From Lentzea kentuckyensis (GTDB lineage: Bacteria > Actinomycetota > Actinomycetes > Mycobacteriales > Pseudonocardiaceae): 64,000 nt of DNA. Below, piece by piece: positions 1-64,000 of this stretch. Position numbers and translations under genes: made by a program. Position 1 is the stretch's first letter; each line of letters opens with the position of its first letter. The stretch is taken from assembly GCF_002150765.1 (NCBI RefSeq), contig NZ_MUYM01000040.1:1-64000 (forward strand), read 5' to 3'. The notes beneath the pieces are model-generated. The model did not search any database and had not been told where the DNA came from. It worked only from the letters and a program-made list of their open reading frames with translations.

Positions 1-478
1 CGGTGATCCCGTTGTCCATCAACAGAAACCCGACCAGTTGCGACAGCGCGCGGCGGCGGGTCACCAGCACGAAGAACCCGATCAGCACCACGGTCATCCC
101 GACCGGAATGGCTTGTGTCGCGGGCGACGGCGCCAAGGCCACCAGCGGCTGCGACACCGCGTAGGCCAGCAACGTCAACACGGCGGCGGCCAGCAGCGAC
201 GCGGACACGTTCACCAACGGCCTGGTCTCCCGCTGCGACTCCCCCACCAGCGCCCGGCGCAACAGGTACGGCAGCACTCCCGCGCGCAGGATCAGCACAC
301 CCACTGCCACAACCCACAGCTCGGCGGAGTTCTCGTGCACCGCCAGCACAGCCACGACCACCGCGAGCGCGACGCCCTGCAACGCGAACACCCGGATGAT
401 CACCGCGAGTTCGCGGCGCCACAGCACCAGCACGGCGGTGAGCAGCAGTGCGCCGCAGGCGAGATACAGGAGCTGCAC
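1..478 (-). CDS. hyfE: HyfE-like hydrogenase-4 membrane subunit (partial, 3' end outside window)
   Basis: Read from the minus strand with a GTG start at 478, preceded by GAGGGGAAACCT, which is a good ribosome binding site and decides the start. The 159 residues in the window form several hydrophobic helices. They end near the edge with a stretch reading GFLLMDNGIT, which matches the conserved region of HyfE/NuoK-like subunits, where a MENG motif is usual. HyfE is a small membrane subunit of hydrogenase-4 and related complexes and is thought to help form the proton path. It follows the HyfC-like gene after 11 bases, so it belongs to the same leftward operon. The C-terminus and any further genes (HyfF and the catalytic large subunit HyfG would be expected) lie off the left edge. 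Confidence 0.8.
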   Translation of the reverse strand, partial: MQLLYLACGALLLTAVLVLWRRELAVIIRVFALQGVALAVVVAVLAVHENSAELWVVAVGVLILRAGVLPYLLRRALVGESQRETRPLVNVSASLLAAAVLTLLAYAVSQPLVALAPSPATQAIPVGMTVVLIGFFVLVTRRRALSQLVGFLLMDNGIT

Positions 479-489
479 AGGTTTCCCCT

Positions 490-1437
490 CTACGCCAGGA
501 AGAACGAAGCCGCGACGGCCAGCAGGGCGAGCAGGAACGACCCGGCCAGCAGCTCCGGCACCCGGAACAGCCGCAGCTTGGCCACGAACACCTCACCCGC
601 CGCGAGCAAGACCCCGAGCACCCCGACCTTCACGACCAGGGCCAGCACGCCGACCAGCAGCGCCACCGGGGTGGCTGCGGTGGCGATTCCCCACGGTGCG
701 AACAGGTTCGCCAGCAACCCGAGGAACACCGACAGCCGCATCGCCGACGCCAGCTCCACCAGCGCGAGGTCCGGGCCCGCGTACTCCAGGATCATCGCCT
801 CGTGCACCATCGTGAGCTCCAGGTGCGTGGACGGGTTGTCCACCGGCAACCGGCCGGTCTCCGCGATGATCACCACGACCAGGGCGACCGCGGCCAGCAG
901 GCTCACCGGGGAGATCACCCGCGCCGGCTCGTGCAACGTCGAGGACACGATGGCGCCGAGGTTGGTCGACCCCACTCGCACCGACAACGCGAAGATCGCC
1001 ACCAGCAGTGTGGGCTCGACCAGCGCGAGGATCGTCATCTCCCGGCTGGCGCCCATCCCGCCGAACGCCGTGCCGGTGTCCAGACCGGCCAGTGCGAGCG
1101 CGACCGCGCCCAGTGCCAGCAACGCCACCACTGCGAACAGATCCGCCGCCGGGTCGACGGCCGAGTCGGTGGCCACGAACGGCGCCACCACGGCGACGAC
1201 GAGGGTGGTGGCCACCAGCACCAGCGGCGCGAGACGGAACATCTCGCTCGTGCCGCGCGGGGTGATCCGCTCCTTGCGCAGCAGCTTGCGCAGATCCCGC
1301 CACGGCTGACCGATCCCCGCACCGGCACGGCCTTCCAGCCGGGCCCGCACCTGCCGCATCACCCCGACCAGCACCGGTGATCCAGCCACGATCAGCAACG
1401 GCTGCACGATCCCGCCGGCCACGCCAAGTGCGCTCAT
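490..1437 (-). CDS. hyfC: HyfC/NuoH-like membrane subunit of hydrogenase-4-type complex
   Basis: This 315-residue, very hydrophobic protein belongs to the respiratory-chain NADH dehydrogenase subunit 1 family (NuoH/HycD/HyfC). These subunits anchor the hydrophilic hydrogenase arm to the membrane and carry the quinone-like site or its relic. Family signatures visible include ETGRLPVDNPSTHLEL (the E-x-R-x-P-x-DNP loop) followed by MVHEAMILEYAG. The ATG at 1437 overlaps the stop of the upstream HyfB-like gene by 4 bases, which fixes the start and implies translational coupling. Longer in-frame starts upstream would lie inside that gene. The length is typical of HyfC. Confidence in family is high; whether the complex makes hydrogen cannot be judged without the large subunit. 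Confidence 0.88.
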   Translation of the reverse strand: MSALGVAGGIVQPLLIVAGSPVLVGVMRQVRARLEGRAGAGIGQPWRDLRKLLRKERITPRGTSEMFRLAPLVLVATTLVVAVVAPFVATDSAVDPAADLFAVVALLALGAVALALAGLDTGTAFGGMGASREMTILALVEPTLLVAIFALSVRVGSTNLGAIVSSTLHEPARVISPVSLLAAVALVVVIIAETGRLPVDNPSTHLELTMVHEAMILEYAGPDLALVELASAMRLSVFLGLLANLFAPWGIATAATPVALLVGVLALVVKVGVLGVLLAAGEVFVAKLRLFRVPELLAGSFLLALLAVAASFFLA

Positions 1438-3431
1438 CTGGTCACCGCCAGCAGAATCAGCACCCCGCACACCGCGTAGAAGCCGTAGCCGAGGTAGCGG
1501 TGCACACTGCCCGACGCCAGCCCACGCCCCGCCCGGCCCCACGCGGTGATCAGGCTCAGCACCGGCTCGTACAGGCGCCGCTCGATCCGATCAGGCACCT
1601 TCCGCCGGTACTCCACGGCCCGCACCAGGTAGCGGGACTCCTCGTGGTGGGACACGTCCACGTCCAGTTCCGGCTGCACCACGTCGTCGAACACCCGCTG
1701 CAACGGTTCAGCGAACGAGGTCGCGGTGTACTCCATCCGCGCCGACATCGGCCCACCACCGCAGTCCCACAGCCGGGCCTCGCGCCGCGCCTTTCTCCCC
1801 GCTACCGCTCGTACCGCACCGACGGTCACGACCAGCGCCGCGACGAGCCCGAGGGTGAGCAGCACGGGCGACAACGCACCGTTGACCTGACTGAGCCGCA
1901 ACGTGACGTCACCGGACACCGCCGTGGCGCCGGCGGCGGCCTGCACTGCGGGCAGAACTCCCCCAGGCCACAACGCGAGCACCACGCAGGCCAGCGCGGC
2001 GACACCCATCCCGGCGAGCATCGTCGGCGGGCTCTCGTGCGCGCCCACGGCGGCCTCGCTACGCGGTTTCGCCAGGAAACCGACGCCGAACGCCTTCACG
2101 AACGTGGCCACCGCGAGCCCTGCCGTCAACGCCACCGCCGCCACCGCGACCGGCATCGCGATCGCCGCCGCCACGCCACCCGCGGGCAAGCCGTGAATCA
2201 ACGCCTGCAGCAGCAACCACTCCGACACGAACGCCGTCCCCGGCGGCAACGCCGACGCCGCCAGCGCCCCCAGCCCGAACGCGGCCGTGGTCACCGGCAT
2301 CACCGGCCGCAACCCGCCCAACTCGTCCAGATCGCGACTGCCGGTCGCGTGCAGCACCGACCCCGCCGCCAGAAACAGCAACGTCTTGAACGCCGCGTGA
2401 CCGACGACGTGCAGCAGCGCGGCGGTCAACGCCAGCCCGGCCAGCACGCGCTCCCCTGACGAGGCGAACAGCCCGGCCGCGCCGACCCCGATGAGCACCA
2501 GCCCCATGTTCTCCGTCGTCGACTGCCCCAGCAGCCGCTTCAGATCCGAGCTCATCGCCGCCTGCAGGATCCCGTACACCGCCGACACCGCGCCAAGTGC
2601 GAGTACCAGCAGCCACCACCACGCCGCGCCACCGCCGAGCAGGTCGACCCCGACCCGCACCAGCCCGTACACGCCGAGGTTCACCATCGCCGCCGACATC
2701 AACGCCGACACGTGACTCGGTGCTTCCGGATGCGCGCGCGGCAACCACGCGTGCAACGGCACGATCCCCGCCTTGGACCCGAACCCCCCGAGCGCCGCCA
2801 CGAACACCACTCCCGCCGCCGCGGGCGACAGGTGCCGGCCGGCCTCGCGCAACGCGGCGAACGAGTCGTCGCCGGCGTGCGCGACGAACACCATCAGTCC
2901 GATCAGGACGGACACGAACCCCAGGTGCGTCATCACCGCGTACCACCGACCCGCCGACGCCACCCGCGGGCCGCGCCGATGCTCGGCGACCACCAGCACC
3001 AGCGATGCCAGCGCCATCAACTCCCAGCACACCAGCAACGTGGACACGTTCGATGCCGCGGGCACCAGCACCATCGCCACCACGAACACCGGCAACGCGA
3101 CCTGCACGCCCCGAGCACGCAACTCCACCGTGTCCGCATAGGACACCCCGTAGACACCCGCCGCCACCGCCACACCGCCGGTCACCGCCACGAACAACCC
3201 GCCCAACGGGTCCAACGCCAGCGACACCCCCGACAACGGCAACAACCCCGGCAGTACAACGGAAAAGGAGCCACCGGCCAGCGCCGCCACCCCCGACACC
3301 ATCGCGGCCACACCCGTCAACGCGGTCCCCACACCGACCACCGCCGCCCGTTCGGGCACAACGCACGCGGCCAGCGCGGTCAGCACTCCGATGGCCACGG
3401 CAACAGCCATCCCCGTCGCGGCGAGGTTCAT
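1434..3431 (-). CDS. hyfB: HyfB/NuoL-like antiporter-type membrane subunit
   Basis: A protein of 665 residues with about 14 or more hydrophobic segments, of the proton-conducting membrane transporter family (NuoL/M/N, MrpA/D, HyfB). In this family the middle of the protein carries the motif seen here as GFGSKAGIVPLHAWLPRAHP followed by APSHVSALMSA, including the conserved Lys and His residues of the proton channel. The C-terminal part has an additional hydrophilic stretch and a final helix, as in HyfB. The ATG at 3431 overlaps the stop of the upstream NuoB-like gene by 4 bases, and an in-frame start 54 bases further upstream is less likely. The role inferred is coupling of electron transfer to proton or sodium movement across the cell membrane. 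Confidence 0.88.
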   Translation of the reverse strand: MNLAATGMAVAVAIGVLTALAACVVPERAAVVGVGTALTGVAAMVSGVAALAGGSFSVVLPGLLPLSGVSLALDPLGGLFVAVTGGVAVAAGVYGVSYADTVELRARGVQVALPVFVVAMVLVPAASNVSTLLVCWELMALASLVLVVAEHRRGPRVASAGRWYAVMTHLGFVSVLIGLMVFVAHAGDDSFAALREAGRHLSPAAAGVVFVAALGGFGSKAGIVPLHAWLPRAHPEAPSHVSALMSAAMVNLGVYGLVRVGVDLLGGGAAWWWLLVLALGAVSAVYGILQAAMSSDLKRLLGQSTTENMGLVLIGVGAAGLFASSGERVLAGLALTAALLHVVGHAAFKTLLFLAAGSVLHATGSRDLDELGGLRPVMPVTTAAFGLGALAASALPPGTAFVSEWLLLQALIHGLPAGGVAAAIAMPVAVAAVALTAGLAVATFVKAFGVGFLAKPRSEAAVGAHESPPTMLAGMGVAALACVVLALWPGGVLPAVQAAAGATAVSGDVTLRLSQVNGALSPVLLTLGLVAALVVTVGAVRAVAGRKARREARLWDCGGGPMSARMEYTATSFAEPLQRVFDDVVQPELDVDVSHHEESRYLVRAVEYRRKVPDRIERRLYEPVLSLITAWGRAGRGLASGSVHRYLGYGFYAVCGVLILLAVTR

Positions 3432-3913
3432 CGGCCGGTCAGCTTCCGCAGTCCCTCGACGATCGCCTCCGGCCGTGGCGGACACCCCGGAATCTCCAGG
3501 TCGACCGGCACGATCTCGTGCACCGCGCCAGCCACCCCGTAGGCACCGGCGAACACCCCGCAGTTGCGCGCGCAGTCCCCTACCGCCACCACTACCTTCG
3601 GGGCCGGCACCGCGTCGAACGTCCGCCGCAGCGGCTCGGCCATGTTCCGCGTCACGACCCCGGTCACCAGCAACGCGTCCGCGTGCCGCGGCGAGGCCAC
3701 CAGCCGAGCCCCGTACCGCTCACCGTCGTGAACCGGTCCGAACGCCGACCCGATCTCGACCTCGCACCCGTTGCACGACCCCGCGTCGACGTGTCGGATC
3801 TGCACCGACCCGCCCAGCGCGGCGGCCTGGTCCGGCCGGTCGCCGGACAGCAGCGGCGGGGCCGGTTCGGCCACTTGTCCGGTCCGGCGGATCTTGCGCC
3901 ACAAACTGAGCAC
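3428..3913 (-). CDS. hyfI: NuoB/HyfI-like iron-sulfur subunit
   Basis: A 161-residue soluble subunit of the NADH-quinone oxidoreductase 20 kDa (NuoB) family, homologous to the small subunit of group 4 [NiFe]-hydrogenases. The four cysteines that bind the proximal 4Fe-4S cluster are visible: C47 and C50 in GSCNGCE, C114 in VGDCARNCG and C144 in IPGCPPRPE. This subunit passes electrons between the catalytic large subunit and the next cluster. It is first in a leftward operon with HyfB-, HyfC- and HyfE-like genes, each overlapping or nearly so. A GTG start at 3913 is used. HyfI is usually encoded late in hyf operons, so having it first resembles the Ech/Mbh-like variants. Confidence 0.88.
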   Translation of the reverse strand: MLSLWRKIRRTGQVAEPAPPLLSGDRPDQAAALGGSVQIRHVDAGSCNGCEVEIGSAFGPVHDGERYGARLVASPRHADALLVTGVVTRNMAEPLRRTFDAVPAPKVVVAVGDCARNCGVFAGAYGVAGAVHEIVPVDLEIPGCPPRPEAIVEGLRKLTGR

Positions 3914-3952
3914 GCTCTAGCTCCCACGATGGAGTCGGCAGAGAGGAAGGGT

Positions 3953-3992
3953 GCGGTCACCCCGCCCTTGGGGAGGGACGCGGGGTGACCGC
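3953..3992. terminator. Strong inverted repeat at the 3' end of the ArsR gene
   Basis: A perfect 13-bp stem, GCGGTCACCCCGC and its complement, is separated by 14 bases. It overlaps the last codons of the leftward ArsR gene and lies just before the hydrogenase-like operon. There is no long T tract, as is common for actinomycete hairpin terminators. It probably insulates the regulator transcript from the hyf-like operon. Confidence 0.6.
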
Positions 3993-4346
3993 GGCTCGAC
4001 CGCCGTGCGGCACGGGCGGATCGGCGGTGCGAAGGTCTTCGAGCAGCTCGGCCTGCCCTGCCAACACGCCCGAAAGGATCTGCCGTGCCGCGGCCAGCAG
4101 TCCGGCCACGTACGGGCTGGTCAGCGAGTAGTAGACGGTGGCGCCCTCCTTGCGGGTCGCGACCAGGCCCGCTCGGCGCAGCACCGCCAGCTGCTGGGAC
4201 AGGTTCGCGGGCTCGACACCCACCTGCGGCACCATCTCCGCGACCGCGTGTTCGTGCCCGCTGAGCAGCTCCAGCACCCGAATCCGCACCGGATGCCCCA
4301 GCGTTTTGAAGAAGTCCGCCTTGAGCTGGTAGAGCGGCTTGCTCAC
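3957..4346 (-). CDS. ArsR/SmtB-family winged-helix transcriptional regulator
   Basis: A 129-residue DNA-binding repressor of the ArsR/SmtB type. The family core is evident: FFKTLGHPVRIRVLELLSG, then the recognition helix region VEPANLSQQLAVLRRAGLV and the wing VATRKEGATVYYSLTSP. There are no cysteine pairs in the usual alpha-3 metal site, so the inducer is not obviously arsenite or a soft metal. Similar proteins in actinomycetes are often described as metal- or redox-responsive. The GTG at 4346 is preferred because GGAG lies about 8 bases upstream; an in-frame GTG at 4400 would sit inside the operator palindrome. The gene is divergent from a receiver protein, and the shared 100-bp gap carries the operator. 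Its target is probably itself and that neighbour. Confidence 0.85.
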   Translation of the reverse strand: MSKPLYQLKADFFKTLGHPVRIRVLELLSGHEHAVAEMVPQVGVEPANLSQQLAVLRRAGLVATRKEGATVYYSLTSPYVAGLLAAARQILSGVLAGQAELLEDLRTADPPVPHGGRAAVTPRPSPRAG

Positions 4347-4398
4347 CCGCGCACTCCTTCCCGCCACGCGAAGCCGATGCCTGGTCGCAGGCTTCAAC

Positions 4399-4418
4399 AC
4401 TTGCTAATCTTAGCAAGT
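4399..4418. promoter_or_regulatory. ArsR-type operator palindrome
   Basis: ACTTGCTAATCTTAGCAAGT is a 9-bp inverted repeat with a 2-base centre. It lies between the divergent ArsR gene and the receiver gene, about 50 bases upstream of each start. It has the layout of SmtB/ArsR operators (TA-rich imperfect 12-2-12 repeats), and its low GC content stands out from the surroundings. Autoregulation is inferred. Confidence 0.75.
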
Positions 4419-4449
4419 CTACAATCACGCATCCCGACAGGACCACACC

Positions 4450-4842
4450 GTGCCCCGAGTTCCCGAACCGCTCAGAGTTCTCGTGGCCGACGCCTCACCG
4501 TTCTTCCAGGACGCCTTGCGGGACGTCCTGCACCGCGCGGCCGACCTCGAGGTCGTCGCCATCGCGGGATCCGCCGACGACGCGATCAGCCTGGCCCAGC
4601 ACCACCAGCCCACCGTCGCCATCGTGGACGTCCACCTGTCCGGCGACGGGCTGCACGCCATCCGCCGCATGCACCAGCTGACCCCCGAAGTCAGGATCGT
4701 CGCGCTGTGCGGCCTCATCGACGCCCCGTCCGAAACCGAACTCCGAGAGCTCGGCGTCGTCGAATACGTGATCAAAGGCGTCCCCAACAGCAAGATCCTG
4801 GCGGCCGTCCGCCGGGCAGCCGAGGAAGGCACCACCCAGTGA
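4450..4842 (+). CDS. Stand-alone response-regulator receiver domain protein
   Basis: A 130-residue single-domain receiver (CheY-like). The phosphoacceptor is probably D60 in VAIVDVHLSGDG, and the conserved Lys is K109 in YVIKGVP. Two departures from the consensus are visible: the N-terminal acidic pair is VADAS (one Asp only), and the usual Thr/Ser near residue 87 is Cys (ALCGL). No DNA-binding domain follows, so it may act by protein contact or as a phosphate sink. The GTG at 4450 starts close to the ArsR operator, and the stop overlaps the next gene by GTGA. No kinase gene is adjacent; the DosS-like kinase 16 kb away is one possible partner. Confidence 0.8.
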   Translation: MPRVPEPLRVLVADASPFFQDALRDVLHRAADLEVVAIAGSADDAISLAQHHQPTVAIVDVHLSGDGLHAIRRMHQLTPEVRIVALCGLIDAPSETELRELGVVEYVIKGVPNSKILAAVRRAAEEGTTQ

Positions 4843-5246
4843 CACCCCGTACAACCCTGCGCGGAACCAGGCCCAACCCGATCCAGTGGCTGTGGTACGC
4901 CGTCGGCGGACGCCTTCCCCAGCGCTGCAACCCCTGGGTGCTGCACGACGTCACCTGCCGCACCTGGGCCGTCCGCCATTTCCTCCGCGGCTTCGTCCAG
5001 ATGTCACCGATCCTGCTGCTGCTCCTGCTACCAGGACCGCTCTACATCAGGATCCTGTCGATCCTGCTCGGCATGTTCGTCGGCTACTTCTACTCGATGA
5101 CCTACATGTGGCACACGACCGAGCAGCGCCTCGTCAAACAAGGCTTCCCGAGAGGACTCGGCGAGCAGACCCGCCAGGCGAAGCACGCCGAAGAACACGC
5201 ACGTGCCAAAGCCGCCTACGAACAGCGCTACCGCGGCAACTCCTGA
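4839..5246 (+). CDS. DUF5313 family small membrane protein
   Basis: A 135-residue protein of the actinobacterial DUF5313 family, recognised by the N-terminal run PNPIQWLWYAVGG and by WVLHDVTCRTWAVRH. Two hydrophobic segments follow (about residues 55-70 and 73-90), then a basic, Arg/Lys-rich tail. The function of the family is unknown; members are often found near stress or dormancy genes. The GTG start at 4839 overlaps the receiver gene's stop, so the two are probably co-translated. No catalytic motif is seen. Confidence 0.8.
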   Translation: MTPRTTLRGTRPNPIQWLWYAVGGRLPQRCNPWVLHDVTCRTWAVRHFLRGFVQMSPILLLLLLPGPLYIRILSILLGMFVGYFYSMTYMWHTTEQRLVKQGFPRGLGEQTRQAKHAEEHARAKAAYEQRYRGNS

Positions 5247-5292
5247 ACCTGTTCTACGACCTCCTTCCCCATCGGAAGCAGGAGATCGGCCC

Positions 5293-5318
5293 GGCGAAGT
5301 TCACTCCACTTCTTCGCC
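5293..5318. terminator. Possible bidirectional terminator between convergent genes
   Basis: GGCGAAG and CTTCGCC form a 7-bp stem with a 12-base loop in the short gap between the converging DUF5313 and CBS-BON genes. The position fits a shared terminator, but the stem is short. Confidence 0.35.
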
Positions 5319-5323
5319 ACCGG

Positions 5324-5932
5324 TCAGCTCCCCGCGTACTCGGCGAAGCGCACGTCGGTCACGCCCGCGACCGCGCGTGCCAGTACCTCGGCGACGTGAC
5401 GGTCGGTCGCGTCGTTCATCTTGTCCACGATGGACACTCGGCCGCCCGTCACCTCGACCGCCCACCGGTGGGAGGAGCCGATCATGTTCAGGCGGTGCCG
5501 GATCTCCGCCTCGATGATCCAGTCGTCGCGGCTGATGGAACGCAACATGTCCCGGCGGGTCACAATCCCCACCAGACGGCCCTCGTGGACCACCGGGACG
5601 CTCCGCACGCCGTGCCGCAACATCAGGTCGGCGACCTCGGCCAGGTCGGTGCTCCGGGTCGCGGTCACCGGCTTGGTCATCACCTCGCCGACCAGGTTGG
5701 CGGGTGTGTTCCTGGGCGCGGCGGGTTCGCCGTGCACCAGCTGTCGTGGGTCTTGGGGCAGCCTGTCCCGCAGCAGCTCTGCCTCACCGACCACGCCGAC
5801 CAGCGCACCAGAGGTGTCGACCACGGGCAACGCGGTGAAGCCGCGTTCCGCGAGCAGCCGGGCGGCGTCACGGGCCGCCATGTCCGGAAAGACGACCACG
5901 ACGTCGGTGGTCATCACGTCTCGGGTCCTCAT
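5324..5932 (-). CDS. CBS-CBS-BON domain protein
   Basis: A 202-residue protein with two CBS motifs (about residues 1-60 and 75-135), each opening with a VMT-type signature (RDVMTTDVVVVFP and GEVMTKPVTATRS), followed by a BON-like C-terminal domain (residues 140-200). CBS pairs bind adenosyl nucleotides such as AMP or ATP; the BON domain is a putative lipid- or protein-binding module. In mycobacteria a CBS protein of this type (Hrp1, Rv2626c) is one of the most strongly hypoxia-induced DosR targets. The gene lies 10 bases downstream of a paralogue and shares its promoter region, where two Dos-box-like motifs occur. Ligand and partner are unknown. Confidence 0.85.
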   Translation of the reverse strand: MRTRDVMTTDVVVVFPDMAARDAARLLAERGFTALPVVDTSGALVGVVGEAELLRDRLPQDPRQLVHGEPAAPRNTPANLVGEVMTKPVTATRSTDLAEVADLMLRHGVRSVPVVHEGRLVGIVTRRDMLRSISRDDWIIEAEIRHRLNMIGSSHRWAVEVTGGRVSIVDKMNDATDRHVAEVLARAVAGVTDVRFAEYAGS

Positions 5933-5942
5933 GGGGCTCTCC

Positions 5943-6629
5943 TCAGCCGAAGATCTCGGTCTGGCGGGTGTGCGTGGTGTCGTTCCACTCGGGCCGCAGC
6001 CGGTTGTGCACGTCCACCACGCCTGGCAGCACCCGGACGAGGTGCTCGGCGATGTCGACCTCGCTCTGGCGTTCGAGCTTTCCCTGCAGATCGACCACGC
6101 CTTCGGTCACCTTGACGTCGATGGTGTCCGGGTCCACCCACAGCATCCGGCCGAAGATCTCCTCGCGGATCGTCGTGCGCAGTTCCTCGTCCTCACGCAG
6201 GAAGAGCTTCAGCAGATCGCGGCGGGACAGCACACCCACGAGCGCGCCGTCGGAGTCCAGGACGAAGAGCCTGCGCACGCCGGCGGATGCCAGCTCGCGG
6301 GCGGCGGCACTCGCCGAAAGGTCGGGCGAGACGCTCTTCACCGGTGACGTCATCACGTCGCGGGCGGTCACCCCGCTCGCCTGCTCCCAGCGGTGCTTCG
6401 TCTCGCGGCCCGCGAACAGACCGGGTGCGTCCTCGGTGCCGCCGCGGAATTCTTCCTTCGGCATCAGGTCGGTCTCTGAGACGACACCGACGGGGTAACC
6501 GCCGTCGAGCACGGGCACGGCGCTGATCCTGTTGCTCTCCAGCAGCTGCACGAGTTCCTTGAACGAGCTGCCGACATCCGCGGTGATCACCTCACGTGTC
6601 ATCAGCGAGGCGACTGTCGGTTCACGCAT
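5943..6629 (-). CDS. CBS-CBS-BON domain protein, paralogue of the neighbour
   Basis: A 228-residue paralogue of the downstream gene, with CBS motifs beginning ASLMTREVITADVG and ARDVMTSPVKSVSP and a C-terminal BON domain (VDLQGKLERQSEVDIAEHL). The two CBS motifs are separated by an insert of about 30 residues, longer than usual. The ATG at 6629 follows GGAGGGTGTC and is chosen over a far-upstream in-frame start that would run through the promoter region. It is first in a two-gene leftward operon and divergent from the nitroreductase gene. Two GGGAC-N4-GCCCC-type motifs in the shared gap suggest DosR control. Confidence 0.85.
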   Translation of the reverse strand: MREPTVASLMTREVITADVGSSFKELVQLLESNRISAVPVLDGGYPVGVVSETDLMPKEEFRGGTEDAPGLFAGRETKHRWEQASGVTARDVMTSPVKSVSPDLSASAAARELASAGVRRLFVLDSDGALVGVLSRRDLLKLFLREDEELRTTIREEIFGRMLWVDPDTIDVKVTEGVVDLQGKLERQSEVDIAEHLVRVLPGVVDVHNRLRPEWNDTTHTRQTEIFG

Positions 6630-6739
6630 GACACCCTCCGGCGATCCTCGGTTTCTCTCTGCCTCAGCCTTCTCGGCGCAACTGCCGCCGCCCACCTGCC
6701 AAGGGCGTGGGTGAGCCGGGCGTTCCGACCCGGTGCGAG

Positions 6740-6753
6740 AGGACCGAAGGGCC
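6740..6753. promoter_or_regulatory. Dos-box-like motif in divergent promoter (CBS operon / nitroreductase)
   Basis: AGGACCGAAGGGCC has the 5-4-5 layout of the mycobacterial Dos box (GGGAC-N4-GTCCC core) with a good left half and a partial right half. It lies 111 bases from the CBS-BON start and 136 bases from the nitroreductase start. Confidence 0.45.
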
Positions 6754-6812
6754 CTGCCTCGGAGCGCAGGCCCGTTGATGCCGCGCTGAGTGCCTCGGGT
6801 CCCGGCCAGGCA

Positions 6813-6826
6813 GGGACGTAGGCCCC
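6813..6826. promoter_or_regulatory. Dos-box-like motif upstream of nitroreductase-PEP synthase operon
   Basis: GGGACGTAGGCCCC matches a perfect GGGAC left half and a 4 of 5 right half in the Dos-box spacing, 63 bases upstream of the nitroreductase ATG. Together with the motif at 6740 it gives a paired arrangement, like many DosR-controlled promoters. Confidence 0.55.
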
Positions 6827-6888
6827 TCACCCGCAGCCGCCCGTGCTGCGAACTTCAAGACAGGACTTCGACGACGGAGGTGAGCGGG

Positions 6889-7884
6889 ATGGACCGCGGT
6901 CAGCCCGACGAGACAACGGTGCGAGCGGCGGTGGCACTCGCCGGACGCGCGCCCTCGGTGCACAACTCCCAGCCGTGGCGGTGGGAAGTCGGTGAGCACA
7001 GCCTGCACCTGTACGCCGACCGCACCCGCGGCCTGCCCGCGACCGACCCGCTCGGCGCCGACCTGATCGTCAGCTGCGGGGCCACGCTGCACCACCTGCG
7101 GATCGGGCTCGCCGCACTCGGCTGGCGCGCCAAGATCCACCGGCTCCCGAACCCCGCTCAGCCCGACCACCTGGCCGCCATCGAGTTCGAGCCGGTGGAA
7201 CCGCGTGAGTCGCATGTCGTCCTGGCGGCCGCGATCCCCCGCAGACGCACGGACCGCCGCGCCTTCTCGTCCTGGCCGGCGCCCGACGAACTGCTGCAGG
7301 ACCTCGTGCAGACCGCACGCGCCGAGGGCGTGGACGCGCACGTCGTGACCGGCAAAGCACGCGACGAGCTGCTGATCGCGATCGGCAAGGCGGCCGACAT
7401 CCAGGAAGCAGATCCGGCCTACCAGGCGGAGATCCGGCAGTGGAGCGGCGTGTATCCCGGTGCCACCGCCGGGGTTCCCGCCGCGAACATCCCGGCTGGC
7501 TCACGGCAGTACGGCAACCTGCGGATGCGGGAGTTCTCGCCAGGTTCTCTGCTGCAGGGCGGGCGAAGCCTGCTTGGTGAGGATGCCGGAACCCTGCTCG
7601 TGCTGAGCACGTCGTCCGACGACGACCTGTCGCGGCTGCGCGCCGGCGAGGCGACCAGCGCCGTCCTGCTCGAGGCCACCGCCGCGGGCCTCGCCACCTG
7701 CCCGCTGAGCCAGCCACTCGAGGTCGTGGAGACCAGAGAGCTGGTGCGCGACGAGGTCCTCGGCGGCTCCACCTGCCCACAGCTCGTCATCCGCGTCGGC
7801 TGGGCCGGGTTCAACGCCGACCCGCTGCCCGCCACTCCTCGCCGTCCCACCATCGACCTTCTCCGCGACCAGGAGCAGAAGTGA
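6889..7884 (+). CDS. Acg-type nitroreductase-family protein
   Basis: A 331-residue member of the Acg family (Mycobacterium tuberculosis Rv2032/Rv3131/Rv3127 type), a nitroreductase-fold flavoprotein group in which the two halves mimic a nitroreductase dimer. The hallmark [14 protein letters not shown] is near the N-terminus (residues 22-35), and the C-terminal [10 protein letters not shown] is typical. In M. tuberculosis these genes belong to the DosR regulon, and Acg binds FMN without clear nitroreductase activity, so an FMN-storage role has been proposed. The ATG at 6889 follows GGAGGTGAGCGGG. The stop overlaps the PEP synthase start by GTGA, so the two form an operon behind Dos-box-like motifs. 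It is one of three related proteins in this window. Confidence 0.85.
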
Positions 7885-10127
7885 CCGCCTACATCCGCGA
7901 CTTCGCATCCCTCAGCAAGAACGACACCGACGTCGCCGGCGGCAAGGGGGCCAATCTCGGCGAGCTCACCAGGGCGGGACTGGCGGTACCGCCCGGTTAC
8001 GTCGTCACCGCGGAGGCATTCCGGACGTCCATGAGCCAGGTCCGCGACGACCTCGCCGCCGAACTCCAGATCGCTCTCGACCGCGGCACCTCGCCGCAGC
8101 GGCTGGAGGAGTGCGCAGACCGGATGCGTGAGCTCGTGCGCAAGGCCGGTGTGTCCGACGACGTGCGGCACGCGGTGCTGGAGGCCTACCGCGAACTGGG
8201 CCAGGACGAGTCGGTCGCCGTCCGGTCCTCCGCCACCTCCGAGGACACCGCGGGCTCGTCGTTCGCGGGCATGAACAGCACCTTCACCAACACGCGCGGC
8301 GCGCACGCCCTGCTGGACCGGCTGCTCGACTGCTGGGTCTCGCTGTTCGACACCCGCTCGATCGCCTACCGCGCCGAACAGGGCATCGCCGACGAGCCCG
8401 CGATCGCCGTCGTGGTGCAGAAGATGGTGAACTCCGAGCGGTCCGGCGTGATGTTCACCGCCGACCCCTCCAGCGGTGACCGCGACAAGATGCTCATCGA
8501 AGCGTCGTTCGGTCTGGGCGAGGTCGTCGTCAGCGGATCGGTCGAGCCGGACACGTACGTGTTGCGCCGCAACGGCGACGCGGTATCGCTTGTGGACACA
8601 CGCATCGGCCGCAAGTCGCACAAGATCGTGCGCGGCTCGAACGGCGGTGACGAGCGCATCGACCTGGACACCGAGGAATCCCACGCTCAGGTGCTGACCG
8701 AGGCAGAAGCCGTCGCGATCGGCCAGCTGGGTCAGCGGGTGCAACGGCACTACGGCGAACCGCAGGACACCGAGTGGGCGATCGCCGACGGCAAGACGTG
8801 GCTGGTGCAGTCCCGGCCGATCACGACGCTGCCGGACCAGGCCGCGGAGTTGTCGGGCCCGCTGGTGGCAGGACTGGCCGCGTCGCCAGGAATCGCTTCG
8901 GGCAGGGTCCGGGTGCTGAACTCCCCCGACGAGGGCGGCCGGTTGCGCGACGGCGAGGTGCTGGTCGCCGAGATGACCAACCCGGACTGGGTTCCGACCA
9001 TGCGCCGCGCGTCCGCGGTGATCACCGACGGCGGCGGAATCACCTGTCACGCCGCCATCGTGGCCCGCGAGCTGCGCGTGCCCTGCGTGGTCGGCACCGG
9101 CTCGGCCACCACGGTGCTCGAGGAGGGCCAGCTGGTCACCGTCGACGGCAGCGCCGGAGAGGTCCGCGCGGGGTCGGCGCCGATCACGACCGCACCGAGG
9201 ATCGTCGCGCCGGTGGTGCAGGCCACGGAGGCGCTGGGCACGCGGGTGTACGTCAACCTCGCACTCCCCGAGCACGCCGCCGAGGTCGCCGCGATGCCGG
9301 TCGACGGCGTCGGTCTGCTGCGGGCGGAGTTCATGCTCACCGAAGCACTCGGAGCCGAACATCCGCGGCGGTTCCTCGCCCAGCGCGGCCCCGACGACTT
9401 CATCAACGCCATGACCTCAGCGCTGCTGCAGATCACCCACGCGTTCGCGCCGCGTCCGGTCGTCTACCGCACGATGGACTTCCGCACCAACGAGTTCCGC
9501 GAGCTCAAGGGCGGCGACGCGTTCGAGAAGCACGAGCACAACCCGATGATCGGCTACCGCGGCTGCTACCGCTACGTCGACGACCCGATGCTGTTCAGCC
9601 TGGAACTCCAGGCACTCGCGCGGGTCCGGGAGCAGACGCCGAACCTGCACCTGATGATCCCGTTCGTGCGCACCAAGTGGGAACTGGAGGCCTGCCTGGA
9701 GCAGATCGACCGCAGCCCGCTCGGCCGCCAGCGCGGCCTGCACCGCTGGGTCATGGCCGAAGTTCCTTCCGTGGCCTACTGGATTCCCGAGTACGCCCGG
9801 TCCGGCATCGACGGGGTTTCCATCGGCAGCAACGACCTGACCCAGCTCATGCTCGGCGTCGACCGCGACTCCGAACTCTGCGCGGACCTGTTCGACGAGT
9901 CCGACCCGGCCGTGCTCGACATGATCGGCCGCATCGTCACCGCCGCACGAGACGCGGGTATCACGTCCTCGCTGTGCGGCCAGGCGCCGTCCAACAAACC
10001 CGAGTTCGCCGAAAAGCTGGTCGAGTTCGGCATCACCTCGATCTCGGTCAATCCCGACGCGGTTCCCGCCGCCAGGGCGGCGATTGGCTCGGCCGAACGG
10101 CGCCTGTTGTTGCGGCAGATCCGTTAG
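7881..10127 (+). CDS. ppsA: Phosphoenolpyruvate synthase (pyruvate, water dikinase)
   Basis: A 748-residue enzyme converting pyruvate, ATP and water to PEP, AMP and phosphate. Domain order is standard: an N-terminal ATP-grasp nucleotide-binding domain ([16 protein letters not shown] at the start, [17 protein letters not shown] in the middle), the swivelling phosphohistidine domain with catalytic H390 in [15 protein letters not shown], and a C-terminal TIM barrel with [17 protein letters not shown] and the catalytic C699 in [10 protein letters not shown]. The length is a little under the roughly 790 of E. coli PpsA. It is co-translated with the Acg-type nitroreductase. Under oxygen limitation PEP synthase could route pyruvate or lactate back to gluconeogenesis or balance the PEP/pyruvate pool; regulation by DosR is inferred from the upstream motifs. 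Confidence 0.93.
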
Positions 10128-10175
10128 CTGTCGCGCTGGTACCGGCACAGCAGGTCGTGACGTCCCGACCGGGTC

Positions 10176-10189
10176 GGGACCTAGGGCCG
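10176..10189. promoter_or_regulatory. Dos-box-like motif upstream of DoxX-family gene
   Basis: GGGACCTAGGGCCG carries a perfect left half and a partial right half, 60 bases upstream of the DoxX-family ATG. It overlaps a second inverted repeat, GTCCCGAC-CGG-GTCGGGAC (10162-10180), so the site may bind more than one dimer. Confidence 0.5.
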
Positions 10190-10248
10190 CGTTCGCGACC
10201 GATGTTCCCGAGAAGACTCAGTTCAGAAGAACTCCCTGGGAGGTAACG

Positions 10249-10800
10249 ATGTACGCTGTTCATGCTCCAGCTGGCACCCGGACGGAAACGGGTGCGGTGG
10301 CCCTAGCGGTGCTGCGCATCGCGACCGGTTTGTTGTTCCTGTGGGCGTTCGTCGACAAGGCGTTCGGACTCGGCTATGCCACGCAGCCCAAGAACGCTTG
10401 GTTCTCGGGCGGCTCACCGACGAAGGGCTTCCTCAGCCGGGTCGACGTCGGGCCGTTCGAGTCGGTGTTCCACGACATCGCCGGCGCCTGGTGGGCCGAC
10501 GTGCTCTTCATGGCCGGTCTGTTCGCGATCGGCGCGGCGCTGGTGCTCGGCATCGGCCTGCGGATCGCGGCGGCCAGCGGCGCGGTGATGATGCTGCTCA
10601 TGTGGGCCGCGGAGTGGCCTCCGGCGCAGCACACGGCGTCCGGCGAGGCGACGATGTCGACCAACCCGATCATCGATTACCACATCGTCTACGCCCTGGT
10701 GCTCATCGCGGTCGCCGCCACCGCCTCTGGCGCCACCTGGGGCCTGGCGCGCTGGTGGAACGGACTGCCGGTGGTCAAGGCCAACCCTTGGCTGCAGTGA
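10249..10800 (+). CDS. DoxX-family integral membrane protein
   Basis: A 183-residue protein with four predicted membrane helices (about residues 20-38, 78-100, 105-122 and 145-165), resembling the DoxX/MauE-type quinone-linked membrane proteins. The N-terminal LAVLRIATGLLFLWAFVDK is characteristic of this group. DoxX relatives in actinobacteria interact with redox enzymes at the membrane, but no catalytic residues can be named. The ATG at 10249 follows GGGAGGTAAC. The gene stands alone between PEP synthase and a hairpin terminator. The Dos-box-like motif upstream suggests induction at low oxygen. Confidence 0.75.
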   Translation: MYAVHAPAGTRTETGAVALAVLRIATGLLFLWAFVDKAFGLGYATQPKNAWFSGGSPTKGFLSRVDVGPFESVFHDIAGAWWADVLFMAGLFAIGAALVLGIGLRIAAASGAVMMLLMWAAEWPPAQHTASGEATMSTNPIIDYHIVYALVLIAVAATASGATWGLARWWNGLPVVKANPWLQ

Positions 10801-10812
10801 GACCAGAAGGAG

Positions 10813-10846
10813 GGACGGGCGCCGCGCACGACTGCCGCGCCCGTCC
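10813..10846 (+). terminator. Hairpin terminator after DoxX-family gene
   Basis: GGACGGGCGC and GCGCCCGTCC form a perfect 10-bp GC stem with a 14-base loop, starting 12 bases after the stop codon and followed by a short pyrimidine run (TCTTCG). The position and form fit an intrinsic terminator. Confidence 0.65.
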
Positions 10847-10893
10847 TCTTCGTCGTGCAAGCAATTGCGCGCAGCAGGAAGGATGAAGCGGCT

Positions 10894-11211
10894 TCACCGC
10901 CCGGTCCAGTCCGGCGCGGTCAATTCCCATTCGACCTGCCACCAGCGCAGCCGGATCCTCAGGTGCGCGAACTTGACCAGGACGCCGCCCATCGTCGGAG
11001 CGTCCTCCACGAGCACCGCGTCCACCTGGGTCCGGCTCTTCTGCTCGACCTCGACGCGCGCCGTGTGCGTCGCGTAGGTCTCCGAGCCGACCGCGCCGGC
11101 GACGGGGACGGCGAGCAGCGCCACCACGACGCCCAGTGCCTGGTCTCGCCGGAAACGATGTCCGGACCGCAGGCTCGCTGCGATGCTCGGTGAGGAAGAC
11201 GCGGCGCAGAG
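10894..11211 (-). pseudogene. Remnant of an Rv1733c-like membrane protein
   Basis: An open stretch of 105 codons on the minus strand, entered directly after two TAG codons. It contains RFRRDQALGVVVALLAVPVA, a hydrophobic helix, and then TARVEVEQKSRTQVDAVLVEDAP, which resembles the periplasmic start of the Rv1733c family (a two-helix membrane protein of the mycobacterial DosR regulon). The usual N-terminal start, the large extracytoplasmic domain and the second helix are missing. The reading frame ends after ELTAPDWTGR, where the family normally continues. Only GTG codons at 11127 and 11130 could start translation. It is best read as a decayed gene; a short functional protein cannot be excluded. 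It is the only gene-like content between 10847 and 11229. Confidence 0.4.
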
Positions 11212-11229
11212 CTACTACACCGACGACGT

Positions 11230-12021
11230 TCAGACCAGCTTGGCGGCGTGATCCGGCACCTCGTGCTGCAACGCGCGGTCCGTGCGCTGGTAGCCGCTCG
11301 ATGGCGGCCGCGCGGGGAGCTTGATCTTCGGCGCGGAGACCTCGTGGTAGTCGATGGTGCGCAGCAGGTGGGCGATCATGTTGATCCGCGCCCGGCGCTT
11401 GTCGTCGCCTTCGACCACGTACCAAGGTGATTCGGCGATGTCGGTGTGCACCATCATCTCGTCCTTGGCGCGTGAGTAGTCCTCCCAGCGCGTCAGCGAC
11501 TCGAGGTCCATCGGGGACAGCTTCCAGCGCTTCAACGGGTCGTCCAGCCGCTTGCGGAACCGGCGTTCCTGCTCGGCGTCACTCACCGAGAACCAGTACT
11601 TCCGAAGCAGCACACCGTCTTCCACGAGCATGCGTTCGAAGACCGGGCACTGCCGCAGGAACAGCCGATGCTCCTCCGGCGTGCAGTAGCCCATCACGCG
11701 CTCGACGCCCGCGCGGTTGTACCAACTGCGGTCCAGCAGCACGATCTCGCCCGCAGCCGGCAGATGTGCCACGTAGCGCTGGAAGTACCACTGGGTGCGT
11801 TCTCGTTCGCTGGGCGCGGGCAGGGCCACGATCCGGGCGACGCGGGGGTTCAGGTGCTCGGTGATCCGCTTGATCGCCGAGCCCTTGCCCGCCGCGTCCC
11901 GGCCCTCGAAGGCCACCACGAGCCGGGCGCCGCTGGCCTTCACCCACTCCTGCAGCTTCACCAGCTCGGTCTGCAGCCGCAGCAGCTCCCGCTCGTACAC
12001 CTCGCGCTTCAGCCCGCCCAT
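11230..12021 (-). CDS. ppk2: Polyphosphate kinase 2
   Basis: A 263-residue enzyme of the PPK2 family, which transfers phosphate between polyphosphate and nucleotides. The Walker A motif is GRDAAGKG (residues 40-47). The Walker B region is IVLLDRSWYNRAGVERVMGY with D97, and the lid module LTRWEDYSRAKDEMM is present. Single-domain length and sequence fit the group that phosphorylates NDPs or NMPs from polyphosphate. The ATG at 12021 overlaps the end of the P-type ATPase gene by 13 bases, so it is the last gene of a long leftward stress operon. Polyphosphate turnover would supply nucleoside triphosphates when respiration stops, which fits the island's theme. Confidence 0.92.
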   Translation of the reverse strand: MGGLKREVYERELLRLQTELVKLQEWVKASGARLVVAFEGRDAAGKGSAIKRITEHLNPRVARIVALPAPSERERTQWYFQRYVAHLPAAGEIVLLDRSWYNRAGVERVMGYCTPEEHRLFLRQCPVFERMLVEDGVLLRKYWFSVSDAEQERRFRKRLDDPLKRWKLSPMDLESLTRWEDYSRAKDEMMVHTDIAESPWYVVEGDDKRRARINMIAHLLRTIDYHEVSAPKIKLPARPPSSGYQRTDRALQHEVPDHAAKLV

Positions 12022-14531
12022 GTGCGTTGCCGCCACTTCTCCAGCTCCACGACGACGTACGCCGCCACACTCAGGATGATGACCACGAGCCACGGCTGCC
12101 ACCCGAGCGGCGCGGCGTGGAACAGCGAGTTCATGAACGGCACATAAGTCAGCAGCAACTGCAGCCCGACGGTGAGCGCGACGCCCACGAGCAACCACCG
12201 GTTCGGGCCGGTGCTGGGCCGCCACTTCTCCAACGACCGGCAGTTGGCCAGGTAGGCGATCTGGGCACCGACGAACACGTTGACCGCGACCGTGCGCGCG
12301 ACCTCCAGCGAAGCACCGGCGGAGAGCTGCCAGCGGAACGCGCCGAACGAGCACGCGAGCAGAATCGCCGACACGAACACGATGCGGCCCACGAGCTGCC
12401 GGGTCAGCAACGGGAGCGACGGCGGCAGAGGCGGTCGTTTCATCACGTCTGGCTCACGCGGTTCGAACGCCAGCGTCAGTCCCAATGCGACGGCCGTGGT
12501 CATGTTGATCCACAGGATCTGCACCGGCAGGATCGGCAGTGCCGCTCCGAGCAGGATCGCGGTGAGGATCACCAGGCCCTCGGCCATGTTCGTCGGCAAC
12601 GTCCAGATGATGAACTTGCGCAAGTTGTCGAAGACCGCACGACCTTCTTCCACGGCGGCCCGGATCGAGGCGAAGTTGTCGTCGGTCAGCACCATGTCCG
12701 CGGCCTGCTTGGCCACCTCCGTGCCGCCCTGGCCCATCGCCACGCCGATGTCCGCACGACGTAACGCGGGAGCGTCGTTCACACCGTCGCCGGTCATCGC
12801 CACGACGTCTCCCCCGGCCTGGATCTCCTTGACCAGCCGCAGCTTCTCCTCGGGCGCAACGCGAGCGTGGACGGACTCGATGCCGAACTCCGCCGCGATC
12901 GTGCGCGCGGTGGCCGGGTGGTCACCAGTGATCATCTTCACCTCGATGCCCGCCGCCTGACAGGCTCGCACCGCCTCGATCGCCTCCGGGCGGGCCGGGT
13001 CGCTCATGGCGACGACGCCGAGCAGCTCCACGTTGCCCTGAAGGCCTTCCTCGCTCAGCTCCACACCCGCGGCACGGCCGACCGCCAGCACGCGGAGACC
13101 CGCTCGGGCCAGTTCGTCGGCTTCACCGCAGTGCTCCGCCCCGGCAAGCGCGAGCACGCGTTCGACGGCGCCCTTGACGAACACGACGTCGTTCGCATGT
13201 CTGGTCGCCATGAACAACCGCTCCGAGCTGAACGGCAACGTCTCCACTCGCTCCGGCACGTCCGCGACGTCCAGCCCGGCTTTGCGCGCGGCCACGACCA
13301 GCGCCGCCTCGGTCGGATCGCCCACGGGCAGCCAGCGACCCCCGTCCTCGACGATGCGCGCATCGTTGCAGGCGAGCCCGGCAAGCAGGCACTCGCGCAA
13401 CGCCGGAGTCACCGCGGGCGTCACCCTTCCGGACGGGTCGTAGCCGATGCCGGACAGGTCGAACCGCTCCCCTGCCACGATCACCGTGCTGACGGTCATC
13501 GCGTTGGCGGTCAGTGTTCCGGTCTTGTCGGTGCAGATGACCGTGGTGCTGCCGAGGGTCTCGACGGCGGGCAGGCGGCGGATGATCGCGTTGCGGCGGG
13601 CCATTCGCGCCACCCCGATCGCGAGCGTCACGGTCACGGCGGCGGGCAGGCCTTCCGGGATCGCGCCGACCGCCAGTGCCACGGCCGCGGTGACCATCTG
13701 CGCGAACGGTTCGCCGCGCAGCACGCCGACCACGACGCTGAGCGCCGCGAGGCCGAGGATCACCACGGTCAGCACCTGGCTGAAGCGCGCGAGCTTGCGG
13801 GTCAACGGTGTCTGCACGGTCGCCGTCGTGCCGACCAACCGGTGCACGCGGCCGATCTCGGTGTCCGCACCGGTCGCGACCACGACGCCACGGCCCCCGC
13901 CCGCCGTCACCAGCGTGCCGGAGTAGGCCATGTTCGCCCGGTCGGCCAGCGCGGTGTCCGAAGGCAGCGCCACCGGGCTCTTCGCCACCGGCAAGGACTC
14001 GCCGGTCAGCGCCGACTCGTCGACCCGCAGCTCGCTCGTGCCGACGAGCCGCAGGTCAGCTCCCACCTGATCGCCCGCGTCCAGCAGCACGACGTCGCCC
14101 GGCACGAGCCCGGTCGAGGGCACCCGTGCCGGGACACCGTCGCGCACCACCGTCACCTCGGTGCGCACCATCGACGCCAACGCGTCCAGAGCCCGTTCGG
14201 CACGGGCCTCCTGGATGAACCCGATCACGGCGTTGATCACGACGACCCCGAACACCACGGAGGCGTCCACGACCTCGCCGAGTGCGGCGGTGATCCCGGC
14301 GGCGACGAGCAGCACGTAGATCAACGGGTGGTGCAGCTGGCCCAGCAGCCGCACCACCCAGCCAGGCCCGCGCCGAGCAGGCAGCTCGTTGGGACCGAGT
14401 TCGGCCAGACGTTGCCGCGCCTGCGGTGTGGACAGGCCGGCGTGCTCGTCCGTCTCCGCGATGAGCAGCACCTCCGCCACCGGCAGGCCGTGGTGGACGA
14501 CGTCCTCGCGGTCAGCTGTGGACAGCGGCAC
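12009..14531 (-). CDS. CtpF-like cation-transporting P-type ATPase
   Basis: An 840-residue P2-type ATPase. Visible elements: cytoplasmic N-terminal cation-ATPase domain (GLSTPQARQRLAELGPNELP), actuator motif ALTGESLPV, membrane motif AIPEGLPAAV, phosphorylation motif ICTDKTGTLT near residue 333, and hinge MTGDGVNDAPAL, followed by six C-terminal helices. The architecture matches bacterial Ca2+/Mg2+-type pumps and M. tuberculosis CtpF, a DosR-regulon member. The GTG at 14531 is chosen because GGAGG lies about 8 bases upstream; an alternative start 39 bases earlier lacks such a site. It overlaps the CBS gene upstream by 20 bases and the PPK2 gene downstream by 13, marking one operon. Ion specificity cannot be read with certainty. 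Confidence 0.9.
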   Translation of the reverse strand: MPLSTADREDVVHHGLPVAEVLLIAETDEHAGLSTPQARQRLAELGPNELPARRGPGWVVRLLGQLHHPLIYVLLVAAGITAALGEVVDASVVFGVVVINAVIGFIQEARAERALDALASMVRTEVTVVRDGVPARVPSTGLVPGDVVLLDAGDQVGADLRLVGTSELRVDESALTGESLPVAKSPVALPSDTALADRANMAYSGTLVTAGGGRGVVVATGADTEIGRVHRLVGTTATVQTPLTRKLARFSQVLTVVILGLAALSVVVGVLRGEPFAQMVTAAVALAVGAIPEGLPAAVTVTLAIGVARMARRNAIIRRLPAVETLGSTTVICTDKTGTLTANAMTVSTVIVAGERFDLSGIGYDPSGRVTPAVTPALRECLLAGLACNDARIVEDGGRWLPVGDPTEAALVVAARKAGLDVADVPERVETLPFSSERLFMATRHANDVVFVKGAVERVLALAGAEHCGEADELARAGLRVLAVGRAAGVELSEEGLQGNVELLGVVAMSDPARPEAIEAVRACQAAGIEVKMITGDHPATARTIAAEFGIESVHARVAPEEKLRLVKEIQAGGDVVAMTGDGVNDAPALRRADIGVAMGQGGTEVAKQAADMVLTDDNFASIRAAVEEGRAVFDNLRKFIIWTLPTNMAEGLVILTAILLGAALPILPVQILWINMTTAVALGLTLAFEPREPDVMKRPPLPPSLPLLTRQLVGRIVFVSAILLACSFGAFRWQLSAGASLEVARTVAVNVFVGAQIAYLANCRSLEKWRPSTGPNRWLLVGVALTVGLQLLLTYVPFMNSLFHAAPLGWQPWLVVIILSVAAYVVVELEKWRQRTWAG

Positions 14532-14919
14532 GGCCTGCCTCCACGTGCGGCTCGTGGTTGTTCCGGGCAACGGCTTGCAGGATCGAGCGCCTGGTGGCCA
14601 TGCCGATCACCTGGCCGTCGTCGAGCACAGGCGCGGACAGGACTTCGTAGCGGGCCATCGCGTCGAGGACCGCGCCCGCCGGCGTGTCCCGTGCCGCCAC
14701 GAGCACCGGCTGTGACATCAGCTGCCGCACGTACGGAGACTGGACGCCGACCTTGCCGCGCATGACATCGACCCGAGTCACGACACCGAGGAACACACCC
14801 TGGTCGACCACCGGCAGCATCGTCAGATCGAAATCGTCCATGAGGCCACCCGCGTGCCGGGCGAAGTCGCGTGGCCCGACCGTGACGAGCGGGCGGACCA
14901 TCGCGTCGCACACGTTCAT
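14512..14919 (-). CDS. CBS-domain protein
   Basis: A 135-residue protein that is essentially a CBS pair: NVCDAMVRPLVTVGPRD opens the first motif and RQLMSQPVLVAARDTPAG the second, each with the typical GVVTRVDVM / GMATRRSIL strand-helix ending. Such proteins bind adenine nucleotides. It lacks the BON domain present in the three other CBS proteins of the window. The ATG at 14919 overlaps the upstream USP stop by 4 bases, and the gene runs 20 bases into the ATPase gene. Position suggests it could sense energy charge for the ATPase it precedes; that is inference. Confidence 0.85.
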   Translation of the reverse strand: MNVCDAMVRPLVTVGPRDFARHAGGLMDDFDLTMLPVVDQGVFLGVVTRVDVMRGKVGVQSPYVRQLMSQPVLVAARDTPAGAVLDAMARYEVLSAPVLDDGQVIGMATRRSILQAVARNNHEPHVEAGRAAVHS

Positions 14920-15362
14920 CGCGTGGTCTCCGCGAACTCGCGATCGCTCACCGGGATGACGACGACCGGCGCGTGCGCGTGGCGCACGACGTGCATGCTC
15001 GTCGAACCCAGCACGATCTGGCGGATGCGGTGGCCGGTGTGCGAGGCGACGACCAGCATCGCGGCACCCTCGGAGGCCTGTTCGAGGGTCTCGGCGGCGT
15101 CGCCGCGCAGGCTCTTGCGGACGATCTCGGGCAGCTCCTGCCTCGCCCTGGCCGCCTGCAGGGACTTCTCGATCAGCGCTTCCGACTCGGCCTGGGCCCG
15201 ATGGGCGGTCGTCTCGGTCCAGTCGGTCAGAGCCTCGAAGTTCCAGGCGTTGACCACGTGCAGCGGGCAGCCGCGCACGACGGCCTCGTCCAGTGCCCAC
15301 TCCAGTGCTCGGTCCGATGCGGGCGTTCCGTCGATGCCCACCACGATCGGCTTGGTGCTCAT
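14916..15362 (-). CDS. Universal stress protein (UspA family), ATP-binding type
   Basis: A 148-residue single-domain universal stress protein. The start IVVGIDGTPASDRALEWAL carries the ligand Asp, and the C-terminal GSTSMHVVRHAHAPVVVIP corresponds to the G-2x-G-9x-G(S/T) nucleotide-binding motif. Here the G-x2-G part reads GHRIRQIVLGS, so it is slightly altered. These proteins are among the most strongly induced in hypoxic dormancy. A GGGAGAAC site precedes the ATG at 15362. It lies between a second USP and a CBS gene in the long leftward operon ending with PPK2. Confidence 0.88.
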   Translation of the reverse strand: MSTKPIVVGIDGTPASDRALEWALDEAVVRGCPLHVVNAWNFEALTDWTETTAHRAQAESEALIEKSLQAARARQELPEIVRKSLRGDAAETLEQASEGAAMLVVASHTGHRIRQIVLGSTSMHVVRHAHAPVVVIPVSDREFAETTR

Positions 15363-15381
15363 GGCTGTTCTCCCTCGGTTT

Positions 15382-15498
15382 CTAAGTGGTGCGCAAGCGG
15401 CGCAGGAAGGGGTCGGAGTGTCCGGCCGGTGCGACGCGGTCTCGCGCGTCCACCACCACGCACCCGGTTTCGGTCAGCAACGCCACCGCCGCGCTCAC
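15382..15498 (-). CDS. Possible small translationally coupled ORF
   Basis: A 38-codon frame starting with GTG at 15498, overlapping the stop of the upstream USP gene as GTGA. The predicted peptide has a hydrophobic first third (AAVALLTETGCVVVDA) and a basic tail (FLRRLRTT). The codon third positions are GC-rich, as in neighbouring genes, and it fills the only gap in the operon. I do not recognise a family. It may be a real small protein or the remains of a longer gene. Confidence 0.3.
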   Translation of the reverse strand: MSAAVALLTETGCVVVDARDRVAPAGHSDPFLRRLRTT

Positions 15499-15989
15499 AG
15501 CAGCGGTCCGGGCGTGAGCGGGAGGGCGGGCTCGGCGACACGCTCGAGCACCGGCTCCCGGATCACGACGACCGGGCACGCCGCGTGGTGCACGCAGTAG
15601 GCGCTGACCGAGCCGATGATCGCCTCGGCGAGCCGGCCATGACCCCGATTGCCCACGACGAGCAGCGCCGCGTCCGCCGAAGCCTTGACGAGCACGTCGC
15701 GAGCGTCGCCCTCGACCAGGACGCGGCGGATCTCCACATCCTCGAAGCCCTCCACCGACCGGTCGAGGACGCTCTGCGCCGCCGCCTTCATCGCCTGCGG
15801 CGACACGTCGGCGTAGACCTCCGCCGGCAACGGCCCGATCATCACCCCGTAGTCCGCGTGCCACGCCAGCACCGCGTCGACCGCACACCCGCGCCTGCGG
15901 GCGTCCTCGACGGCCCAGCGCAACGCCGCCAGGGAAGCGGGTGATCCGTCAACTCCGACCACCACGGGCCGGGACTCGTTCTCGCTCAT
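15495..15989 (-). CDS. Universal stress protein (UspA family)
   Basis: A 164-residue universal stress protein: VVVGVDGSPASLAALRWAV near the N-terminus and a full nucleotide-binding signature, GNRGHGRLAEAIIGSVS, followed by HHAACPVVVIRE, indicating an ATP-binding USP. A short Pro/Leu-rich tail follows. The ATG at 15989 is chosen over an upstream in-frame start that would lie across the promoter. It is the first gene of a six-gene leftward unit (USP, small ORF, USP, CBS, P-type ATPase, PPK2). The best Dos-box-like palindrome of the window lies 60 bases upstream, making DosR control likely. Confidence 0.9.
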   Translation of the reverse strand: MSENESRPVVVGVDGSPASLAALRWAVEDARRRGCAVDAVLAWHADYGVMIGPLPAEVYADVSPQAMKAAAQSVLDRSVEGFEDVEIRRVLVEGDARDVLVKASADAALLVVGNRGHGRLAEAIIGSVSAYCVHHAACPVVVIREPVLERVAEPALPLTPGPLL

Positions 15990-16048
15990 GTACTTCAGCC
16001 TCGCGGGCCGCGCCGCCGCGAGTGAGTGGCCCGGGTCCCGCACCGTCC

Positions 16049-16062
16049 GGGACCTTCGTCCC
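16049..16062. promoter_or_regulatory. Dos-box-like palindrome upstream of USP-CBS-ATPase-PPK2 operon
   Basis: GGGACCTTCGTCCC is a perfect 5-4-5 inverted repeat flanked by CC and CGG. It agrees with the core of the mycobacterial Dos box. It lies 60 bases upstream of the USP start, in the gap after the MgtC-family gene. Confidence 0.75.
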
Positions 16063-16066
16063 CGGC

Positions 16067-17281
16067 CTACCAGGCCATGCCCAGTCCGACCGCCACCACC
16101 ACGGGCGCGAGCCACGCGGCGAGCCGCAGCGCGAACCGCGGACCGCCCGCGACCGTGGCCAGGGTCAGCTTCACGACGGTGTTCGTCGCCAGGGCCGCGC
16201 CGCACGCCAGCACCGCCGTGTGCACCGAGATCGACTGCGGCGCAAGTGAAGCCGCCGCGATGGCCGCGGCGTGCGCGTCGGCCAGCCCGCCCAGTGCCCC
16301 GGCCGCCACCACTCCCCCGCCGCCGAGCCAGTCCGCGGCCGCGCGGGTGACCACCAGGAACAGCACCAGGATCGCGGCCAGCGACAGCGCCGCCTTGAGC
16401 GACATCGGTCTGCTCACCACGGGTTCGTCGTTCTCGACGTCAGCGGGCTTCGTGCGCCACACCAGCCAAGCCACCTCCGCGAGCAACACCACCGCGCCCG
16501 CTCCGATCGCGGGCAGCAGCCGCAACGCGACCGGCGGGCTCGCGATGGCCGTCACAGCGACGATCTGCGCAAGGGTGGCGAGATTGACCGCCACAGCACC
16601 AGGAAAGGCAGCCGCGCCAACGGTTCGATACTTGCGCGCCAGCACAGCCGTCGTCGCCGACCCCGACACGAACCCACCGGCGAACCCGGTGACCAGCAGC
16701 CCCCAACGCTCACCGAACGCCCGCGCCGCGACGTATCCCGCCCAGCCGATCATCGTGACGGCGACGACCAGCCACCACACCCTCGCCGGGTTCAGCACCC
16801 CGTACGGGCCGAGCGGCCGGTTCGGCAACAACGGCAGCACCACGAAGGCGACGACGAACAGGATCATCGCGTCGCGCACGTCCTGGTCGCTCACCACCTT
16901 CCGGGCGAACCGGTGCAGCGGGCGTTTGGCGGCCAACAGCGCGGCGGCCGCGACACCCACCGGCACCGCGAGCTCGGGCCGGTGCCATGCGAGCGCGCCC
17001 AGCAGGAACGTGGCGATGGCCGCGATCTCGGTTGTCGCGCCCGGTTCCTCGGTGCGCAGGTACCACGCGATGACCAGCGCGGCGACCGCGCCGAGCGCCA
17101 CACCGAGCGCGACCGGTGACAACGCGGCGCTCACCGCGCCGGCCAGCGCGATCAGAGGGAAGGTCCGCGAACCCGCGGGCCGGGTGGAGTCGTGCGCGTT
17201 GTCGTGCTCGCGTTCCACCCCGAGCAGCAGACCGATCGCGAGCGCCGTCGCGAGGTGGCCGAGTGCGACAGCGGTGTCCAC
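16067..17281 (-). CDS. MgtC/SapB-DUF4010 family membrane protein
   Basis: A 404-residue integral membrane protein. The first about 130 residues are MgtC/SapB-like (ATALAIGLLLGVEREH, SRTFPLIALAGAVSA). The remaining hydrophobic part is of the DUF4010 type, with about 11-12 helices in total. Family members are membrane proteins of uncertain transport function; MgtC itself modulates the F-type ATP synthase in Salmonella and is needed in low magnesium. The gene follows a DUF1918 gene by 3 bases, so the two are co-transcribed. It ends 5 bases from the Dos-box-like site of the next operon. Confidence 0.85.
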   Translation of the reverse strand: MDTAVALGHLATALAIGLLLGVEREHDNAHDSTRPAGSRTFPLIALAGAVSAALSPVALGVALGAVAALVIAWYLRTEEPGATTEIAAIATFLLGALAWHRPELAVPVGVAAAALLAAKRPLHRFARKVVSDQDVRDAMILFVVAFVVLPLLPNRPLGPYGVLNPARVWWLVVAVTMIGWAGYVAARAFGERWGLLVTGFAGGFVSGSATTAVLARKYRTVGAAAFPGAVAVNLATLAQIVAVTAIASPPVALRLLPAIGAGAVVLLAEVAWLVWRTKPADVENDEPVVSRPMSLKAALSLAAILVLFLVVTRAAADWLGGGGVVAAGALGGLADAHAAAIAAASLAPQSISVHTAVLACGAALATNTVVKLTLATVAGGPRFALRLAAWLAPVVVAVGLGMAW

Positions 17282-17284
17282 GGC

Positions 17285-17482
17285 TCAGCCCGCGTGGAGG
17301 CGTGCGGCCTCGTCCTCGGCCGTGACGACGTGCGCGTGCGGGCCGGGGAACACCAGGGCCTCGTGCTCGGTGTCCAGCCAGCGCACGACGTAGGGAGGCC
17401 CGCCGTCCTCGTGCTTGAGCTGCGTGATCAACCCACGTCGTCCACCGGGGTCAACCAGCCAGTCGCCCGCTTTCGCCTTCAT
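17285..17482 (-). CDS. DUF1918 domain protein
   Basis: A 65-residue protein of the DUF1918 family, with MKAKAGDWLVDPGG at the start, YVVRWLDTEHEALVFPGPHAHVV in the middle and a short acidic tail. These small SH3-like barrel proteins are common in actinobacteria, often near stress genes; the function is unknown. The ATG at 17482 is the natural start; two earlier in-frame codons lack a ribosome site. It leads a two-gene operon with the MgtC-family gene. Confidence 0.82.
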   Translation of the reverse strand: MKAKAGDWLVDPGGRRGLITQLKHEDGGPPYVVRWLDTEHEALVFPGPHAHVVTAEDEAARLHAG

Positions 17483-17563
17483 GACGTCCTCCATCCCGCT
17501 CTGTGCGATCAAGGGTTCGCCACGCGCGGGTGCGTCAGCAGTGCGGATGGGCTCGCTCGGCTC

Positions 17564-17710
17564 GTGACGTTGGTCCCTGCCGTCGTCGACGGTTCGGCGG
17601 AGTCACGCGCGGCGCTGCGGTGGGCGATGGAAGAGGCCTCTCACCGAGGCGCCATGTGGCTCGGGCGCGCGACGGCGGCGAGCCACTTGTACACGCAGGC
17701 GCGGGTGTAG
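17564..17710 (+). pseudogene. Universal stress protein fragment (N-terminal part), rightward
   Basis: From a GTG at 17564 the frame reads VPAVVDGSAESRAALRWAM then EEASHRGA, clearly the first about 30 residues of a universal stress protein. After about 17655 similarity stops, and the frame continues antisense to another USP fragment until a stop at 17710. No strong ribosome binding site is seen. It is a truncated gene whose 3' part was replaced at the junction with the leftward fragment. Confidence 0.6.
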
Positions 17711-17832
17711 GCGTGCACGAGCCGCAACGGGACCTTGTGCCAGGCGGCCTCCTGCGCTCCCCAGGATGCGGCGGCCAGGGCCGACGCGGATCCGTCGATA
17801 CCGACGACGATCGGGGCGGATGGGGCCTTCAA
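17641..17832 (-). pseudogene. Universal stress protein fragment (N-terminal part), leftward
   Basis: A 63-codon frame from an ATG at 17832 that overlaps the upstream CBS-BON stop by 4 bases. It begins PIVVGIDGSASALAAASWGA and continues to about VYKWLAAVA, then loses similarity and stops at 17641. Normal USPs have about 140-150 residues and a C-terminal nucleotide-binding motif, which is absent. It faces and touches a second USP fragment on the other strand, so a deletion or inversion has fused the N-terminal parts of two USP genes tail to tail. Confidence 0.65.
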
Positions 17833-18395
17833 CGTTGTCCTCCAGCAAGAACTCGGGTGTGCAGGACGCCCGGCACGGCGTCCGCGAGCGCGACCAGGAC
17901 CCGTTCGGTGTCGTCGTCGGTGGACTCAGCGCCGATCACGGCTTCGCCGTCGTTGACCGTGACCGTCCACTTGCGACCGCCGCCGTAGACGTCGAGCACG
18001 CGCTGGACTTCCGCGGCCACGGTGGTGTCCGTCCTGGCGAGCACCCGCACCAGGTCGCGGCGGGTGACCACGCCGATCACGGAGGAGCCGTCGACGATCG
18101 GGACGCACCGCCGGTGGTCGTCGATCATCACGCGAGCCAGCATCTCGGCGGGTGCGGCGGCGTCCATCGCGACGGCCGGGGTGGTCATCACGTCGTTGAC
18201 GACGGCATTGGACTCGTCGAGGTACTTGCCGCGCACCAGGTCGGCCTCGGTGACGATGCCGACGAGCCGCTTGTCGTCGTCGACGACGGGCAGTGCGGTG
18301 AAACCGTGCGAGACCATCAGCGCTGCCGCGCCTTTGAGCGGTACGGCCAGGGTCACGGTGATCACCGGGCTGGTCATGATGTCGCGAGCACGCAT
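17829..18395 (-). CDS. CBS-CBS-BON domain protein
   Basis: A 188-residue protein with CBS motifs beginning RARDIMTSPVITVTLAVP and NDVMTTPAVAMDAAAPA, each ending with a GIVTEADLV / GVVTRRDLV strand-helix, and a C-terminal BON domain (KWTVTVNDGEAVIGAES). It is the third CBS-BON paralogue of the island. The ATG at 18395 follows GGAAAGGAGATCC, and the gene overlaps the 3' end of the nitroreductase-like gene by 22 bases, indicating coupling. The USP gene that once followed it in the same operon is truncated. Confidence 0.86.
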   Translation of the reverse strand: MRARDIMTSPVITVTLAVPLKGAAALMVSHGFTALPVVDDDKRLVGIVTEADLVRGKYLDESNAVVNDVMTTPAVAMDAAAPAEMLARVMIDDHRRCVPIVDGSSVIGVVTRRDLVRVLARTDTTVAAEVQRVLDVYGGGRKWTVTVNDGEAVIGAESTDDDTERVLVALADAVPGVLHTRVLAGGQR

Positions 18396-19066
18396 GGTGG
18401 ATCTCCTTTCCTCTGTTCCGGTGCCGGCCTGGCACCGACGATCGCCAGGGCCTGTGGGAAGCCGGCGAGCTGGTGCTGTTCGATCAGGCCTGCCCGCCAC
18501 TCGCGCCGGTGCACCAGATGCACGACCGGCCGGACGGCCACGCCTGCGCTGCGCCCCGCGAGCACCGCTGCCTGCAACGCCGCGCCGCCGCGCACGTGGT
18601 CCGGGCGGCGGTCGTCGGCGGTGATCACGACGAGTTCACGGTCGTTGAGGGCACGCAGTTCCGTGCCGGCCCAGTGGCTGGCCCACCGCAACGCGGTCGC
18701 GTCGCCTCCTCCGCACGCGTCGCCGAGCCGGATCGCCCGGTGCAGGTCCAGGTCCTGCGAACCCGGTGGCTGGCGGCGGTCGGCCCGGACGACGACGAGC
18801 AGGTCGGGGCTGGCCATATCGGTCGGGAAGACGACATGTGGGTGCCAGCCCGCGTGCAGGACGGCGAGCACGACGTGCTCCAGGGCGGCCCCGCACGAGA
18901 GCAATCGGTCGAACCCGAGCGGATCCTGCTTCGTACTGCGTCCTGTCTGGAAGAGGTAGACCGACCGGCCGTGCAACTCCAGAGCCCACGGCCGGTCCGC
19001 GCTGTACACGGGCGCTTTGTTCGCCACCTCGGCGATCTCCGCGGCCTCTGCTGGGTTCCATCGCAT
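18374..19066 (-). CDS. Short Acg/nitroreductase-like protein
   Basis: A 230-residue protein distantly related to the Acg nitroreductase family: VANKAPVYSADRPWALELHG corresponds to the [10 protein letters not shown] region of its relatives, and DPLGFDRLLSCGAALEHVV to the conserved SCGAAL segment. It is about 100 residues shorter than the two full-length relatives in this window. It lacks the HNSQPW motif and the C-terminal TPRRP signature, so flavin binding is doubtful. It leads a leftward unit with a CBS-BON gene. The region upstream carries GTCCCC and GGGGAC repeats that may be a DosR site. Confidence 0.7.
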   Translation of the reverse strand: MRWNPAEAAEIAEVANKAPVYSADRPWALELHGRSVYLFQTGRSTKQDPLGFDRLLSCGAALEHVVLAVLHAGWHPHVVFPTDMASPDLLVVVRADRRQPPGSQDLDLHRAIRLGDACGGGDATALRWASHWAGTELRALNDRELVVITADDRRPDHVRGGAALQAAVLAGRSAGVAVRPVVHLVHRREWRAGLIEQHQLAGFPQALAIVGARPAPEQRKGDPPCVLATS

Positions 19067-19083
19067 GACTCAACGATTCCGCC

Positions 19084-19111
19084 GTCCCCGGCCGTGGGGA
19101 CAGGGCGGTCC
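19084..19111. promoter_or_regulatory. GTCCCC/GGGGAC inverted repeat in divergent gap, possible DosR site
   Basis: GTCCCC-GGCCGT-GGGGAC is a perfect 6-bp inverted repeat, followed at once by AGGGCGGTCC. The half sites match Dos-box half sites, but the spacing differs from the 5-4-5 arrangement. It lies between the short nitroreductase-like gene and the SHOCT gene, 18 and 87 bases from their starts. Confidence 0.35.
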
Positions 19112-19197
19112 TGCTCACCTGGATCGGGCACTTGGACTCTCCGCGCCATCGCGCGGCCGGAACAAGCTGGACACGACAACCCATGGAGGCGATGAGG

Positions 19198-19419
19198 ATG
19201 TACCCGTACTACGGCGGCCCGATGGGCTGGGGTGGCTTCGCGATGATGGCGCTGAGCATGGTGGTCTTCTGGGGCGGCCTGGCCGCCTTGGCCATCGTGC
19301 TGCTGCGCCGGTTTCCGCACACCCGCCCCGCCCACCGCATACTGGACGAACGGCTGGCCAAGGGCGAGATCGACACGGAGGAGTTCGATCGGTTGCGCAG
19401 GGCTCTCGATTCCCGGTGA
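19198..19419 (+). CDS. SHOCT-domain small membrane protein
   Basis: A 73-residue protein with a Gly/Tyr/Met-rich N-terminus (MYPYYGGPMGWGGF), one membrane helix (about residues 15-38) and a C-terminal SHOCT motif (RILDERLAKGEIDTEEFDRL). Such proteins are widespread and of unknown function. The ATG at 19198 has GGAGG 8 bases upstream, better placed than the ATGs at 19183 and 19192. It precedes dosR and is separated from it by a Dos-box-like motif. Confidence 0.8.
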   Translation: MYPYYGGPMGWGGFAMMALSMVVFWGGLAALAIVLLRRFPHTRPAHRILDERLAKGEIDTEEFDRLRRALDSR

Positions 19420-19421
19420 CA

Positions 19422-19435
19422 GGGTCTTTGGGCCC
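19422..19435. promoter_or_regulatory. Dos-box-like motif upstream of dosR
   Basis: GGGTCTTTGGGCCC, within the extended palindrome CAGGGTC-TTTG-GGCCCTG, lies 58 bases upstream of the dosR start and directly after the SHOCT stop. The arrangement suggests positive autoregulation of dosR, as is known in mycobacteria. Confidence 0.6.
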
Positions 19436-19493
19436 TGTGTGGCCCCGTCCCGCCGGGAGATCGTGATCGAACGACGTTCGAGGAGAGGTGGTT

Positions 19494-20153
19494 GTGGTGG
19501 TGTCGCGAGTCTTCCTGGTGGACGACCACGAGGTCGTCCGGGTCGGGATCAGGGAGCTGCTCAGCGCCTCCCCCGACCTCGAAGTCGTGGGTGAGGCGTC
19601 CTCGGTGACCGAGGCACTCACGATGGTCCCGGCGACCAACCCGGACGTGGCGGTGCTGGACGTGCGGCTGCCCGACGGCAACGGCATCGAGCTGTGCCGC
19701 GAACTGATGTCCCGCATGCCGGACCTCAAGTGCCTGATGCTCACCTCGTTCACCGACGACGAGGCCCTGTTCGACGCGATCATGGCCGGTGCGTCCGGGT
19801 TCGTGCTCAAGCGCATCCTCGGCACCGACCTCACCTCGGCGGTGAAGACCGTCGCCGCAGGACAGTCCCTCCTCGACGCCCGCTCCACCGCGGCGCTGCT
19901 CAACCGCATCCGCCGCGAGCGCGAGCAGGGCGACCCGGTCCGCGCGCTCACCGAGCAGGAGCGGACCGTCTTCGACTACATCGGCGACGGCCTCACGAAC
20001 CGGCAGATCGCCGAGAAGATGTTCCTCGCCGAGAAGACCGTGAAGAACTACGTCTCGCACCTGCTCGCGAAGCTCGGCCTCGAACGCCGCACGCAGGCGG
20101 CTGTGCTCGCCTCACAACTGCGCAAGCCGACCCACGACAACGAGACCGGGTGA
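19494..20153 (+). CDS. dosR: DosR/DevR-type hypoxia response regulator
   Basis: A 219-residue NarL/FixJ-family regulator very close in sequence to mycobacterial DosR. The receiver has the phosphoacceptor D56 in [14 protein letters not shown], identical to DosR around its phospho-Asp. The LuxR-type DNA-binding domain has [20 protein letters not shown] followed by [18 protein letters not shown], including the Lys-Val-Lys-Asn recognition helix that reads the Dos box. It would activate the hypoxia/NO genes of this island after phosphorylation by DosS. Several GTG codons are in frame; the one at 19494 has GGAG about 8 bases upstream, while 19488 is too close. Unlike mycobacteria, where dosR and dosS are tandem, the two genes here converge and end 3 bases apart. 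Confidence 0.95.
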
Positions 20154-20156
20154 GCG

Positions 20157-21833
<1,677 letters not shown>

Positions 21834-21882
21834 TCAAGCTTTTCACGCCGCCGTGACGCCGCCAAGCGGTCCCGGTCAGGTC

Positions 21883-21942
21883 AGGACCTTTGATGGTGGG
21901 TCCGGCTCGTGGCCTCGCGGACAGTGATGGGACCACAGGTTC
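21883..21942. promoter_or_regulatory. Weak Dos-box half sites between dosS and nitroreductase
   Basis: Two AGGAC/GGGAC left halves (21883-21887 and 21929-21933) occur in the divergent gap, and GGACC...GGTCC flank a 10-base centre (21884-21903 region). The right halves are poor, so these are only suggestive of DosR control. Confidence 0.25.
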
Positions 21943-21970
21943 GACCAGGCAACACGATGAGGTGAAGGAC

Positions 21971-22969
21971 ATGGCTCAGGTGACCGCGGCATTGGGACTG
22001 GGGCCTGAACAGATCGAAAGCGCGCTCACGACCGCCTCGCTCGCACCGTCCGTGCACAACACACAGCCGTGGCGGTTCCTCGTCCGACGCGACCGCATCG
22101 AGCTGCACCCGGACTCCCGCCGCAAGCTCGCGGCGACTGACCCCGAGGACCGCGAACTGCGGCTGTCCTGCGGCGCTGCGTTGTTCAATCTGCGTCTGGC
22201 CCTGCAGAGCATGGGGGTGCGTCCGCTGGTGTCGATGTTGCCCGGCCAGGACGCGCCCGGCGCACTGGCCGTCGTGCGCCACGGCGGCAAACTCAAGATC
22301 GATGCGGAGCAGCGAGCCCTTCTCGACGCGGTGCCGCGCCGCCGCACGAACCGCCGGCCGTTCCTCGAAGCACGGCTCGACCCCCGCCAGCGCCACGCGC
22401 TGGTGCGTGCCGCCGAGCTGGAGCGCTCGTGGCTGCACGTCGTGACGACGCCGGAGCAACGCGCGCAGCTCAAGCGGTTCGTCCAGAAGGCGCACCAGAT
22501 CCAGCTCGGTGACAAGGGCGTGCAGGCTGAGCTCGCCTCGTTCACCGGCCACCGGCCCGGCGCGGCTGACGGTGTGCCTCCGTCCTCAGCGGGTGTGCGC
22601 CCGGAGATGCAGGACGAGTGGGTGTTCCGCGACTTCCAGGGACCCGAACGCCACCCCGGCAAGGACTACGAGTCCGACCCGCTCGTCGTCGTCCTCTGCT
22701 CTCACTACGACGGACCCCTGGGCGACCTGCAGGCCGGGCAGGCGATGCAGCGCGTCCTGCTCACCGCGACCACGCACGGGTTGTCCGCGTCGTTCCTGTC
22801 CCAGCCGATCGAGGTGCGCCGCGTCCGGGAGGATCTGCGCCGCGCCCTCGGCGGCATGCTCGTGCCGCAAACCGTGCTGCGCCTGGGATACAGCACACCC
22901 GTCCCGGCCACGCCACGCCGCCCCGTCTCCGAACTGCTGGTCGACTCCGACGAGCACGCGCCCTGCTAG
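21971..22969 (+). CDS. Acg-type nitroreductase-family protein
   Basis: A 332-residue Acg-family protein with APSVHNTQPWRFLV at residues 22-35, LRLSCGAALFNLRLAL, and the C-terminal TPRRPVSELL. It is similar in length and motifs to the protein at 6889 and to M. tuberculosis Rv3131, whose gene is next to the triacylglycerol synthase tgs1 in the DosR regulon. The ATG at 21971 follows GGTGAAGGAC. It is divergent from dosS and is followed by a USP gene with its own Dos-box-like site. FMN binding is likely from the family; substrate unknown. Confidence 0.86.
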   Translation: MAQVTAALGLGPEQIESALTTASLAPSVHNTQPWRFLVRRDRIELHPDSRRKLAATDPEDRELRLSCGAALFNLRLALQSMGVRPLVSMLPGQDAPGALAVVRHGGKLKIDAEQRALLDAVPRRRTNRRPFLEARLDPRQRHALVRAAELERSWLHVVTTPEQRAQLKRFVQKAHQIQLGDKGVQAELASFTGHRPGAADGVPPSSAGVRPEMQDEWVFRDFQGPERHPGKDYESDPLVVVLCSHYDGPLGDLQAGQAMQRVLLTATTHGLSASFLSQPIEVRRVREDLRRALGGMLVPQTVLRLGYSTPVPATPRRPVSELLVDSDEHAPC

Positions 22970-23050
22970 CGGCGTCCATCACCGCCGGCAGGGCCACCCG
23001 CGCGACCCGTTCACCCGTGTCGGCGTCGGGGCAGCAGGCCCTCCGGTACC

Positions 23051-23064
23051 GGGACTTTGGTCCT
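23051..23064. promoter_or_regulatory. Dos-box-like motif upstream of USP gene
   Basis: GGGACTTTGGTCCT has a perfect left half, a TTTG centre and a 4 of 5 right half. It lies 59 bases upstream of the USP-like ATG and is one of the best matches to the mycobacterial GGGACTTNNGNCC pattern in the window. Confidence 0.7.
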
Positions 23065-23122
23065 CCCGCATTGGACGCTTCCCGCCCTGCTCCGAACGGC
23101 GGCGGCAAACCATTGTCAATGC

Positions 23123-23815
23123 ATGGAACCTGTTGTGATCATCCAAGACGGCGCCAGACGTGACGAGACCGTGCTGCGCTGGGCCTCCGCCCACGCCCAG
23201 CTGCTCGGCACCGGCCTCGAGATCCACCGCCCGCAGGACGACTTCCAAGCCCGGCTCGTCGTCGTCGGCTACCGCGGGCCAGGAACCTCTGCGCTCGGAT
23301 TGGGTGGCCACGTCCTGCCCGTGCTGGCCACGAGCCGCTGCGACACGGTCGTCGTGCGCGGAGCGGCCGCAGCCCTCGACGGCCGGCACCGCCACGTCAC
23401 CGTCCTGGTGAGCGGTGGTCCTGGTGACGGTCGGGTGCTGCGCCACGCCGCCGACGTCGCCCACCGCCGTGGCGCGGCGTTGCGCGTTCTCCACGCCGCA
23501 CCGCCACCCCCGGCGCGGTGCGGCGTGGACACGGACCACTCGTACGTCCTCGCCCGTGCGGCCGCGATCCTGAACGGCTTCCCGCACCACGCCGTGCTCG
23601 TTCGCGCGCAACCGCACGAGGCGATCGCGCGGTGCGGCGACACCGACCTGATCGTCGTCGGTTCCGGCGAGTCCCACGAGAGCGGTAGCGTCACGAGGGC
23701 CGCACTCCACCACGCGCCGTGCCCCGTTCTCGTGGTGCACCAACCGGTCCTGGAGGAACACCATGGCCCCGTCGCCGTCCCCGCTCCTCGCCGACCGGTT
23801 CGCACCCAGGCCTGA
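23123..23815 (+). CDS. Tandem universal stress protein-like protein
   Basis: A 230-residue protein built like a double USP with a shortened first half: VVIIQDGARRDETVLRWA then LVVVGYRGPGTSALGLGGHV, and a second half TVLVSGGPGDGRVLRHAADV ending SHESGSVTRAALHHAPCPVLVV. The first domain lacks the segment between strands 2 and 3. The second keeps most of the alpha/beta core, but its nucleotide-binding motif (GSGESHESGSVTRA) is altered. The ATG at 23123 is chosen since earlier in-frame codons overlap the Dos-box-like site. The gene overlaps the following SRPBCC-like gene by 53 bases. Confidence 0.75.
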   Translation: MEPVVIIQDGARRDETVLRWASAHAQLLGTGLEIHRPQDDFQARLVVVGYRGPGTSALGLGGHVLPVLATSRCDTVVVRGAAAALDGRHRHVTVLVSGGPGDGRVLRHAADVAHRRGAALRVLHAAPPPPARCGVDTDHSYVLARAAAILNGFPHHAVLVRAQPHEAIARCGDTDLIVVGSGESHESGSVTRAALHHAPCPVLVVHQPVLEEHHGPVAVPAPRRPVRTQA

Positions 23816-24356
23816 GTTCGGCCGCACCGACCACCTTCTCGTGAACGCGGATCCCGCAGCCACGTGGACATCGCTGCGCGAGCTGGACCTCATGGAACTG
23901 CACGGCAGTGCCGCGGCGTTCGCCGTGTGGTTCCGCGAGATGCCGGAACGGTGGCGAGCACGCAAGCTCGGCCCGCCTCGCGAGCGCACCAGGCTGACGT
24001 GGCACGACCTCGACGCCGGCACGGACTGGATGATCCTCGGCGAGAACCCCGGCCACGAGATCGCGCTCGGCGGGATCGGCAAGTTCTGGCGCCCGATCGT
24101 GAAGTGGTTTCCCTGCGAGCCAAGGGACTTCCCCGACTTCGCCAAACCCGGGTTCGGCAAGGTGGTGTGGTCGTTCACCGCCCATCCCTACGGCGAACGG
24201 CGCACACTGCTCTCTTCCGAGATCCGCGTGACCCTCACCGATCCGCAGGCGTGGCTGAGCTTCCGCCGCTACTGGCGGATCAGCACACCTGCGGTCGCGG
24301 TCATCAGCCGTGCCGTTCTGCGCACGGTCAAGCACAACGCCCAAGTCACGAGCTGA
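23763..24356 (+). CDS. SRPBCC-like conserved hypothetical protein
   Basis: A 197-residue soluble protein. Features visible are an N-terminal helix, then VNADPAATWTSLRELDLMEL, typical of the first strand and helix of SRPBCC (START-like) proteins, and later GKVVWSFTAHPYGERRTLLS, which would be the central sheet. The family binds hydrophobic ligands, but the ligand cannot be inferred. An ATG at 23763 preceded by GGAGG fits, which places its start within the 3' end of the USP gene; this suggests coupled translation. Confidence 0.6.
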   Translation: MAPSPSPLLADRFAPRPEFGRTDHLLVNADPAATWTSLRELDLMELHGSAAAFAVWFREMPERWRARKLGPPRERTRLTWHDLDAGTDWMILGENPGHEIALGGIGKFWRPIVKWFPCEPRDFPDFAKPGFGKVVWSFTAHPYGERRTLLSSEIRVTLTDPQAWLSFRRYWRISTPAVAVISRAVLRTVKHNAQVTS

Positions 24357-24395
24357 GCCGGCGCGCAGCCGCCGCCGGCGATCACGGTGGTGCTT

Positions 24396-24905
24396 CTACC
24401 CCACCTCGGCCGCGCACTTGGCTCCCCAGTTCCTGGCGCGATCGGGTTCACCTTCGAGCAGCGGACCCTGCGTGCCGTCGACGTAGAAGTTCTCCGCTGC
24501 GGTGAGCACCGGGAAATGAGCCCGTCGTAGCTGCTTCAGTGCCGCACGGGCAGCAGAGCCGGGCAACTTCGGCCGCTTCACCTTGGTGTCGAACGCGGCG
24601 ACCGGCGGACGTACCGCACCATTCCCGACCTGCTCGACCCACTCACGCAACCCGGCGCCCGCGGCAGCCTCCTTGCCGGCTCCCTTGGTCGCGGCGTCGG
24701 CGCGGGTGCTGGGCCTGCTCATGCTGAACGCGTGCGTCGGACCGCCGACCACGAGCAACCCGACCTCGTCGCTCAGCTCGACCGGGGCGGAGCCGACTTC
24801 GACCACTTTCACAGTCATCGCACCACGCAGCCCTTCAGCCACGGCCTCGGCGATTTCCTTGGTGTTGCCGAACATCGACTCGTACACCACAAGCGCGTGC
24901 TTCAT
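24396..24905 (-). CDS. Flavodoxin-domain protein
   Basis: A 169-residue flavodoxin-like protein. The FMN phosphate loop is YESMFGNTKEIAEAVAEGL near the N-terminus (residues 8-26), and the second FMN loop GLLVVGGPTHAFSMSRP is also typical of the family. The C-terminal half (NFYVDGTQGPLLEGEPDRA) resembles actinobacterial flavodoxins of unknown partner. The ATG at 24905 is natural. The gene diverges from the alcohol dehydrogenase-PFL operon, with two Dos-box-like motifs in the gap. PFL-activating enzyme needs reduced flavodoxin in E. coli, so this protein may be its electron donor; that is an inference from position. Confidence 0.85.
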   Translation of the reverse strand: MKHALVVYESMFGNTKEIAEAVAEGLRGAMTVKVVEVGSAPVELSDEVGLLVVGGPTHAFSMSRPSTRADAATKGAGKEAAAGAGLREWVEQVGNGAVRPPVAAFDTKVKRPKLPGSAARAALKQLRRAHFPVLTAAENFYVDGTQGPLLEGEPDRARNWGAKCAAEVG

Positions 24906-24941
24906 GCCCCGACCGTAAGTCCGCCCCGCGAAAGCAGAGGA

Positions 24942-24978
24942 GGTCCTTAGGTCCTGCGATGTCCGGGACCACGGGCTC
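24942..24978. promoter_or_regulatory. Paired Dos-box-like motifs between flavodoxin and ADH-PFL operon
   Basis: GGTCCTTAGGTCCT (24942-24955; reads AGGACCTAAGGACC on the other strand) and GGGACCACGGGCTC (24965-24978) both have the 5-4-5 spacing with one good half. They lie 37-73 bases upstream of the flavodoxin start and 60-96 upstream of the alcohol dehydrogenase start. Confidence 0.45.
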
Positions 24979-25037
24979 TCAACCACTCGCGGCGACCTGA
25001 GAAGGCTGGAGATGACGAACCGATGAGAGGAACTGCG

Positions 25038-26075
25038 ATGAAGGCGCTGGTCTACCACGGTCCCGGCAAGCGCGTGTGGGAAGACGTGCCCAAGCCGGAG
25101 ATCAAGGACTCCACCGACGCGATCGTCCGCGTCACCGCCGTCACGATCTGCGGAACGGACCTGCACATCCTCAAGGGAGACGTCCCCGAGGTCGAACCGG
25201 GCCGCATCCTCGGTCACGAGGCAGTCGGCGTCATCGAACAGGTCGGAGCCTCGGTCACCGGCGTCAAGCCGGGCGACCGCGTGCTGATCTCGTGCATCAC
25301 GTCGTGCGGCCGCTGCCAGTACTGCCGTGTCGGCAGCTACGGCCAGTGCCTCGGCGGCGGAGGCTGGATCCTCGGCCACACAACCGATGGAGTGCAGGCG
25401 GAGTACGTGCGTGTCCCGTTCGCCGACACCTCCACGCACCTGCTGCCCGACGACGTCACCGACACCGTCGCGGTCGTGCTCGCGGACATCCTGCCGACCT
25501 CCTACGAGGTGGGTGTCCTGAATGGACGGATCAAGCCCGCCGACACGGTCGTCATCGTCGGCGCCGGGCCGATCGGGCTCGCCGCGATCCAGACCGCGCA
25601 GCTCTACAGCCCGGCCCACATCGTCGCCGTCGACCTCGCGACCTCCCGTCTCGACGCGGCCAAGCAGTTCGGCGCGGACATCACCGCGGCGACTGCCGAA
25701 GAGGCGGAGCGCGTCATCGGTGAGCTGACCGGCGGACTCGGCGCGGACGTCGCGATCGAGGCGGTCGGCCTGCCGGAGACCTTCGAGCTGTGCACGAAAC
25801 TCGTGCGGCCAGGCGGGCACGTCGCCAACGTCGGCGTGCACGGCAAGGCCGCCACCCTGCACCTGGAGAACCTCTGGATCCGCAACGTCACCATCACCAC
25901 CGGTCTGGTCGACACCAACTCGACCCCCACGCTGCTGCGCATGGTCGCGTCCGGACGGATCGACGGCGAGCGCTTCATCACCCACCGCTTCGCACTCGAC
26001 GAGATGGAGCAGGCGTACGAGGTGTTCGAAAACGCCGGTGACACCGGCGCGCTCAAGGTGGTGCTGACCCGGTGA
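25038..26075 (+). CDS. Zinc-dependent alcohol dehydrogenase
   Basis: A 345-residue medium-chain dehydrogenase/reductase. Catalytic zinc ligands are C38 (TICGTDLH), H60 and E61 (GHEAVG). A structural-zinc cysteine cluster is present ([16 protein letters not shown]), and the Rossmann motif [13 protein letters not shown] binds NAD(P)H. It would interconvert alcohols and aldehydes; with PFL next to it, a role in reducing acetaldehyde or other fermentation products, or in regenerating NAD+, is plausible. The ATG at 25038 follows GAGAGGAACTGC. Its stop overlaps the PFL start by GTGA, so the genes are co-translated. The island motif pair lies upstream. Confidence 0.92.
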
Positions 26076-28324
26076 CTGCCACCACCGAGCGCACGACCAC
26101 CGCTTCCTGGCGCGGGTTCCGCGCCGGGCGGTGGTGCGACGAGATCGACGTGCGCGGGTTCATCCAGGCCAACTACACGCCCTACGCCGGCGACGCCGAG
26201 TTCCTGTCCGGCCCGACGCCCCGCACGACCGCGCTCTGGCAAGGGCTCACCGACATGTTCGTCGAGGAACGCGCACGCGGCATCTACGACGTCGACGCAC
26301 ATACCCCCTCGTCGATCACCGCACACGCCCCGGGCTACATCGACCGCGAGCACGAGATCATTGTGGGCTTGCAGACCGATGCACCTCTCCGGCGCGCGAT
26401 CATGCCGACCGGCGGGCTGCGGATGGTCGAGACGAGCCTGCACACCTACGGCTACGAGCTCGATCCTCAGGTGAAGGAGATCTTCACCAAGCATCGCAAG
26501 ACGCACAACGACGGCGTCTTCGACGCCTACACACCCGAGATCCTGCGCGCCCGCAAGGCCGGGATCATCACCGGTCTGCCGGACGCCTATGGACGGGGCC
26601 GGATCATCGGTGACTACCGCCGGGTGCCGCTTTATGGGGTCGACCACCTGATCGAAGCGAAGAAGGCCGAACGCGCGGCGCTGGACGACCTGATGTCCAC
26701 AGAGGACGTCATCCGCGACCGCGAGGAGCTGGCCGAGCAGGTCCGGGCGCTGGCGGAGCTGCGTGACATGGCCGCGTCCTACGGCTACGACATCTCCCGG
26801 CCCGCCACCACCGGCCGGGAAGCCGTGCAGTGGCTGTACTTCGCGTACCTCGCGGCGGTGAAGGAGCAGAACGGAGCCGCGATGTCGCTGGGTCGCACGT
26901 CCACGTTCCTGGACCTGTACCTGCAACGCGACCTCGACGAGGGCCGGCTCACCGAGCGCGAGGCACAGGAGCTCGTCGACGACCTCGTCATCAAGCTTCG
27001 GATCGTGCGGTTCCTGCGCACCCCGGAGTACGACCAGCTCTTCTCCGGCGACCCGACCTGGGTCACCGAGTCCATCGGCGGCATGGGCGACGACGGCAGG
27101 CCGCTGGTCACGCGCACCAGCTTCCGATTCCTCCAAACCCTCTACAACCTCGGCCCGGCACCAGAACCGAACCTCACGGTGCTGTGGTCCCCCCGTCTGC
27201 CCGAGGGTTTCAAACGGTTCTGCGCCAAGGTCTCCATCGACACCAGCTCGATCCAGTACGAGAACGACGACCTGATCAGGCCGTGGTTCAGCGACGACAC
27301 CGCCATCGCCTGCTGCGTCTCGGCGATGAAGGTCGGCAAGCAGATGCAGCTCTTCGGCGCACGCGTCAACCTCGCCAAGGCACTGCTGTACGGGATCAAC
27401 GGAGGCCGCGACGAGCTGTCCGGAGTTCAGGTCGCACCGGCGTTCCCGTCGATCACCTCCGAGTACCTGGACCCGGCGGAGGTGAGGGTGGCGTTCGACC
27501 GGATGACTGACTGGCTCGCGAAGACCTACGTCGAAGCGCTCAACATCATCCACTTCATGCACGACAAGTACGCCTACGAACGCATCGAGATGGCGCTGCA
27601 CGACCATCCGCTCCAGCGGCTGCTCGGATGCGGTATCGCGGGGTTGTCGGTGGTGGCGGACAGCCTGTCGGCCATTCAGCACGCCCGTGTGCGGGTGATC
27701 CGCGACGAGAACGGACTCGCGGTCGACTACGTGGTCGAGGGCGACTTCCCCAAGTACGGCAACAACGACGACCACGCCGATGCGATCGCCGTCGAGTTGG
27801 TCGAGAGCTTCATGCGCAAGGTGCGCGAGTACCCCGCCCACCGCGGCGCCGTGCACACGCAGTCGGTGCTCACCATCACCTCGAACGTGGTCTACGGCAA
27901 GCACACCGGCAACACACCGGACGGCCGCCGCGCGGGTGAGCCGTTCGCGCCCGGTGCCAACCCGATGAACGGGCGCGACCAGCACGGCCTCGTGGCCGCG
28001 GCGCTGTCGGTGGCGAAACTGCCCTACGAGCACGCAAAGGACGGCATCTCGCTGACCGCGACGATCACGCCGTCCGGACTCGGCAGCACCGAGGACGAGC
28101 AGGTGACCAACCTCGTCGGCGTGCTCGACGCCTACACCGACGCCGGCGGGTTCCACCTCAACGCCAACGTCCTCAACCGCGAAACCCTGCTCGACGCGAT
28201 GGCGCACCCGGAGAAGCACCCGCAGCTGACCATCCGGGTCTCGGGCTACGCGGTGAACTTCATCCGGCTCACGCCCGAGCAGCAACGCGACGTCATCAAC
28301 CGCACGTTCCACGAGTCGCTGTGA
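26072..28324 (+). CDS. pflB: Pyruvate formate-lyase (formate C-acetyltransferase)
   Basis: A 750-residue glycyl radical enzyme that splits pyruvate and CoA into acetyl-CoA and formate without producing NADH. The catalytic cysteine pair is C414-C415 (AIACCVSAM, matching C418-C419 of E. coli PflB). The glycyl radical site is G725 in [10 protein letters not shown] (G734 in E. coli). The length and the central SMLGRTSTF-like region (here [17 protein letters not shown]) are typical of true PFL rather than of glycerol dehydratase. The radical form is destroyed by oxygen, so the gene is only useful under anoxia. GTG start at 26072; the stop overlaps pflA by GTGA. Confidence 0.96.
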
Positions 28325-29049
28325 CCACCGGATCAGTCCACTCGTGGGACATCGCCACCGCGGTCGACGGACCGGGCACCCGCTTCGCGCTCTTCCTGAG
28401 CGGGTGCCCGCTGCGGTGCCTGTACTGCCACAACCCGGACACCTGGCACATGCGCGACGGCCACCGCATGACCGTCGACGAGGTCATGGCCGAAGTCGCC
28501 AAGTACCAGCGATTCATCGAGGTCGCCGGTGGCGGGCTGACGATCAGCGGCGGAGAACCGCTGCTGCAACCCGGCTTCACCGCCGCCGTGTTCCATCGCG
28601 CCAAGCAGCTCGGCCTGCACACCGCGCTCGACACCTCGGGCTTTCTCGGCGCGCGAGCATCCGACGATCTGCTCACCGACACCGATCTCGTCCTGCTGGA
28701 CATCAAGTCCTGGGACCCGGCCACCTACCGGCACGTCACTGGCGGGGAAGTCGCACCAACGCTCGACTTCGCCCGCCGGCTGTCGGCGTCGGGCAAGCCG
28801 ATGTGGATCAGGTTCGTGCTGGTGCCTGGCCACACCGACGCCGAGACCAACGTCGAAGGCATCGCCTCGTTCGTCAGCACCCTGAACACGGTCGAACGCG
28901 TCGAGGTCCTGCCGTTCCACAAACTCGGCGCGCCCAAGTACGCCGCGCTCGGCATCCCGTTCCCGCTGGCCGACGTCCCCTCCCCCGACGCCGAGCTCGT
29001 CCGCCGGGTGCACGAACAGTTCGCTACCCGCGGCCTGCCCGTGCGCTGA
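28321..29049 (+). CDS. pflA: Pyruvate formate-lyase activating enzyme (radical SAM)
   Basis: A 242-residue radical SAM enzyme that abstracts a hydrogen from the PFL glycine. The cluster motif CxxxCxxC is C29, C33 and C36 ([15 protein letters not shown]), and the GGE motif appears in [10 protein letters not shown]. Length and sequence match PflA. GTG start at 28321, coupled to pflB. The 3' end overlaps the 3' end of the WS/DGAT gene on the other strand by 26 bases. Electrons may come from the flavodoxin encoded 4 kb upstream. Confidence 0.95.
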
Positions 29050-30349
29050 TGAGGTCGAGTTCGTCGCCCAGTGCGCAGGCGATCAGGCCGGGGTCGGGAA
29101 ACCGTTCCGGATCAGCCATCGCGGTGATGGTGACGGTGCCCGCGTAGGTGAACACTTCGAAGTAGACGGTCATGTTCCCGTCGCCGCCCACTCCGATCGG
29201 GATGGCCGACCGGATCGGCGAGCCGCCGAACGAGATCAGCTCGCGAGGACCACGGACGTGGCTCACCAGGGTGTGCAGCCGACGCTGGTGGTTCATGTAC
29301 CAGCGAAACGCACCGAACGCGGCAAGCGGCCGGAACAGCCAGCCGAGCAGTGCGATCGGCGGCGGTCCCTGGGCCGCGGCCTTGTGCGAGCGAACCACCT
29401 CCGCGGTGCACCGCAAACGTTGGGCCAAGTCACCCACAGCCGGAACGGGCACTACGAGTGGGCTGACCAGGTTTCCTCGCGCAGGTTCTCCCGCTGTGTG
29501 ACCGGAGACGGGCACGCCGATCACCACGGTCTTCAAAGACTCCCCGCTGGACGCCAGCACTCGGTTCAACGCCGCCGCCACCGCCACGAGGATCGCGTCG
29601 TTGGTCGTGGCGCCGTATTGGTGCGCCGCAGCCCGAAGTACCGCAACAGGAATGCGGACCACAGCGGGCCTGCGACTTCCTCCGATGCGCCGCAGCAGCG
29701 AGCACGCCTCGGCTCGCGGAGAGCGCAGTCCGCCCGCCGCTGCCGTTGATGCGCGCAGCAAGCGCACGGCCGTGCCGATCCGGCCGACAGCGCGGATCCG
29801 GCTCGACCACGCGTCAAGTGCCAAGCGCCAGGTAGTTGGACGCGGCCGGGGAGAGAGCGCCGTTCGTCCCGGATCAACGAGTGCGGTCAGGAGCTCGAGG
29901 CCACCGACGCCGTCCACAAGTACGTGATGCACCGCGATCACCAGCGCGACCTGCCCGTCGGCGAGCCCCGTCACGAACGCCGCGGACCACCTCGGGCCCG
30001 AACTCGGCAACGGTGTCGCCACAAGCGAATACGCCGTGTCGAGCAATGCCCGCTCATCTCCCGGTTGGGCGCACGAAACGACGCGAATTCGCCGCTGAAC
30101 GTCGAATCCCGCGTCATCGACCCAGATCGGCCCGCCACAGCCGAACGGCGTCGTGACCAGTCGCTGCCGCAGCCGAGGCACCGCGCCGACCCGGTCGGCG
30201 AGCAACCTCCGAGCGTTCCCCAGAACGAACCCGTCGGCCTCGTCGAACAGCAGGATCACCCCGAAGTGCTCTGGCGTGCGTCCGCCGTCCATCGCGAGGA
30301 ACGCGCGATCCGTCGTGCTCGCCCGGTCGATCACCGGCTTCCCTGCCAT
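29024..30349 (-). CDS. Wax ester synthase/diacylglycerol acyltransferase (WS/DGAT)
   Basis: A 441-residue acyltransferase of the bacterial WS/DGAT family, which makes triacylglycerol or wax esters from acyl-CoA. The catalytic HHxxxDG motif is [10 protein letters not shown] in the N-terminal domain, preceded by [10 protein letters not shown]. The C-terminal domain carries [17 protein letters not shown], containing the usual N/S-V-x-GP-type motif. M. tuberculosis tgs1, of the same family, is a DosR gene and stores lipid in dormancy. The ATG at 30349 has GGAG 8 bases upstream, better than the ATG at 30355. It diverges from phosphoketolase; one Dos-box-like site lies in the shared gap. Confidence 0.88.
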
Positions 30350-30390
30350 CTCCATTGCTCCAGAAGACCTCTGCACGCACGGACCGGACA

Positions 30391-30404
30391 GGGACCAACG
30401 CCCC
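30391..30404. promoter_or_regulatory. Dos-box-like motif between WS/DGAT and phosphoketolase
   Basis: GGGACCAACGCCCC has a perfect left half and a 4 of 5 right half, 41 bases from the WS/DGAT start and 82 bases upstream of the phosphoketolase ATG. It could serve both divergent genes. Confidence 0.6.
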
Positions 30405-30486
30405 GGCCGACGTGGACCGGATGCCCTGTCCCGCGATCGCCCGGAGCGGCAGCGTGGAGAGCACCAACCCGAGTGAGGAGCGCGAG

Positions 30487-32790
30487 ATGGCGAACGCCGA
30501 CCTCGAGCTGGTCGACGCGTACTGGCGAGCCGCCAACTACCTGTCGGCCGGCCAGATCTACCTGATGGACAACCCGCTGTTGACCGAACCGCTGACCCCC
30601 GACCACATCAAGCCCAGACTGCTGGGCCACTGGGGCACCACGCCCGGTCTGAACTTCATCTACGCCCACCTCAACCGGATCATCCGCGAGCGCGACCTCG
30701 ACGTGCTGTTCGTGACCGGTCCCGGCCACGGCGGCCCCGCACTGCTGGCGAACACCTGGCTGGAGGGCAGCTACAGCGAGACGTATCCGGACGTGCCGCG
30801 CGACGGCGAGGGCATGCGAAAGCTGTTCCGGCAGTTCTCGTTCCCCGGCGGCGTGCCCAGCCACGTCGCGCCCGAGGTGCCCGGTTCGATCCACGAGGGT
30901 GGCGAGCTGGGCTACTCGCTGGCGCACGCGTTCGGTGCCGCGTTCGACAACCCCGGCCTGATCGTGGCGTGCGTGGTCGGCGACGGCGAGGCGGAGACCG
31001 GGCCGCTCGCCACCAGCTGGCACGCGGGCAAGTTCCTCAACCCGCGGAGTGATGGCGCGGTGCTGCCGATCCTGCACCTGAACGGGTACAAGATCGCCAA
31101 CCCCAGTCTGCTCGCCCGCATCCCGCACGACGAGCTCGACTCGCTGCTGCGCGGCTACGGCTACGCGCCGTCCTACGTCGAAGGTGACGAGCCGAAAGCC
31201 ATGCACGCCCGCATGGCCGACGTGCTCGACCAGGTCGTCGACCAGATCCAGCAGGGCGAACGGCCGATGATCGTGCTGCGCAGTCCCAAGGGCTGGACCG
31301 GTCCGTCCGAAGTGGATGGTGTGCCGGTGGAGAACACCTGGCGTGCCCACCAGGTGCCGCTGGCCGGGGTGCGCGACAACCCGGAACACCTGCGGCAGCT
31401 GGAAACCTGGCTGCACAGCTACCGGCCGAGCGAGCTCTTCGACGAGCACGGCGCGCCGCGCCCGGAGCTCACCGATCTCGTGCCGGACGGTGATCACCGG
31501 ATGGGCGCCACCCCGCACGCGAACGGCGGGCTGTTGTTGCGCGAGCTGAAGATGCCCGGTGTCCGCGCTCACGCCGCCGAGGTGGTCAAGAACGGCGCCA
31601 CGCACTCCGAGCCGACCAGGGTGCTCGGCCGGATGCTGAGGGACATCGTCACGCTCAACGCCGACGCACGCTCGTTCCGGATCTTCGGCCCGGACGAGAC
31701 CGCGTCCAACCGGCTCGACGCCGTCTACGAAGTGACCGGAAAGCAGTGGCAGGCCGAGACGTTGCCGGTCGACGAGCACCTGGTGCACGACGGCCGCGTG
31801 GTGGAGGTGCTGTCCGAGCACCTGTGCCAGGGCATGCTGGAGGGCTACCTGCTCACCGGCCGCCACGGCCTGTTCAACTGCTACGAGGCGTTCATCCACA
31901 TCATCGACTCGATGTTCAACCAGCACGCCAAGTGGCTCAAGACCCACCAGAAACTGGAGTGGCGCCGGCCGATCGCCTCGCTGAACTACCTGCTCAGCTC
32001 GCACGTGTGGCGCCAGGACCACAACGGCTTCTCCCACCAGGACCCCGGCTTCATCGATCACGTCATGAACAAGAAGGCCGAGGTCGTCCGCGTCTACCTG
32101 CCGCCGGACACCAACACGCTGCTCTCCGTCGCCGACCACTGCCTGCGCAGCAAGAACTACGTGAACGTCATCGTCGCCGGCAAGAACGAGACGCCGGACT
32201 GGCTTTCCGTGGACGAGGCGATCCTGCACTGCGCGCGCGGCGCAGGCATCTGGGAGTGGGCCAGCAACGACGAGGACGAACCCGATGTGGTGCTGGCGTG
32301 CGCCGGCGACGCACCGACCGTCGAAGTGCTCGCCGCGACGAAACTGCTGCGCGAACACCTGCCCTCGTTGCGCGTCCGCGTGGTCAACGTGGTCGACCTG
32401 ATGCGCCTGCAGCCCGACACCGAACACCCGCACGGCATGCCGGACCGCGAGTTCGACGCACTGTTCACGGTGGATCGCCCGGTGATCTTCGCGTACCACG
32501 GCTACCCGTGGCTCATCCACCGCCTGACCTACCGGCGCACAAACCACCACAACCTGCACGTCCGCGGCTACAAAGAAGAAGGCACGACCACCACGCCGTT
32601 CGACATGCTCGTGCTCAACGACATGGACCGCTACCGCCTGGTGATCGACGTCGTCGACCGCGTGCCTGGCCTCGGCCAAAAAGCCGCTCGGCTGCGGCAG
32701 CTCATGCAGGACCAGCGCACCCGCCACCACACCTGGATCCGAGAGCACGGCGAGGACATGCCCGAGATCCGCGACTGGACCTGGCAGTGA
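30487..32790 (+). CDS. xfp: Phosphoketolase (xylulose/fructose 6-phosphate)
   Basis: A 767-residue thiamine-diphosphate enzyme that splits xylulose 5-phosphate (and possibly fructose 6-phosphate) into acetyl phosphate and glyceraldehyde 3-phosphate or erythrose 4-phosphate. Family landmarks: [12 protein letters not shown] and [18 protein letters not shown] at the N-terminus, [10 protein letters not shown], the TPP-binding [13 protein letters not shown], and the C-terminal [13 protein letters not shown] with [15 protein letters not shown]. Size and all three domains are complete. The ATG at 30487 follows GAGGAGCGCGAG. The stop overlaps the acetate kinase start (GTGA), making a two-gene route from sugar phosphate to acetate plus ATP. 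Confidence 0.96.
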
Positions 32791-33812
32791 ACGTGCTCGT
32801 GGTCAACGCGGGCTCGTCCAGCCTGAAGCTCCGCGTGCTCGGCGAGGACGACATCGTCCTCGCCGGCACCACGATCGAACGCTGGTCCGGCGGGGACGAA
32901 ACCGGCCCGCTGGAGGAGTTCCTCCGTGGCGCGCCATCGGTGAACGCCGTCGGGCACCGCGTCGTCCACGGCGGCTCCACGTTCACCAGAGCCACCGTGA
33001 TCAACGACGACGTGCACGCCGATCTGGAGACGCTCACCGGGCTCGCGCCGCTGCACCAACCCCGCGCGCTCGCCGGCATCGACGCTGCTCGCCGACTGCT
33101 GCCCGACGTTCCTCAGGTGGCCTGCTTCGACACCGCCTTCCACGCCACCATGTCCGAAGCCGCCACGACTTACGCCCTGCCCGCTGCGTGGCGACGGAAA
33201 TGGGACCTGCGCAAATACGGGTTCCACGGCCTGTCCCATGCCTACGCGTCACGCCGAGCCGCCGAGCTGGCGGGTAAGCCGGGCGCTCGGATCGTGTGCT
33301 GCCATCTCGGCTCCGGGGCGTCGCTCGCGGCCGTCGCGAATGGTCGTTCGGTCGACACGACGATGGGCTTCACCCCGTTGGCAGGCCTCGTGATGGCCAC
33401 GCGCAGCGGCGACGTCGACCCCGGCCTGCTCGTGTGGCTGCAACGAGCCGGACTGACGCTGGACGAACTCGAAGACGGGTTGGAACACCACTCCGGGCTC
33501 GCCGGCCTGTCCGAGGTCGACGGCGACCTGCGCGACGTGCGCGAGGCCGCGGACAACGGCGACGAGCACGCGATTCTCGCGCTGCAGGTGTACGTGCACC
33601 GGCTGCGCCAGGGCATCGCCGCCATGGTCGCCTCGCTGGGAGGCATCGACGTGCTCGTCTTCACCGGCGGGGCTGGCGAGCACGACGCCGCGCTGCGCAC
33701 AGACACCGTTGCCGGCTTGGAGTTCCTCAACCCGATGCAGGTGTTGGTCATCGAGGCCCGCGAGGACGTCGAAATCGCCACCCAGACACGAACGCTTCTG
33801 AAGGAGGGATGA
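32787..33812 (+). CDS. ackA: Acetate kinase
   Basis: A 341-residue acetate kinase converting acetyl phosphate and ADP to acetate and ATP. The signature NAGSSSLK (residues 7-14) opens the protein. [25 protein letters not shown] and the second signature [13 protein letters not shown] are all present, as is the C-terminal FTGGAGEH. It is somewhat shorter than the usual 390-400 residues, mainly between the N-terminal strands. GTG start at 32787 overlaps the phosphoketolase stop. With phosphoketolase it forms an ATP-yielding fermentative branch; no phosphotransacetylase gene is seen here, so PFL-derived acetyl-CoA would need one elsewhere. Confidence 0.95.
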
Positions 33813-33903
33813 CCGTGACCAGATCGCGATCATTCGCACGTTCAGCCCGCTGCAACCGGTGATGGCCATGACATGCGTCGCCGTTCTGGTCCGCGCGGGC
33901 GTC

Positions 33904-33917
33904 GGGACCAAGGTCCT
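33904..33917. promoter_or_regulatory. Dos-box-like motif upstream of flavohaemoglobin gene
   Basis: GGGACCAAGGTCCT has a perfect left half and a 4 of 5 right half, 90 bases upstream of the hmp GTG start and 91 bases after the acetate kinase stop. The 195-base gap otherwise holds no convincing gene. Confidence 0.6.
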
Positions 33918-34007
33918 CACCCGGAAGCGACCTTCCTAACTGCATCCTCCCCCACCTGATCACGCAGGCTCGAAAGCGAGCAGAACACACCGTCAGAGGA
34001 GAAACCT

Positions 34008-35171
34008 GTGCTTTCAGCTGCTTCGGCTGCCGTTGTTCGCGCGACCCTGCCCGTCGTGCGCGACCACGCCGCCGAGATCACCGCCGAGTTCTACCCGTCG
34101 ATGTTCGCCGCGCACCCCGACCTGCTGAACCTCTTCAACCAGGGCAACCAGGCCAGCGGCAAGCAGCAGATCGCGCTCGCCGCGGCGGTCGTCGCCTACG
34201 CCCAGCACCTGCTCGACGGAACCCCGTTCGGACCGATCGCCGACCGCATCGCCCACAAGCACGTCTCCCTCGGCGTGCGCCCCGACCAGTACCCGATCGT
34301 CGGCAAGCACCTCATCGCCGCCGTCGCCACCGTCCTCGGCGACGCCGTCACCCCCGAGATCGCCGCCGCCTGGGACGAGGTCTACTGGCTGTTCGCGGTC
34401 TCCCTGATCGCCGCAGAGGCCCGCCTGTTCCAGCAGGCCGGCGTCACCCCCGACACGCTCTGGCGGCCCTGGCGCGTCGCCAAGCGCGAGAACGAGGCGG
34501 TGGACACCATTTCCTTCACGCTGCTGCCCGACGACGGCGGCCCCGTTCCCACCTTCGAGCCCGGCCAGTACGTCTCCGTGGCGGTCGGCCTGCCGGACGG
34601 CCGGCGGCAGCCGCGCCAGTACTCGCTGTCGCAGGCACCGGGCCGTGACGAGCTGCGCATCACCGTGCGCCGCGTGCGCGGCGCGGGTGACTCCCCGGAC
34701 GGCGCGGTGTCGAACTTCCTGCACGACCACGTGCACACCGACGACATCCTGCTCGTCGGCCCGCCGGCCGGTGAGGTCACGCTCGACCACGGCGACCGGC
34801 CCGTGGTGCTGATCAGCGCGGGCATCGGCATCACCCCGATGCTGTCGATGCTCGACCACCTGGCCGCCACCCAGCCCGAACGGACGGTCGTCGCAGTGCA
34901 CGCCGAGATCTCCGCGGACCGGCACGCACACCGCGAGGAGTACAGCCGCCTCGCCGACTTCCAGCAGCTGACCTGGTATGAGAACGGCGACGAGGGAGGC
35001 CGCCCCGGCCGCATCGACGTGGAGGCGATCCCGTTGCCCGCCAACGTGATCATCTACCTGTGCGGCCCGATCGCCTTCATGCGCGACGCGCGCGCCGGAC
35101 TCCTTCGCCGCGGTGTGCACACCGACGACATCAGGTACGAGGTCTTCGGACCCGGCATGCTCGAACAGTGA
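34008..35171 (+). CDS. hmp: Flavohaemoglobin / nitric oxide dioxygenase
   Basis: A 387-residue three-domain protein that oxidises NO to nitrate using O2 and NAD(P)H. The globin domain (residues 1-140) has Y29 (EFYPSMF) and the proximal H85 (IAHKHVSLGV), the same positions as E. coli Hmp. The FAD domain has RQYSLSQAPG (RxYS motif), and the NAD domain has ISAGIGITPMLSML and a C-terminal YEVFGPGM. The GTG at 34008 follows AGAGGAGAAACC. NO is a known DosS ligand, so co-control with the hypoxia genes through the motif at 33904 is sensible. Confidence 0.95.
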   Translation: MLSAASAAVVRATLPVVRDHAAEITAEFYPSMFAAHPDLLNLFNQGNQASGKQQIALAAAVVAYAQHLLDGTPFGPIADRIAHKHVSLGVRPDQYPIVGKHLIAAVATVLGDAVTPEIAAAWDEVYWLFAVSLIAAEARLFQQAGVTPDTLWRPWRVAKRENEAVDTISFTLLPDDGGPVPTFEPGQYVSVAVGLPDGRRQPRQYSLSQAPGRDELRITVRRVRGAGDSPDGAVSNFLHDHVHTDDILLVGPPAGEVTLDHGDRPVVLISAGIGITPMLSMLDHLAATQPERTVVAVHAEISADRHAHREEYSRLADFQQLTWYENGDEGGRPGRIDVEAIPLPANVIIYLCGPIAFMRDARAGLLRRGVHTDDIRYEVFGPGMLEQ

Positions 35172-35216
35172 ACTCGAAGGCGGTCCGACCACGCCGGCGG
35201 TGTTCTCGTGTTCAGG

Positions 35217-35546
35217 TCAGTCGCAGCACGCGCTGGTGTCGCGCAGCGGTCCTCCTGGCGCCAGCACCGCCGCGAGGGTGTCGATGGCGTCGTTGTCGAT
35301 GCGGTACCAGCTCCAGGTGCCGCGCCGTTCGCGGCTGAGCACACCGGCCTGCACAAGGATCTTGAGGTGATGGCTCAGCGACGACTGCGGCATGTCGAAC
35401 TGGTCGGCCAGGTCGCAGAAGCACGCCTCCTGCCCCTCGGTCCTCCGCACGAGCCCGACCAGCTCGACCCGGATCGGATCGCCGAGGGCCTTGAACAGGC
35501 GTGCGGCGGCCGTCGAGTCGAGCAGTGTCTGGTCCGGGCTCGTCAT
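35217..35546 (-). CDS. arsR: ArsR-type arsenic-responsive repressor
   Basis: A 109-residue ArsR/SmtB repressor with ARLFKALGDPIRVELVGLV, helix-turn-helix QSSLSHHLKILVQAGVLSRE and wing GTWSWYRIDND. Two cysteines, C42 and C44 (EACFCDLADQF), lie at the start of the third helix, as in classical arsenite-sensing ArsR. A further pair, C107 and C108, lies at the C-terminus. The ATG at 35546 is chosen; a few codons upstream in frame have no ribosome site. It diverges from arsC across a short gap with an operator-like palindrome. Confidence 0.92.
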   Translation of the reverse strand: MTSPDQTLLDSTAAARLFKALGDPIRVELVGLVRRTEGQEACFCDLADQFDMPQSSLSHHLKILVQAGVLSRERRGTWSWYRIDNDAIDTLAAVLAPGGPLRDTSACCD

Positions 35547-35568
35547 GACGATTACCATATCGGCTTGG

Positions 35569-35584
35569 ATTGACAAAAGTCGAT
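35569..35584. promoter_or_regulatory. Candidate ArsR operator between arsR and arsC
   Basis: ATTGAC-AAAA-GTCGAT is a 6-bp inverted repeat with one mismatch, and outer TATCG (35558-35562) and CGATA (35581-35585) also mirror each other. It lies 23 bases upstream of arsR and 40 upstream of arsC. The sequence resembles the repeat upstream of the ArsR-GNAT fusion gene. Confidence 0.55.
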
Positions 35585-35623
35585 ACACGCGTGCGCGACG
35601 ACATCGACCGCCGCAACGAGGAG

Positions 35624-36031
35624 ATGACCGTGTCCACAACCCCCGAGGTGCTGTTCGTCTGCGTGCACAACGCGGGCCGCTCCCAGATGGCCGCGGCACT
35701 GCTGCAGCACTACGGCATGGGCCGCATCGCCGTCCGCTCGGCCGGTTCCGAGCCCGCGGAGAAGGTCAACCCCGCGGCCGCCGCCGCGCTCGCGGAGTGG
35801 GGACTCGACATCACCGCCGAGGTGCCGTCGAAGCTCACGACCGAGGACGTCGAGGCGTCCGACGTGGTGATCACCATGGGCTGCGGCGACACCTGCCCCG
35901 TGTTCCCCGGCAAGCGCTACCTGGACTGGCAGCTCGACGACCCGGCCGGTCAGGGCATCGACGCGGTGCGACCGATCCGGGACGACATCGACCGCCGGGT
36001 GCGCGGCTTGGTCGCCGACCTTCTCGGCTAA
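35624..36031 (+). CDS. arsC: Arsenate reductase (low-molecular-weight phosphatase fold)
   Basis: A 135-residue protein with the C-x5-R phosphate loop C13-R19 in FVCVHNAGRSQMAA and the later cysteines in TMGCGDTCPVFPG, as in thioredoxin- or mycothiol-linked arsenate reductases. It reduces arsenate to arsenite. In actinomycetes mycothiol/mycoredoxin is the likely reductant. Starts at 35624 (ATG) and 35630 (GTG) share the same GAGGAG site. It converges with the MFS gene, overlapping it by 4 bases. Confidence 0.92.
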   Translation: MTVSTTPEVLFVCVHNAGRSQMAAALLQHYGMGRIAVRSAGSEPAEKVNPAAAAALAEWGLDITAEVPSKLTTEDVEASDVVITMGCGDTCPVFPGKRYLDWQLDDPAGQGIDAVRPIRDDIDRRVRGLVADLLG

Positions 36032-37215
36032 CGCGGCACGCTGGCGGTCGACAACACGGCCGCCAGCACTCCGACGGCGCCCAGCACCACGAACACCGCC
36101 GGGAAACCACCCAGCCACGCCGCCAGGGCGCTGCCTGCCCACGGCGAGATCGCGGCCGTGAGCATGACGGGAGCGGTGAGCAGGCCGTTGAGCTGTCCGT
36201 AGTGGACGGCTCCCCACCGGTCGGTGATCGCGGTCGCCTGCACCAGCGTGAAGATCCCGCGCGTGACACCGGCCAGGATCGAGCCCGCGATCAGCAGCAG
36301 AGCCGGGCCGGGCACCACGCCCAGCAGCGCCGTCACCACCGCGCTCACCAACAGGACCAGCAACGTGCGGGTGCGCACCGAGGTCTTCGCGGCCAACCTG
36401 GCGTAACCGAGCCGGCCGAGCACCTGCCCCAGCCCACCCAGACCGAGCGCGACCGCGGCGGCCGAGGTCGTCATGCCGCGTTCGGTCAGCAGCGGGACGA
36501 GGTTGATCACGACGGCGTACACGCTGAACGCGGCCAGGCTCATCGCCACCACGAGCACCAGGAACGGCCTGCTGCGCGCCACCGCCGACGGAGCGTGCGC
36601 GGCCTCGTGCTCAACCGCCGGCCACGGCAGCCGCAGTCCCCACAGGTGCAGCGGAATCGTCGTGACAGCAAGGAATCCAGCCAGCACGAGGTAGGTGCCG
36701 CGCCAGTCCAGGTGATCGTTCAGCACCGCGGTCAGCGGCGCGAACACGGTGCTGGCCAGCCCGGCGACCAGCGTGAGCGCGGTCAGCGCGGACACCCGGC
36801 GCGGCCCGTACCAGCGGGTCAGCGCGGCGAACGCCGGTGCGTAGAAGATCCCCGCCATCGCGACACCGGCCAGCAGCCACGCCGCGGTGAACCACACCAG
36901 CTCCTTCGCCGTCGCCAACCCGACGAGCGCGAGCACAGCGACCACGGAACCACTGGTCATGATGACGCGCGGGCCGTGCCGATCGAGCAGCTTGCCCACC
37001 GGAATCCCCACCAGACCCGCGACGATCTGACTCGCCGAGAACCCGGCCGTGATCACCGCGAGCGACCAGCCCGTGCGCGCGCTGATGGTCGGCAGCAGCA
37101 CCGGGAAGGCGTAGTAGACCACGCCCCAGCTGATGATCTCGGTGGTGCACAACACGATCAGCACCCGGCGCAGTCCGGCGTCGATGCCGGGCCGCGCCGT
37201 TGTGTCAGCGTGCAC
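36028..37215 (-). CDS. MFS transporter in arsenic cluster
   Basis: A 395-residue major facilitator protein with 12 predicted helices. Motif A-like GIPVGKLLDRHGPRVIM follows helix 2. Family assignment among MFS subgroups is not certain. Position between arsC and an ArsO-like gene suggests export of an arsenic species, taking the place of ArsB or Acr3, neither of which is intact here. GTG start at 37215 overlaps the upstream flavoprotein gene by 11 bases, so both are co-translated from the divergent promoter near 38.58 kb. Confidence 0.85.
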   Translation of the reverse strand: MHADTTARPGIDAGLRRVLIVLCTTEIISWGVVYYAFPVLLPTISARTGWSLAVITAGFSASQIVAGLVGIPVGKLLDRHGPRVIMTSGSVVAVLALVGLATAKELVWFTAAWLLAGVAMAGIFYAPAFAALTRWYGPRRVSALTALTLVAGLASTVFAPLTAVLNDHLDWRGTYLVLAGFLAVTTIPLHLWGLRLPWPAVEHEAAHAPSAVARSRPFLVLVVAMSLAAFSVYAVVINLVPLLTERGMTTSAAAVALGLGGLGQVLGRLGYARLAAKTSVRTRTLLVLLVSAVVTALLGVVPGPALLLIAGSILAGVTRGIFTLVQATAITDRWGAVHYGQLNGLLTAPVMLTAAISPWAGSALAAWLGGFPAVFVVLGAVGVLAAVLSTASVPR

Positions 37216-38536
37216 TGGGCGCGAGGCCGATCGTCAGCTCACCGCGCTCCGGCGAGGCGCAGCAGCCACCCTCGTTCTTCTGCTCGGCCGGCGCGTCGAA
37301 CACTCCGGCACCTCCGCACACCCCGGTTTCGGGCAGCACGAGCTCGACACGCCTGGCTGCCTCGTGGTCACCGGTGATCGCGGCCACGACAGAACGGGCT
37401 TGCTCGTAGCCGGTGAGCGACAGGAACGTGGGTGCGCGACCGTAGCTCTTCATGCCGACCAGGTAAACACCCGGCTCGGGGTGCCGCAGCTCGTTTTCAC
37501 CGTGTGGGTAGACGGTGCCACAGGAGTGGACGTTCGGGTCGATCAACGGCGCCAGCTTCGTCGGCGCCTGCAACACCGGGTCCAGGTCCAGCCTGATCTC
37601 CGAGAGCCACGACAGGTCCGGTCGGAATCCGGTCAGCACAACGACTTCGTCGACACCCCCGACCCGGTGGCCGTCGAACGACTCCAGCGTCAGGCTGCCA
37701 TCCGCGGCACGCTCGACCGCCGCCGTGCGGAACCCGGTCACGGTCTCGATGTGCCCGGCCTCCGCCGCCTTTCGTGCCCGCAGTCCCAACGCACCACGCG
37801 CCGGCAGCTGGTCGGCCTCGCCGCCACCGAACACGTTGCCGACCACGCCGCGCCGCAACAGCCACACGACCTTCGTGCCCGGCTCCTGCTCCGCGAGCTC
37901 GGCCAGCACCACCAACGCCGTGAGTGCGGAATGACCGCTGCCCGCGACCGCGATCCGCTTGCCCGCGTAGCGAGCGCGTTCTGCCGTGAGATCCGGCACG
38001 CGGTAAGTGATCTGCCCGGCGGCCGCCTTCTCGCCGGCCGCGGGAAGACCGTCGCCACCCAGCGGGTTCGGCGAACCCCAGGTACCCGAAGCGTCGATCA
38101 CCGCACGCGCCGTGATCCGCTCTTCCCCCTCTGCGGTCTGCACATGCACCGTCAGCGGCTCGTCCTCACGTCCGGCATCGACAATCCGGTCCCTCCCGCG
38201 CCGCGCCACACCCACCACGCGCGCACCGAATCGCACCCGGTCACCCAGCACCTCGGCCAGCGGGCGCAAGTACTGCTCCGCCCACTCGCCACCGCTCGGG
38301 TAGGTGTCACCATCGGGCCGCACCCATCCCACCCGACTCAGCAGCCGCTCGGCCGCCGGGTCGACCAGCTCGCTCCACTGCGAGAACAGCCGGACATGGT
38401 TCCACTGCGACACGGCTGCACCAGCCTGATCGCCCGCCTCCAGCACGAGTACCCACTCGCCTCGTTCGACCAAGTTCGCCGCCGCGGACAAACCCGCAGG
38501 TCCGGCACCCACCACAACGACTGGCAACTCGCTCAC
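37205..38536 (-). CDS. ArsO-like FAD-dependent oxidoreductase
   Basis: A 443-residue flavoprotein with two dinucleotide-binding motifs: VVVGAGPAGLSAA at the N-terminus for FAD, and IAVAGSGHSALTALVVL in the middle for NAD(P)H. The layout is that of flavin monooxygenase/thioredoxin-reductase-like proteins often named ArsO in arsenic clusters of actinomycetes. The C-terminus is unusual: ETGVCGGAGVFDA and EGGCCASPERG carry three cysteines that could bind a trivalent arsenical. GTG start at 38536. It heads a leftward operon with the MFS gene. The reaction is not established by sequence. Confidence 0.8.
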   Translation of the reverse strand: MSELPVVVVGAGPAGLSAAANLVERGEWVLVLEAGDQAGAAVSQWNHVRLFSQWSELVDPAAERLLSRVGWVRPDGDTYPSGGEWAEQYLRPLAEVLGDRVRFGARVVGVARRGRDRIVDAGREDEPLTVHVQTAEGEERITARAVIDASGTWGSPNPLGGDGLPAAGEKAAAGQITYRVPDLTAERARYAGKRIAVAGSGHSALTALVVLAELAEQEPGTKVVWLLRRGVVGNVFGGGEADQLPARGALGLRARKAAEAGHIETVTGFRTAAVERAADGSLTLESFDGHRVGGVDEVVVLTGFRPDLSWLSEIRLDLDPVLQAPTKLAPLIDPNVHSCGTVYPHGENELRHPEPGVYLVGMKSYGRAPTFLSLTGYEQARSVVAAITGDHEAARRVELVLPETGVCGGAGVFDAPAEQKNEGGCCASPERGELTIGLAPSAR

Positions 38537-38597
38537 CGCACACCCCTTGCATCGAAGAATTTCAAATCAACGCCCGGACTGTATCGACCGGGATCGA

Positions 38598-38623
38598 TTG
38601 ACGCAACCATCGATTTGCGTCGA
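38598..38623. promoter_or_regulatory. Candidate ArsR operator upstream of ArsR-GNAT fusion
   Basis: TTGACGCAA (38598-38606) and TTGCGTCGA (38615-38623) form a 9-bp inverted repeat with one mismatch and an 8-base centre, in the 97-base gap between the ArsO-like and ArsR-GNAT genes. It ends 10 bases before the fusion gene's ATG. Confidence 0.6.
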
Positions 38624-38633
38624 TACTTCAGCC

Positions 38634-39470
38634 ATGACGACCACAGCGTCCACCCCAGCCGTGCTGTCCACCGGCGATGCCGCGACCTACGCGGAGTGGT
38701 TCGCGTGCCTCGCCGAGCCGACCCGAGTGCGGCTGCTGCACGCTGTTGCCATCTCGGGCCGCGCGATGACCGTGGGTGAGCTGACGGAACTGCTGGGCAT
38801 CAGCCAGTCCACCTGCTCGCATCATGTGCGCAAGCTCGCCGACGTGGGCTTCGTGCGGGTGCACAAGGAAGGCACTGCCACCCACGTCAGCGTGAACCCG
38901 TCGTGCTGCACCGGCTTGCCGCACGCCGCTGACGTCGTCATGGGGGTGCTCGCACCGCGCCCGTGCTGCCCGGAGAACCTGCCGCTCGACGTGACCGTCC
39001 GCGCGATGCGCGACGAGGACTGGACCGCCGTGCGCCGCATCTACGCCGAGGGCATCGCCACCGGCGACGCGACCTTCGAAACCGACGTCCCCCAACGCAG
39101 AGTGCTCGACGCCAAGTGGCTGCGCGACCACCGCTGGATCGCCGAGATCGACGGCACGGTAGCAGGCTGGGCAGCCGCCACACCGGTGTCCACACGGGAC
39201 TGCTACGCCGGTGTCGCAGAGCACTCCGTCTACGTCGCCGCCGACTTCCGCGGCCGAGGTGTCGGCAAAGCCCTGCTGCACCAACTGGTCACCGCGGCCG
39301 ATGCCGCCGGCCTGTGGACGTTGCAGACCTCGATCTTCCCCGAGAACCGCGCGAGCCTCGCCCTGCACCACTCCGCGGGCTTCCGCACCCTCGGCGTCCG
39401 CGAACGCATCGCCCAACACCACGGTGTGTGGCGCGACACCGTGTTCCTCGAACGCCGAACAACCAACTAA
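38634..39470 (+). CDS. ArsR repressor fused to GNAT acetyltransferase (ArsN1-like)
   Basis: A 278-residue fusion. Residues 1-115 form an ArsR/SmtB domain (AEWFACLAEPTRVRLLHAV, helix-turn-helix SQSTCSHHVRKLADVGFV) with cysteines in NPSCCTGLPH and APRPCCPEN that could bind arsenite. Residues 118-278 form a GNAT domain of the phosphinothricin/arsinothricin acetyltransferase type (VRRIYAEGIATGDATFET, HSVYVAADFRGRGVGKALL, SIFPENRASLALHHSAGF). ArsN1 enzymes of this type inactivate arsinothricin by N-acetylation, so the protein could both sense arsenical and detoxify an arsenic antibiotic. The ATG at 38634 is used; the frame continues without interruption across the junction. Confidence 0.88.
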   Translation: MTTTASTPAVLSTGDAATYAEWFACLAEPTRVRLLHAVAISGRAMTVGELTELLGISQSTCSHHVRKLADVGFVRVHKEGTATHVSVNPSCCTGLPHAADVVMGVLAPRPCCPENLPLDVTVRAMRDEDWTAVRRIYAEGIATGDATFETDVPQRRVLDAKWLRDHRWIAEIDGTVAGWAAATPVSTRDCYAGVAEHSVYVAADFRGRGVGKALLHQLVTAADAAGLWTLQTSIFPENRASLALHHSAGFRTLGVRERIAQHHGVWRDTVFLERRTTN

Positions 39471-39930
39471 GCAGGCTGCCAGAAGTTGTGTCCGTAACCC
39501 GATCGAGCACACCCCCACCTTGCGTTGATGGCGTCTGCAAGTACCACCAACTCAACATCAACAGGCACTTACCTACAACCAACAGGGCAATCACGCCAGG
39601 CACGCCGGTCCGGCGCACGGCGACCAGGTTGAGCGTCGTATCGCGGTCATGGTCGACTCGGCGGCAAGCAGATGTGCATCTTCATGTGGCGCGGACGGGG
39701 ATCGGACATACCGGGCGGTGCCCATCTGTCCGCTGGACGTTGATGAGGGGAGCTTTCATCAACCTCAGCACAGCGGGCACACTCGGACATGCTGAACAAT
39801 CCCGGCTCCAGCTCCGGGTCGAGCGCGATCAGCCAACAGGGTCCCCGCAGGGCTCATGGCACCAACGGAGGCCACACGGTTTCGGACAGGACTTCCGGCC
39901 AGTTGCTTAGACCCCAACCACACCACCGGC
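39471..39930. other. Non-coding gap of 460 bases with one small hairpin
   Basis: No open frame here has convincing codon bias or a family match, and base composition is lower in GC than the genes on either side. GTTGATGA (39739-39746) and TCATCAAC (39756-39763) form an 8-bp stem that may be a terminator or regulatory hairpin. The gap may be the scar of lost genes. Confidence 0.5.
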
Positions 39931-40461
39931 TCAGCTCAGTGAGAGCTGCTCACGGTGGAAGTCGAAGTGTTGCACCGGGAAGCGGTACAGGTCCGCCACC
40001 GTCATGAACTCGCGGAAAAACGGATCCCACCGCGTCGGATACGGCATCCCCCGCGCCAAGCTTCTGTCGTTCTCCAGGTCTAGACGCCGGTGCAACGCCG
40101 CGATGGTGCGGTCGCACAGGACGACCATCGCTTTGCGAGGCATCACACTGCCTCCGAGCCAGGAGCCGACGAAGTTGACCACGTCGAACGGCTTCGCACC
40201 CACGTTGAGCAGCCTCGCCCAGCCACGGCCGAACCACGCCGGCAGCCGAGCAACGAGCTTCGCCAGAGCCAGCAGCGCCCGCATGATCAGGAAGCCGAGC
40301 AACATGTGGAACAGCAACTGCCGATTGTTCCAATGCGTGCCGTTCGAGCGACGACGGAGCTGAGCCTCCGCCGCGCCAAGGAGCAGCGCGCGAAACGTCT
40401 CTCTCACGCGCTCAAGGTCATCGTGAACCGCTTGCCTGTCCACAAGTCGAGTGTGCGCCAC
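39931..40461 (-). CDS. DinB-like family protein
   Basis: A 176-residue helical protein. RSNGTHWNNRQLLFHMLLGF resembles the DinB four-helix motif in which a Trp-Asn/Thr segment is followed by a His (here His in FHM). A second candidate metal-binding His pair lies in the C-terminal RFPVQHFDFHREQL. DinB-fold proteins are often metal-dependent transferases using mycothiol or bacillithiol, but this member is divergent, with an inserted hydrophobic segment (about residues 58-75). GTG start at 40461. It seems to be a lone gene. Confidence 0.6.
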   Translation of the reverse strand: MAHTRLVDRQAVHDDLERVRETFRALLLGAAEAQLRRRSNGTHWNNRQLLFHMLLGFLIMRALLALAKLVARLPAWFGRGWARLLNVGAKPFDVVNFVGSWLGGSVMPRKAMVVLCDRTIAALHRRLDLENDRSLARGMPYPTRWDPFFREFMTVADLYRFPVQHFDFHREQLSLS

Positions 40462-40533
40462 GGGCGAAGAGAAAAACAGGCTTCTTGCCGTTGGATCATC
40501 CGAGTTCCCTTCAATCGCCCGCGTTGCCGCAGT

Positions 40534-41784
40534 TCAGGCAAGCACGAAGTACCTCAGCCACAGATAGGGCGCTGCGAGCAGGAGGGACAGGCCGGCGACG
40601 ATCGAGCCGTAGCGGGTGAACTTCCAGAAGCTGATCGGGGTGCCGTTGCGCGCGGCGAGACCGAGCACGACGACGTTCGCGCTCGCGCCGACCGCGGTGG
40701 CGTTGCCACCGAGGTCCGCTCCTAGGGCGAGCGCCCACCACATCGACTGCGATTGCGGCGACTGCCCCTGTGCGGCAACGAGTTCGCTGACGATCGGGGC
40801 CATCGTCGCGACGTAGGGGATGTTGTCCACAATGGCCGACAGCAGTGCTGAGATGACCAGCAGCGCCATGACGGCGAGGAGTGGCTCTCCGCCGACGGAG
40901 TTGGCGAGTGCGTGGGACACCTCGTCGATGACGCCGGTCTTCACGAGTGCGCCGACCATGACGAACAGTCCCATGAAGAAGACCAGGGTCTCCCACTCGA
41001 CATCGGCGATGGCGTCCTCCGTGGTGACCTTGGAGATCAGCACCAGCAGCCCGGCGCCGAGCAGTGCCACGACGGAGGGCTCGATGTGCAGCGCGCTGTG
41101 CAGTACGAAGCCGACCAGGACGAGGCCCAGGACGATCAGGCTCTGCACGAGCAGGGTGCGGTTGCGGATGGCCTCCCGTTCGGACAGCGCCATGACCTCG
41201 GCGACGCGTTCCTCGTTGTAGTCGAACGAATCGCGGAACAACCAGCGGCACACGACCACGAAGACGATCATCAGCACCACGATGAACGGCGCCAGGTGGA
41301 GCAGGAAGTCGTTGAAGGACAAGCCGGAGCGGCTGGCGATGATGATGTTCGGCGGGTCACCGATGAGCGTGGCGGTGCCGCCGATGTTGGACGCGAGCAC
41401 TTCGGCGATCAGGAACGGGATCGGGTTGAGGCCGAGGCGGTCGCACACCAGGAACGTCACCGGCGCGATCAGCAGCACGGTCGTCACGTTGTCCAGGGCG
41501 GCCGACGCGGTCCCGGTGATGATGACGAACATCGCCAGCACCGCGTAGGGCTTTCCCTTGGCGCGCTTGGCCGCGGCGATGGCGAGGTACTCGAACAGGC
41601 CGGTCTGCTCGATCACCCCGACGATGATCATCATGCCGAGCAGGAGGAACACGACGTTCCAGTCCACCCCCGCGTCGAGAGAGTGAAACGCCGTCTCGCC
41701 GTCGGTGAGCCGTAGCGCCAGCATCAAGGCAGCGCCACCGAGTGCGGCCGCGACGCGGTGCACGCGCTCGGTGGCGATCAGGAC
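40534..41784 (-). CDS. ArsB/NhaD-family transporter, 5'-truncated
   Basis: About 416 residues of an ArsB/NhaD (SLC13/IT superfamily) membrane carrier. Similarity to the family begins at VLIATERVHRVAAALGG and continues through DWNVVFLLLGMMIIVGV, LDNVTTVLLIAPVT, IGDPPNIIIASRSG and IVDNIPYVATMAPIV, to a normal C-terminus. The first helix and the start codon are missing. The frame upstream of 41784 stays open but encodes unrelated residues antisense to the RidA fragment. A GTG at 41763 could give a protein lacking the first membrane span. Members exchange Na+/H+ or export arsenite; with the arsenic genes nearby, arsenite is conceivable. Probably damaged by the rearrangement at 41.8 kb. Confidence 0.7.
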   Translation of the reverse strand, partial: VLIATERVHRVAAALGGAALMLALRLTDGETAFHSLDAGVDWNVVFLLLGMMIIVGVIEQTGLFEYLAIAAAKRAKGKPYAVLAMFVIITGTASAALDNVTTVLLIAPVTFLVCDRLGLNPIPFLIAEVLASNIGGTATLIGDPPNIIIASRSGLSFNDFLLHLAPFIVVLMIVFVVVCRWLFRDSFDYNEERVAEVMALSEREAIRNRTLLVQSLIVLGLVLVGFVLHSALHIEPSVVALLGAGLLVLISKVTTEDAIADVEWETLVFFMGLFVMVGALVKTGVIDEVSHALANSVGGEPLLAVMALLVISALLSAIVDNIPYVATMAPIVSELVAAQGQSPQSQSMWWALALGADLGGNATAVGASANVVVLGLAARNGTPISFWKFTRYGSIVAGLSLLLAAPYLWLRYFVLA

Positions 41785-41811
41785 ACGTTCGTCGGCGTCG
41801 AGGTCGACGAG

Positions 41812-42090
41812 ATGGGTACGACGACGCTCGACATCCGTGCACAGACCCGTGCCGTGATCGAGAACATCCGCGACGTCCTCGGCGCCGTCGGTGCACGGCT
41901 GCAGGACGCCGTCCAGCTCACCACCTATCTCGTGTCCATGAACGACTACCCCTACCCACTGGGCGAACGCCCGGCCGGCGCCGTGGTGCGCACGAGCGAG
42001 CACCTCGACACCGTGACCCGACACAAGATCTACCGCGGAAACGCCGAGCGGTTTCTGGACCGGAACCTGAGGAATGGAGAACAGAAATGA
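41812..42090 (+). pseudogene. Hybrid remnant: RidA-family middle joined to an amidohydrolase C-terminus
   Basis: A 92-codon open frame. The first about 40 residues (TTLDIRAQTRAVIENIRDVL then QLTTYLVSMND) are the central part of a RidA/YjgF-family protein such as 2-aminomuconate deaminase. The remainder (NDYPYPLGERPAGAVVRTSE then HKIYRGNAERFLDRNL) matches the C-terminus of ACMSD-like amidohydrolases, where SDYPFPLGE carries the last metal-ligand region. Neither domain is complete. The two families are neighbours in 2-aminomuconate pathway clusters, so an in-frame deletion seems to have fused them at a shared Asn/Ser-Asp. Its stop overlaps the next gene's start (ATGA). Confidence 0.55.
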
Positions 42091-42494
42091 AAGAACTTCT
42101 GGACCTGGTCGACCAGAGCGGAACGACGGACAGCATCGCCGTCGAGGTCGACGGGAAGAAGACAGCCGTGATCCTGCTGCACACCACTGGCGCGAAGTCG
42201 GGAGCAGAGCGGCGAACGCCGGTGATCCGGATCGAACGAGACGGCGTTTATGCCATCGTGGCTTCGGCAGGTGGCGCCGACACCAATCCGTCGTGGTACC
42301 ACAACGTCAAAGCCAACCCAGACGTCGTGGTGCAGGACCGGGCCGAGATCTCCCGGCGCACCGCACGCGAGGTCACCGACGACGAGCGGGCGCGGTGGTG
42401 GGACGAGGCTGTGCTGACCTTCCCGCCCTACGCGGACTACGCGAGCCAGACCGGGCGAACGATCCCCGTGCTGGTGCTGGAACCCCGCCGATGA
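42087..42494 (+). CDS. Deazaflavin (F420)-dependent nitroreductase-family protein
   Basis: A 135-residue protein of the Ddn/FDOR-B type. The landmarks are LLHTTGAKSGAERRTPVIRI, ASAGGADTNPSWYHNVKANP and the C-terminal TIPVLVLEP. In M. tuberculosis Ddn reduces nitroimidazoles and menaquinone with F420H2; most relatives have unknown physiological substrates. The N-terminus is slightly short but contains no membrane helix. The ATG at 42087 overlaps the upstream remnant's stop. It may be a lone survivor of a larger operon. Confidence 0.85.
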   Translation: MKELLDLVDQSGTTDSIAVEVDGKKTAVILLHTTGAKSGAERRTPVIRIERDGVYAIVASAGGADTNPSWYHNVKANPDVVVQDRAEISRRTAREVTDDERARWWDEAVLTFPPYADYASQTGRTIPVLVLEPRR

Positions 42495-42513
42495 CGGTCG
42501 TGTCGAAGGCGCT

Positions 42514-42975
42514 TCACGTGGCGTACTCGTTCGAGATCTCGGTGGCGTAGTTCTTCCAGAGCGGTTCCATGGTCTCTGCGTTGACCGGTTGCCCGGAATC
42601 GATCATGGCCTTGAAGTCGCGGAAGTACTGCACATACAGGTCCGGCGTGAAGGTGTTCAGCATGACCGCGTTGTCGTCGCCGACGTTGGCGAACGTGTGC
42701 GGCGCCCCGGTCGGCACGATGACCCAGGTGCCCGGCCCGGCGTCGTAGTGGTCCTCGCCGACGGTGAACCGGAAAGTTCCCGCCAGCACGTAGAAGCCCT
42801 CGTCGTGCTGGGCGTGGCGATGCTGCAACGGGCTCGGCGTGCCCGGCGGAATGGTGACCTCGGCGAACCCCAGCCGGTGGTCGGTGTGCTCGCCGTTCTC
42901 CAGGATGCGGATCTGCTGCGCACCGCTGCCGAGGATCTCGCCCTCACCGGGGCGGACGATGTTCACCTTCGCCAC
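42514..42975 (-). CDS. Cupin-domain protein
   Basis: A 153-residue single-domain cupin. Motif 1 is PLQHRHAQHDEGFYVLAGTFRF (His, His, Glu as metal ligands) and motif 2 is PTGAPHTFANVGDD (His). A C-terminal helix with conserved aromatic residues follows. These small cupins can be dioxygenases, isomerases or sensors; no substrate can be named. It shares a leftward orientation with the AraC regulator 14 bases upstream, which probably controls it. Confidence 0.82.
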   Translation of the reverse strand: MAKVNIVRPGEGEILGSGAQQIRILENGEHTDHRLGFAEVTIPPGTPSPLQHRHAQHDEGFYVLAGTFRFTVGEDHYDAGPGTWVIVPTGAPHTFANVGDDNAVMLNTFTPDLYVQYFRDFKAMIDSGQPVNAETMEPLWKNYATEISNEYAT

Positions 42976-42989
42976 GACTTCTCCTTTTG

Positions 42990-43943
42990 CTATTGCCTGC
43001 CTTGGTCACCACCATCCTTTCCCGGGCCGGCTGTGTGCGTCTTGGTCGTCTGTGCACGGTTGTTGGTCACCAGTGCGCGGGCGTTGTAGCCGTACGTCGC
43101 CTTGAACAGCTTGCTGAAATGGGTGGGATCGGAGAACCCCCACCGGGCGGCCACGGCGGTGACCGTACGTCCGCTTCCAGCCAGTTCGGCCCGGCAGCGC
43201 TCCAGGCGGCGACGGCGGATCAGCGCCGCGACGGTGAGCGGCTGGTCCTCGAACAGCTTGTGCAGCCGGCGTACGGAGATGTGATGGGCGGCGGCGATGC
43301 CGGGCGGGGACAGATCGGGATCGGCCAGCCGAGCCTCGATGTAGCCGGCGATCCGGTCCCGCAGCCACTCGTCCGGGGCCGGTTGTTCGTCGCCGAGCCG
43401 GGCCTCCAGTGCCACCGCGATCAGCTCGACGACCGCCGCCGCCGACCGCAACGCCTCCGCCTCGCGGAACCCGGTCGCCGACCGCGCCGACTCCCGGGCC
43501 AGCACGGAGACGAGAGCGCCCGGGCCGCGGCTGCCATCGATGCGTACGCCGATGAGCCGGTCGATCTGCGCGGGCCGGATCCGAAGCTCCCGGCGCGGAA
43601 CCAGGATAGTGACATGCGCCGCGGCGGTGCTCTCGAACCGGAGCGCACGCGTGGGATCGAGCAGCACCAGGTCGGTCGGCCCGAGTTCGGCGTCGCCGCG
43701 CCCTTGCTCGATCCGCGTCCGGCCCCTGGCCATCACCTTGATCGCCAGGTTCTCGCCGTCGGAGGCGTCACGCTCCCGCCCGACGCAGGCGCTCTCGGGC
43801 GTGTCCAGGGAGACCAGCCGCAGCGGCCCGAGGTCGCGGGTGGCGATCCGGCCCCGGAAGCCGGCCCCTGCCAGCTTGTTGACCAGCGGCGGAAACCCGC
43901 TGGCCGCCAGTTCGTCCTGGAACGTCTCGAGGTTGCTGATCAC
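42990..43943 (-). CDS. AraC-family transcriptional regulator
   Basis: A 317-residue regulator with an AraC-binding-like N-terminal domain (residues 1-180) and a C-terminal double helix-turn-helix: GIAAAHHISVRRLHKLFED and VTAVAARWGFSDPTHFSKLF, the second ending in the classic FKATYGYNAR signature. The ATG at 43943 is natural. The cupin gene directly downstream is the likely target. A perfect 16-bp inverted repeat lies 62 bases upstream and may be its operator or that of the PKS cluster. Confidence 0.9.
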   Translation of the reverse strand: MISNLETFQDELAASGFPPLVNKLAGAGFRGRIATRDLGPLRLVSLDTPESACVGRERDASDGENLAIKVMARGRTRIEQGRGDAELGPTDLVLLDPTRALRFESTAAAHVTILVPRRELRIRPAQIDRLIGVRIDGSRGPGALVSVLARESARSATGFREAEALRSAAAVVELIAVALEARLGDEQPAPDEWLRDRIAGYIEARLADPDLSPPGIAAAHHISVRRLHKLFEDQPLTVAALIRRRRLERCRAELAGSGRTVTAVAARWGFSDPTHFSKLFKATYGYNARALVTNNRAQTTKTHTAGPGKDGGDQGRQ

Positions 43944-44004
43944 CGGTCAACGATAACCGCGACACTTCTGCTCGGGCACGGTGCTCGGCAGACCCGCCAC
44001 ATAA

Positions 44005-44038
44005 GACCACAATGGACTGTCAACAGTCCATTGTGGTC
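44005..44038. repeat. Perfect 16-bp inverted repeat upstream of AraC regulator and PKS cluster
   Basis: GACCACAATGGACTGT, a 2-base CA centre, then its exact complement. A perfect 34-base palindromic element in a gap between divergent units strongly suggests a protein-binding site or a cruciform-forming element. It is 62 bases from the AraC-regulator start and about 550 from the PKS start. It is too long for most dimeric operators, and no transposase gene is near. Confidence 0.85.
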
Positions 44039-44584
44039 GACTTAAGCCGGCATCGCTCCATTCAGCTTGTACAGCAGGCATATGATCACCCGGACGTGCT
44101 GTGATCGGATGACACATCCATTGCGATCCCTTTGGCACACAACCAAAAGGTCATTCGCAACGATGAAGAGAACGAAACGACCATATCGACCCCGGTCTGC
44201 GTGGACGAGGTTCTCCTGGGGACGACTGGCCTGTTCGAGTGAACGAGATGAACGCGACTTGTCGCACAGGTGAACAGGACTTACGGTTTCCTACCGACTC
44301 CGATTGACAGTTGCCACGCGCAGCTCGGGTCGCCTGCACCGGGGGGTTGCAATGAACGATCAGCTTGTTTACGACACCGATCTTTCCACGGCCGCTGGGG
44401 TATCCCTGCGGGGCCATCGCTGACGAACGGGTTCGAGCGAAGATCGGATATTCCGCACGGCTTCAGGTGTCAGGACACCGCGAGTAGCCGTCCTCGTGCG
44501 TCATCGACGCTGTGGACGGGTCCCGCAGGCGGTCCTGCTGCCTTGAAGGGTGCCCACCGACACCACCTTGGGGAGGGTGCAGTC
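44039..44584 (+). promoter_or_regulatory. Low-GC leader region upstream of PKS cluster
   Basis: About 545 bases without a convincing gene and clearly richer in A and T than the surroundings. An imperfect hairpin lies at 44121-44160 (outer arms TTGCGA and TCGCAA, inner CCTTTGG and CCAAAAGG). No transporter, regulator or transposase frame is seen. The strong ribosome site at its end (GGGAGGG, 44571-44577) serves a six-codon leader ORF. The region probably contains the cluster promoter and possibly an attenuator. Confidence 0.45.
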
Positions 44585-44605
44585 ATGGGTCGGGATCGAA
44601 GATGA
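44585..44605 (+). CDS. Six-codon leader ORF coupled to the megasynthase start
   Basis: ATG at 44585 encodes MGRDRR and stops at 44603-44605, overlapping the megasynthase ATG (44602) as ATGA. The strong GGGAGGG site lies 7 bases before the leader ATG, whereas the megasynthase ATG has only GGGATCGAAG in front. The layout suggests that ribosomes start on the leader and re-initiate on the large gene. It is too short to be judged by codon use. Confidence 0.4.
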   Translation: MGRDRR

Positions 44606-47600
44606 GCAGTACCAACACATCCGCGTCAGCCACGATCGCAGCGTTGTTGCGCGCCAACGTCGAACGAGCGCCCGATGCGCTCGCCTACCGCTTCGTCGAG
44701 GACTCGGACGCCAGCCAGACGTGGACCTACCACCAACTCGACAGGTACGCGCGGGCCGTCGCGGTTCGCCTTCAGCGAGAAGGGTTGCGCGGCAAGCCGG
44801 TCTTGCTGCTGCACCAACCGGGGCTGGACCACATCGGGGCTTTTTTCGGTTGCCAGTACGCGGGTGCCATCGCCGTGCCGGCGTATCCGGTCGACACCAA
44901 CCGCTTCAGCCAGTCGATGCAACGGCTGGCCGCGATGGTGCGGGACTGCGGGGCGACACACGCGCTGACCACGGGCAGCTTCGCCCAGCACGCCGAGACC
45001 CACGAACGCGAGATGGCAGCGATCGGGCTCGACGCGGTGCGGTGCCTGATGACCGACGCGGTGGACACGTCGCTCGCGGACCAGTGGGACGATCCGGGTA
45101 CCAGCCGCGACTCGCTGGCGTTCCTGCAGTACACCTCGGGGTCGACCTCGGCCCCGAAGGGCGTCATGCTCAGCAACGACAATCTCCTGCACAACCTGGA
45201 CGCGATCCACCGCAGGATCGGCCACGACGAGAACTCTGCGATCGTGTCCTGGCTGCCGCCCCATCACGACCTCGGCCTGATCGGGTGCGTGCTCAACGCC
45301 CTCTACGGCGGCATACCGCTGCACTTCATGTCTCCCATGGCTTTTGTCCGGCGACCGGTGCTGTGGCTGGAGACCCTGTGGCGGACCGGCGCCACCACCT
45401 CGGGCGCCCCCAACTTCGGCTACGAACACTGCCTGCGCAAGGTCACCGAAGAGCAGCGGGACGCCCTCGACCTGTCCCGGTGGAGACACGCCCTCAACGG
45501 CGCCGAGCCGGTCCGATCAGAGACCCTGGACCGCTTCGCCGAGTTCTTCGCGCCGTGCGGCTTCGACCGCCGCGCCTTCGCACCGTGCTACGGGCTCGCG
45601 GAGGCGACCCTGATGGTGACCGCGACCGAACCGGAGGCCCTGCCGACGCAGCGTGCTTTCGACGCGGCCACGGTGGCTGAAGGTGCTCCCGCGCCGGCAA
45701 CCGACCAGTCCGTCCGCAGCACCTGGTTGGTCGGCTGCGGTCCCGCCGCCACCGGCGTCACCGTCGCCGTCGTCGACGAGGTCACCGGGAACCGGGTTCC
45801 TCCAGGCCACATCGGGGAGATCTGGGTGGCGGGGCCGAGCGTCGCCCAGGGCTACTGGGGCAAGGACGAGGACACCCGGCGGACGTACCGGGCGACCATC
45901 CCCGGTGAGCCCGAAACGTCCTACCTGCGCACCGGTGATCTCGGATTTCAGACCGAGGGCGAGCTGTTCGTCGTCAGCCGCGCCAAGGACGTCGTGGTCG
46001 TGCAGGGCAACAACTACTACCCGCAGGACATCGAGGCGACGGTCGAGAGGGCGATCAGCGCGTCGAGGACGAACAGCGTTGTCGCGTTCTCGATCGACGT
46101 GGACGGCGCCGAGGAGATGGTGGTCGCCCTCGAGGCGGCAGGCAGCCGGCTGGACGACACCGATGGCCTGCTCGCGGCGGTGCGGGCCCGGATCGCGGCC
46201 GAGCACGAGGTTTCGCCGCACGCCGTCGTGGTGCTCCGCCCTGGCGCGCTGCCCAAGACGACCAGCGGCAAGCTGCGACGACGCGCGTGCGCGGAATCCT
46301 TCCGCGACTTCGCGTTGCCTGTTGTGGCAGCGAGTGTGGTGCGGAGTTCCCTGCCACGAGCCGGTATCGGCCGGACGAGTGCGGCCACGGCGCTCGAAGT
46401 ACTCGCGGACATCACCGGACGGACGGAGCTCGCGGGCCGCGACTTCGCCGAGCTCGGCCTCGACTACTCCCAGCTCCTCGCCGTGCTCCGGACCACCGAA
46501 GCGGCTCTGGGCTCGTCCCTGCCGATCGGACCACTGCTGGTGGCGCCCCGAGTGGACACGCTGCTGGCCCTGGAGCGCCGGGAGAACCAGCGCGATGTCC
46601 CGGCGCCGGCCGCGATCCAGGAGTGGCTGCGCGCACGGCTCGCGGACGTGCTCGGCCTGCCGACCGGCGCGATCGACACCACGGCGCCGCTGACCGCGAT
46701 CGGCGTGAACTCGCAGCAACTGGTGACCCTCGCCGACGAGTTCGGCGCCTGGCTCGGCCAGGAGGTGACACCCGCGGTGCTGTTCGACCACCCGACCATC
46801 CGGGACCTGGCGCGACGGTTCGGCCGCCCGGCACCGACCAGGCCGGCCGCCACCACGAGCAGCGACCGCGGCGACGACGAACCCGTTGCGATCGTGGGCA
46901 TCGGCTGCAGGTTCCCCGGCGCACCCGACGTGCAGTCCTTCTGGGAGCTGTTGGTGGAAGGACGTGACGCCATCACGGAGGTCCCCCGTCAGCGCTGGGA
47001 CGCCGCTTCCTCCGCCGGCCCGGGGTACGGCGGGTTTCTCGATCACGTCGACGAGTTCGACGCCCGCTTCTTCGGCATCTCCGCCCGCGAGGCCCAGCGG
47101 ATGGATCCGCAGCAGCGGCTGCTGCTCGAAGTCGCCTGGGAGTGCGTCGAAGACGCCGGGACCGCCCCGACCGCCCTCGCCGGCAGCGACGTCGGCGTGT
47201 TCATCGGCATCAGCAGCAACGACTACGCGACCCTGCCATCGGGCCGGCACGACGACCCCGACCTGCACACCGCGACGGGCAACGCCCACGCCATCGCGGC
47301 CAACCGGCTGTCGTTCCTGCTCGACCTGCGCGGTCCGAGCATCGCCCTCGACACAGCGTGCTCCTCATCGCTCACCGCGGTGCACCTGGCCTGCCAGAGC
47401 CTGCGCGAGCACGAATGCGGCCTCGCTCTCGCCGGCGGTGTCAACCTCATGCTGTCACCGGTGCTGACGACGGCCTTCGCGAAGGGGCGGATACTCGCGC
47501 CGGACGGCCGCTGCCGCGTGTTCGACGACGATGCCAACGGCTACGTCCGCGGAGAAGGCGCGGGGATCGTGTACCTGAAGCCGCTCTCGCGCGCGCTGGC

Positions 47601-50600
47601 CGACGGTGACCGCGTCTACGCGACGATCAACGGGTCCGCCGTCGGGCACGGCGGCCGCACCAACGGGATCACCGCGCCGAGCGGAGCCGCGCAACGACGG
47701 GTGATCGAGCGTGCGCTCGCCAAGGCCGGGCTCAGCGCCGAGCAGATCGACTACGTCGAGGCGCACGGCACCGCGACCAAACTCGGTGACCTGGTCGAGT
47801 GGGAGACGCTGACCGCCGTCTACGGCGCGGGCCGCCCCGAGGACAAACCGTGCCTGATCGGGTCGGTCAAGAGCAGCATCGGTCACCTGGAGGCGGCCGC
47901 GGGGGTCGCCGGGCTGATCAAGGCGGCGCTGGTCGTGCATCACGGTGAGGTGCCACCGCAGCTGCACCTGACGACCCCGAGCACCCGGCTGGCCTGGACC
48001 GACTCGGGGCTGTCCGTGTCCACGCGGCGAATCGCACTGCCGACGCGCGGTACCGCCCGCGCGGCGGTCAGCTCGTTCGGTTTCGGTGGCTCGAACGCGC
48101 ACGTCGTCCTCGAGCGGGCCCCGCGCGTTGAGGTCACCGCCGACACACCGGAGCGCACCGCGCACGTGTTGTCCTTGTCCGGACACACACCCACCGCGCT
48201 GCGCACGCTGGCCGAGCGCTACCGGCGGCACATCGCGGCGAACCCCGCCACCAGGACGGCCGACCTGTGCCGCGCGGCGAACACCGGACGCGCGCTGCTG
48301 CGCCATCGCGCGGCGGTGGTCGGCAGGACCGCCGCGGAGCTCGACGCCGCACTGGCCTCGCTGGCGCGCGACACCCCGTCGACCGCGCTGGTCCAGGACG
48401 TCGACGCCGCGCGCGAACGGCAGGTCGCGTTCCTGTTCAGCGGCCAGGGCGCGCAGTACCCGGGGATGGGGCGCGAGCTCTACGAGGGCCATCCGGTGTT
48501 CCGGAACACCATCGACCACGCGGATTGCGTGCTGCGGCCGTTGCTCGACCGCGCGCTTCCCGACCTGCTCTTCGCCGAGCAGGACGCGGACCTGCTGGCG
48601 CGGACGCGCTACTGCCAACCGGCCCTGGTCGCGCTGGAGGTCGCCCTCGCCCGGCTGTGGACGGCACTCGGGGTGCGACCGGTGGCGGTGCTGGGACACA
48701 GCGTCGGTGCCTACAGCGCCGCCTGCGTGTCGGGTGCGGTCCGGTTCGACGACGTGCTCACCCTCGTCGCCCTGCGCGCCCGGCACATGGACGCGCAGAG
48801 CGCGACCGGCGCCATGATCGCCTGCGTGGGCGACGCGGAGATCATCCGTGCGGTCGCCGAGGAGGAGCCCTCGGTGGTCGTCGCCGCGGTCAACTCACCC
48901 GATCACCTGGTGCTGTCCGGGCCGATCGATGCCGTCTCCCGCGTTCAGCGCGAGCTCGAGGCCGGTTCGGTCGCGGTCCGCCGCCTCCAGGTCTCGCACG
49001 CGTTCCACTCGCCGACGATGACCGGTGCGGCGCCACTGCTGCGCGACGCCGTCCGGACCGTGCGGTTCGGCATGCCGGCGACACCGTTCGTCAGCGACAT
49101 GACCGGCAAGGTGGTTGACGACCTGGGCGGGACCTACTGGGTGGACCACATGCTCAGCCCGGTGATGTTCGCGGACGGGTTCACCACCCTGCAGCAGTTG
49201 GGGTGCGACGCCTTCGCCGAGATCGGTCCCAGGTCGACTCTGCTCACGCTCGGCCGGGGCATGAGCTCCGAGGACGACGACGTGCTCTGGTTGCCCTCAC
49301 TGCGTTCCGGGCACGAGTGGGAGATCCTGCTGCGTTCGCTGGGACGCCTGCACTGCTCGGACGGCAGCGTGGACTGGGCGGCACTGGATCCGGACCGGCC
49401 CCGCGTGGCCGTGAGCGTTCCGCACGCCGTCTACGAACCGCAGTCGTACTGGTTGGACACGACGACCACGAGCGAAGCCTCCGGAGCTCTCCGCGTGCCC
49501 GCAGGTGCTCCCTCTGCCCCGGCGGTCGCCGGTCGCGTGCTGAACCGGCAAGAGGTTCTGGACCACCTCTCGCACGTGTCGGGATTCGCCTTGGACCAGA
49601 TCGCCCCGCACGCGCGACTGGGCGCCGACCTCGGCTTCGACTCGCTGATGGCGACCGAGTTGCACCGGCGGCTCGTGCCGCGGACCGACGGCCAGGCCGA
49701 TCAGTTGCGGCAGGTGCTCACCAGGGATCCCACCGTGGCCCAGTTGATGGAGCTGCTGGACGTCGGTGAGGACGCGCCCGCTGCCACACCCGAGGCCGAG
49801 GTTCTCCCAGCTAGGGCAGGAACGAGGTTCGAGCAGTGGCCGGAGTACGTCGCCCTGCGGCAGCGCCGGCAGCAGGTCGAGCTCACCGGTGCCAACCCCT
49901 ACAACCGCGTCCACGACGGTTACAACTCCGGGCGCACGACGGTCGCCGGGGAACGGGTCGTGAACTTCGCGGCGTTCAACTACCTCGCGCTGTCCAACCA
50001 CCCCCGCGTCCGCGAGGCGGCCAAGGCGGCCATCGACCGCTACGGGACCTCCGCGTCGGCGACTCCGCTGCTGTGCGGTGAGACACCGCTGCACGAGGAG
50101 CTCACCGCGGAGATCGCCGAGTTCCTGGGCACCGAGTCCGCGATGGTCTTCGCCGGCGGCCACGCCACCAACGTCGCCACCGTCGGGCACCTGTTCGGAC
50201 CACCCGACGTGATCCTGCACGACCAGTGGATCCACGACAGCGTCGTGCGCGGCTGCGTGCTGTCGGGAGCGCAGCGCCAACCGTTCCCGCACAACGACTG
50301 GGCCGCGCTCGACGAGCGGCTGCGTCTGGCGCGACACCGCCACCGCAGGGCGTTGGTCGTGATCGAGGGGGTGTACAGCCAGGACGGGGACGTGCCAGAC
50401 CTGCCGCGGTTCATCGAGGTCGCGAAGCGGCACGACGCGATGATCATGGTCGACGAAGCCCATTCCGTCGGCGTGCTCGGCGCGACGGGCGCGGGCATCG
50501 GTGAGCACCACGGCGTGAACCGCACCGATGTCGACCTCTGGATGGGAACGCTGAGCAAGGCCTTGGGCAGCCTGGGCGGGTACATCGCCGCCCGTGACCC

Positions 50601-51024
50601 CGTGATCGAGTATCTCCGGTACACCACGCCGCTGCACATCTTCAGCACCGGGATCTCACCGGCCAACGCCGCCGCGGCGCTGGAGGCCATCCGCGTCGTC
50701 CGCGACGAGCCCGAACGGGTCTCCAGGGTGCGGCAGCTCGCGGAGTTCCTCAGAACCGCCGCGCGGGCCAGGGGGTTGGACATCGGGGTTTCCCGTGAGT
50801 CGGCCGTGATCCCGATCATCCTGGGCCAGTGGGAGCTGACGATGAGCGTGTCCAACGCGCTCCTCGCCGCCGGGGTCAACGTAATGCCCATCGGCTACCC
50901 CGCGGTCGCCCAGGACCAGTGCCGGCTGCGCTTCTTCGCCAATGCCGACCACAGCGAGGACGACGTCGAGTACGCCCTCGACCGGCTGGTCGAGGCCACG
51001 CGCGCGGCAGGAGACCGACGGTGA
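44602..51024 (+). CDS. RedL-like megasynthase: FAAL-ACP-ACP-KS-AT-ACP-alpha-oxoamine synthase
   Basis: A 2140-residue assembly line. Fatty acyl-AMP ligase (about 1-575; LQYTSGSTSAPKGVM, SWLPPHHDLGLIG) activates a fatty acid. A first ACP-like domain (about 590-660) has ELGLDYSQ where the Ser is expected, so it looks inactive. The second ACP (about 668-750) has S704 in IGVNSQQ. KS (758-1180) has C920 (DTACSSS), H1055 and H1095. AT has S1367 (GHSVG) and H1469 in SHAFHS, the malonyl-CoA type. The third ACP has S1681 (LGFDSLM). The C-terminal PLP domain (about 1743-2140) is an alpha-oxoamine synthase with K1986 (GTLSKALGSLGG) and VDEAHSVGVLG. No KR, DH or TE. It should extend a fatty acid by two carbons and condense it with an amino acid, releasing a beta-keto amino ketone. 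The architecture equals RedL of prodiginine biosynthesis. Confidence 0.95.
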   Translation: MSSTNTSASATIAALLRANVERAPDALAYRFVEDSDASQTWTYHQLDRYARAVAVRLQREGLRGKPVLLLHQPGLDHIGAFFGCQYAGAIAVPAYPVDTNRFSQSMQRLAAMVRDCGATHALTTGSFAQHAETHEREMAAIGLDAVRCLMTDAVDTSLADQWDDPGTSRDSLAFLQYTSGSTSAPKGVMLSNDNLLHNLDAIHRRIGHDENSAIVSWLPPHHDLGLIGCVLNALYGGIPLHFMSPMAFVRRPVLWLETLWRTGATTSGAPNFGYEHCLRKVTEEQRDALDLSRWRHALNGAEPVRSETLDRFAEFFAPCGFDRRAFAPCYGLAEATLMVTATEPEALPTQRAFDAATVAEGAPAPATDQSVRSTWLVGCGPAATGVTVAVVDEVTGNRVPPGHIGEIWVAGPSVAQGYWGKDEDTRRTYRATIPGEPETSYLRTGDLGFQTEGELFVVSRAKDVVVVQGNNYYPQDIEATVERAISASRTNSVVAFSIDVDGAEEMVVALEAAGSRLDDTDGLLAAVRARIAAEHEVSPHAVVVLRPGALPKTTSGKLRRRACAESFRDFALPVVAASVVRSSLPRAGIGRTSAATALEVLADITGRTELAGRDFAELGLDYSQLLAVLRTTEAALGSSLPIGPLLVAPRVDTLLALERRENQRDVPAPAAIQEWLRARLADVLGLPTGAIDTTAPLTAIGVNSQQLVTLADEFGAWLGQEVTPAVLFDHPTIRDLARRFGRPAPTRPAATTSSDRGDDEPVAIVGIGCRFPGAPDVQSFWELLVEGRDAITEVPRQRWDAASSAGPGYGGFLDHVDEFDARFFGISAREAQRMDPQQRLLLEVAWECVEDAGTAPTALAGSDVGVFIGISSNDYATLPSGRHDDPDLHTATGNAHAIAANRLSFLLDLRGPSIALDTACSSSLTAVHLACQSLREHECGLALAGGVNLMLSPVLTTAFAKGRILAPDGRCRVFDDDANGYVRGEGAGIVYLKPLSRALADGDRVYATINGSAVGHGGRTNGITAPSGAAQRRVIERALAKAGLSAEQIDYVEAHGTATKLGDLVEWETLTAVYGAGRPEDKPCLIGSVKSSIGHLEAAAGVAGLIKAALVVHHGEVPPQLHLTTPSTRLAWTDSGLSVSTRRIALPTRGTARAAVSSFGFGGSNAHVVLERAPRVEVTADTPERTAHVLSLSGHTPTALRTLAERYRRHIAANPATRTADLCRAANTGRALLRHRAAVVGRTAAELDAALASLARDTPSTALVQDVDAARERQVAFLFSGQGAQYPGMGRELYEGHPVFRNTIDHADCVLRPLLDRALPDLLFAEQDADLLARTRYCQPALVALEVALARLWTALGVRPVAVLGHSVGAYSAACVSGAVRFDDVLTLVALRARHMDAQSATGAMIACVGDAEIIRAVAEEEPSVVVAAVNSPDHLVLSGPIDAVSRVQRELEAGSVAVRRLQVSHAFHSPTMTGAAPLLRDAVRTVRFGMPATPFVSDMTGKVVDDLGGTYWVDHMLSPVMFADGFTTLQQLGCDAFAEIGPRSTLLTLGRGMSSEDDDVLWLPSLRSGHEWEILLRSLGRLHCSDGSVDWAALDPDRPRVAVSVPHAVYEPQSYWLDTTTTSEASGALRVPAGAPSAPAVAGRVLNRQEVLDHLSHVSGFALDQIAPHARLGADLGFDSLMATELHRRLVPRTDGQADQLRQVLTRDPTVAQLMELLDVGEDAPAATPEAEVLPARAGTRFEQWPEYVALRQRRQQVELTGANPYNRVHDGYNSGRTTVAGERVVNFAAFNYLALSNHPRVREAAKAAIDRYGTSASATPLLCGETPLHEELTAEIAEFLGTESAMVFAGGHATNVATVGHLFGPPDVILHDQWIHDSVVRGCVLSGAQRQPFPHNDWAALDERLRLARHRHRRALVVIEGVYSQDGDVPDLPRFIEVAKRHDAMIMVDEAHSVGVLGATGAGIGEHHGVNRTDVDLWMGTLSKALGSLGGYIAARDPVIEYLRYTTPLHIFSTGISPANAAAALEAIRVVRDEPERVSRVRQLAEFLRTAARARGLDIGVSRESAVIPIILGQWELTMSVSNALLAAGVNVMPIGYPAVAQDQCRLRFFANADHSEDDVEYALDRLVEATRAAGDRR

Positions 51025-51089
51025 CCGGCGAGTCCGCGATCGGAGTCGAAAAGCACTGTGCCGCAACGCAACGACCGGAAGGCGGAGCA

Positions 51090-51902
51090 ATGGAGGGACA
51101 CGCCGCAGTAGTGCTGATCACTGGTGCATCGGCGGGCATCGGCCGCGCCTGCGCGGATCGGTTCGCCGCGTCGGGCTGGACGGTGGTCGGGGCGAGCCGC
51201 CGCGGAACCGGCGGCACCGGCTGGACCGGTGTGGTCGTGGACGTCGACGACACCGAGGCCGTCACCAGCGGTGTCGCCGAGGTCGTGCGGCAGCACGGCC
51301 GCCTGGACGCGGTCGTCGCCGCCGCTGGTCACGCCCTGGCCGGGGCGGTCGAACACACCGGCATCGACGAGGCGCGGGCGGAGTTCGAGACGAACTTCTG
51401 GGGCTGCGTCCGGCTCGTCCAGGCCGCGCTGCCGCACCTGCGCGCCCAGCGCGGCGGCCGCATCGTCCTGATGAGCTCGATCGGCGGCGCGATCGGCCTG
51501 CCGTTCCAGGCGTTCTACAGCGCCAGCAAGTTCGCTCTCGAGGGCTACGCGGAGTCGCTCGCGTACGAGGTGCGGCCCTTCGGCATCGCGGTGACGCTCG
51601 TCGAGCCGGGAAACGCGGCGACCGACTTCACGGCCAACCGCCGGATGGCGGCCAAGGCGGCCGCCGACGACGTCTACGGCGACGCGCTCAAACTGGCCAT
51701 CGACGTCATGGAACGCGACGAAGCCAACGGTTGCACCGCCGACCAGGTGGCCGCCGTCGTGCAGAGGGTCGTGCAGGCGCGACGCCCGCCGCGACGGGCG
51801 TCGGTCGGCAAGGCGGGCGAGCGGGTCGGGCTCGTCGCCAAGCGGCTTCTCCCGTTCAGCGTGTTCGAGAAGGCGGCCAAGAGCAGCCTCGGTGTCAGCT
51901 GA
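51090..51902 (+). CDS. Short-chain dehydrogenase/reductase (first)
   Basis: A 270-residue classical SDR: cofactor motif ITGASAGIGRACADRF at the N-terminus, GRIVLMSSIGGAIGL, and the catalytic YSASKFALEGY (Tyr-x3-Lys). Nearest general type is the retinol dehydrogenase/3-ketosphinganine-reductase-like group with a C-terminal helical tail; the substrate is not determined. The ATG at 51090 follows GGAAGGCGGAG; an in-frame GTG at 51021 overlaps the megasynthase stop (GTGA) and could add 23 residues. It probably reduces one keto group of the megasynthase product. Confidence 0.88.
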   Translation: MEGHAAVVLITGASAGIGRACADRFAASGWTVVGASRRGTGGTGWTGVVVDVDDTEAVTSGVAEVVRQHGRLDAVVAAAGHALAGAVEHTGIDEARAEFETNFWGCVRLVQAALPHLRAQRGGRIVLMSSIGGAIGLPFQAFYSASKFALEGYAESLAYEVRPFGIAVTLVEPGNAATDFTANRRMAAKAAADDVYGDALKLAIDVMERDEANGCTADQVAAVVQRVVQARRPPRRASVGKAGERVGLVAKRLLPFSVFEKAAKSSLGVS

Positions 51903-51931
51903 CGCACTGGTCGAAGAGGAAAGGCGGGATC

Positions 51932-52768
51932 ATGGCTGAGCTTTCCGGACGGACGTTCCTGATCACCGGGGCCAGCACCGGGATCGGCCTCGCGACCGCG
52001 AAGGCGCTGGCCCAGCGCGGCGGCCGGTTGTACCTGGCCTGCCGTTCGGGCGCCAAGGGGCGCGCGGCGGTGGCGGACGTCGTTGCCGGCACCGGCAACA
52101 GCGACGTCGACCTGCTCGAGCTCGACCTGGCCGACCTCGCCTCGGTCGACAGGTGCGCGCGCGACTTCGTCGCCCGCGGCGAACCGCTGCACGTGCTGAT
52201 CAACAACGCCGGCATGGCGGGCCACCGCGGTCTCACCAAGGACGGCTTCGAGCTGACCTTCGGCGTGAACCACCTGGGCCACTTCGCGCTCACCACGGGA
52301 CTGCTGGACCTGCTGATCGCCAGTGGACCGTCCCGAGTCGTCACCGTGTCCAGCGATGCGCACTACAGCGCCAAGGGCATCGACTTCACGGCGTTGCGGC
52401 GGATGACCCGCCCGGTCACCGGCTATGCCGAGTACCGCGTCTCCAAACTCTGCAACGTGCTGTTCAGCCAGGAGCTGGCGCGCAGGCTGGCCGGGACCGG
52501 AGTCACCACCTACTGCGTGCACCCCGGCGTGGTGGCGTCCGACATCTGGCGGAAGGTGCCCTGGCCGGTGCGGTCGCTCATGACGAGATTCATGATCAGC
52601 ACCGAACAGGGCGCCGAGACCACGGTGTACTGCGCGACGTCGCCGGAAGTGGCCACCGCGAGCGGACTGTTCTACGACAAGTGCCGGGAACGGGAAGCCA
52701 GTTCCCGTGCCACTCCCCAGCTGGCCGAGGAGCTCTGGGCGCACAGCGAGCGGTGGATCAAGCAGTAG
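51932..52768 (+). CDS. Short-chain dehydrogenase/reductase (second)
   Basis: A 278-residue SDR of the retinol dehydrogenase 11-13/protochlorophyllide reductase-like type: LITGASTGIGLATAKAL, VLINNAGMAG, VVTVSSDAHYSA and YRVSKLCNVLF with the catalytic Tyr and Lys. The C-terminal tail VDPGVV-like segment reads VHPGVVASDIW. The ATG at 51932 follows GAGGAAAGGCGG. Two different SDRs side by side suggest that two carbonyls or two steps are reduced, as expected from a beta-diketo amine intermediate. Confidence 0.88.
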   Translation: MAELSGRTFLITGASTGIGLATAKALAQRGGRLYLACRSGAKGRAAVADVVAGTGNSDVDLLELDLADLASVDRCARDFVARGEPLHVLINNAGMAGHRGLTKDGFELTFGVNHLGHFALTTGLLDLLIASGPSRVVTVSSDAHYSAKGIDFTALRRMTRPVTGYAEYRVSKLCNVLFSQELARRLAGTGVTTYCVHPGVVASDIWRKVPWPVRSLMTRFMISTEQGAETTVYCATSPEVATASGLFYDKCREREASSRATPQLAEELWAHSERWIKQ

Positions 52769-52782
52769 CCGCGGAGGCGACC

Positions 52783-53673
52783 ATGTCGATCACTCTTTCG
52801 CCGGCCGAACTGGAAGGCCTGGAGGAACGCGTGATGGCGGCCTTCCGCACGGGCCGCGACTCCTCGCTCGACGTCATGGGCTACGGCGAGAGCTCGGTCG
52901 TCCTGCGCCTGGAGACCGAGCACGGCGTGCTGGCCTGCAAACGGCTGCCCACCTTCGACGACCAGGCCCGGTTCGACCGGTACCACCAGCGGTTCGGGCA
53001 GTACCTGCGACGGCTCCGGCAGGCAGGCCTGTCCGTCGTCGAATCGGAGCTGAAGTCGCTGACGTCACCGTCCGGCGAGGTGGTGGCCTACTGCGTGCAG
53101 GAGGCCCTCCCGTCCCGGCGACTGTGCTCGGAGCTCCTGCGCACCGAGGACGAGGCATGGGCCCGCGGCTTCTTCACCCGTTACCTCGATGCCGTCGGCC
53201 GAGTCGTCACCCCCGCGCTGGGGCTCGACGCACAGGCGTCGAACTGGATCGACGTCGACGGCGAGCTGCGCTTCGTCGACGTCACCACGCCATTCCTGCG
53301 TGATGAGCATGGCCGGGAGTTGTTGGACGTGCGGCTGTTCCTCGGCTCGCTGCCGTGGGTCCTGCGCACACCGGTCCGGGTGACGATGACCAAGCGGATC
53401 CTCGACAAGTACTACTCGTTTCGCGGCGTCGTCATCGACTTCCTGGGCAACCTGCACAAGGAATCGCTCGGCGATCTGGTGCCGGCCCTCGTCGAGGAGG
53501 CGAACGCGCGGCTGGACCCGCCGATCAGCGTCCAGGAGGTCCGGCGGTACTACGCGGGCGACGCCACGACGTGGAAAGTCCTCCAGCGGCTCCGCCGGGC
53601 CGACCGGTTTTGGCAGCTCAAGGTTCGGCGCAAGCCCTACTGCCATCTGCTGCCACCCGAGTTCAACCGATAG
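52783..53673 (+). CDS. Kinase-fold protein of unknown substrate in biosynthetic cluster
   Basis: A 296-residue protein that I do not recognise from a named enzyme. It shows the layout of an atypical protein/small-molecule kinase: a glycine-rich loop (MGYGESSVVLRLET), a lysine in the next strand (LACKRLPTFDD), a catalytic-loop-like DAQASNWIDVDG (Asp-x4-Asn) and FVDVTTPFLRD with an Asp where the DFG Asp is expected. The C-terminal about 100 residues are helical and basic. The length is close to aminoglycoside/choline-type phosphotransferases. The ATG at 52783 follows GCGGAGGC. Within this cluster it may phosphorylate the amino lipid; a catalytically dead binding protein is also possible. Confidence 0.6.
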   Translation: MSITLSPAELEGLEERVMAAFRTGRDSSLDVMGYGESSVVLRLETEHGVLACKRLPTFDDQARFDRYHQRFGQYLRRLRQAGLSVVESELKSLTSPSGEVVAYCVQEALPSRRLCSELLRTEDEAWARGFFTRYLDAVGRVVTPALGLDAQASNWIDVDGELRFVDVTTPFLRDEHGRELLDVRLFLGSLPWVLRTPVRVTMTKRILDKYYSFRGVVIDFLGNLHKESLGDLVPALVEEANARLDPPISVQEVRRYYAGDATTWKVLQRLRRADRFWQLKVRRKPYCHLLPPEFNR

Positions 53674-53683
53674 GCGAGGACGG

Positions 53684-55117
53684 GTGATTCCGCTGACCGA
53701 CCTACAGCGCCGTTGCGCGTTCTTCGCCGTCATCAGCACGACGTTCATGACGTACCTGGACAACAACATCGTGAACGTCGCCCTGCCGTCCATGCAGCAC
53801 GACCTGCACCTGTCGGTGTCCGGGCTCGAATGGGTGGTCAGTTCGTACGTGCTGGTCTTCGGCTGTTTCCTGCTGGCCTGCGGCAAGCTCGCGGACCTCT
53901 ACGGCAACCGACGGCTCTTACTGGTGGGAACGGTGGTCTTCACGCTCGCGTCGCTGTCGGCAGGACTGGCCTGGAACCCGGCCGTCCTGATCGGGAGCCG
54001 GGCGGTGCAGGGCCTGGGCGCGGCCGCCGCCACACCGGCCACACTGGCCATCATCTCGGTCCTCTACCCGTCGCAGCGGCAGCGGTATCTGGCGATGGGC
54101 GTCTGGGGCGCCGTCGGCGCGCTGGGCCTGGCGCTGGGCCCGCTGCTGGGGGGCGTTCTCAGCCAGCACGCGAACTGGAGCTTGATCTTCTTCATCAACG
54201 TCCCGGTCGGCGTGGCAGGCGTCGCTCTGGGTGCTTGGGCGATCCGGCCACCGGCGGCGGATCGGGCCGGCGCACGGGTCGACGTCGCCGGACTGACCAG
54301 TTCGGGCTGTGCGCTGCTCGCTCTGACCTACGCGCTGATCCAGGGCAACCAGGCAGGCTGGAACTCACCCGTCATCCTGGGCTGCCTGGCACTCGCCGTG
54401 CTCTGCGGCATCGCCTTCGTCGTCATCGAGCGTCGCGGCACCGACCCGATGATCGACCTCTCCTGGTTCCGGGACCGCGTCTTCGGCGGGGGGATGGTCG
54501 CCGCGTTCATCTGGGCGTTCGGCATCTACGGGATCTACTTCTTCACCTCGCTCTACCTGCAGGACGTGCTCGGGTTCTCGCCGACGCGGACCGGACTCGC
54601 GTTCGTGCCCATGGCGCTGCTGGTGATCCTCGGGTCCGTGCTGAACGGCCAGGCGGCACGCCGGTTCGGCGCGCATCGGTCCGTAGCCTGCGCCATGGCG
54701 GTGATGGCCGCGGGCATGGCCGGCGGCCTGCTGCTCGGCAGGAACGCGAGCTTCATCCAGGTCACCGCGGTGTTGGTGGTGATGGGGATCGGGGCGGGTT
54801 TCACCACATCACTGCCCACCACGATCCTCGGTGTCATGCCCGCGGAGAGGGTCGGGGTGGCCTCCGCGATCTTCAGCACCGTCCGCCAGATCGGCGGGCT
54901 GCTCGGCATCATCTCGATCGGCGCGGTACTGGTCGCCCGTCAGAGCTCGGCGCGCAACGCGGGCCACCCGGCGGGCGACGCGTTCATCGAAGGGTTCCAC
55001 CTCGGCCTTGTCACTTCGGCCGGACTGGTGGCCGTCGGTGGCGTCGTCGCCTACCTCGCCTTGCGTCCGGCAGCGGCGACCGTGCGTGATCAGGACAGCC
55101 TCAACCAGGCTCGGTAA
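53684..55117 (+). CDS. DHA2-type MFS drug exporter
   Basis: A 477-residue, 14-helix major facilitator of the DHA2 (EmrB/QacA) type. Landmarks are FMTYLDNNIVNVALPSMQ (motif D1), GKLADLYGNRRLLL (motif A) and GPLLGGVLSQHANWSLIFFI (motif C region). Such proteins export lipophilic compounds. The GTG at 53684 lies 10 bases after the kinase-like gene's stop, so it belongs to the cluster operon and probably exports the product or gives self-resistance. Confidence 0.92.
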   Translation: MIPLTDLQRRCAFFAVISTTFMTYLDNNIVNVALPSMQHDLHLSVSGLEWVVSSYVLVFGCFLLACGKLADLYGNRRLLLVGTVVFTLASLSAGLAWNPAVLIGSRAVQGLGAAAATPATLAIISVLYPSQRQRYLAMGVWGAVGALGLALGPLLGGVLSQHANWSLIFFINVPVGVAGVALGAWAIRPPAADRAGARVDVAGLTSSGCALLALTYALIQGNQAGWNSPVILGCLALAVLCGIAFVVIERRGTDPMIDLSWFRDRVFGGGMVAAFIWAFGIYGIYFFTSLYLQDVLGFSPTRTGLAFVPMALLVILGSVLNGQAARRFGAHRSVACAMAVMAAGMAGGLLLGRNASFIQVTAVLVVMGIGAGFTTSLPTTILGVMPAERVGVASAIFSTVRQIGGLLGIISIGAVLVARQSSARNAGHPAGDAFIEGFHLGLVTSAGLVAVGGVVAYLALRPAAATVRDQDSLNQAR

Positions 55118-55152
55118 CGGCGATGGTCAGGTGCCCGTTCTAGGGTGGGCGG

Positions 55153-56004
55153 ATGAAGGTTCTGTCCATCCAGTCGGTCGTCGCCCACGGCCACGTCGGC
55201 AACTCCGCCGCCGTGTTCCCGCTGCAGCGCATCGGGGTCGAGGTCGTCCCGATCCCCACGGTGAACTTCTCCAACCACACCGGGTACGGCGCGTGGCGCG
55301 GTCCGCTCCTGCCGCCGTCGGAGGTGGCCGAGATCCTGCTCGGGGTGGAGGAACGCGGGGTGTTCGGGCAGGTCGACGCCGTGCTGTCCGGTTACCAGGG
55401 CGGCACGGGCATCGCCGATGTGATCATCGACGCGGTGCGCAGGGTGAAGGCCGCGAACCCGGCGGCGCTCTACGCGTGCGACCCGGTGATGGGCAACGCC
55501 AAGTCCGGCTGCTTCGTCGCGCCCGAGATCCCCGTGCTGCTGCGCGACCGGGTCGTGCCGGTGGCCGACATCATCACCCCGAACCAGTTCGAGCTGGGCT
55601 TCCTCACCGGCACCGAGCCCGCGAGCGTCGAGGAGACGCTGGCGTCGGCCGACCTCGCCCGCGCGATGGGCCCGTCGACCGTGCTGGTCACGAGCGTCGA
55701 GCGGCCCGACCGTGAGGAGGGCACGATCGAGATGCTCGTCGTGGACACCGCCGGGTCGTGGCTCGTGAGCACCCCGCACCTGCCGTTCAAGGCGAACGGG
55801 TCCGGCGACGTCACGGCCGCGCTGTTCACCGCCCACTACGTGCAGACGAAGGACGCGGCGATGGCGTTGGAGCGCACCGCGTCGAGCGTCTTCGACCTGA
55901 TCGACCTGACCCACCGCTCCGGTGAGCGCGAGCTGCGGCTGGTGCAGGCCCAGGAGTTCTACGCGACGCCGCGGATGCAGTTCAAAGCCGAGCAGGTGCG
56001 CTGA
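55153..56004 (+). CDS. pdxY: Pyridoxal kinase
   Basis: A 283-residue PfkB-superfamily kinase of the PdxY/PdxK type that phosphorylates pyridoxal to PLP. VLSIQSVVAHGHVGNSAAVF, VNFSNHTGYGAWRG, CDPVMGNA, ITPNQFELGFLTG and the C-terminal FKANGSGDVTAALF (anion hole and catalytic Asp) are all present. It lies 35 bases after the exporter gene on the same strand. The alpha-oxoamine synthase domain needs PLP, so supply of its cofactor is plausible, but pdxY is also a housekeeping gene in actinomycetes and may simply be a flanking neighbour. Confidence 0.95.
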   Translation: MKVLSIQSVVAHGHVGNSAAVFPLQRIGVEVVPIPTVNFSNHTGYGAWRGPLLPPSEVAEILLGVEERGVFGQVDAVLSGYQGGTGIADVIIDAVRRVKAANPAALYACDPVMGNAKSGCFVAPEIPVLLRDRVVPVADIITPNQFELGFLTGTEPASVEETLASADLARAMGPSTVLVTSVERPDREEGTIEMLVVDTAGSWLVSTPHLPFKANGSGDVTAALFTAHYVQTKDAAMALERTASSVFDLIDLTHRSGERELRLVQAQEFYATPRMQFKAEQVR

Positions 56005-56042
56005 GCCCGACCCGCGCGGTCGCCGCGCGGGACGACCCGCGA

Positions 56043-56116
56043 CCGTCCGGCCCGCCACCCCGCGCAGGTCGGTGCCGAGGCACGAGACCGACAGCACCGG
56101 GTGGCGGGCCGGACGG
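56043..56116. terminator. Large inverted repeat between convergent pdxY and DsbA-like genes
   Basis: CCGTCCGGCCCGCCACCC (56043-56060) and its exact complement (56099-56116) form an 18-bp GC-rich stem with a 38-base loop, exactly between the converging genes. The position fits a bidirectional terminator; the long loop is unusual. Confidence 0.6.
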
Positions 56117-56144
56117 CGAGCAGACCGTCAGCCCCCCGCCGTCC

Positions 56145-56744
56145 TCATCGCGCGAGCGCCGAGTCGATCGCGGCCTTCAACACGTCGTAGGTGGGCTTGG
56201 AGTCGAACTGGGTGCCGTTGATGAAGAACGTCGGCGTGCCCCGCACCCCCGCCTTGGTGCCTTCCGCGTGTTCCCGCGCAACGCGCTCCAGCACCGCGGG
56301 GTCGGTCAGTGACGCCTCGAAGCGCGCCACGTCGAGCCCGAGTTGCCCCGCATAGCCGACGAACGCCGACCGCTGGGGCGTCTGCTGCTTGCGCCACGAC
56401 TGCTGGGTCTCGAACAGCAGCTTGATCATCTCGTCCCGCTTGCCCTGCACACCCGCCGCCTCGACGGCGGTGGCGGCGAGTTCGGCGTTGGGGTGCATGG
56501 GGAGGGGGAAGTGCTTGAGGGTGAACGTGACGCGGTCGCCGTACTCGGCGCGCAGCTTCTCGACGCCTGGGTAGGCGGCGCGGCAAGGCGGGCACTCGAG
56601 GTCGAGGTACTCGACGACGGTGACCTTGCCGGCGGACGACTGCGGCTGGGCGGTGGTGCTGGTGCGGCTGAAGAAGAGGAAACCGGCGACCACCGCCGCG
56701 ACGACCGCGATGACGATCAAGGGCAGCCTGGCGTTCTTGGGCAT
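56145..56744 (-). CDS. DsbA-like membrane-anchored thiol oxidoreductase
   Basis: A 199-residue protein with an N-terminal signal anchor (LPLIVIAVVAAVVAGFLFF, residues 7-25) and a DsbA-type thioredoxin domain. The active site is ECPPCRAAYPG (CPPC), and the cis-proline loop is VRGTPTFFING. It should catalyse disulfide formation or exchange outside the membrane. The ATG at 56744 is natural. It follows a small membrane protein gene, and the two probably form an operon. Similar to actinomycete DSBA-oxidoreductase proteins that pair with VKOR. Confidence 0.9.
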   Translation of the reverse strand: MPKNARLPLIVIAVVAAVVAGFLFFSRTSTTAQPQSSAGKVTVVEYLDLECPPCRAAYPGVEKLRAEYGDRVTFTLKHFPLPMHPNAELAATAVEAAGVQGKRDEMIKLLFETQQSWRKQQTPQRSAFVGYAGQLGLDVARFEASLTDPAVLERVAREHAEGTKAGVRGTPTFFINGTQFDSKPTYDVLKAAIDSALAR

Positions 56745-56802
56745 GACGAACTACCTCCACGAGAGGAAGAAAGACGGGAAAGGCCGAACGAACCGGTTCG
56801 GC

Positions 56803-57180
56803 CTACGTGCGCAGCACGCAGAGCTGCGCCAGCCGTACTTCCTGCCGACGTGAAGGACGAAGCGCTGTCGAACTCCAGGCGAGACGCCACCTGACGTGAC
56901 CGGGCAGCCGAAGCCCGGTCAGCGCGATCAGCACCGCGAGTGCGACCCCGAGGAACATCCCCGCGACCAGGATGGCGTCGAGCAACGCCGGCCCATCGGA
57001 GTCGACGGGTGCGATGGTGGTCACGTGCGCGGCCGACGGGGCGCACTGCGGCATCCAGGCGATCTCGGTCTCGCACGGGGTGCCCTGCATCAACGCGACC
57101 CCGGCGACCAGGGCGAGCACGGCGAGGACCCGCACGAGGCTCCACCTCGCACGGGTCCGCTGGTCGCTCGGGCCTGGCAC
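56803..57180 (-). CDS. Small two-helix membrane protein with two cysteines
   Basis: A 125-residue protein with an N-terminal membrane segment (VRVLAVLALVAGVALMQ), an exported loop with two cysteines (GTPCETEIAWMPQCAPS), a second helix (LLDAILVAGMFLGVALAVLI) and a basic tail. I do not recognise a family. It sits immediately upstream of the DsbA-like gene, so the cysteine pair in the exported loop could be a partner or substrate of it. GTG start at 57180. Confidence 0.6.
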   Translation of the reverse strand: MPGPSDQRTRARWSLVRVLAVLALVAGVALMQGTPCETEIAWMPQCAPSAAHVTTIAPVDSDGPALLDAILVAGMFLGVALAVLIALTGLRLPGHVRWRLAWSSTALRPSRRQEVRLAQLCVLRT

Positions 57181-57194
57181 GTGATGCAGAGTAA

Positions 57195-58685
57195 CTACCC
57201 CCAGAACGCGAGCTTGTGGGTGGCCGCGTAGTCCGTCCGGCCGATGGCTCCCGGCGCGAGCGACTGCACGTAGTGGCCGTCAGCGAACTTCGGCCAGCCG
57301 GGGTCACCGGCACGTGCGAAGTCCGTCCACGCCTTGATCATGTGGTCGGACAGCCCCCGATCCTTCGCGAAGTCCGCGTCAGGGAACAGGTAGTCGATGT
57401 CGGACGCGTGGTTCGCGCCGTGCAACTCCTTCGGGAACTCGGGGTTCGTCGCCGCGTTGCGGTCCGCGAACTCGAACGCGTACACCGGCGCCTTCTTCGC
57501 GTAGAGCTCGTTCTGCTTGAACGTCGCCCTCGCCCACATCCGGTCCGTCAGGACCGTCGCCCACGCCTGCTTCGGTGACGCGTGCGCGCTGACCGGGTAT
57601 TCACGCTCGATCTCGGCCGCCCGCTCCGGGAACGCGTCCTTGATCAGCTGCGAGTACTGCTCGGCACTCATCGGATCCGGCCGGAACAACCCGACGAAGC
57701 TGTTGTGCTCGTCGCGGGTGGCGCCGGCGAGGATCGGCACGTTCGCGAACTCGCCCGCCTCCAGCGACTCACCGGGAAGTTTCGGCAGCGCCGAACCGCC
57801 GTAGCCGACCGACTGGAAGATGTTCATGATCTGCGGGTAGTCCAGCAGCTTCTCGACCGGCAGCCGCCGCAGGCACTCGGCGTCCGCGCAGCCCAGCTCG
57901 GCGGCGATCATCGAGCCGATCTGCTCGATCTCCGGCACCGCCCGCCACGCGAGCGACGGCAACGCCTCCAACTCCGGGAACCAGGCGCCCTTCGGCACGT
58001 CCACGAGCGTGAACGAGCTGTGCATGATCGCCTTGTGGAACAGCGGCTGCTGCCCGATGAGGTGAGCGCCGACCGCGGTCGCGCCGAACGACACCCCGAA
58101 CAGCGTGACGTTGCCCGGATCGCCGCCGAACGAGAAGATGTTGCGCTGCACCCATTCCAGCGCGGCCCGCTGGTCGAGCAACCCGAACTCGCCGGAGTTC
58201 GCGAGCCCCGGCAGCCCGAACCCGCCGAACACGCCCATCCGGTAGTTGAACGTCACCACGACGACATCCCCTTGCCGCGCAAGACGTTCCGCGTCGAAGT
58301 AGTGCCCGGCGCCGATCGCGCCGTCGCCGTGCACCCACACCAGGACCGGCTTGCGCCCGGTGGTCTTCGGCGTCGTGACGTTGACGAACAGACAGTCCTC
58401 GTCCGTGCTCCTGGTCTGCGAGTAACTGGACCCGACCTGAGGACACGGACTGCCCGGCTTCGTGGCCTCCCGCACGCCGCTCCACCCCTGCGGCTGCTGC
58501 GGCGGCATCCAGCGCACCGGCTTCGCCGCGTACGGAATGCCTTGGAACACCCGGTGTCCTTCGTGCACCGTCCCCCTGACCTGCCCGGTGTCGGTCGTGA
58601 CCACGTCCGATGGCATCGCTTCCCCCTTCCCGCACCCGCTGATCAGCAGCATTGCGGCCATTAACAAGATCCCCCGGCGCAACAT
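57195..58685 (-). CDS. Lipoprotein carboxylesterase (type B)
   Basis: A 496-residue type-B carboxylesterase/lipase-family protein. A lipobox LLISGCGKG gives an N-terminal lipoprotein signal. The oxyanion region is VWVHGDGAIGAG, where HGGG is usual, so this loop is altered. The nucleophile motif is FGVSFGATA (G-x-S-x-G, against the usual GESAG). The acid and His lie in the C-terminal half, the His likely in ELHGANHASDIDYLF. The ATG at 58685 follows AACAGGAGGTTGG. It overlaps the TetR gene by 25 bases and is its probable target. Confidence 0.88.
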   Translation of the reverse strand: MLRRGILLMAAMLLISGCGKGEAMPSDVVTTDTGQVRGTVHEGHRVFQGIPYAAKPVRWMPPQQPQGWSGVREATKPGSPCPQVGSSYSQTRSTDEDCLFVNVTTPKTTGRKPVLVWVHGDGAIGAGHYFDAERLARQGDVVVVTFNYRMGVFGGFGLPGLANSGEFGLLDQRAALEWVQRNIFSFGGDPGNVTLFGVSFGATAVGAHLIGQQPLFHKAIMHSSFTLVDVPKGAWFPELEALPSLAWRAVPEIEQIGSMIAAELGCADAECLRRLPVEKLLDYPQIMNIFQSVGYGGSALPKLPGESLEAGEFANVPILAGATRDEHNSFVGLFRPDPMSAEQYSQLIKDAFPERAAEIEREYPVSAHASPKQAWATVLTDRMWARATFKQNELYAKKAPVYAFEFADRNAATNPEFPKELHGANHASDIDYLFPDADFAKDRGLSDHMIKAWTDFARAGDPGWPKFADGHYVQSLAPGAIGRTDYAATHKLAFWG

Positions 58686-59254
58686 GACCAACCTCCTGTT
58701 GCCAGCTCGACGGCCGTGACGAGCTCGCGCTCGCAGACGTCGAGATCGAGTGCCCCTGACCGCAGCACGACGCCGTTGCGCATCGCGAGGATGAACACCG
58801 CCATCACGTCCGGGTCGAACACGCGGAACCCGCCTTCTTCCTGCCCCTGCCTGAGCAGCTCGGCGAGTGCCACGTGATCGGAGTCGGCGATGCCCCCGTC
58901 GGTCACCGCCGCGTGTGTCCTGATCCGCAGGAACGCGAGCATGTCGGCGCGGTGCGCCCGGACGAACTCGATGTTCGCCTCGAGGAACGCCCGCAGCTCT
59001 TCCTTCGCGGTGCCCTGTCCCATGCGCTCGGCCACGAACTCCTGGAACCGGCCGAGGATGTCGGCGAACACGACGTCGACGAGCTCCTGCTTGTTCTTGA
59101 AGTGGTACGAGATCAGCCCGGTGCTGCTCAGCCCCGCACGCGCCGCGATCGCCTTGAACGACGTCTCCGCGTAGTCCAGTTCCGCGATCGTCTCGATCGC
59201 CGCCCGCACGATCTGCGCACGTCTGGCCTGCTCTGTCACCGATTTTGCTCGCAT
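58661..59254 (-). CDS. TetR-family transcriptional repressor
   Basis: A 197-residue TetR regulator: the HTH SFKAIAARAGLSSTGLISYH and KNKQELVDVVFADI follow a basic N-terminus. The C-terminal ligand domain is of normal length with cysteines at the very end (WSCCAGGSC). ATG at 59254; a leader of two residues is possible from 59260. The start codon lies in the centre of a palindrome (59243-59262) that is likely its operator. The downstream esterase gene overlaps and is co-transcribed. Confidence 0.9.
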   Translation of the reverse strand: MRAKSVTEQARRAQIVRAAIETIAELDYAETSFKAIAARAGLSSTGLISYHFKNKQELVDVVFADILGRFQEFVAERMGQGTAKEELRAFLEANIEFVRAHRADMLAFLRIRTHAAVTDGGIADSDHVALAELLRQGQEEGGFRVFDPDVMAVFILAMRNGVVLRSGALDLDVCERELVTAVELATGGWSCCAGGSC

Positions 59255-59262
59255 GAGCAAAA
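59243..59262. promoter_or_regulatory. TetR operator overlapping start codon
   Basis: TTTTGCTC-GCAT-GAGCAAAA is a perfect 8-bp inverted repeat with a 4-base centre that contains the TetR start codon. Binding here would block transcription and perhaps translation initiation. TGAGCAAAA and a second CGAGCAAA (59274-59281) give a third half site. Confidence 0.75.
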
Positions 59263-59307
59263 GTTAGCACGCCCGAGCAAACCCCGTCGGTTCAGTAACC
59301 TCAGGCC

Positions 59308-60168
59308 GTGTCCAAGATCGTGCTTCGCCCCGCGACCACCACGGATGTCCCCGCTGTCCTCGCCTTTTGGCAGAACGCCGCAGAAGACGCGCACCGGCCG
59401 GCTGACAGCGCCAAGGCGGTGGAAGCCCTCATCCGCCGCGACCCCGACGCACTCATCCTCGCCCTCGACGAGACCGAGATCGTCGGCACGATCATCGCCG
59501 GCTGGGACGGGTGGCGTTGCCACATCTACCGCCTCGCCGTCGCACCGCGGCGCCGCCGGCTGGGAATCGGCAGGATCCTCATCGAGGCGGCCGAACAACG
59601 CTTCGCCGACCTCGGCGGAACCCGAGCGGACGCGATGGTCCTCGACGACAACGAGCTCGCACACAGCGCGTGGAAGGCGCACGGGTACGCGCCACAGCCC
59701 GAGTGGTCACGGTGGGTCAAACCGCTGCCGCAAGGATCAGCGTGGAAGACGCGCCCCGCCCAGCCCGACGACGTCGATCAGATCGCGGACCTGCGCGCCG
59801 TGGTGCTGCGTCCGGACCTCTCACGACTCGGCCGCTACGACGAGCAGCGTGTGCGGCAGCGGCTTCGCGACGAGTTCGTGGCGGAGCACACCTCGGTGCT
59901 CGAGGTGGCGGGCGCCTTCGCGGGCTGCATCGCGCTCCGGCCGGCCGACGACGGGCACTGGCTGGAGCACTTCTACCTGGCCCCGGAGCTGCAAGGCCGG
60001 GGAATCGGCTCGGCCGTGCTCGGCGAACTGCTCGAACGATGCGATCGTGAGCGCCTCACCGTCCGGGTCAACGTGCTGCAAGGCAGCCCGGCCCGGCGGC
60101 TTTACGAACGGCACGGGTTCACCGTCGTCACCGAGGACGCGATCGACGTCTTCATGCTGCGCACCTGA
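59308..60168 (+). CDS. Tandem GNAT acetyltransferase
   Basis: A 286-residue protein with two GNAT domains. The first (about 1-140) has YRLAVAPRRRRLGIGRILIEA, and the second (about 145-286) has HFYLAPELQGRGIGSAVLGEL, both carrying the Q/R-x-x-G-x-G/A acetyl-CoA motif. The second domain also has the typical NVLQGSPARRLYERHGF ending. Fused twin GNATs occur in actinomycetes and include aminoglycoside- or mycothiol-type acetyltransferases; this one has no known substrate. GTG start at 59308, divergent from the TetR gene. Confidence 0.88.
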   Translation: MSKIVLRPATTTDVPAVLAFWQNAAEDAHRPADSAKAVEALIRRDPDALILALDETEIVGTIIAGWDGWRCHIYRLAVAPRRRRLGIGRILIEAAEQRFADLGGTRADAMVLDDNELAHSAWKAHGYAPQPEWSRWVKPLPQGSAWKTRPAQPDDVDQIADLRAVVLRPDLSRLGRYDEQRVRQRLRDEFVAEHTSVLEVAGAFAGCIALRPADDGHWLEHFYLAPELQGRGIGSAVLGELLERCDRERLTVRVNVLQGSPARRLYERHGFTVVTEDAIDVFMLRT

Positions 60169-60242
60169 AGGTCCGGGACCATTTGGGCTAAGGGGTCGGC
60201 GCGGGCCGTCTACGGATGTGTGGACCGGTGGTCCTGTCGAGC

Positions 60243-62021
60243 ATGAACCCCATGGGACACAGGAGATCACTGGCGGTCGTGCTGGCGGTCGTGGCGGGGT
60301 CGTCGTTGCTGACCGGCACGGCTCAGGCGCGGATCGCGTTCGAGGTGCAGAGCCTCGACGGGACGGGGAACAACCGGGTGCACCCGGAGTGGGGGGTGGC
60401 GGGGGCCAACTACTCACGGGTGGCTCCCGCGCACTACGCGGACGGGATCGGGCAGCCCGTGACGGGGCCGAGCCCGCGGTACCTGAGCAACCGGGTGTTC
60501 GCCGACGGTGGCGTGACGCAACCGTCGGCGCGGGTCAGCCAGTGGGGAACGGCGTGGGGGCAGTTCCTCGACCACTCGTTCGGGCTGCGGGTGGGCGGTG
60601 GGCCGCAGGTGGACATCCCGTTCGTCAACGGCGCGCCGATGGAGGACTTCCACAGCGACCTCCCGTCCGTGCCGTTCGGGCGCAGCGCGGCGGCGCCGGG
60701 GACCGGCGTCACGACACCGCGGGAGCAGCCGAACAGGCTGAACTCCTACCTGGACGCGGAAGCGGTGTACGGGACGAAACCCGACCGGTTGACGTGGATG
60801 CGCGACGGGGCGAAGCTGCTGATGCCGAACGACCTGCTGCCGCGGCGGGACGCGCGCGGCGACATCAGCACCGCGCCGGGTGTCGACGACCCGATCGGGA
60901 TGGGGGCGCGGGCCGTCGTGACGGGTGACGACCGGGGCAACGAGAACGTGTCGCTCACGGCCGTGCAGACGCTGTTCGCCCGCGAGCACAACCGGATCGT
61001 GTCGCTGCTGCCGTCGTGGCTGCCCGAGGAACAGCGGTTCCAGCTGGCCCGGCGGGTCGTGATCGCGACCCAGCAGTACATCACCTACACCGAGTTCCTG
61101 CCCGCAATGGGCGTTCGGCTGTCGCCCTACCGGGGCTACGACCCGTCGGTGGACGCGACCCTGTCGAACGAGTTCGCGACCGTCGGCTACCGGGCGCACA
61201 GCATGCTGCGGGGCAACGTCCTGGTGACCACCGCCGCCTCCCGGTACACCCCGCAGCAGCTCGACGCGCTGCGGGCCAAGGGCGCTCAGGTCGTGCCACG
61301 CGGGAACCGGGTCGAGATCACCATCCCGCCCGCGCTCGGGGCGTTCCGGCCCGAACTGGTGGGCGAGGTGCAACTCGGGCCGCTGCTGCAGGGGCTCGGC
61401 TCGCAGGCGCAGTCGCGCAACGACGAGCAGATCGACGACGTGGTGCGCAGCCTGGCCCTGACGCCGACGGGGTGTGAGCCGAACTGCCCGACGGTGATCT
61501 TCGACATCGCCGCGATCGACGTGGAACGCGGGCGCGACCACGGGATCCCGTCGTACAACGAGTTGCGGAAGGCGTACGGGCTGGCGCCCCGGGGCTCGTT
61601 CCAGGCCGTCACCGGAGAGTCCACCGAAGCGTTCCCGGTCGATCCGGAACTGACGCCCGGCGCGGAGATCGACGACCCGGACAGCATCGACTTCGTGCGG
61701 CCCGGTGTGCGGCGTACGAGCGTCGCGGCCCGGTTGAAGGTCCTGTACGGGGACGTTTCGGGGCTGGACGCGTTCGTCGGGATGGTCGCGGAGCCGCACG
61801 TGCCGGGCACGGAGTTCGGCGAACTCCAACTGGCCATCTGGAAGAAGCAGTTCGAGGCCATGCGCGACGGCGACCGGTTCTACCTGGGCAACGACCCCGT
61901 GCTGGCGGTGGTGAAGCAGCGGTTCGGCATCGACTACCGGCACCAGCTCGGCGACCTGATCGCGCTGAACACCGACATCCCCCGCCGCGACCTGGCCCGC
62001 GACGTGTTCCGCACGTCCTAG
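60243..62021 (+). CDS. Secreted animal-type (peroxinectin-like) heme peroxidase
   Basis: A 592-residue protein with a Sec signal (LAVVLAVVAGSSLLTGTAQA, cleaved after about residue 28) and a bacterial member of the animal heme peroxidase family. WGQFLDHSFGL contains the distal His and the Asp that usually forms an ester link to heme. LFAREHNRI, FATVGYRAHSML (proximal His) and DVERGRDHGIPSYNEL are classic signatures. It would use hydrogen peroxide to oxidise halides or phenols outside the cell. ATG at 60243, with another in frame at 60252. No immediate operon partner; it is followed by a sensor kinase gene. Confidence 0.9.
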   Translation: MNPMGHRRSLAVVLAVVAGSSLLTGTAQARIAFEVQSLDGTGNNRVHPEWGVAGANYSRVAPAHYADGIGQPVTGPSPRYLSNRVFADGGVTQPSARVSQWGTAWGQFLDHSFGLRVGGGPQVDIPFVNGAPMEDFHSDLPSVPFGRSAAAPGTGVTTPREQPNRLNSYLDAEAVYGTKPDRLTWMRDGAKLLMPNDLLPRRDARGDISTAPGVDDPIGMGARAVVTGDDRGNENVSLTAVQTLFAREHNRIVSLLPSWLPEEQRFQLARRVVIATQQYITYTEFLPAMGVRLSPYRGYDPSVDATLSNEFATVGYRAHSMLRGNVLVTTAASRYTPQQLDALRAKGAQVVPRGNRVEITIPPALGAFRPELVGEVQLGPLLQGLGSQAQSRNDEQIDDVVRSLALTPTGCEPNCPTVIFDIAAIDVERGRDHGIPSYNELRKAYGLAPRGSFQAVTGESTEAFPVDPELTPGAEIDDPDSIDFVRPGVRRTSVAARLKVLYGDVSGLDAFVGMVAEPHVPGTEFGELQLAIWKKQFEAMRDGDRFYLGNDPVLAVVKQRFGIDYRHQLGDLIALNTDIPRRDLARDVFRTS

Positions 62022-62030
62022 CATCGGGGA

Positions 62031-63002
62031 ATGCGCATGGGGTCGCGCGGCTTGGTCGTGCTGGGATGCTTGGGCCTGCTGGGTTTCGGCGGGCTGCTGT
62101 GGGCGATCGTCCACACGTCGCGGCCTCCCCTTCCCGCCGTGGTCGTGATCATGCTGGTGGTGGTCGCGCTCGCCGTCGGGCCGTGGGTGGCGCTCGTGCA
62201 CCGCAAGCTGCGCGACGACCCGGAGGCGGGCGGGCTGTTCCGGGTGGTGGTGGCGAGCGCGGTGGCGATCGCGGTCGGCGGGATCGTGATCGCAACGGGA
62301 CTGCGCTACCGCGAGGAACTGGCGTCGCCCGCGGTGATGCTGTCCGTGCTCGTCGCGGGCGCGGTGGCGCTGGTCGGAGCGGCGGTGTTCCCGTGGCTGT
62401 TCCTCACCACCCGGATGCTCGCCAGGGAACGCGCCGCCAGGGCCCGCGCCGAGGAGCGCGCGGACCTGGCGGCGCACCTGCACGACTCGGTGCTTCAGGC
62501 GTTGACGCTGATCCAGAAGCAGGCCGACTCGACCGAGGTCCGCAGGCTGGCCCGCGGCACCGAGCGAGATCTGCGGACATGGCTGTACGGCCGGCAGCCG
62601 TTGGCGGGCAACGACTTCTCCGCCGCTGTGACCGCGACGGCCGAGGTCGTGGAGGACACGTTCGACGTGGTCGTGGAACTGGTGTCCGTCGGCACCTGCG
62701 CGATGGACACCCGGTCGCGCGCGGTCGTCGGCGCGGTGCGGGAAGCGCTGACGAACGCCGCGAAGCACGGCGGGGTGGGACGGGTGTCGGTGTTCGCCGA
62801 GGTCAGTGAGTCCGAGGTGTTCGCATTGGTCCGCGACCGCGGCCGCGGCTTCGACCCGGCCGTCCACAGCGGGGCGAACCGGCGCGGCATCGCCGACTCG
62901 ATCGAACGGCGGATGCGCCACGAGGGCGGCAACGCGACCATCCGCACCGCGCTCGGCGGGGGCACCGAGGTCGAACTGCGGATGCCCTTGGGGCGCAAGT
63001 GA
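62031..63002 (+). CDS. NarL-type sensor histidine kinase
   Basis: A 323-residue membrane kinase. Four hydrophobic spans lie at about residues 8-27, 35-57, 72-90 and 102-126, followed by a HisKA_3 region with phosphoacceptor H151 (AAHLHDSVLQALTLIQKQA) and a HATPase domain (REALTNAAKHGGVG, DRGRGFDP, GGGTEVELRMP). The sensing part is only membrane helices, so the signal may be membrane-related. The ATG at 62031 is used. Its stop overlaps the regulator gene by GTGA. Confidence 0.9.
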   Translation: MRMGSRGLVVLGCLGLLGFGGLLWAIVHTSRPPLPAVVVIMLVVVALAVGPWVALVHRKLRDDPEAGGLFRVVVASAVAIAVGGIVIATGLRYREELASPAVMLSVLVAGAVALVGAAVFPWLFLTTRMLARERAARARAEERADLAAHLHDSVLQALTLIQKQADSTEVRRLARGTERDLRTWLYGRQPLAGNDFSAAVTATAEVVEDTFDVVVELVSVGTCAMDTRSRAVVGAVREALTNAAKHGGVGRVSVFAEVSESEVFALVRDRGRGFDPAVHSGANRRGIADSIERRMRHEGGNATIRTALGGGTEVELRMPLGRK

Positions 63003-63607
63003 TCCGCGTCCTGGTGGTGGACGACCACGCCCTGGTCCGGTCCGGCGTGCGGACGGAACTGGGCGATGGCCTGGACGTGGTGGGCGAGGCCGAGGACGTG
63101 GCGTCCGCGCTGGCCGCCATCCAGGCGCTGGTCCCGGACGTGGTGCTGCTCGACGTGCACCTGCCCGGCGGTGGCGGGCGGGCGGTGCTGGAAGCCGCCG
63201 TGCCCGCGTTTCCGGCCGTGCGGTTCCTCGCGCTGTCGGTGTCGGACGCCGCGCAGGACGTGATCGGGGTGATCCGCGCGGGTGCGCGGGGGTACGTGAC
63301 GAAGGCGATCACCGGCTCCGACCTGCGGGCCGCGGTCCACCAGGTCCACGAGGGCGACGCGTGCTTCTCGCCGCACCTGGCCGGGTTCGTGCTGGACGCG
63401 TTCCGCGGCGACCCAGACCTCGACCAGCTCACGCCCCGGGAACGGGACGTGCTGCGGCTGGTCGCCGCGGGGTACACCTACCGCGAGGTCGGCGAACGCC
63501 TGTCGATCTCCGGTCGCACGGTGGAGACCCACGCCGCAGCAGTCCTGCGCAAGCTGCGACTCCCGAATCGGCGCGCGCTGTCCCGGTGGGCGCGGACCCG
63601 CCTGTAG
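62999..63607 (+). CDS. NarL/LuxR-type response regulator
   Basis: A 202-residue regulator: receiver with D52 (VVLLDVHLPGG) and Lys in YVTKAITG, then a LuxR-type helix-turn-helix (LTPRERDVLRLVAAGYTYRE and RTVETHAAAVLRKLRL). GTG start at 62999 overlaps the kinase stop, so the pair is co-translated. The target is not evident from the window. Confidence 0.92.
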   Translation: MIRVLVVDDHALVRSGVRTELGDGLDVVGEAEDVASALAAIQALVPDVVLLDVHLPGGGGRAVLEAAVPAFPAVRFLALSVSDAAQDVIGVIRAGARGYVTKAITGSDLRAAVHQVHEGDACFSPHLAGFVLDAFRGDPDLDQLTPRERDVLRLVAAGYTYREVGERLSISGRTVETHAAAVLRKLRLPNRRALSRWARTRL

Positions 63608-63667
63608 ACCCTCGTTGCGAACAACGGGATACCGCTCGCATCTTGTTGCACACCACAAGAACGGGGG

Positions 63668-63757
63668 TCAGAACTCGCGCCACTGGCCCCGGTCGCCGGC
63701 TTTGATGCCGTCGAGCCGCTGCCGTACCGCGGCCGCGAACGTGCTCTCGTGCGTCAC
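63668..63757 (-). CDS. Possible small ORF downstream of partial gene
   Basis: A 29-codon frame with a GTG start at 63757, ending 111 bases before the partial gene's end at 63773 on the same strand would be next to it. The peptide THESTFAAAVRQRLDGIKAG plus DRGQWREF looks helical and has strong GC at third positions. No family is recognised, and no strong ribosome site is seen. It is listed because the codon bias is coding-like; it may be an unannotated small gene or a remnant. Confidence 0.3.
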   Translation of the reverse strand: MTHESTFAAAVRQRLDGIKAGDRGQWREF

Positions 63758-63772
63758 CTAAGCAAGGTTGCC

Positions 63773-64000
63773 TCAGCCGGGCGCTGAAACGTCTCGGGTG
63801 ATCTGGCCGCGGTTGCGGGCCCGGACAGCCCGGCGCTCCCCGGCCTCGGCGAGCACCGCGGCTCTGGCTTTCTCTCCGGCGTCGAACGCCGCCGGAGAGA
63901 AGCGGTCGCTGGCTCTGACGTGTCGTTCCCAGTCGTCCTGCCAGAACTCCACAGTCCAGCCTGGCCACAACTCCGGTACCTGGTAGGCCTGTGGCGAGGA
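63773..64000 (-). CDS. Partial conserved hypothetical gene at the right edge
   Basis: The C-terminal 75 residues of a gene whose start is outside the window; the frame is open to the last base. It includes WPGWTVEFWQDDWERHVRAS then FSPAAFDAGEKARAAV. The content is typical of actinomycete proteins with Trp-rich segments and a charged helical tail; I cannot name a family. No domain motif is seen in this part. Confidence 0.5.
   Translation of the reverse strand, partial: SSPQAYQVPELWPGWTVEFWQDDWERHVRASDRFSPAAFDAGEKARAAVLAEAGERRAVRARNRGQITRDVSAPG

Follow-up and report, generated by a model that had tools for sequence, protein, structure and literature searches.

Gene content of the locus

Within the window, by which we mean the whole 64,000-nucleotide stretch of Lentzea kentuckyensis DNA analysed here, five genes lie on the + strand from 44602 to 55117, with intergenic gaps of 65, 29, 14 and 10 nt that are compatible with an operon arrangement. 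All five genes listed in the initial annotation are present; they are given here together with an upstream regulator gene:

42990-43943, - strand: AraC-type regulator gene upstream of the cassette (candidate regulator)
44602-51024, + strand: megasynthase, RedL-type, FAAL-(degenerate ACP)-ACP-KS-AT-ACP-AOS, 2140 aa
51090-51902, + strand: SDR1, classical SDR (motifs TGASAGIG and YSASK; NCBIfam match)
51932-52768, + strand: SDR2, classical SDR (motifs TGASTGIG and YRVSK; NCBIfam match)
52783-53673, + strand: DUF6206 (PF19709) protein (Pfam profile; kinase-like motifs)
53684-55117, + strand: predicted MFS exporter, DHA2 type, EmrB subfamily (242.7 bits, cutoff 230.2)

When co-occurring genes were sought in other genomes, the five genes were recovered in the same order in Umezawaea tangerina with 79-89% identity, which places the set beyond chance, and a variant of the cassette occurs in another genome of the family, G244. 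The AraC-type gene is a candidate regulator and is not counted with the conserved cassette. The megasynthase frame has an alternative open start at 44512, and a promoter and terminator scan gave no signal above chance. We rejected pdxY (55153-56004) as a sixth gene, as the sequence read on either side of the U. tangerina cluster contained nothing matching it; in G244, searched with other genes as queries, it did not appear among the matched called genes either. The gene occurs in 19 of 24 genomes of the genus, among which the FAAL was found, at the cut-off used, in the window's own genome only.

In the megasynthase, Pfam recognised AMP-binding, ketoacyl-synthase, acyltransferase, two PP-binding (one stretch at aa 674-739) and Aminotran_1_2 regions, and no ketoreductase domain. 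Combined with alignments and motifs, the domains are as follows:

44602-46326, + strand: FAAL (fatty acyl-AMP ligase) domain, aa 1-575 (Pfam AMP-binding)
46354-46566, + strand: degenerate first ACP, aa about 585-655, Tyr622 at the serine position
46621-46818, + strand: ACP2 with Ser704 (Pfam PP-binding, alignment, motif)
46879-48117, + strand: KS domain (Cys920/His1055/His1095)
48430-49260, + strand: AT domain (motifs GHSVG and HAFH)
49519-49776, + strand: ACP3 with Ser1681 (alignment, motif)
49834-51015, + strand: AOS (alpha-oxoamine synthase) domain, PLP Lys1986, Thr1821-Pro1822 pair

Using motifs that we take to mark the catalytic sites of KS, AT, ACP, AOS and FAAL, we found the expected residues kept in the KS (C920, H1055, H1095), AT (S1367, H1466), ACP2 (S704), ACP3 (S1681), AOS (K1986, D1951, H1878) and FAAL (K557). 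The GHSVG and HAFH motifs presumably denote a malonyl-type AT. The domain order and catalytic residues proposed initially thus stand for every domain except the first ACP, whose motif reads LGLDYSQ, with Tyr at the serine position and Ser one residue further. Among 12 other RedL-type proteins aligned, this position holds Tyr in seven and His in one, and the motif is missing in four. Because of the Tyr at the serine position, the megasynthase probably has two functional ACPs rather than three. The FAAL gave NCBIfam FAAL-type matches that were all under their cutoffs; it is 52-60% identical to the nine RedL FAALs aligned and 70-78% identical to two window-type FAALs.

Kinship with RedL and the prodiginine clusters

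Phylogenetic trees placed the AOS domain in one clade with RedL of prodiginine clusters at a support of 100/100, and the KS domain likewise at 99/98, both clades including the protein of genome G033 and being weakly resolved internally. Together with the shared domain order, this bears out the RedL likeness noted initially. Identity to the RedL proteins of 11 red clusters is 71-75% for the AOS and 64-69% for the KS, compared with 44-52% for the AOS against 13 other actinomycete AOS examined. At the amino-acid-selecting loop, the TP pair was present in 15/15 RedL-type sequences and 0/27 others. The 27 others all carry SR or AR instead; among them are 11 RedN and three AOS that come from other PKS clusters, located on named plasmids, of which one is SgaAB-like. 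The SgaAB-like AOS, from another Pseudomonas (not the MYb115 SgaB), is not a member of the RedL clade and shows SR in place of TP. Since the window AOS lies in the RedL clade and carries the TP pair, its sequence indicates that it is not of the SPT/SgaB kind.

One study (PMC11906848) places the loop residue at the amino-acid-selecting site and lists Ser for SPT and AONS, Val for KBL and Thr for ALAS. In the assay described there, L-alanine was the only substrate turned over by ThAOS V79T, so Thr alone is no proof of glycine. For RedL itself, two reviews give glycine as the partner and 4-keto-2-undecylpyrroline as the product (PMC11188435, PMC12654105), and one of them puts the ring closure of the amino-diketone after release by RedL (PMC11188435); the amino acid of RedN is serine according to reviews. 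For the window AOS, glycine and a 4-keto-2-alkylpyrroline would be indicated only by kinship and the TP pair.

Compared with RedL of Streptomyces, the window megasynthase shares the domain order, the TP pair and a first ACP motif that is degenerate or missing. In contrast, the cassette has no adjoining RedP/Q/R, RedJ or RedK and carries two classical SDRs and an MFS gene instead. RedL and DUF6206 are common to the cassette and the prodiginine (red) cluster, whereas searches of the three genomes with orphan clusters (G000, G060, G244) revealed no RedH, RedN or DUF6041, the window's genome being 92% complete; the reported absence of prodiginine genes held to this extent. In these three genomes RedH gave partial matches only (about 120-380 residues, 30-58%), and RedH was near full length in G588, G1011, G990, G838 and, with a 45% match, G033. 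The best RedN match in the same three was 41-42%, versus 64-81% in 10 other red clusters. No paper on an orphan RedL cluster was found by title or abstract in the open-access literature, which is no proof of absence.

The DUF6206 protein

The product of 52783-53673 matched the DUF6206 profile at 241.8 bits (cutoff 30.4) and shows the kinase-like motifs GYGE, K53, D149-x4-N154 and D166. The glycine loop, Lys, Asn and second Asp are kept in 25/25 covering homologues and the first Asp in 24/25. These motifs suggest a putative kinase fold. For 13 members, no Pfam family beyond DUF6206 was matched at E up to 10. The only PDB sequence matches were to short segments of potassium channels from plants (best E 0.0017), which we judged to be chance.

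Of 295 Streptomyces genomes, 12 contain DUF6206, and exactly these 12 also contain a RedL-type AOS; the DUF6206 gene sits between RedR and RedU in all 11 red clusters read. By gene order, the window protein belongs to the SCO5884 family of prodiginine clusters, whose gene we take to be the one named RedT. The role of SCO5884 has been stated as unknown (PMC7581861). In the open-access literature we found no paper naming the DUF6206 family and none pairing redT with undecylprodig-. Because DUF6206 is kept in cassettes without RedH, RedN and DUF6041, SCO5884 may be assigned toward the RedL branch. This link is not absolute, since G033 has a RedL-type AOS, RedH and DUF6041 without DUF6206 nearby, and the co-occurrence in Streptomyces may come from shared inheritance of one cluster only.

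Elsewhere, at 11 of 12 loci that come mostly from Myxococcota/Deltaproteobacteria MAGs, the DUF6206 gene immediately follows the gene for a PLP enzyme; a plasmid search for DUF6206 found none. The PLP enzyme of these pairs is a class III aminotransferase (at locus L014, ArgD 241 and PigE 240 bits, both under cutoff). These pairs share with the window the position of DUF6206 behind a PLP-enzyme gene, but the window PLP enzyme is an AOS.

A predicted alkylpyrrole-type pathway and its alternatives

We consider it reasonably probable that the cassette is a prodiginine-type monopyrrole branch standing as an orphan, and that its lipid product, a 2-alkyl-pyrroline, -pyrrole or -pyrrolidine, is reduced by the two SDRs and exported. 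From the relationships above we infer glycine use, ring closure, the SDR roles, the end product and the DUF6206 activity. The FAAL would activate a free fatty acid supplied by primary metabolism, loading it on the first working ACP, and the KS would add one malonate (AT, third ACP) to give a beta-ketoacyl thioester. Its condensation with glycine by the AOS would release CO2 and yield a 1-amino-2,4-diketone, and ring closure, as for RedL, would then give a 2-alkyl-4-pyrrolinone (4-keto-2-alkylpyrroline). As the chain is extended with malonyl only once and no ketoreductase domain precedes the AOS, the immediate product would be an amino-diketone closing to a pyrrolinone, not 3-keto-sphinganine. 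SDR1, whose nearest family reduces alpha-aminoketones, might act on the ring ketone in place of the unrelated RedK, and SDR2 might carry out a further reduction, or a reduction that aromatisation requires. Against this, the gene at the RedK position in G1011 is OleD-like, an SDR kind different from the cassette SDRs. SDR2 is nearest to PRK06197-type oxidoreductases in NCBIfam, with protochlorophyllide reductases among its best solved-structure matches. DUF6206 would act within the branch, probably as a kinase-fold enzyme at the aminoketone/pyrroline stage, and the MFS protein would export a 2-alkyl-pyrrole or 2-alkyl-hydroxypyrrolidine lipid. The cassette lacks RedP/Q/R and RedJ, so its genes do not fix a chain length.

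More broadly, and tentatively, Pseudonocardiaceae may possess a free-standing alkylpyrrole/pyrrolidine lipid pathway sharing the prodiginine monopyrrole core, with DUF6206 (the SCO5884 family) as a new kinase-fold enzyme family acting on an aminoketone or pyrroline that a PLP enzyme produces, namely an AOS in actinomycetes and a class III aminotransferase in Myxococcota. Orphan cassettes would then represent the monopyrrole half of the prodiginine pathway, with DUF6206 retained and RedH, RedN and DUF6041 gone. If so, prodiginine biosynthesis would gain a step not drawn in the reviews consulted, and the role of SCO5884 becomes testable in a small five-gene system. The predicted metabolite is of a fatty pyrrole type, a product on which we found no paper in the open-access literature.

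The initial annotation had proposed a sphingoid-like amino lipid built with Gly, Ala or Ser. Taken as an acyclic lipid, it would be formed by an AOS that uses serine (or alanine); both carbonyls would be reduced by the SDRs, a hydroxyl phosphorylated by DUF6206 and the product exported by the MFS protein. SDR1 indeed finds its best NCBIfam match in 3-ketodihydrosphingosine reductase (258.5 bits, under the cutoff of 400), among solved structures, those of bacterial serine palmitoyltransferases come closest to the AOS domain in sequence (231 bits; KBL 219), and DUF6206 has its kinase-like motifs. There is also a precedent in SgaABC of Pseudomonas fluorescens, where sphingolipids are made by a PKS that supplies an AOS and is accompanied by a KDSR-like SDR; the AOS there, however, is a separate gene and the PKS is described as iterative (PMC12134224). 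Against this proposal, the AOS groups with RedL and is separate both from RedN and from the three plasmid-encoded PKS-cluster AOS, it has TP where SPT and RedN have SR, and DUF6206 matches no kinase family. With the glycine-derived, ring-closed product given for RedL in the reviews and no ketoreductase domain in the megasynthase, the sphingoid-like product was not supported. We regard it as unlikely and, on the AOS tree and the loop signature, dropped an SPT/SgaAB sphingolipid assignment as first choice. A fatty pyrrole or pyrroline is the more likely product; a PKS-AOS cluster is not automatically a sphingolipid cluster.

Equally doubtful is an amino alcohol derived from glycine and either acyclic or partly reduced, which would arise if an SDR acted on the beta-ketoacyl-ACP, or on the diketone before closure, so that a 1-amino-2,4-diol or amino-hydroxyketone was exported. 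Two SDRs conserved at 85-89% between the window and U. tangerina, where the prodiginine pathway has a single reductase, RedK, after RedL, would fit such chemistry, as would the SDR of the G244 variant, which is nearest to mycolate reductase (190 bits, under the cutoff of 380). Yet the megasynthase itself has no domain for such a reduction, and closure follows RedL release in the review cited above (PMC11188435). It is quite improbable that the genes are left over from a former prodiginine cluster, or supply a monopyrrole to a pathway elsewhere in the genome. The RedL/DUF6206 pair common to red clusters is consistent with that origin, but RedH and RedN were not found in the 92%-complete genome, and the catalytic residues sought are kept in all domains except the first ACP. 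Moreover, SDR1, SDR2 and the MFS gene, unmatched in the 11 red-cluster stretches read, are nevertheless conserved across two genera.

A conserved cassette around a RedL-type megasynthase

The window (C197:1-64000) comes from an actinomycete genome of 10.2 Mb that is 92% complete, and the five genes read from the window by the initial annotation are indeed present there, all on the + strand and separated by intergenic gaps of only 65, 29, 14 and 10 nt. The claimed catalytic residues that we looked for, located via their motifs, were found as well. Of the two tandem acyl carrier proteins (ACPs), the first seems to have lost its phosphopantetheine serine: the window reads LGLDYSQ at this position, with a Ser one residue later, and the 12 other aligned proteins carry Tyr (seven) or His (one) or miss the motif (four). 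Pfam recognizes two PP-binding stretches in total in the megasynthase.

A FAAL domain match at E <= 1e-200 was observed in only 3 of 390 family genomes, those of the window, Umezawaea tangerina DSM 44720 (G060) and a third genome (G244). U. tangerina has counterparts of all five genes in identical order.

Identity of the U. tangerina cassette genes to those of the window (all + strand in the window)
Megasynthase: 80%
SDR1: 89%
SDR2: 85%
DUF6206 protein: 79%
MFS exporter: 79%

The third genome holds a variant cassette, in which the alpha-oxoamine synthase (AOS) domain of the megasynthase is 81% and DUF6206 55% identical to the window; it also contains a thioesterase-like gene (recognized by eye) and a divergent gene pair, made up of a different SDR and a 60% identical MFS, but no close SDR1 (best match 29%). 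The cassette is real and conserved, a RedL without prodiginine.

Next to it, pdxY (pyridoxal kinase, 55098-56127) has a 93-99% identical copy in 18 of the 23 other genomes of the genus, with DNA similarity to the window ending near the gene's ends and unrelated flanks in several relatives; it looks like a single gene moving between sites.

Kinship to RedL and the missing prodiginine genes

For the kinship of MEGASYNTHASE, AOS matches at E <= 1e-100 were found in 15 of 394 class genomes, and PKS-AOS fusions as such are common, since 13 of 15 matches outside the window sit in reading frames >1000 aa. In Streptomyces, 48 of 295 genomes have a match at E <= 1e-90, of which only 12 stand out as a top group, with 67-73% identity and E <= 1e-196; the best match below it is at 49% (2e-140). 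Gene neighbourhoods were examined for 11 of the 12, leaving out G981, whose two hits lie on separate contigs and whose AOS is not in the set. With proteins of G588, itself among the 11, as queries, RedN-, RedP-, RedR-, RedU-, RedV-, RedW- and RedJ-like matches occur in 11/11 and a RedG-like Rieske protein in 10/11. These names, assigned via gene content and order, follow the published S. coelicolor cluster.

The AOS tree joins the window, G060, G244, the 11 RedL and G033, a divergent prodiginine-like cluster, in one clade (100/100), with the window, G060 and G244 as a subclade (99/94) and weak branching among the RedL rows. The KS tree likewise gives a RedL-type clade (99/98); it again includes G033, whose branch is long and draws a warning from the tree program. 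The likeness to RedL initially noticed is borne out by both domains.

RedH matches come close to full length in G588, G1011, G990, G838 and G033. In the window's genome, G060 and G244, RedH gives partial matches only, the best RedN-like match is 41-42%, and DUF6041 was not found, in agreement with the early remark that prodiginine genes are missing. One frame of 848 aa in the window matches the first third of RedH at 40% (7935-8864) with nothing beyond, and with so limited a match the frame probably encodes an unrelated phosphotransferase, of the PEP-synthase type. Neither SDR1, SDR2 nor MFS has a match in the 11 red-cluster stretches; the gene at the RedK position in G1011 is nearest to OleD, under cutoff. 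The G033 cluster (G033:C1:1517500-1537400), from a genome of 4.9 Mb in the window's family, encodes a RedL-type AOS (62%), RedH (45%), a RedW-like protein (45%) and DUF6041, and no DUF6206 in the stretch read.

DUF6206 and its co-occurrence with RedL

The protein initially described as kinase-fold is PF19709 (DUF6206). It occurs in 12 of 295 Streptomyces genomes, exactly the 12 with a RedL-type AOS, on one contig with it in 11/12 at a distance of about 13-15 kb, and always between RedR and RedU (11/11 clusters read); DUF6041 is in 7 of these 11. Excerpts of PMC7581861 give S. coelicolor SCO5883 as redU and SCO5884/85 as red genes of unknown role; therefore DUF6206 corresponds, by gene order alone, to SCO5884. 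Within the family, 2 of 200 genomes exceed the cutoff, the window's and G060, in a sample that did not include G244. G033 is an exception to the pairing, with no DUF6206 within the 20 kb read around its RedL-type AOS and no match as a member of the 200-genome search.

Outside red-type clusters we found 12 further loci on genome contigs, labelled Myxococcales/Polyangiaceae/Deltaproteobacteria (nine), uncultured bacteria (two) and Microthrixaceae (one). In 11/12 the gene directly upstream encodes a class III aminotransferase (L012-L023, mostly Myxococcota/Deltaproteobacteria MAGs; L020 lacks it, and in L013 only its end is visible before Ns); two run through NCBIfam scored about equally for ArgD and PigE, both under cutoff. 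Since its neighbours are amine-making PLP enzymes, DUF6206 may act at the aminoketone or pyrroline stage. The motifs GYGE/GHGE, CKR, N154 and D166 are kept in 25/25 homologues covering them, and Asp149 in 24/25 (lost in L017). We take the motif spacing to resemble APH kinases; a profile search returned no kinase match.

Substrate and proposed pathway

The residue pair at the amino-acid-selecting loop is T-P in 15/15 RedL-type AOS, and S-R (24) or A-R (3) in 27 others. According to excerpts of PMC11906848, this position adjoins the substrate side chain and is occupied by Ser (SPT, AONS), Val (KBL), Thr (ALAS) or Leu (Alb29). Thr would by itself only weakly favour glycine, because ThAOS V79T is active with L-alanine only (PMC11906848, same excerpts). 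By plain sequence, the AOS domain comes closest among solved structures to serine palmitoyltransferases (231 bits), followed by KBL (219), and its best NCBIfam models (bioF, KBL, SPT) each stay under cutoff. Kinship to RedL is the stronger argument, as reviews describe RedL as using glycine to give 4-keto-2-undecylpyrroline, which RedK converts to 2-undecylpyrrole (excerpts of PMC11188435 and PMC12654105).

A phosphorylated sphingoid product, as proposed at first, is not supported, the AOS lying in the RedL clade with T-P rather than S-R. In one known sphinganine route, a PKS works with a separate AOS, SgaB, near-exclusive for serine (excerpts of PMC12134224). A Pseudomonas plasmid AOS with this two-gene layout and two additional PKS-cluster AOS carry S-R and sit outside the RedL clade, so the window is not of the sphingolipid-cluster kind, although its SDR1 scores best, under cutoff, to the KDSR family. 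We infer instead that the cassette is an orphan monopyrrole branch. A fatty acid would be loaded as acyl-ACP, extended once with malonyl and condensed with glycine, and ring closure would yield a 2-alkyl-4-pyrrolinone; SDR1, standing in for RedK, and SDR2 would perform two reductions before the final product is exported.

Other PKS-AOS genes with an S-R or A-R loop were seen in several families of the class (L043-L053), some of them beside a separate FAAL-like gene (L043-L046). Planktothrix agardhii plasmid p3 (L120:2581-10179) encodes a cyanobacterial PKS with a C-terminal AOS, 47% (AOS) and 54% (KS) identical to the window.
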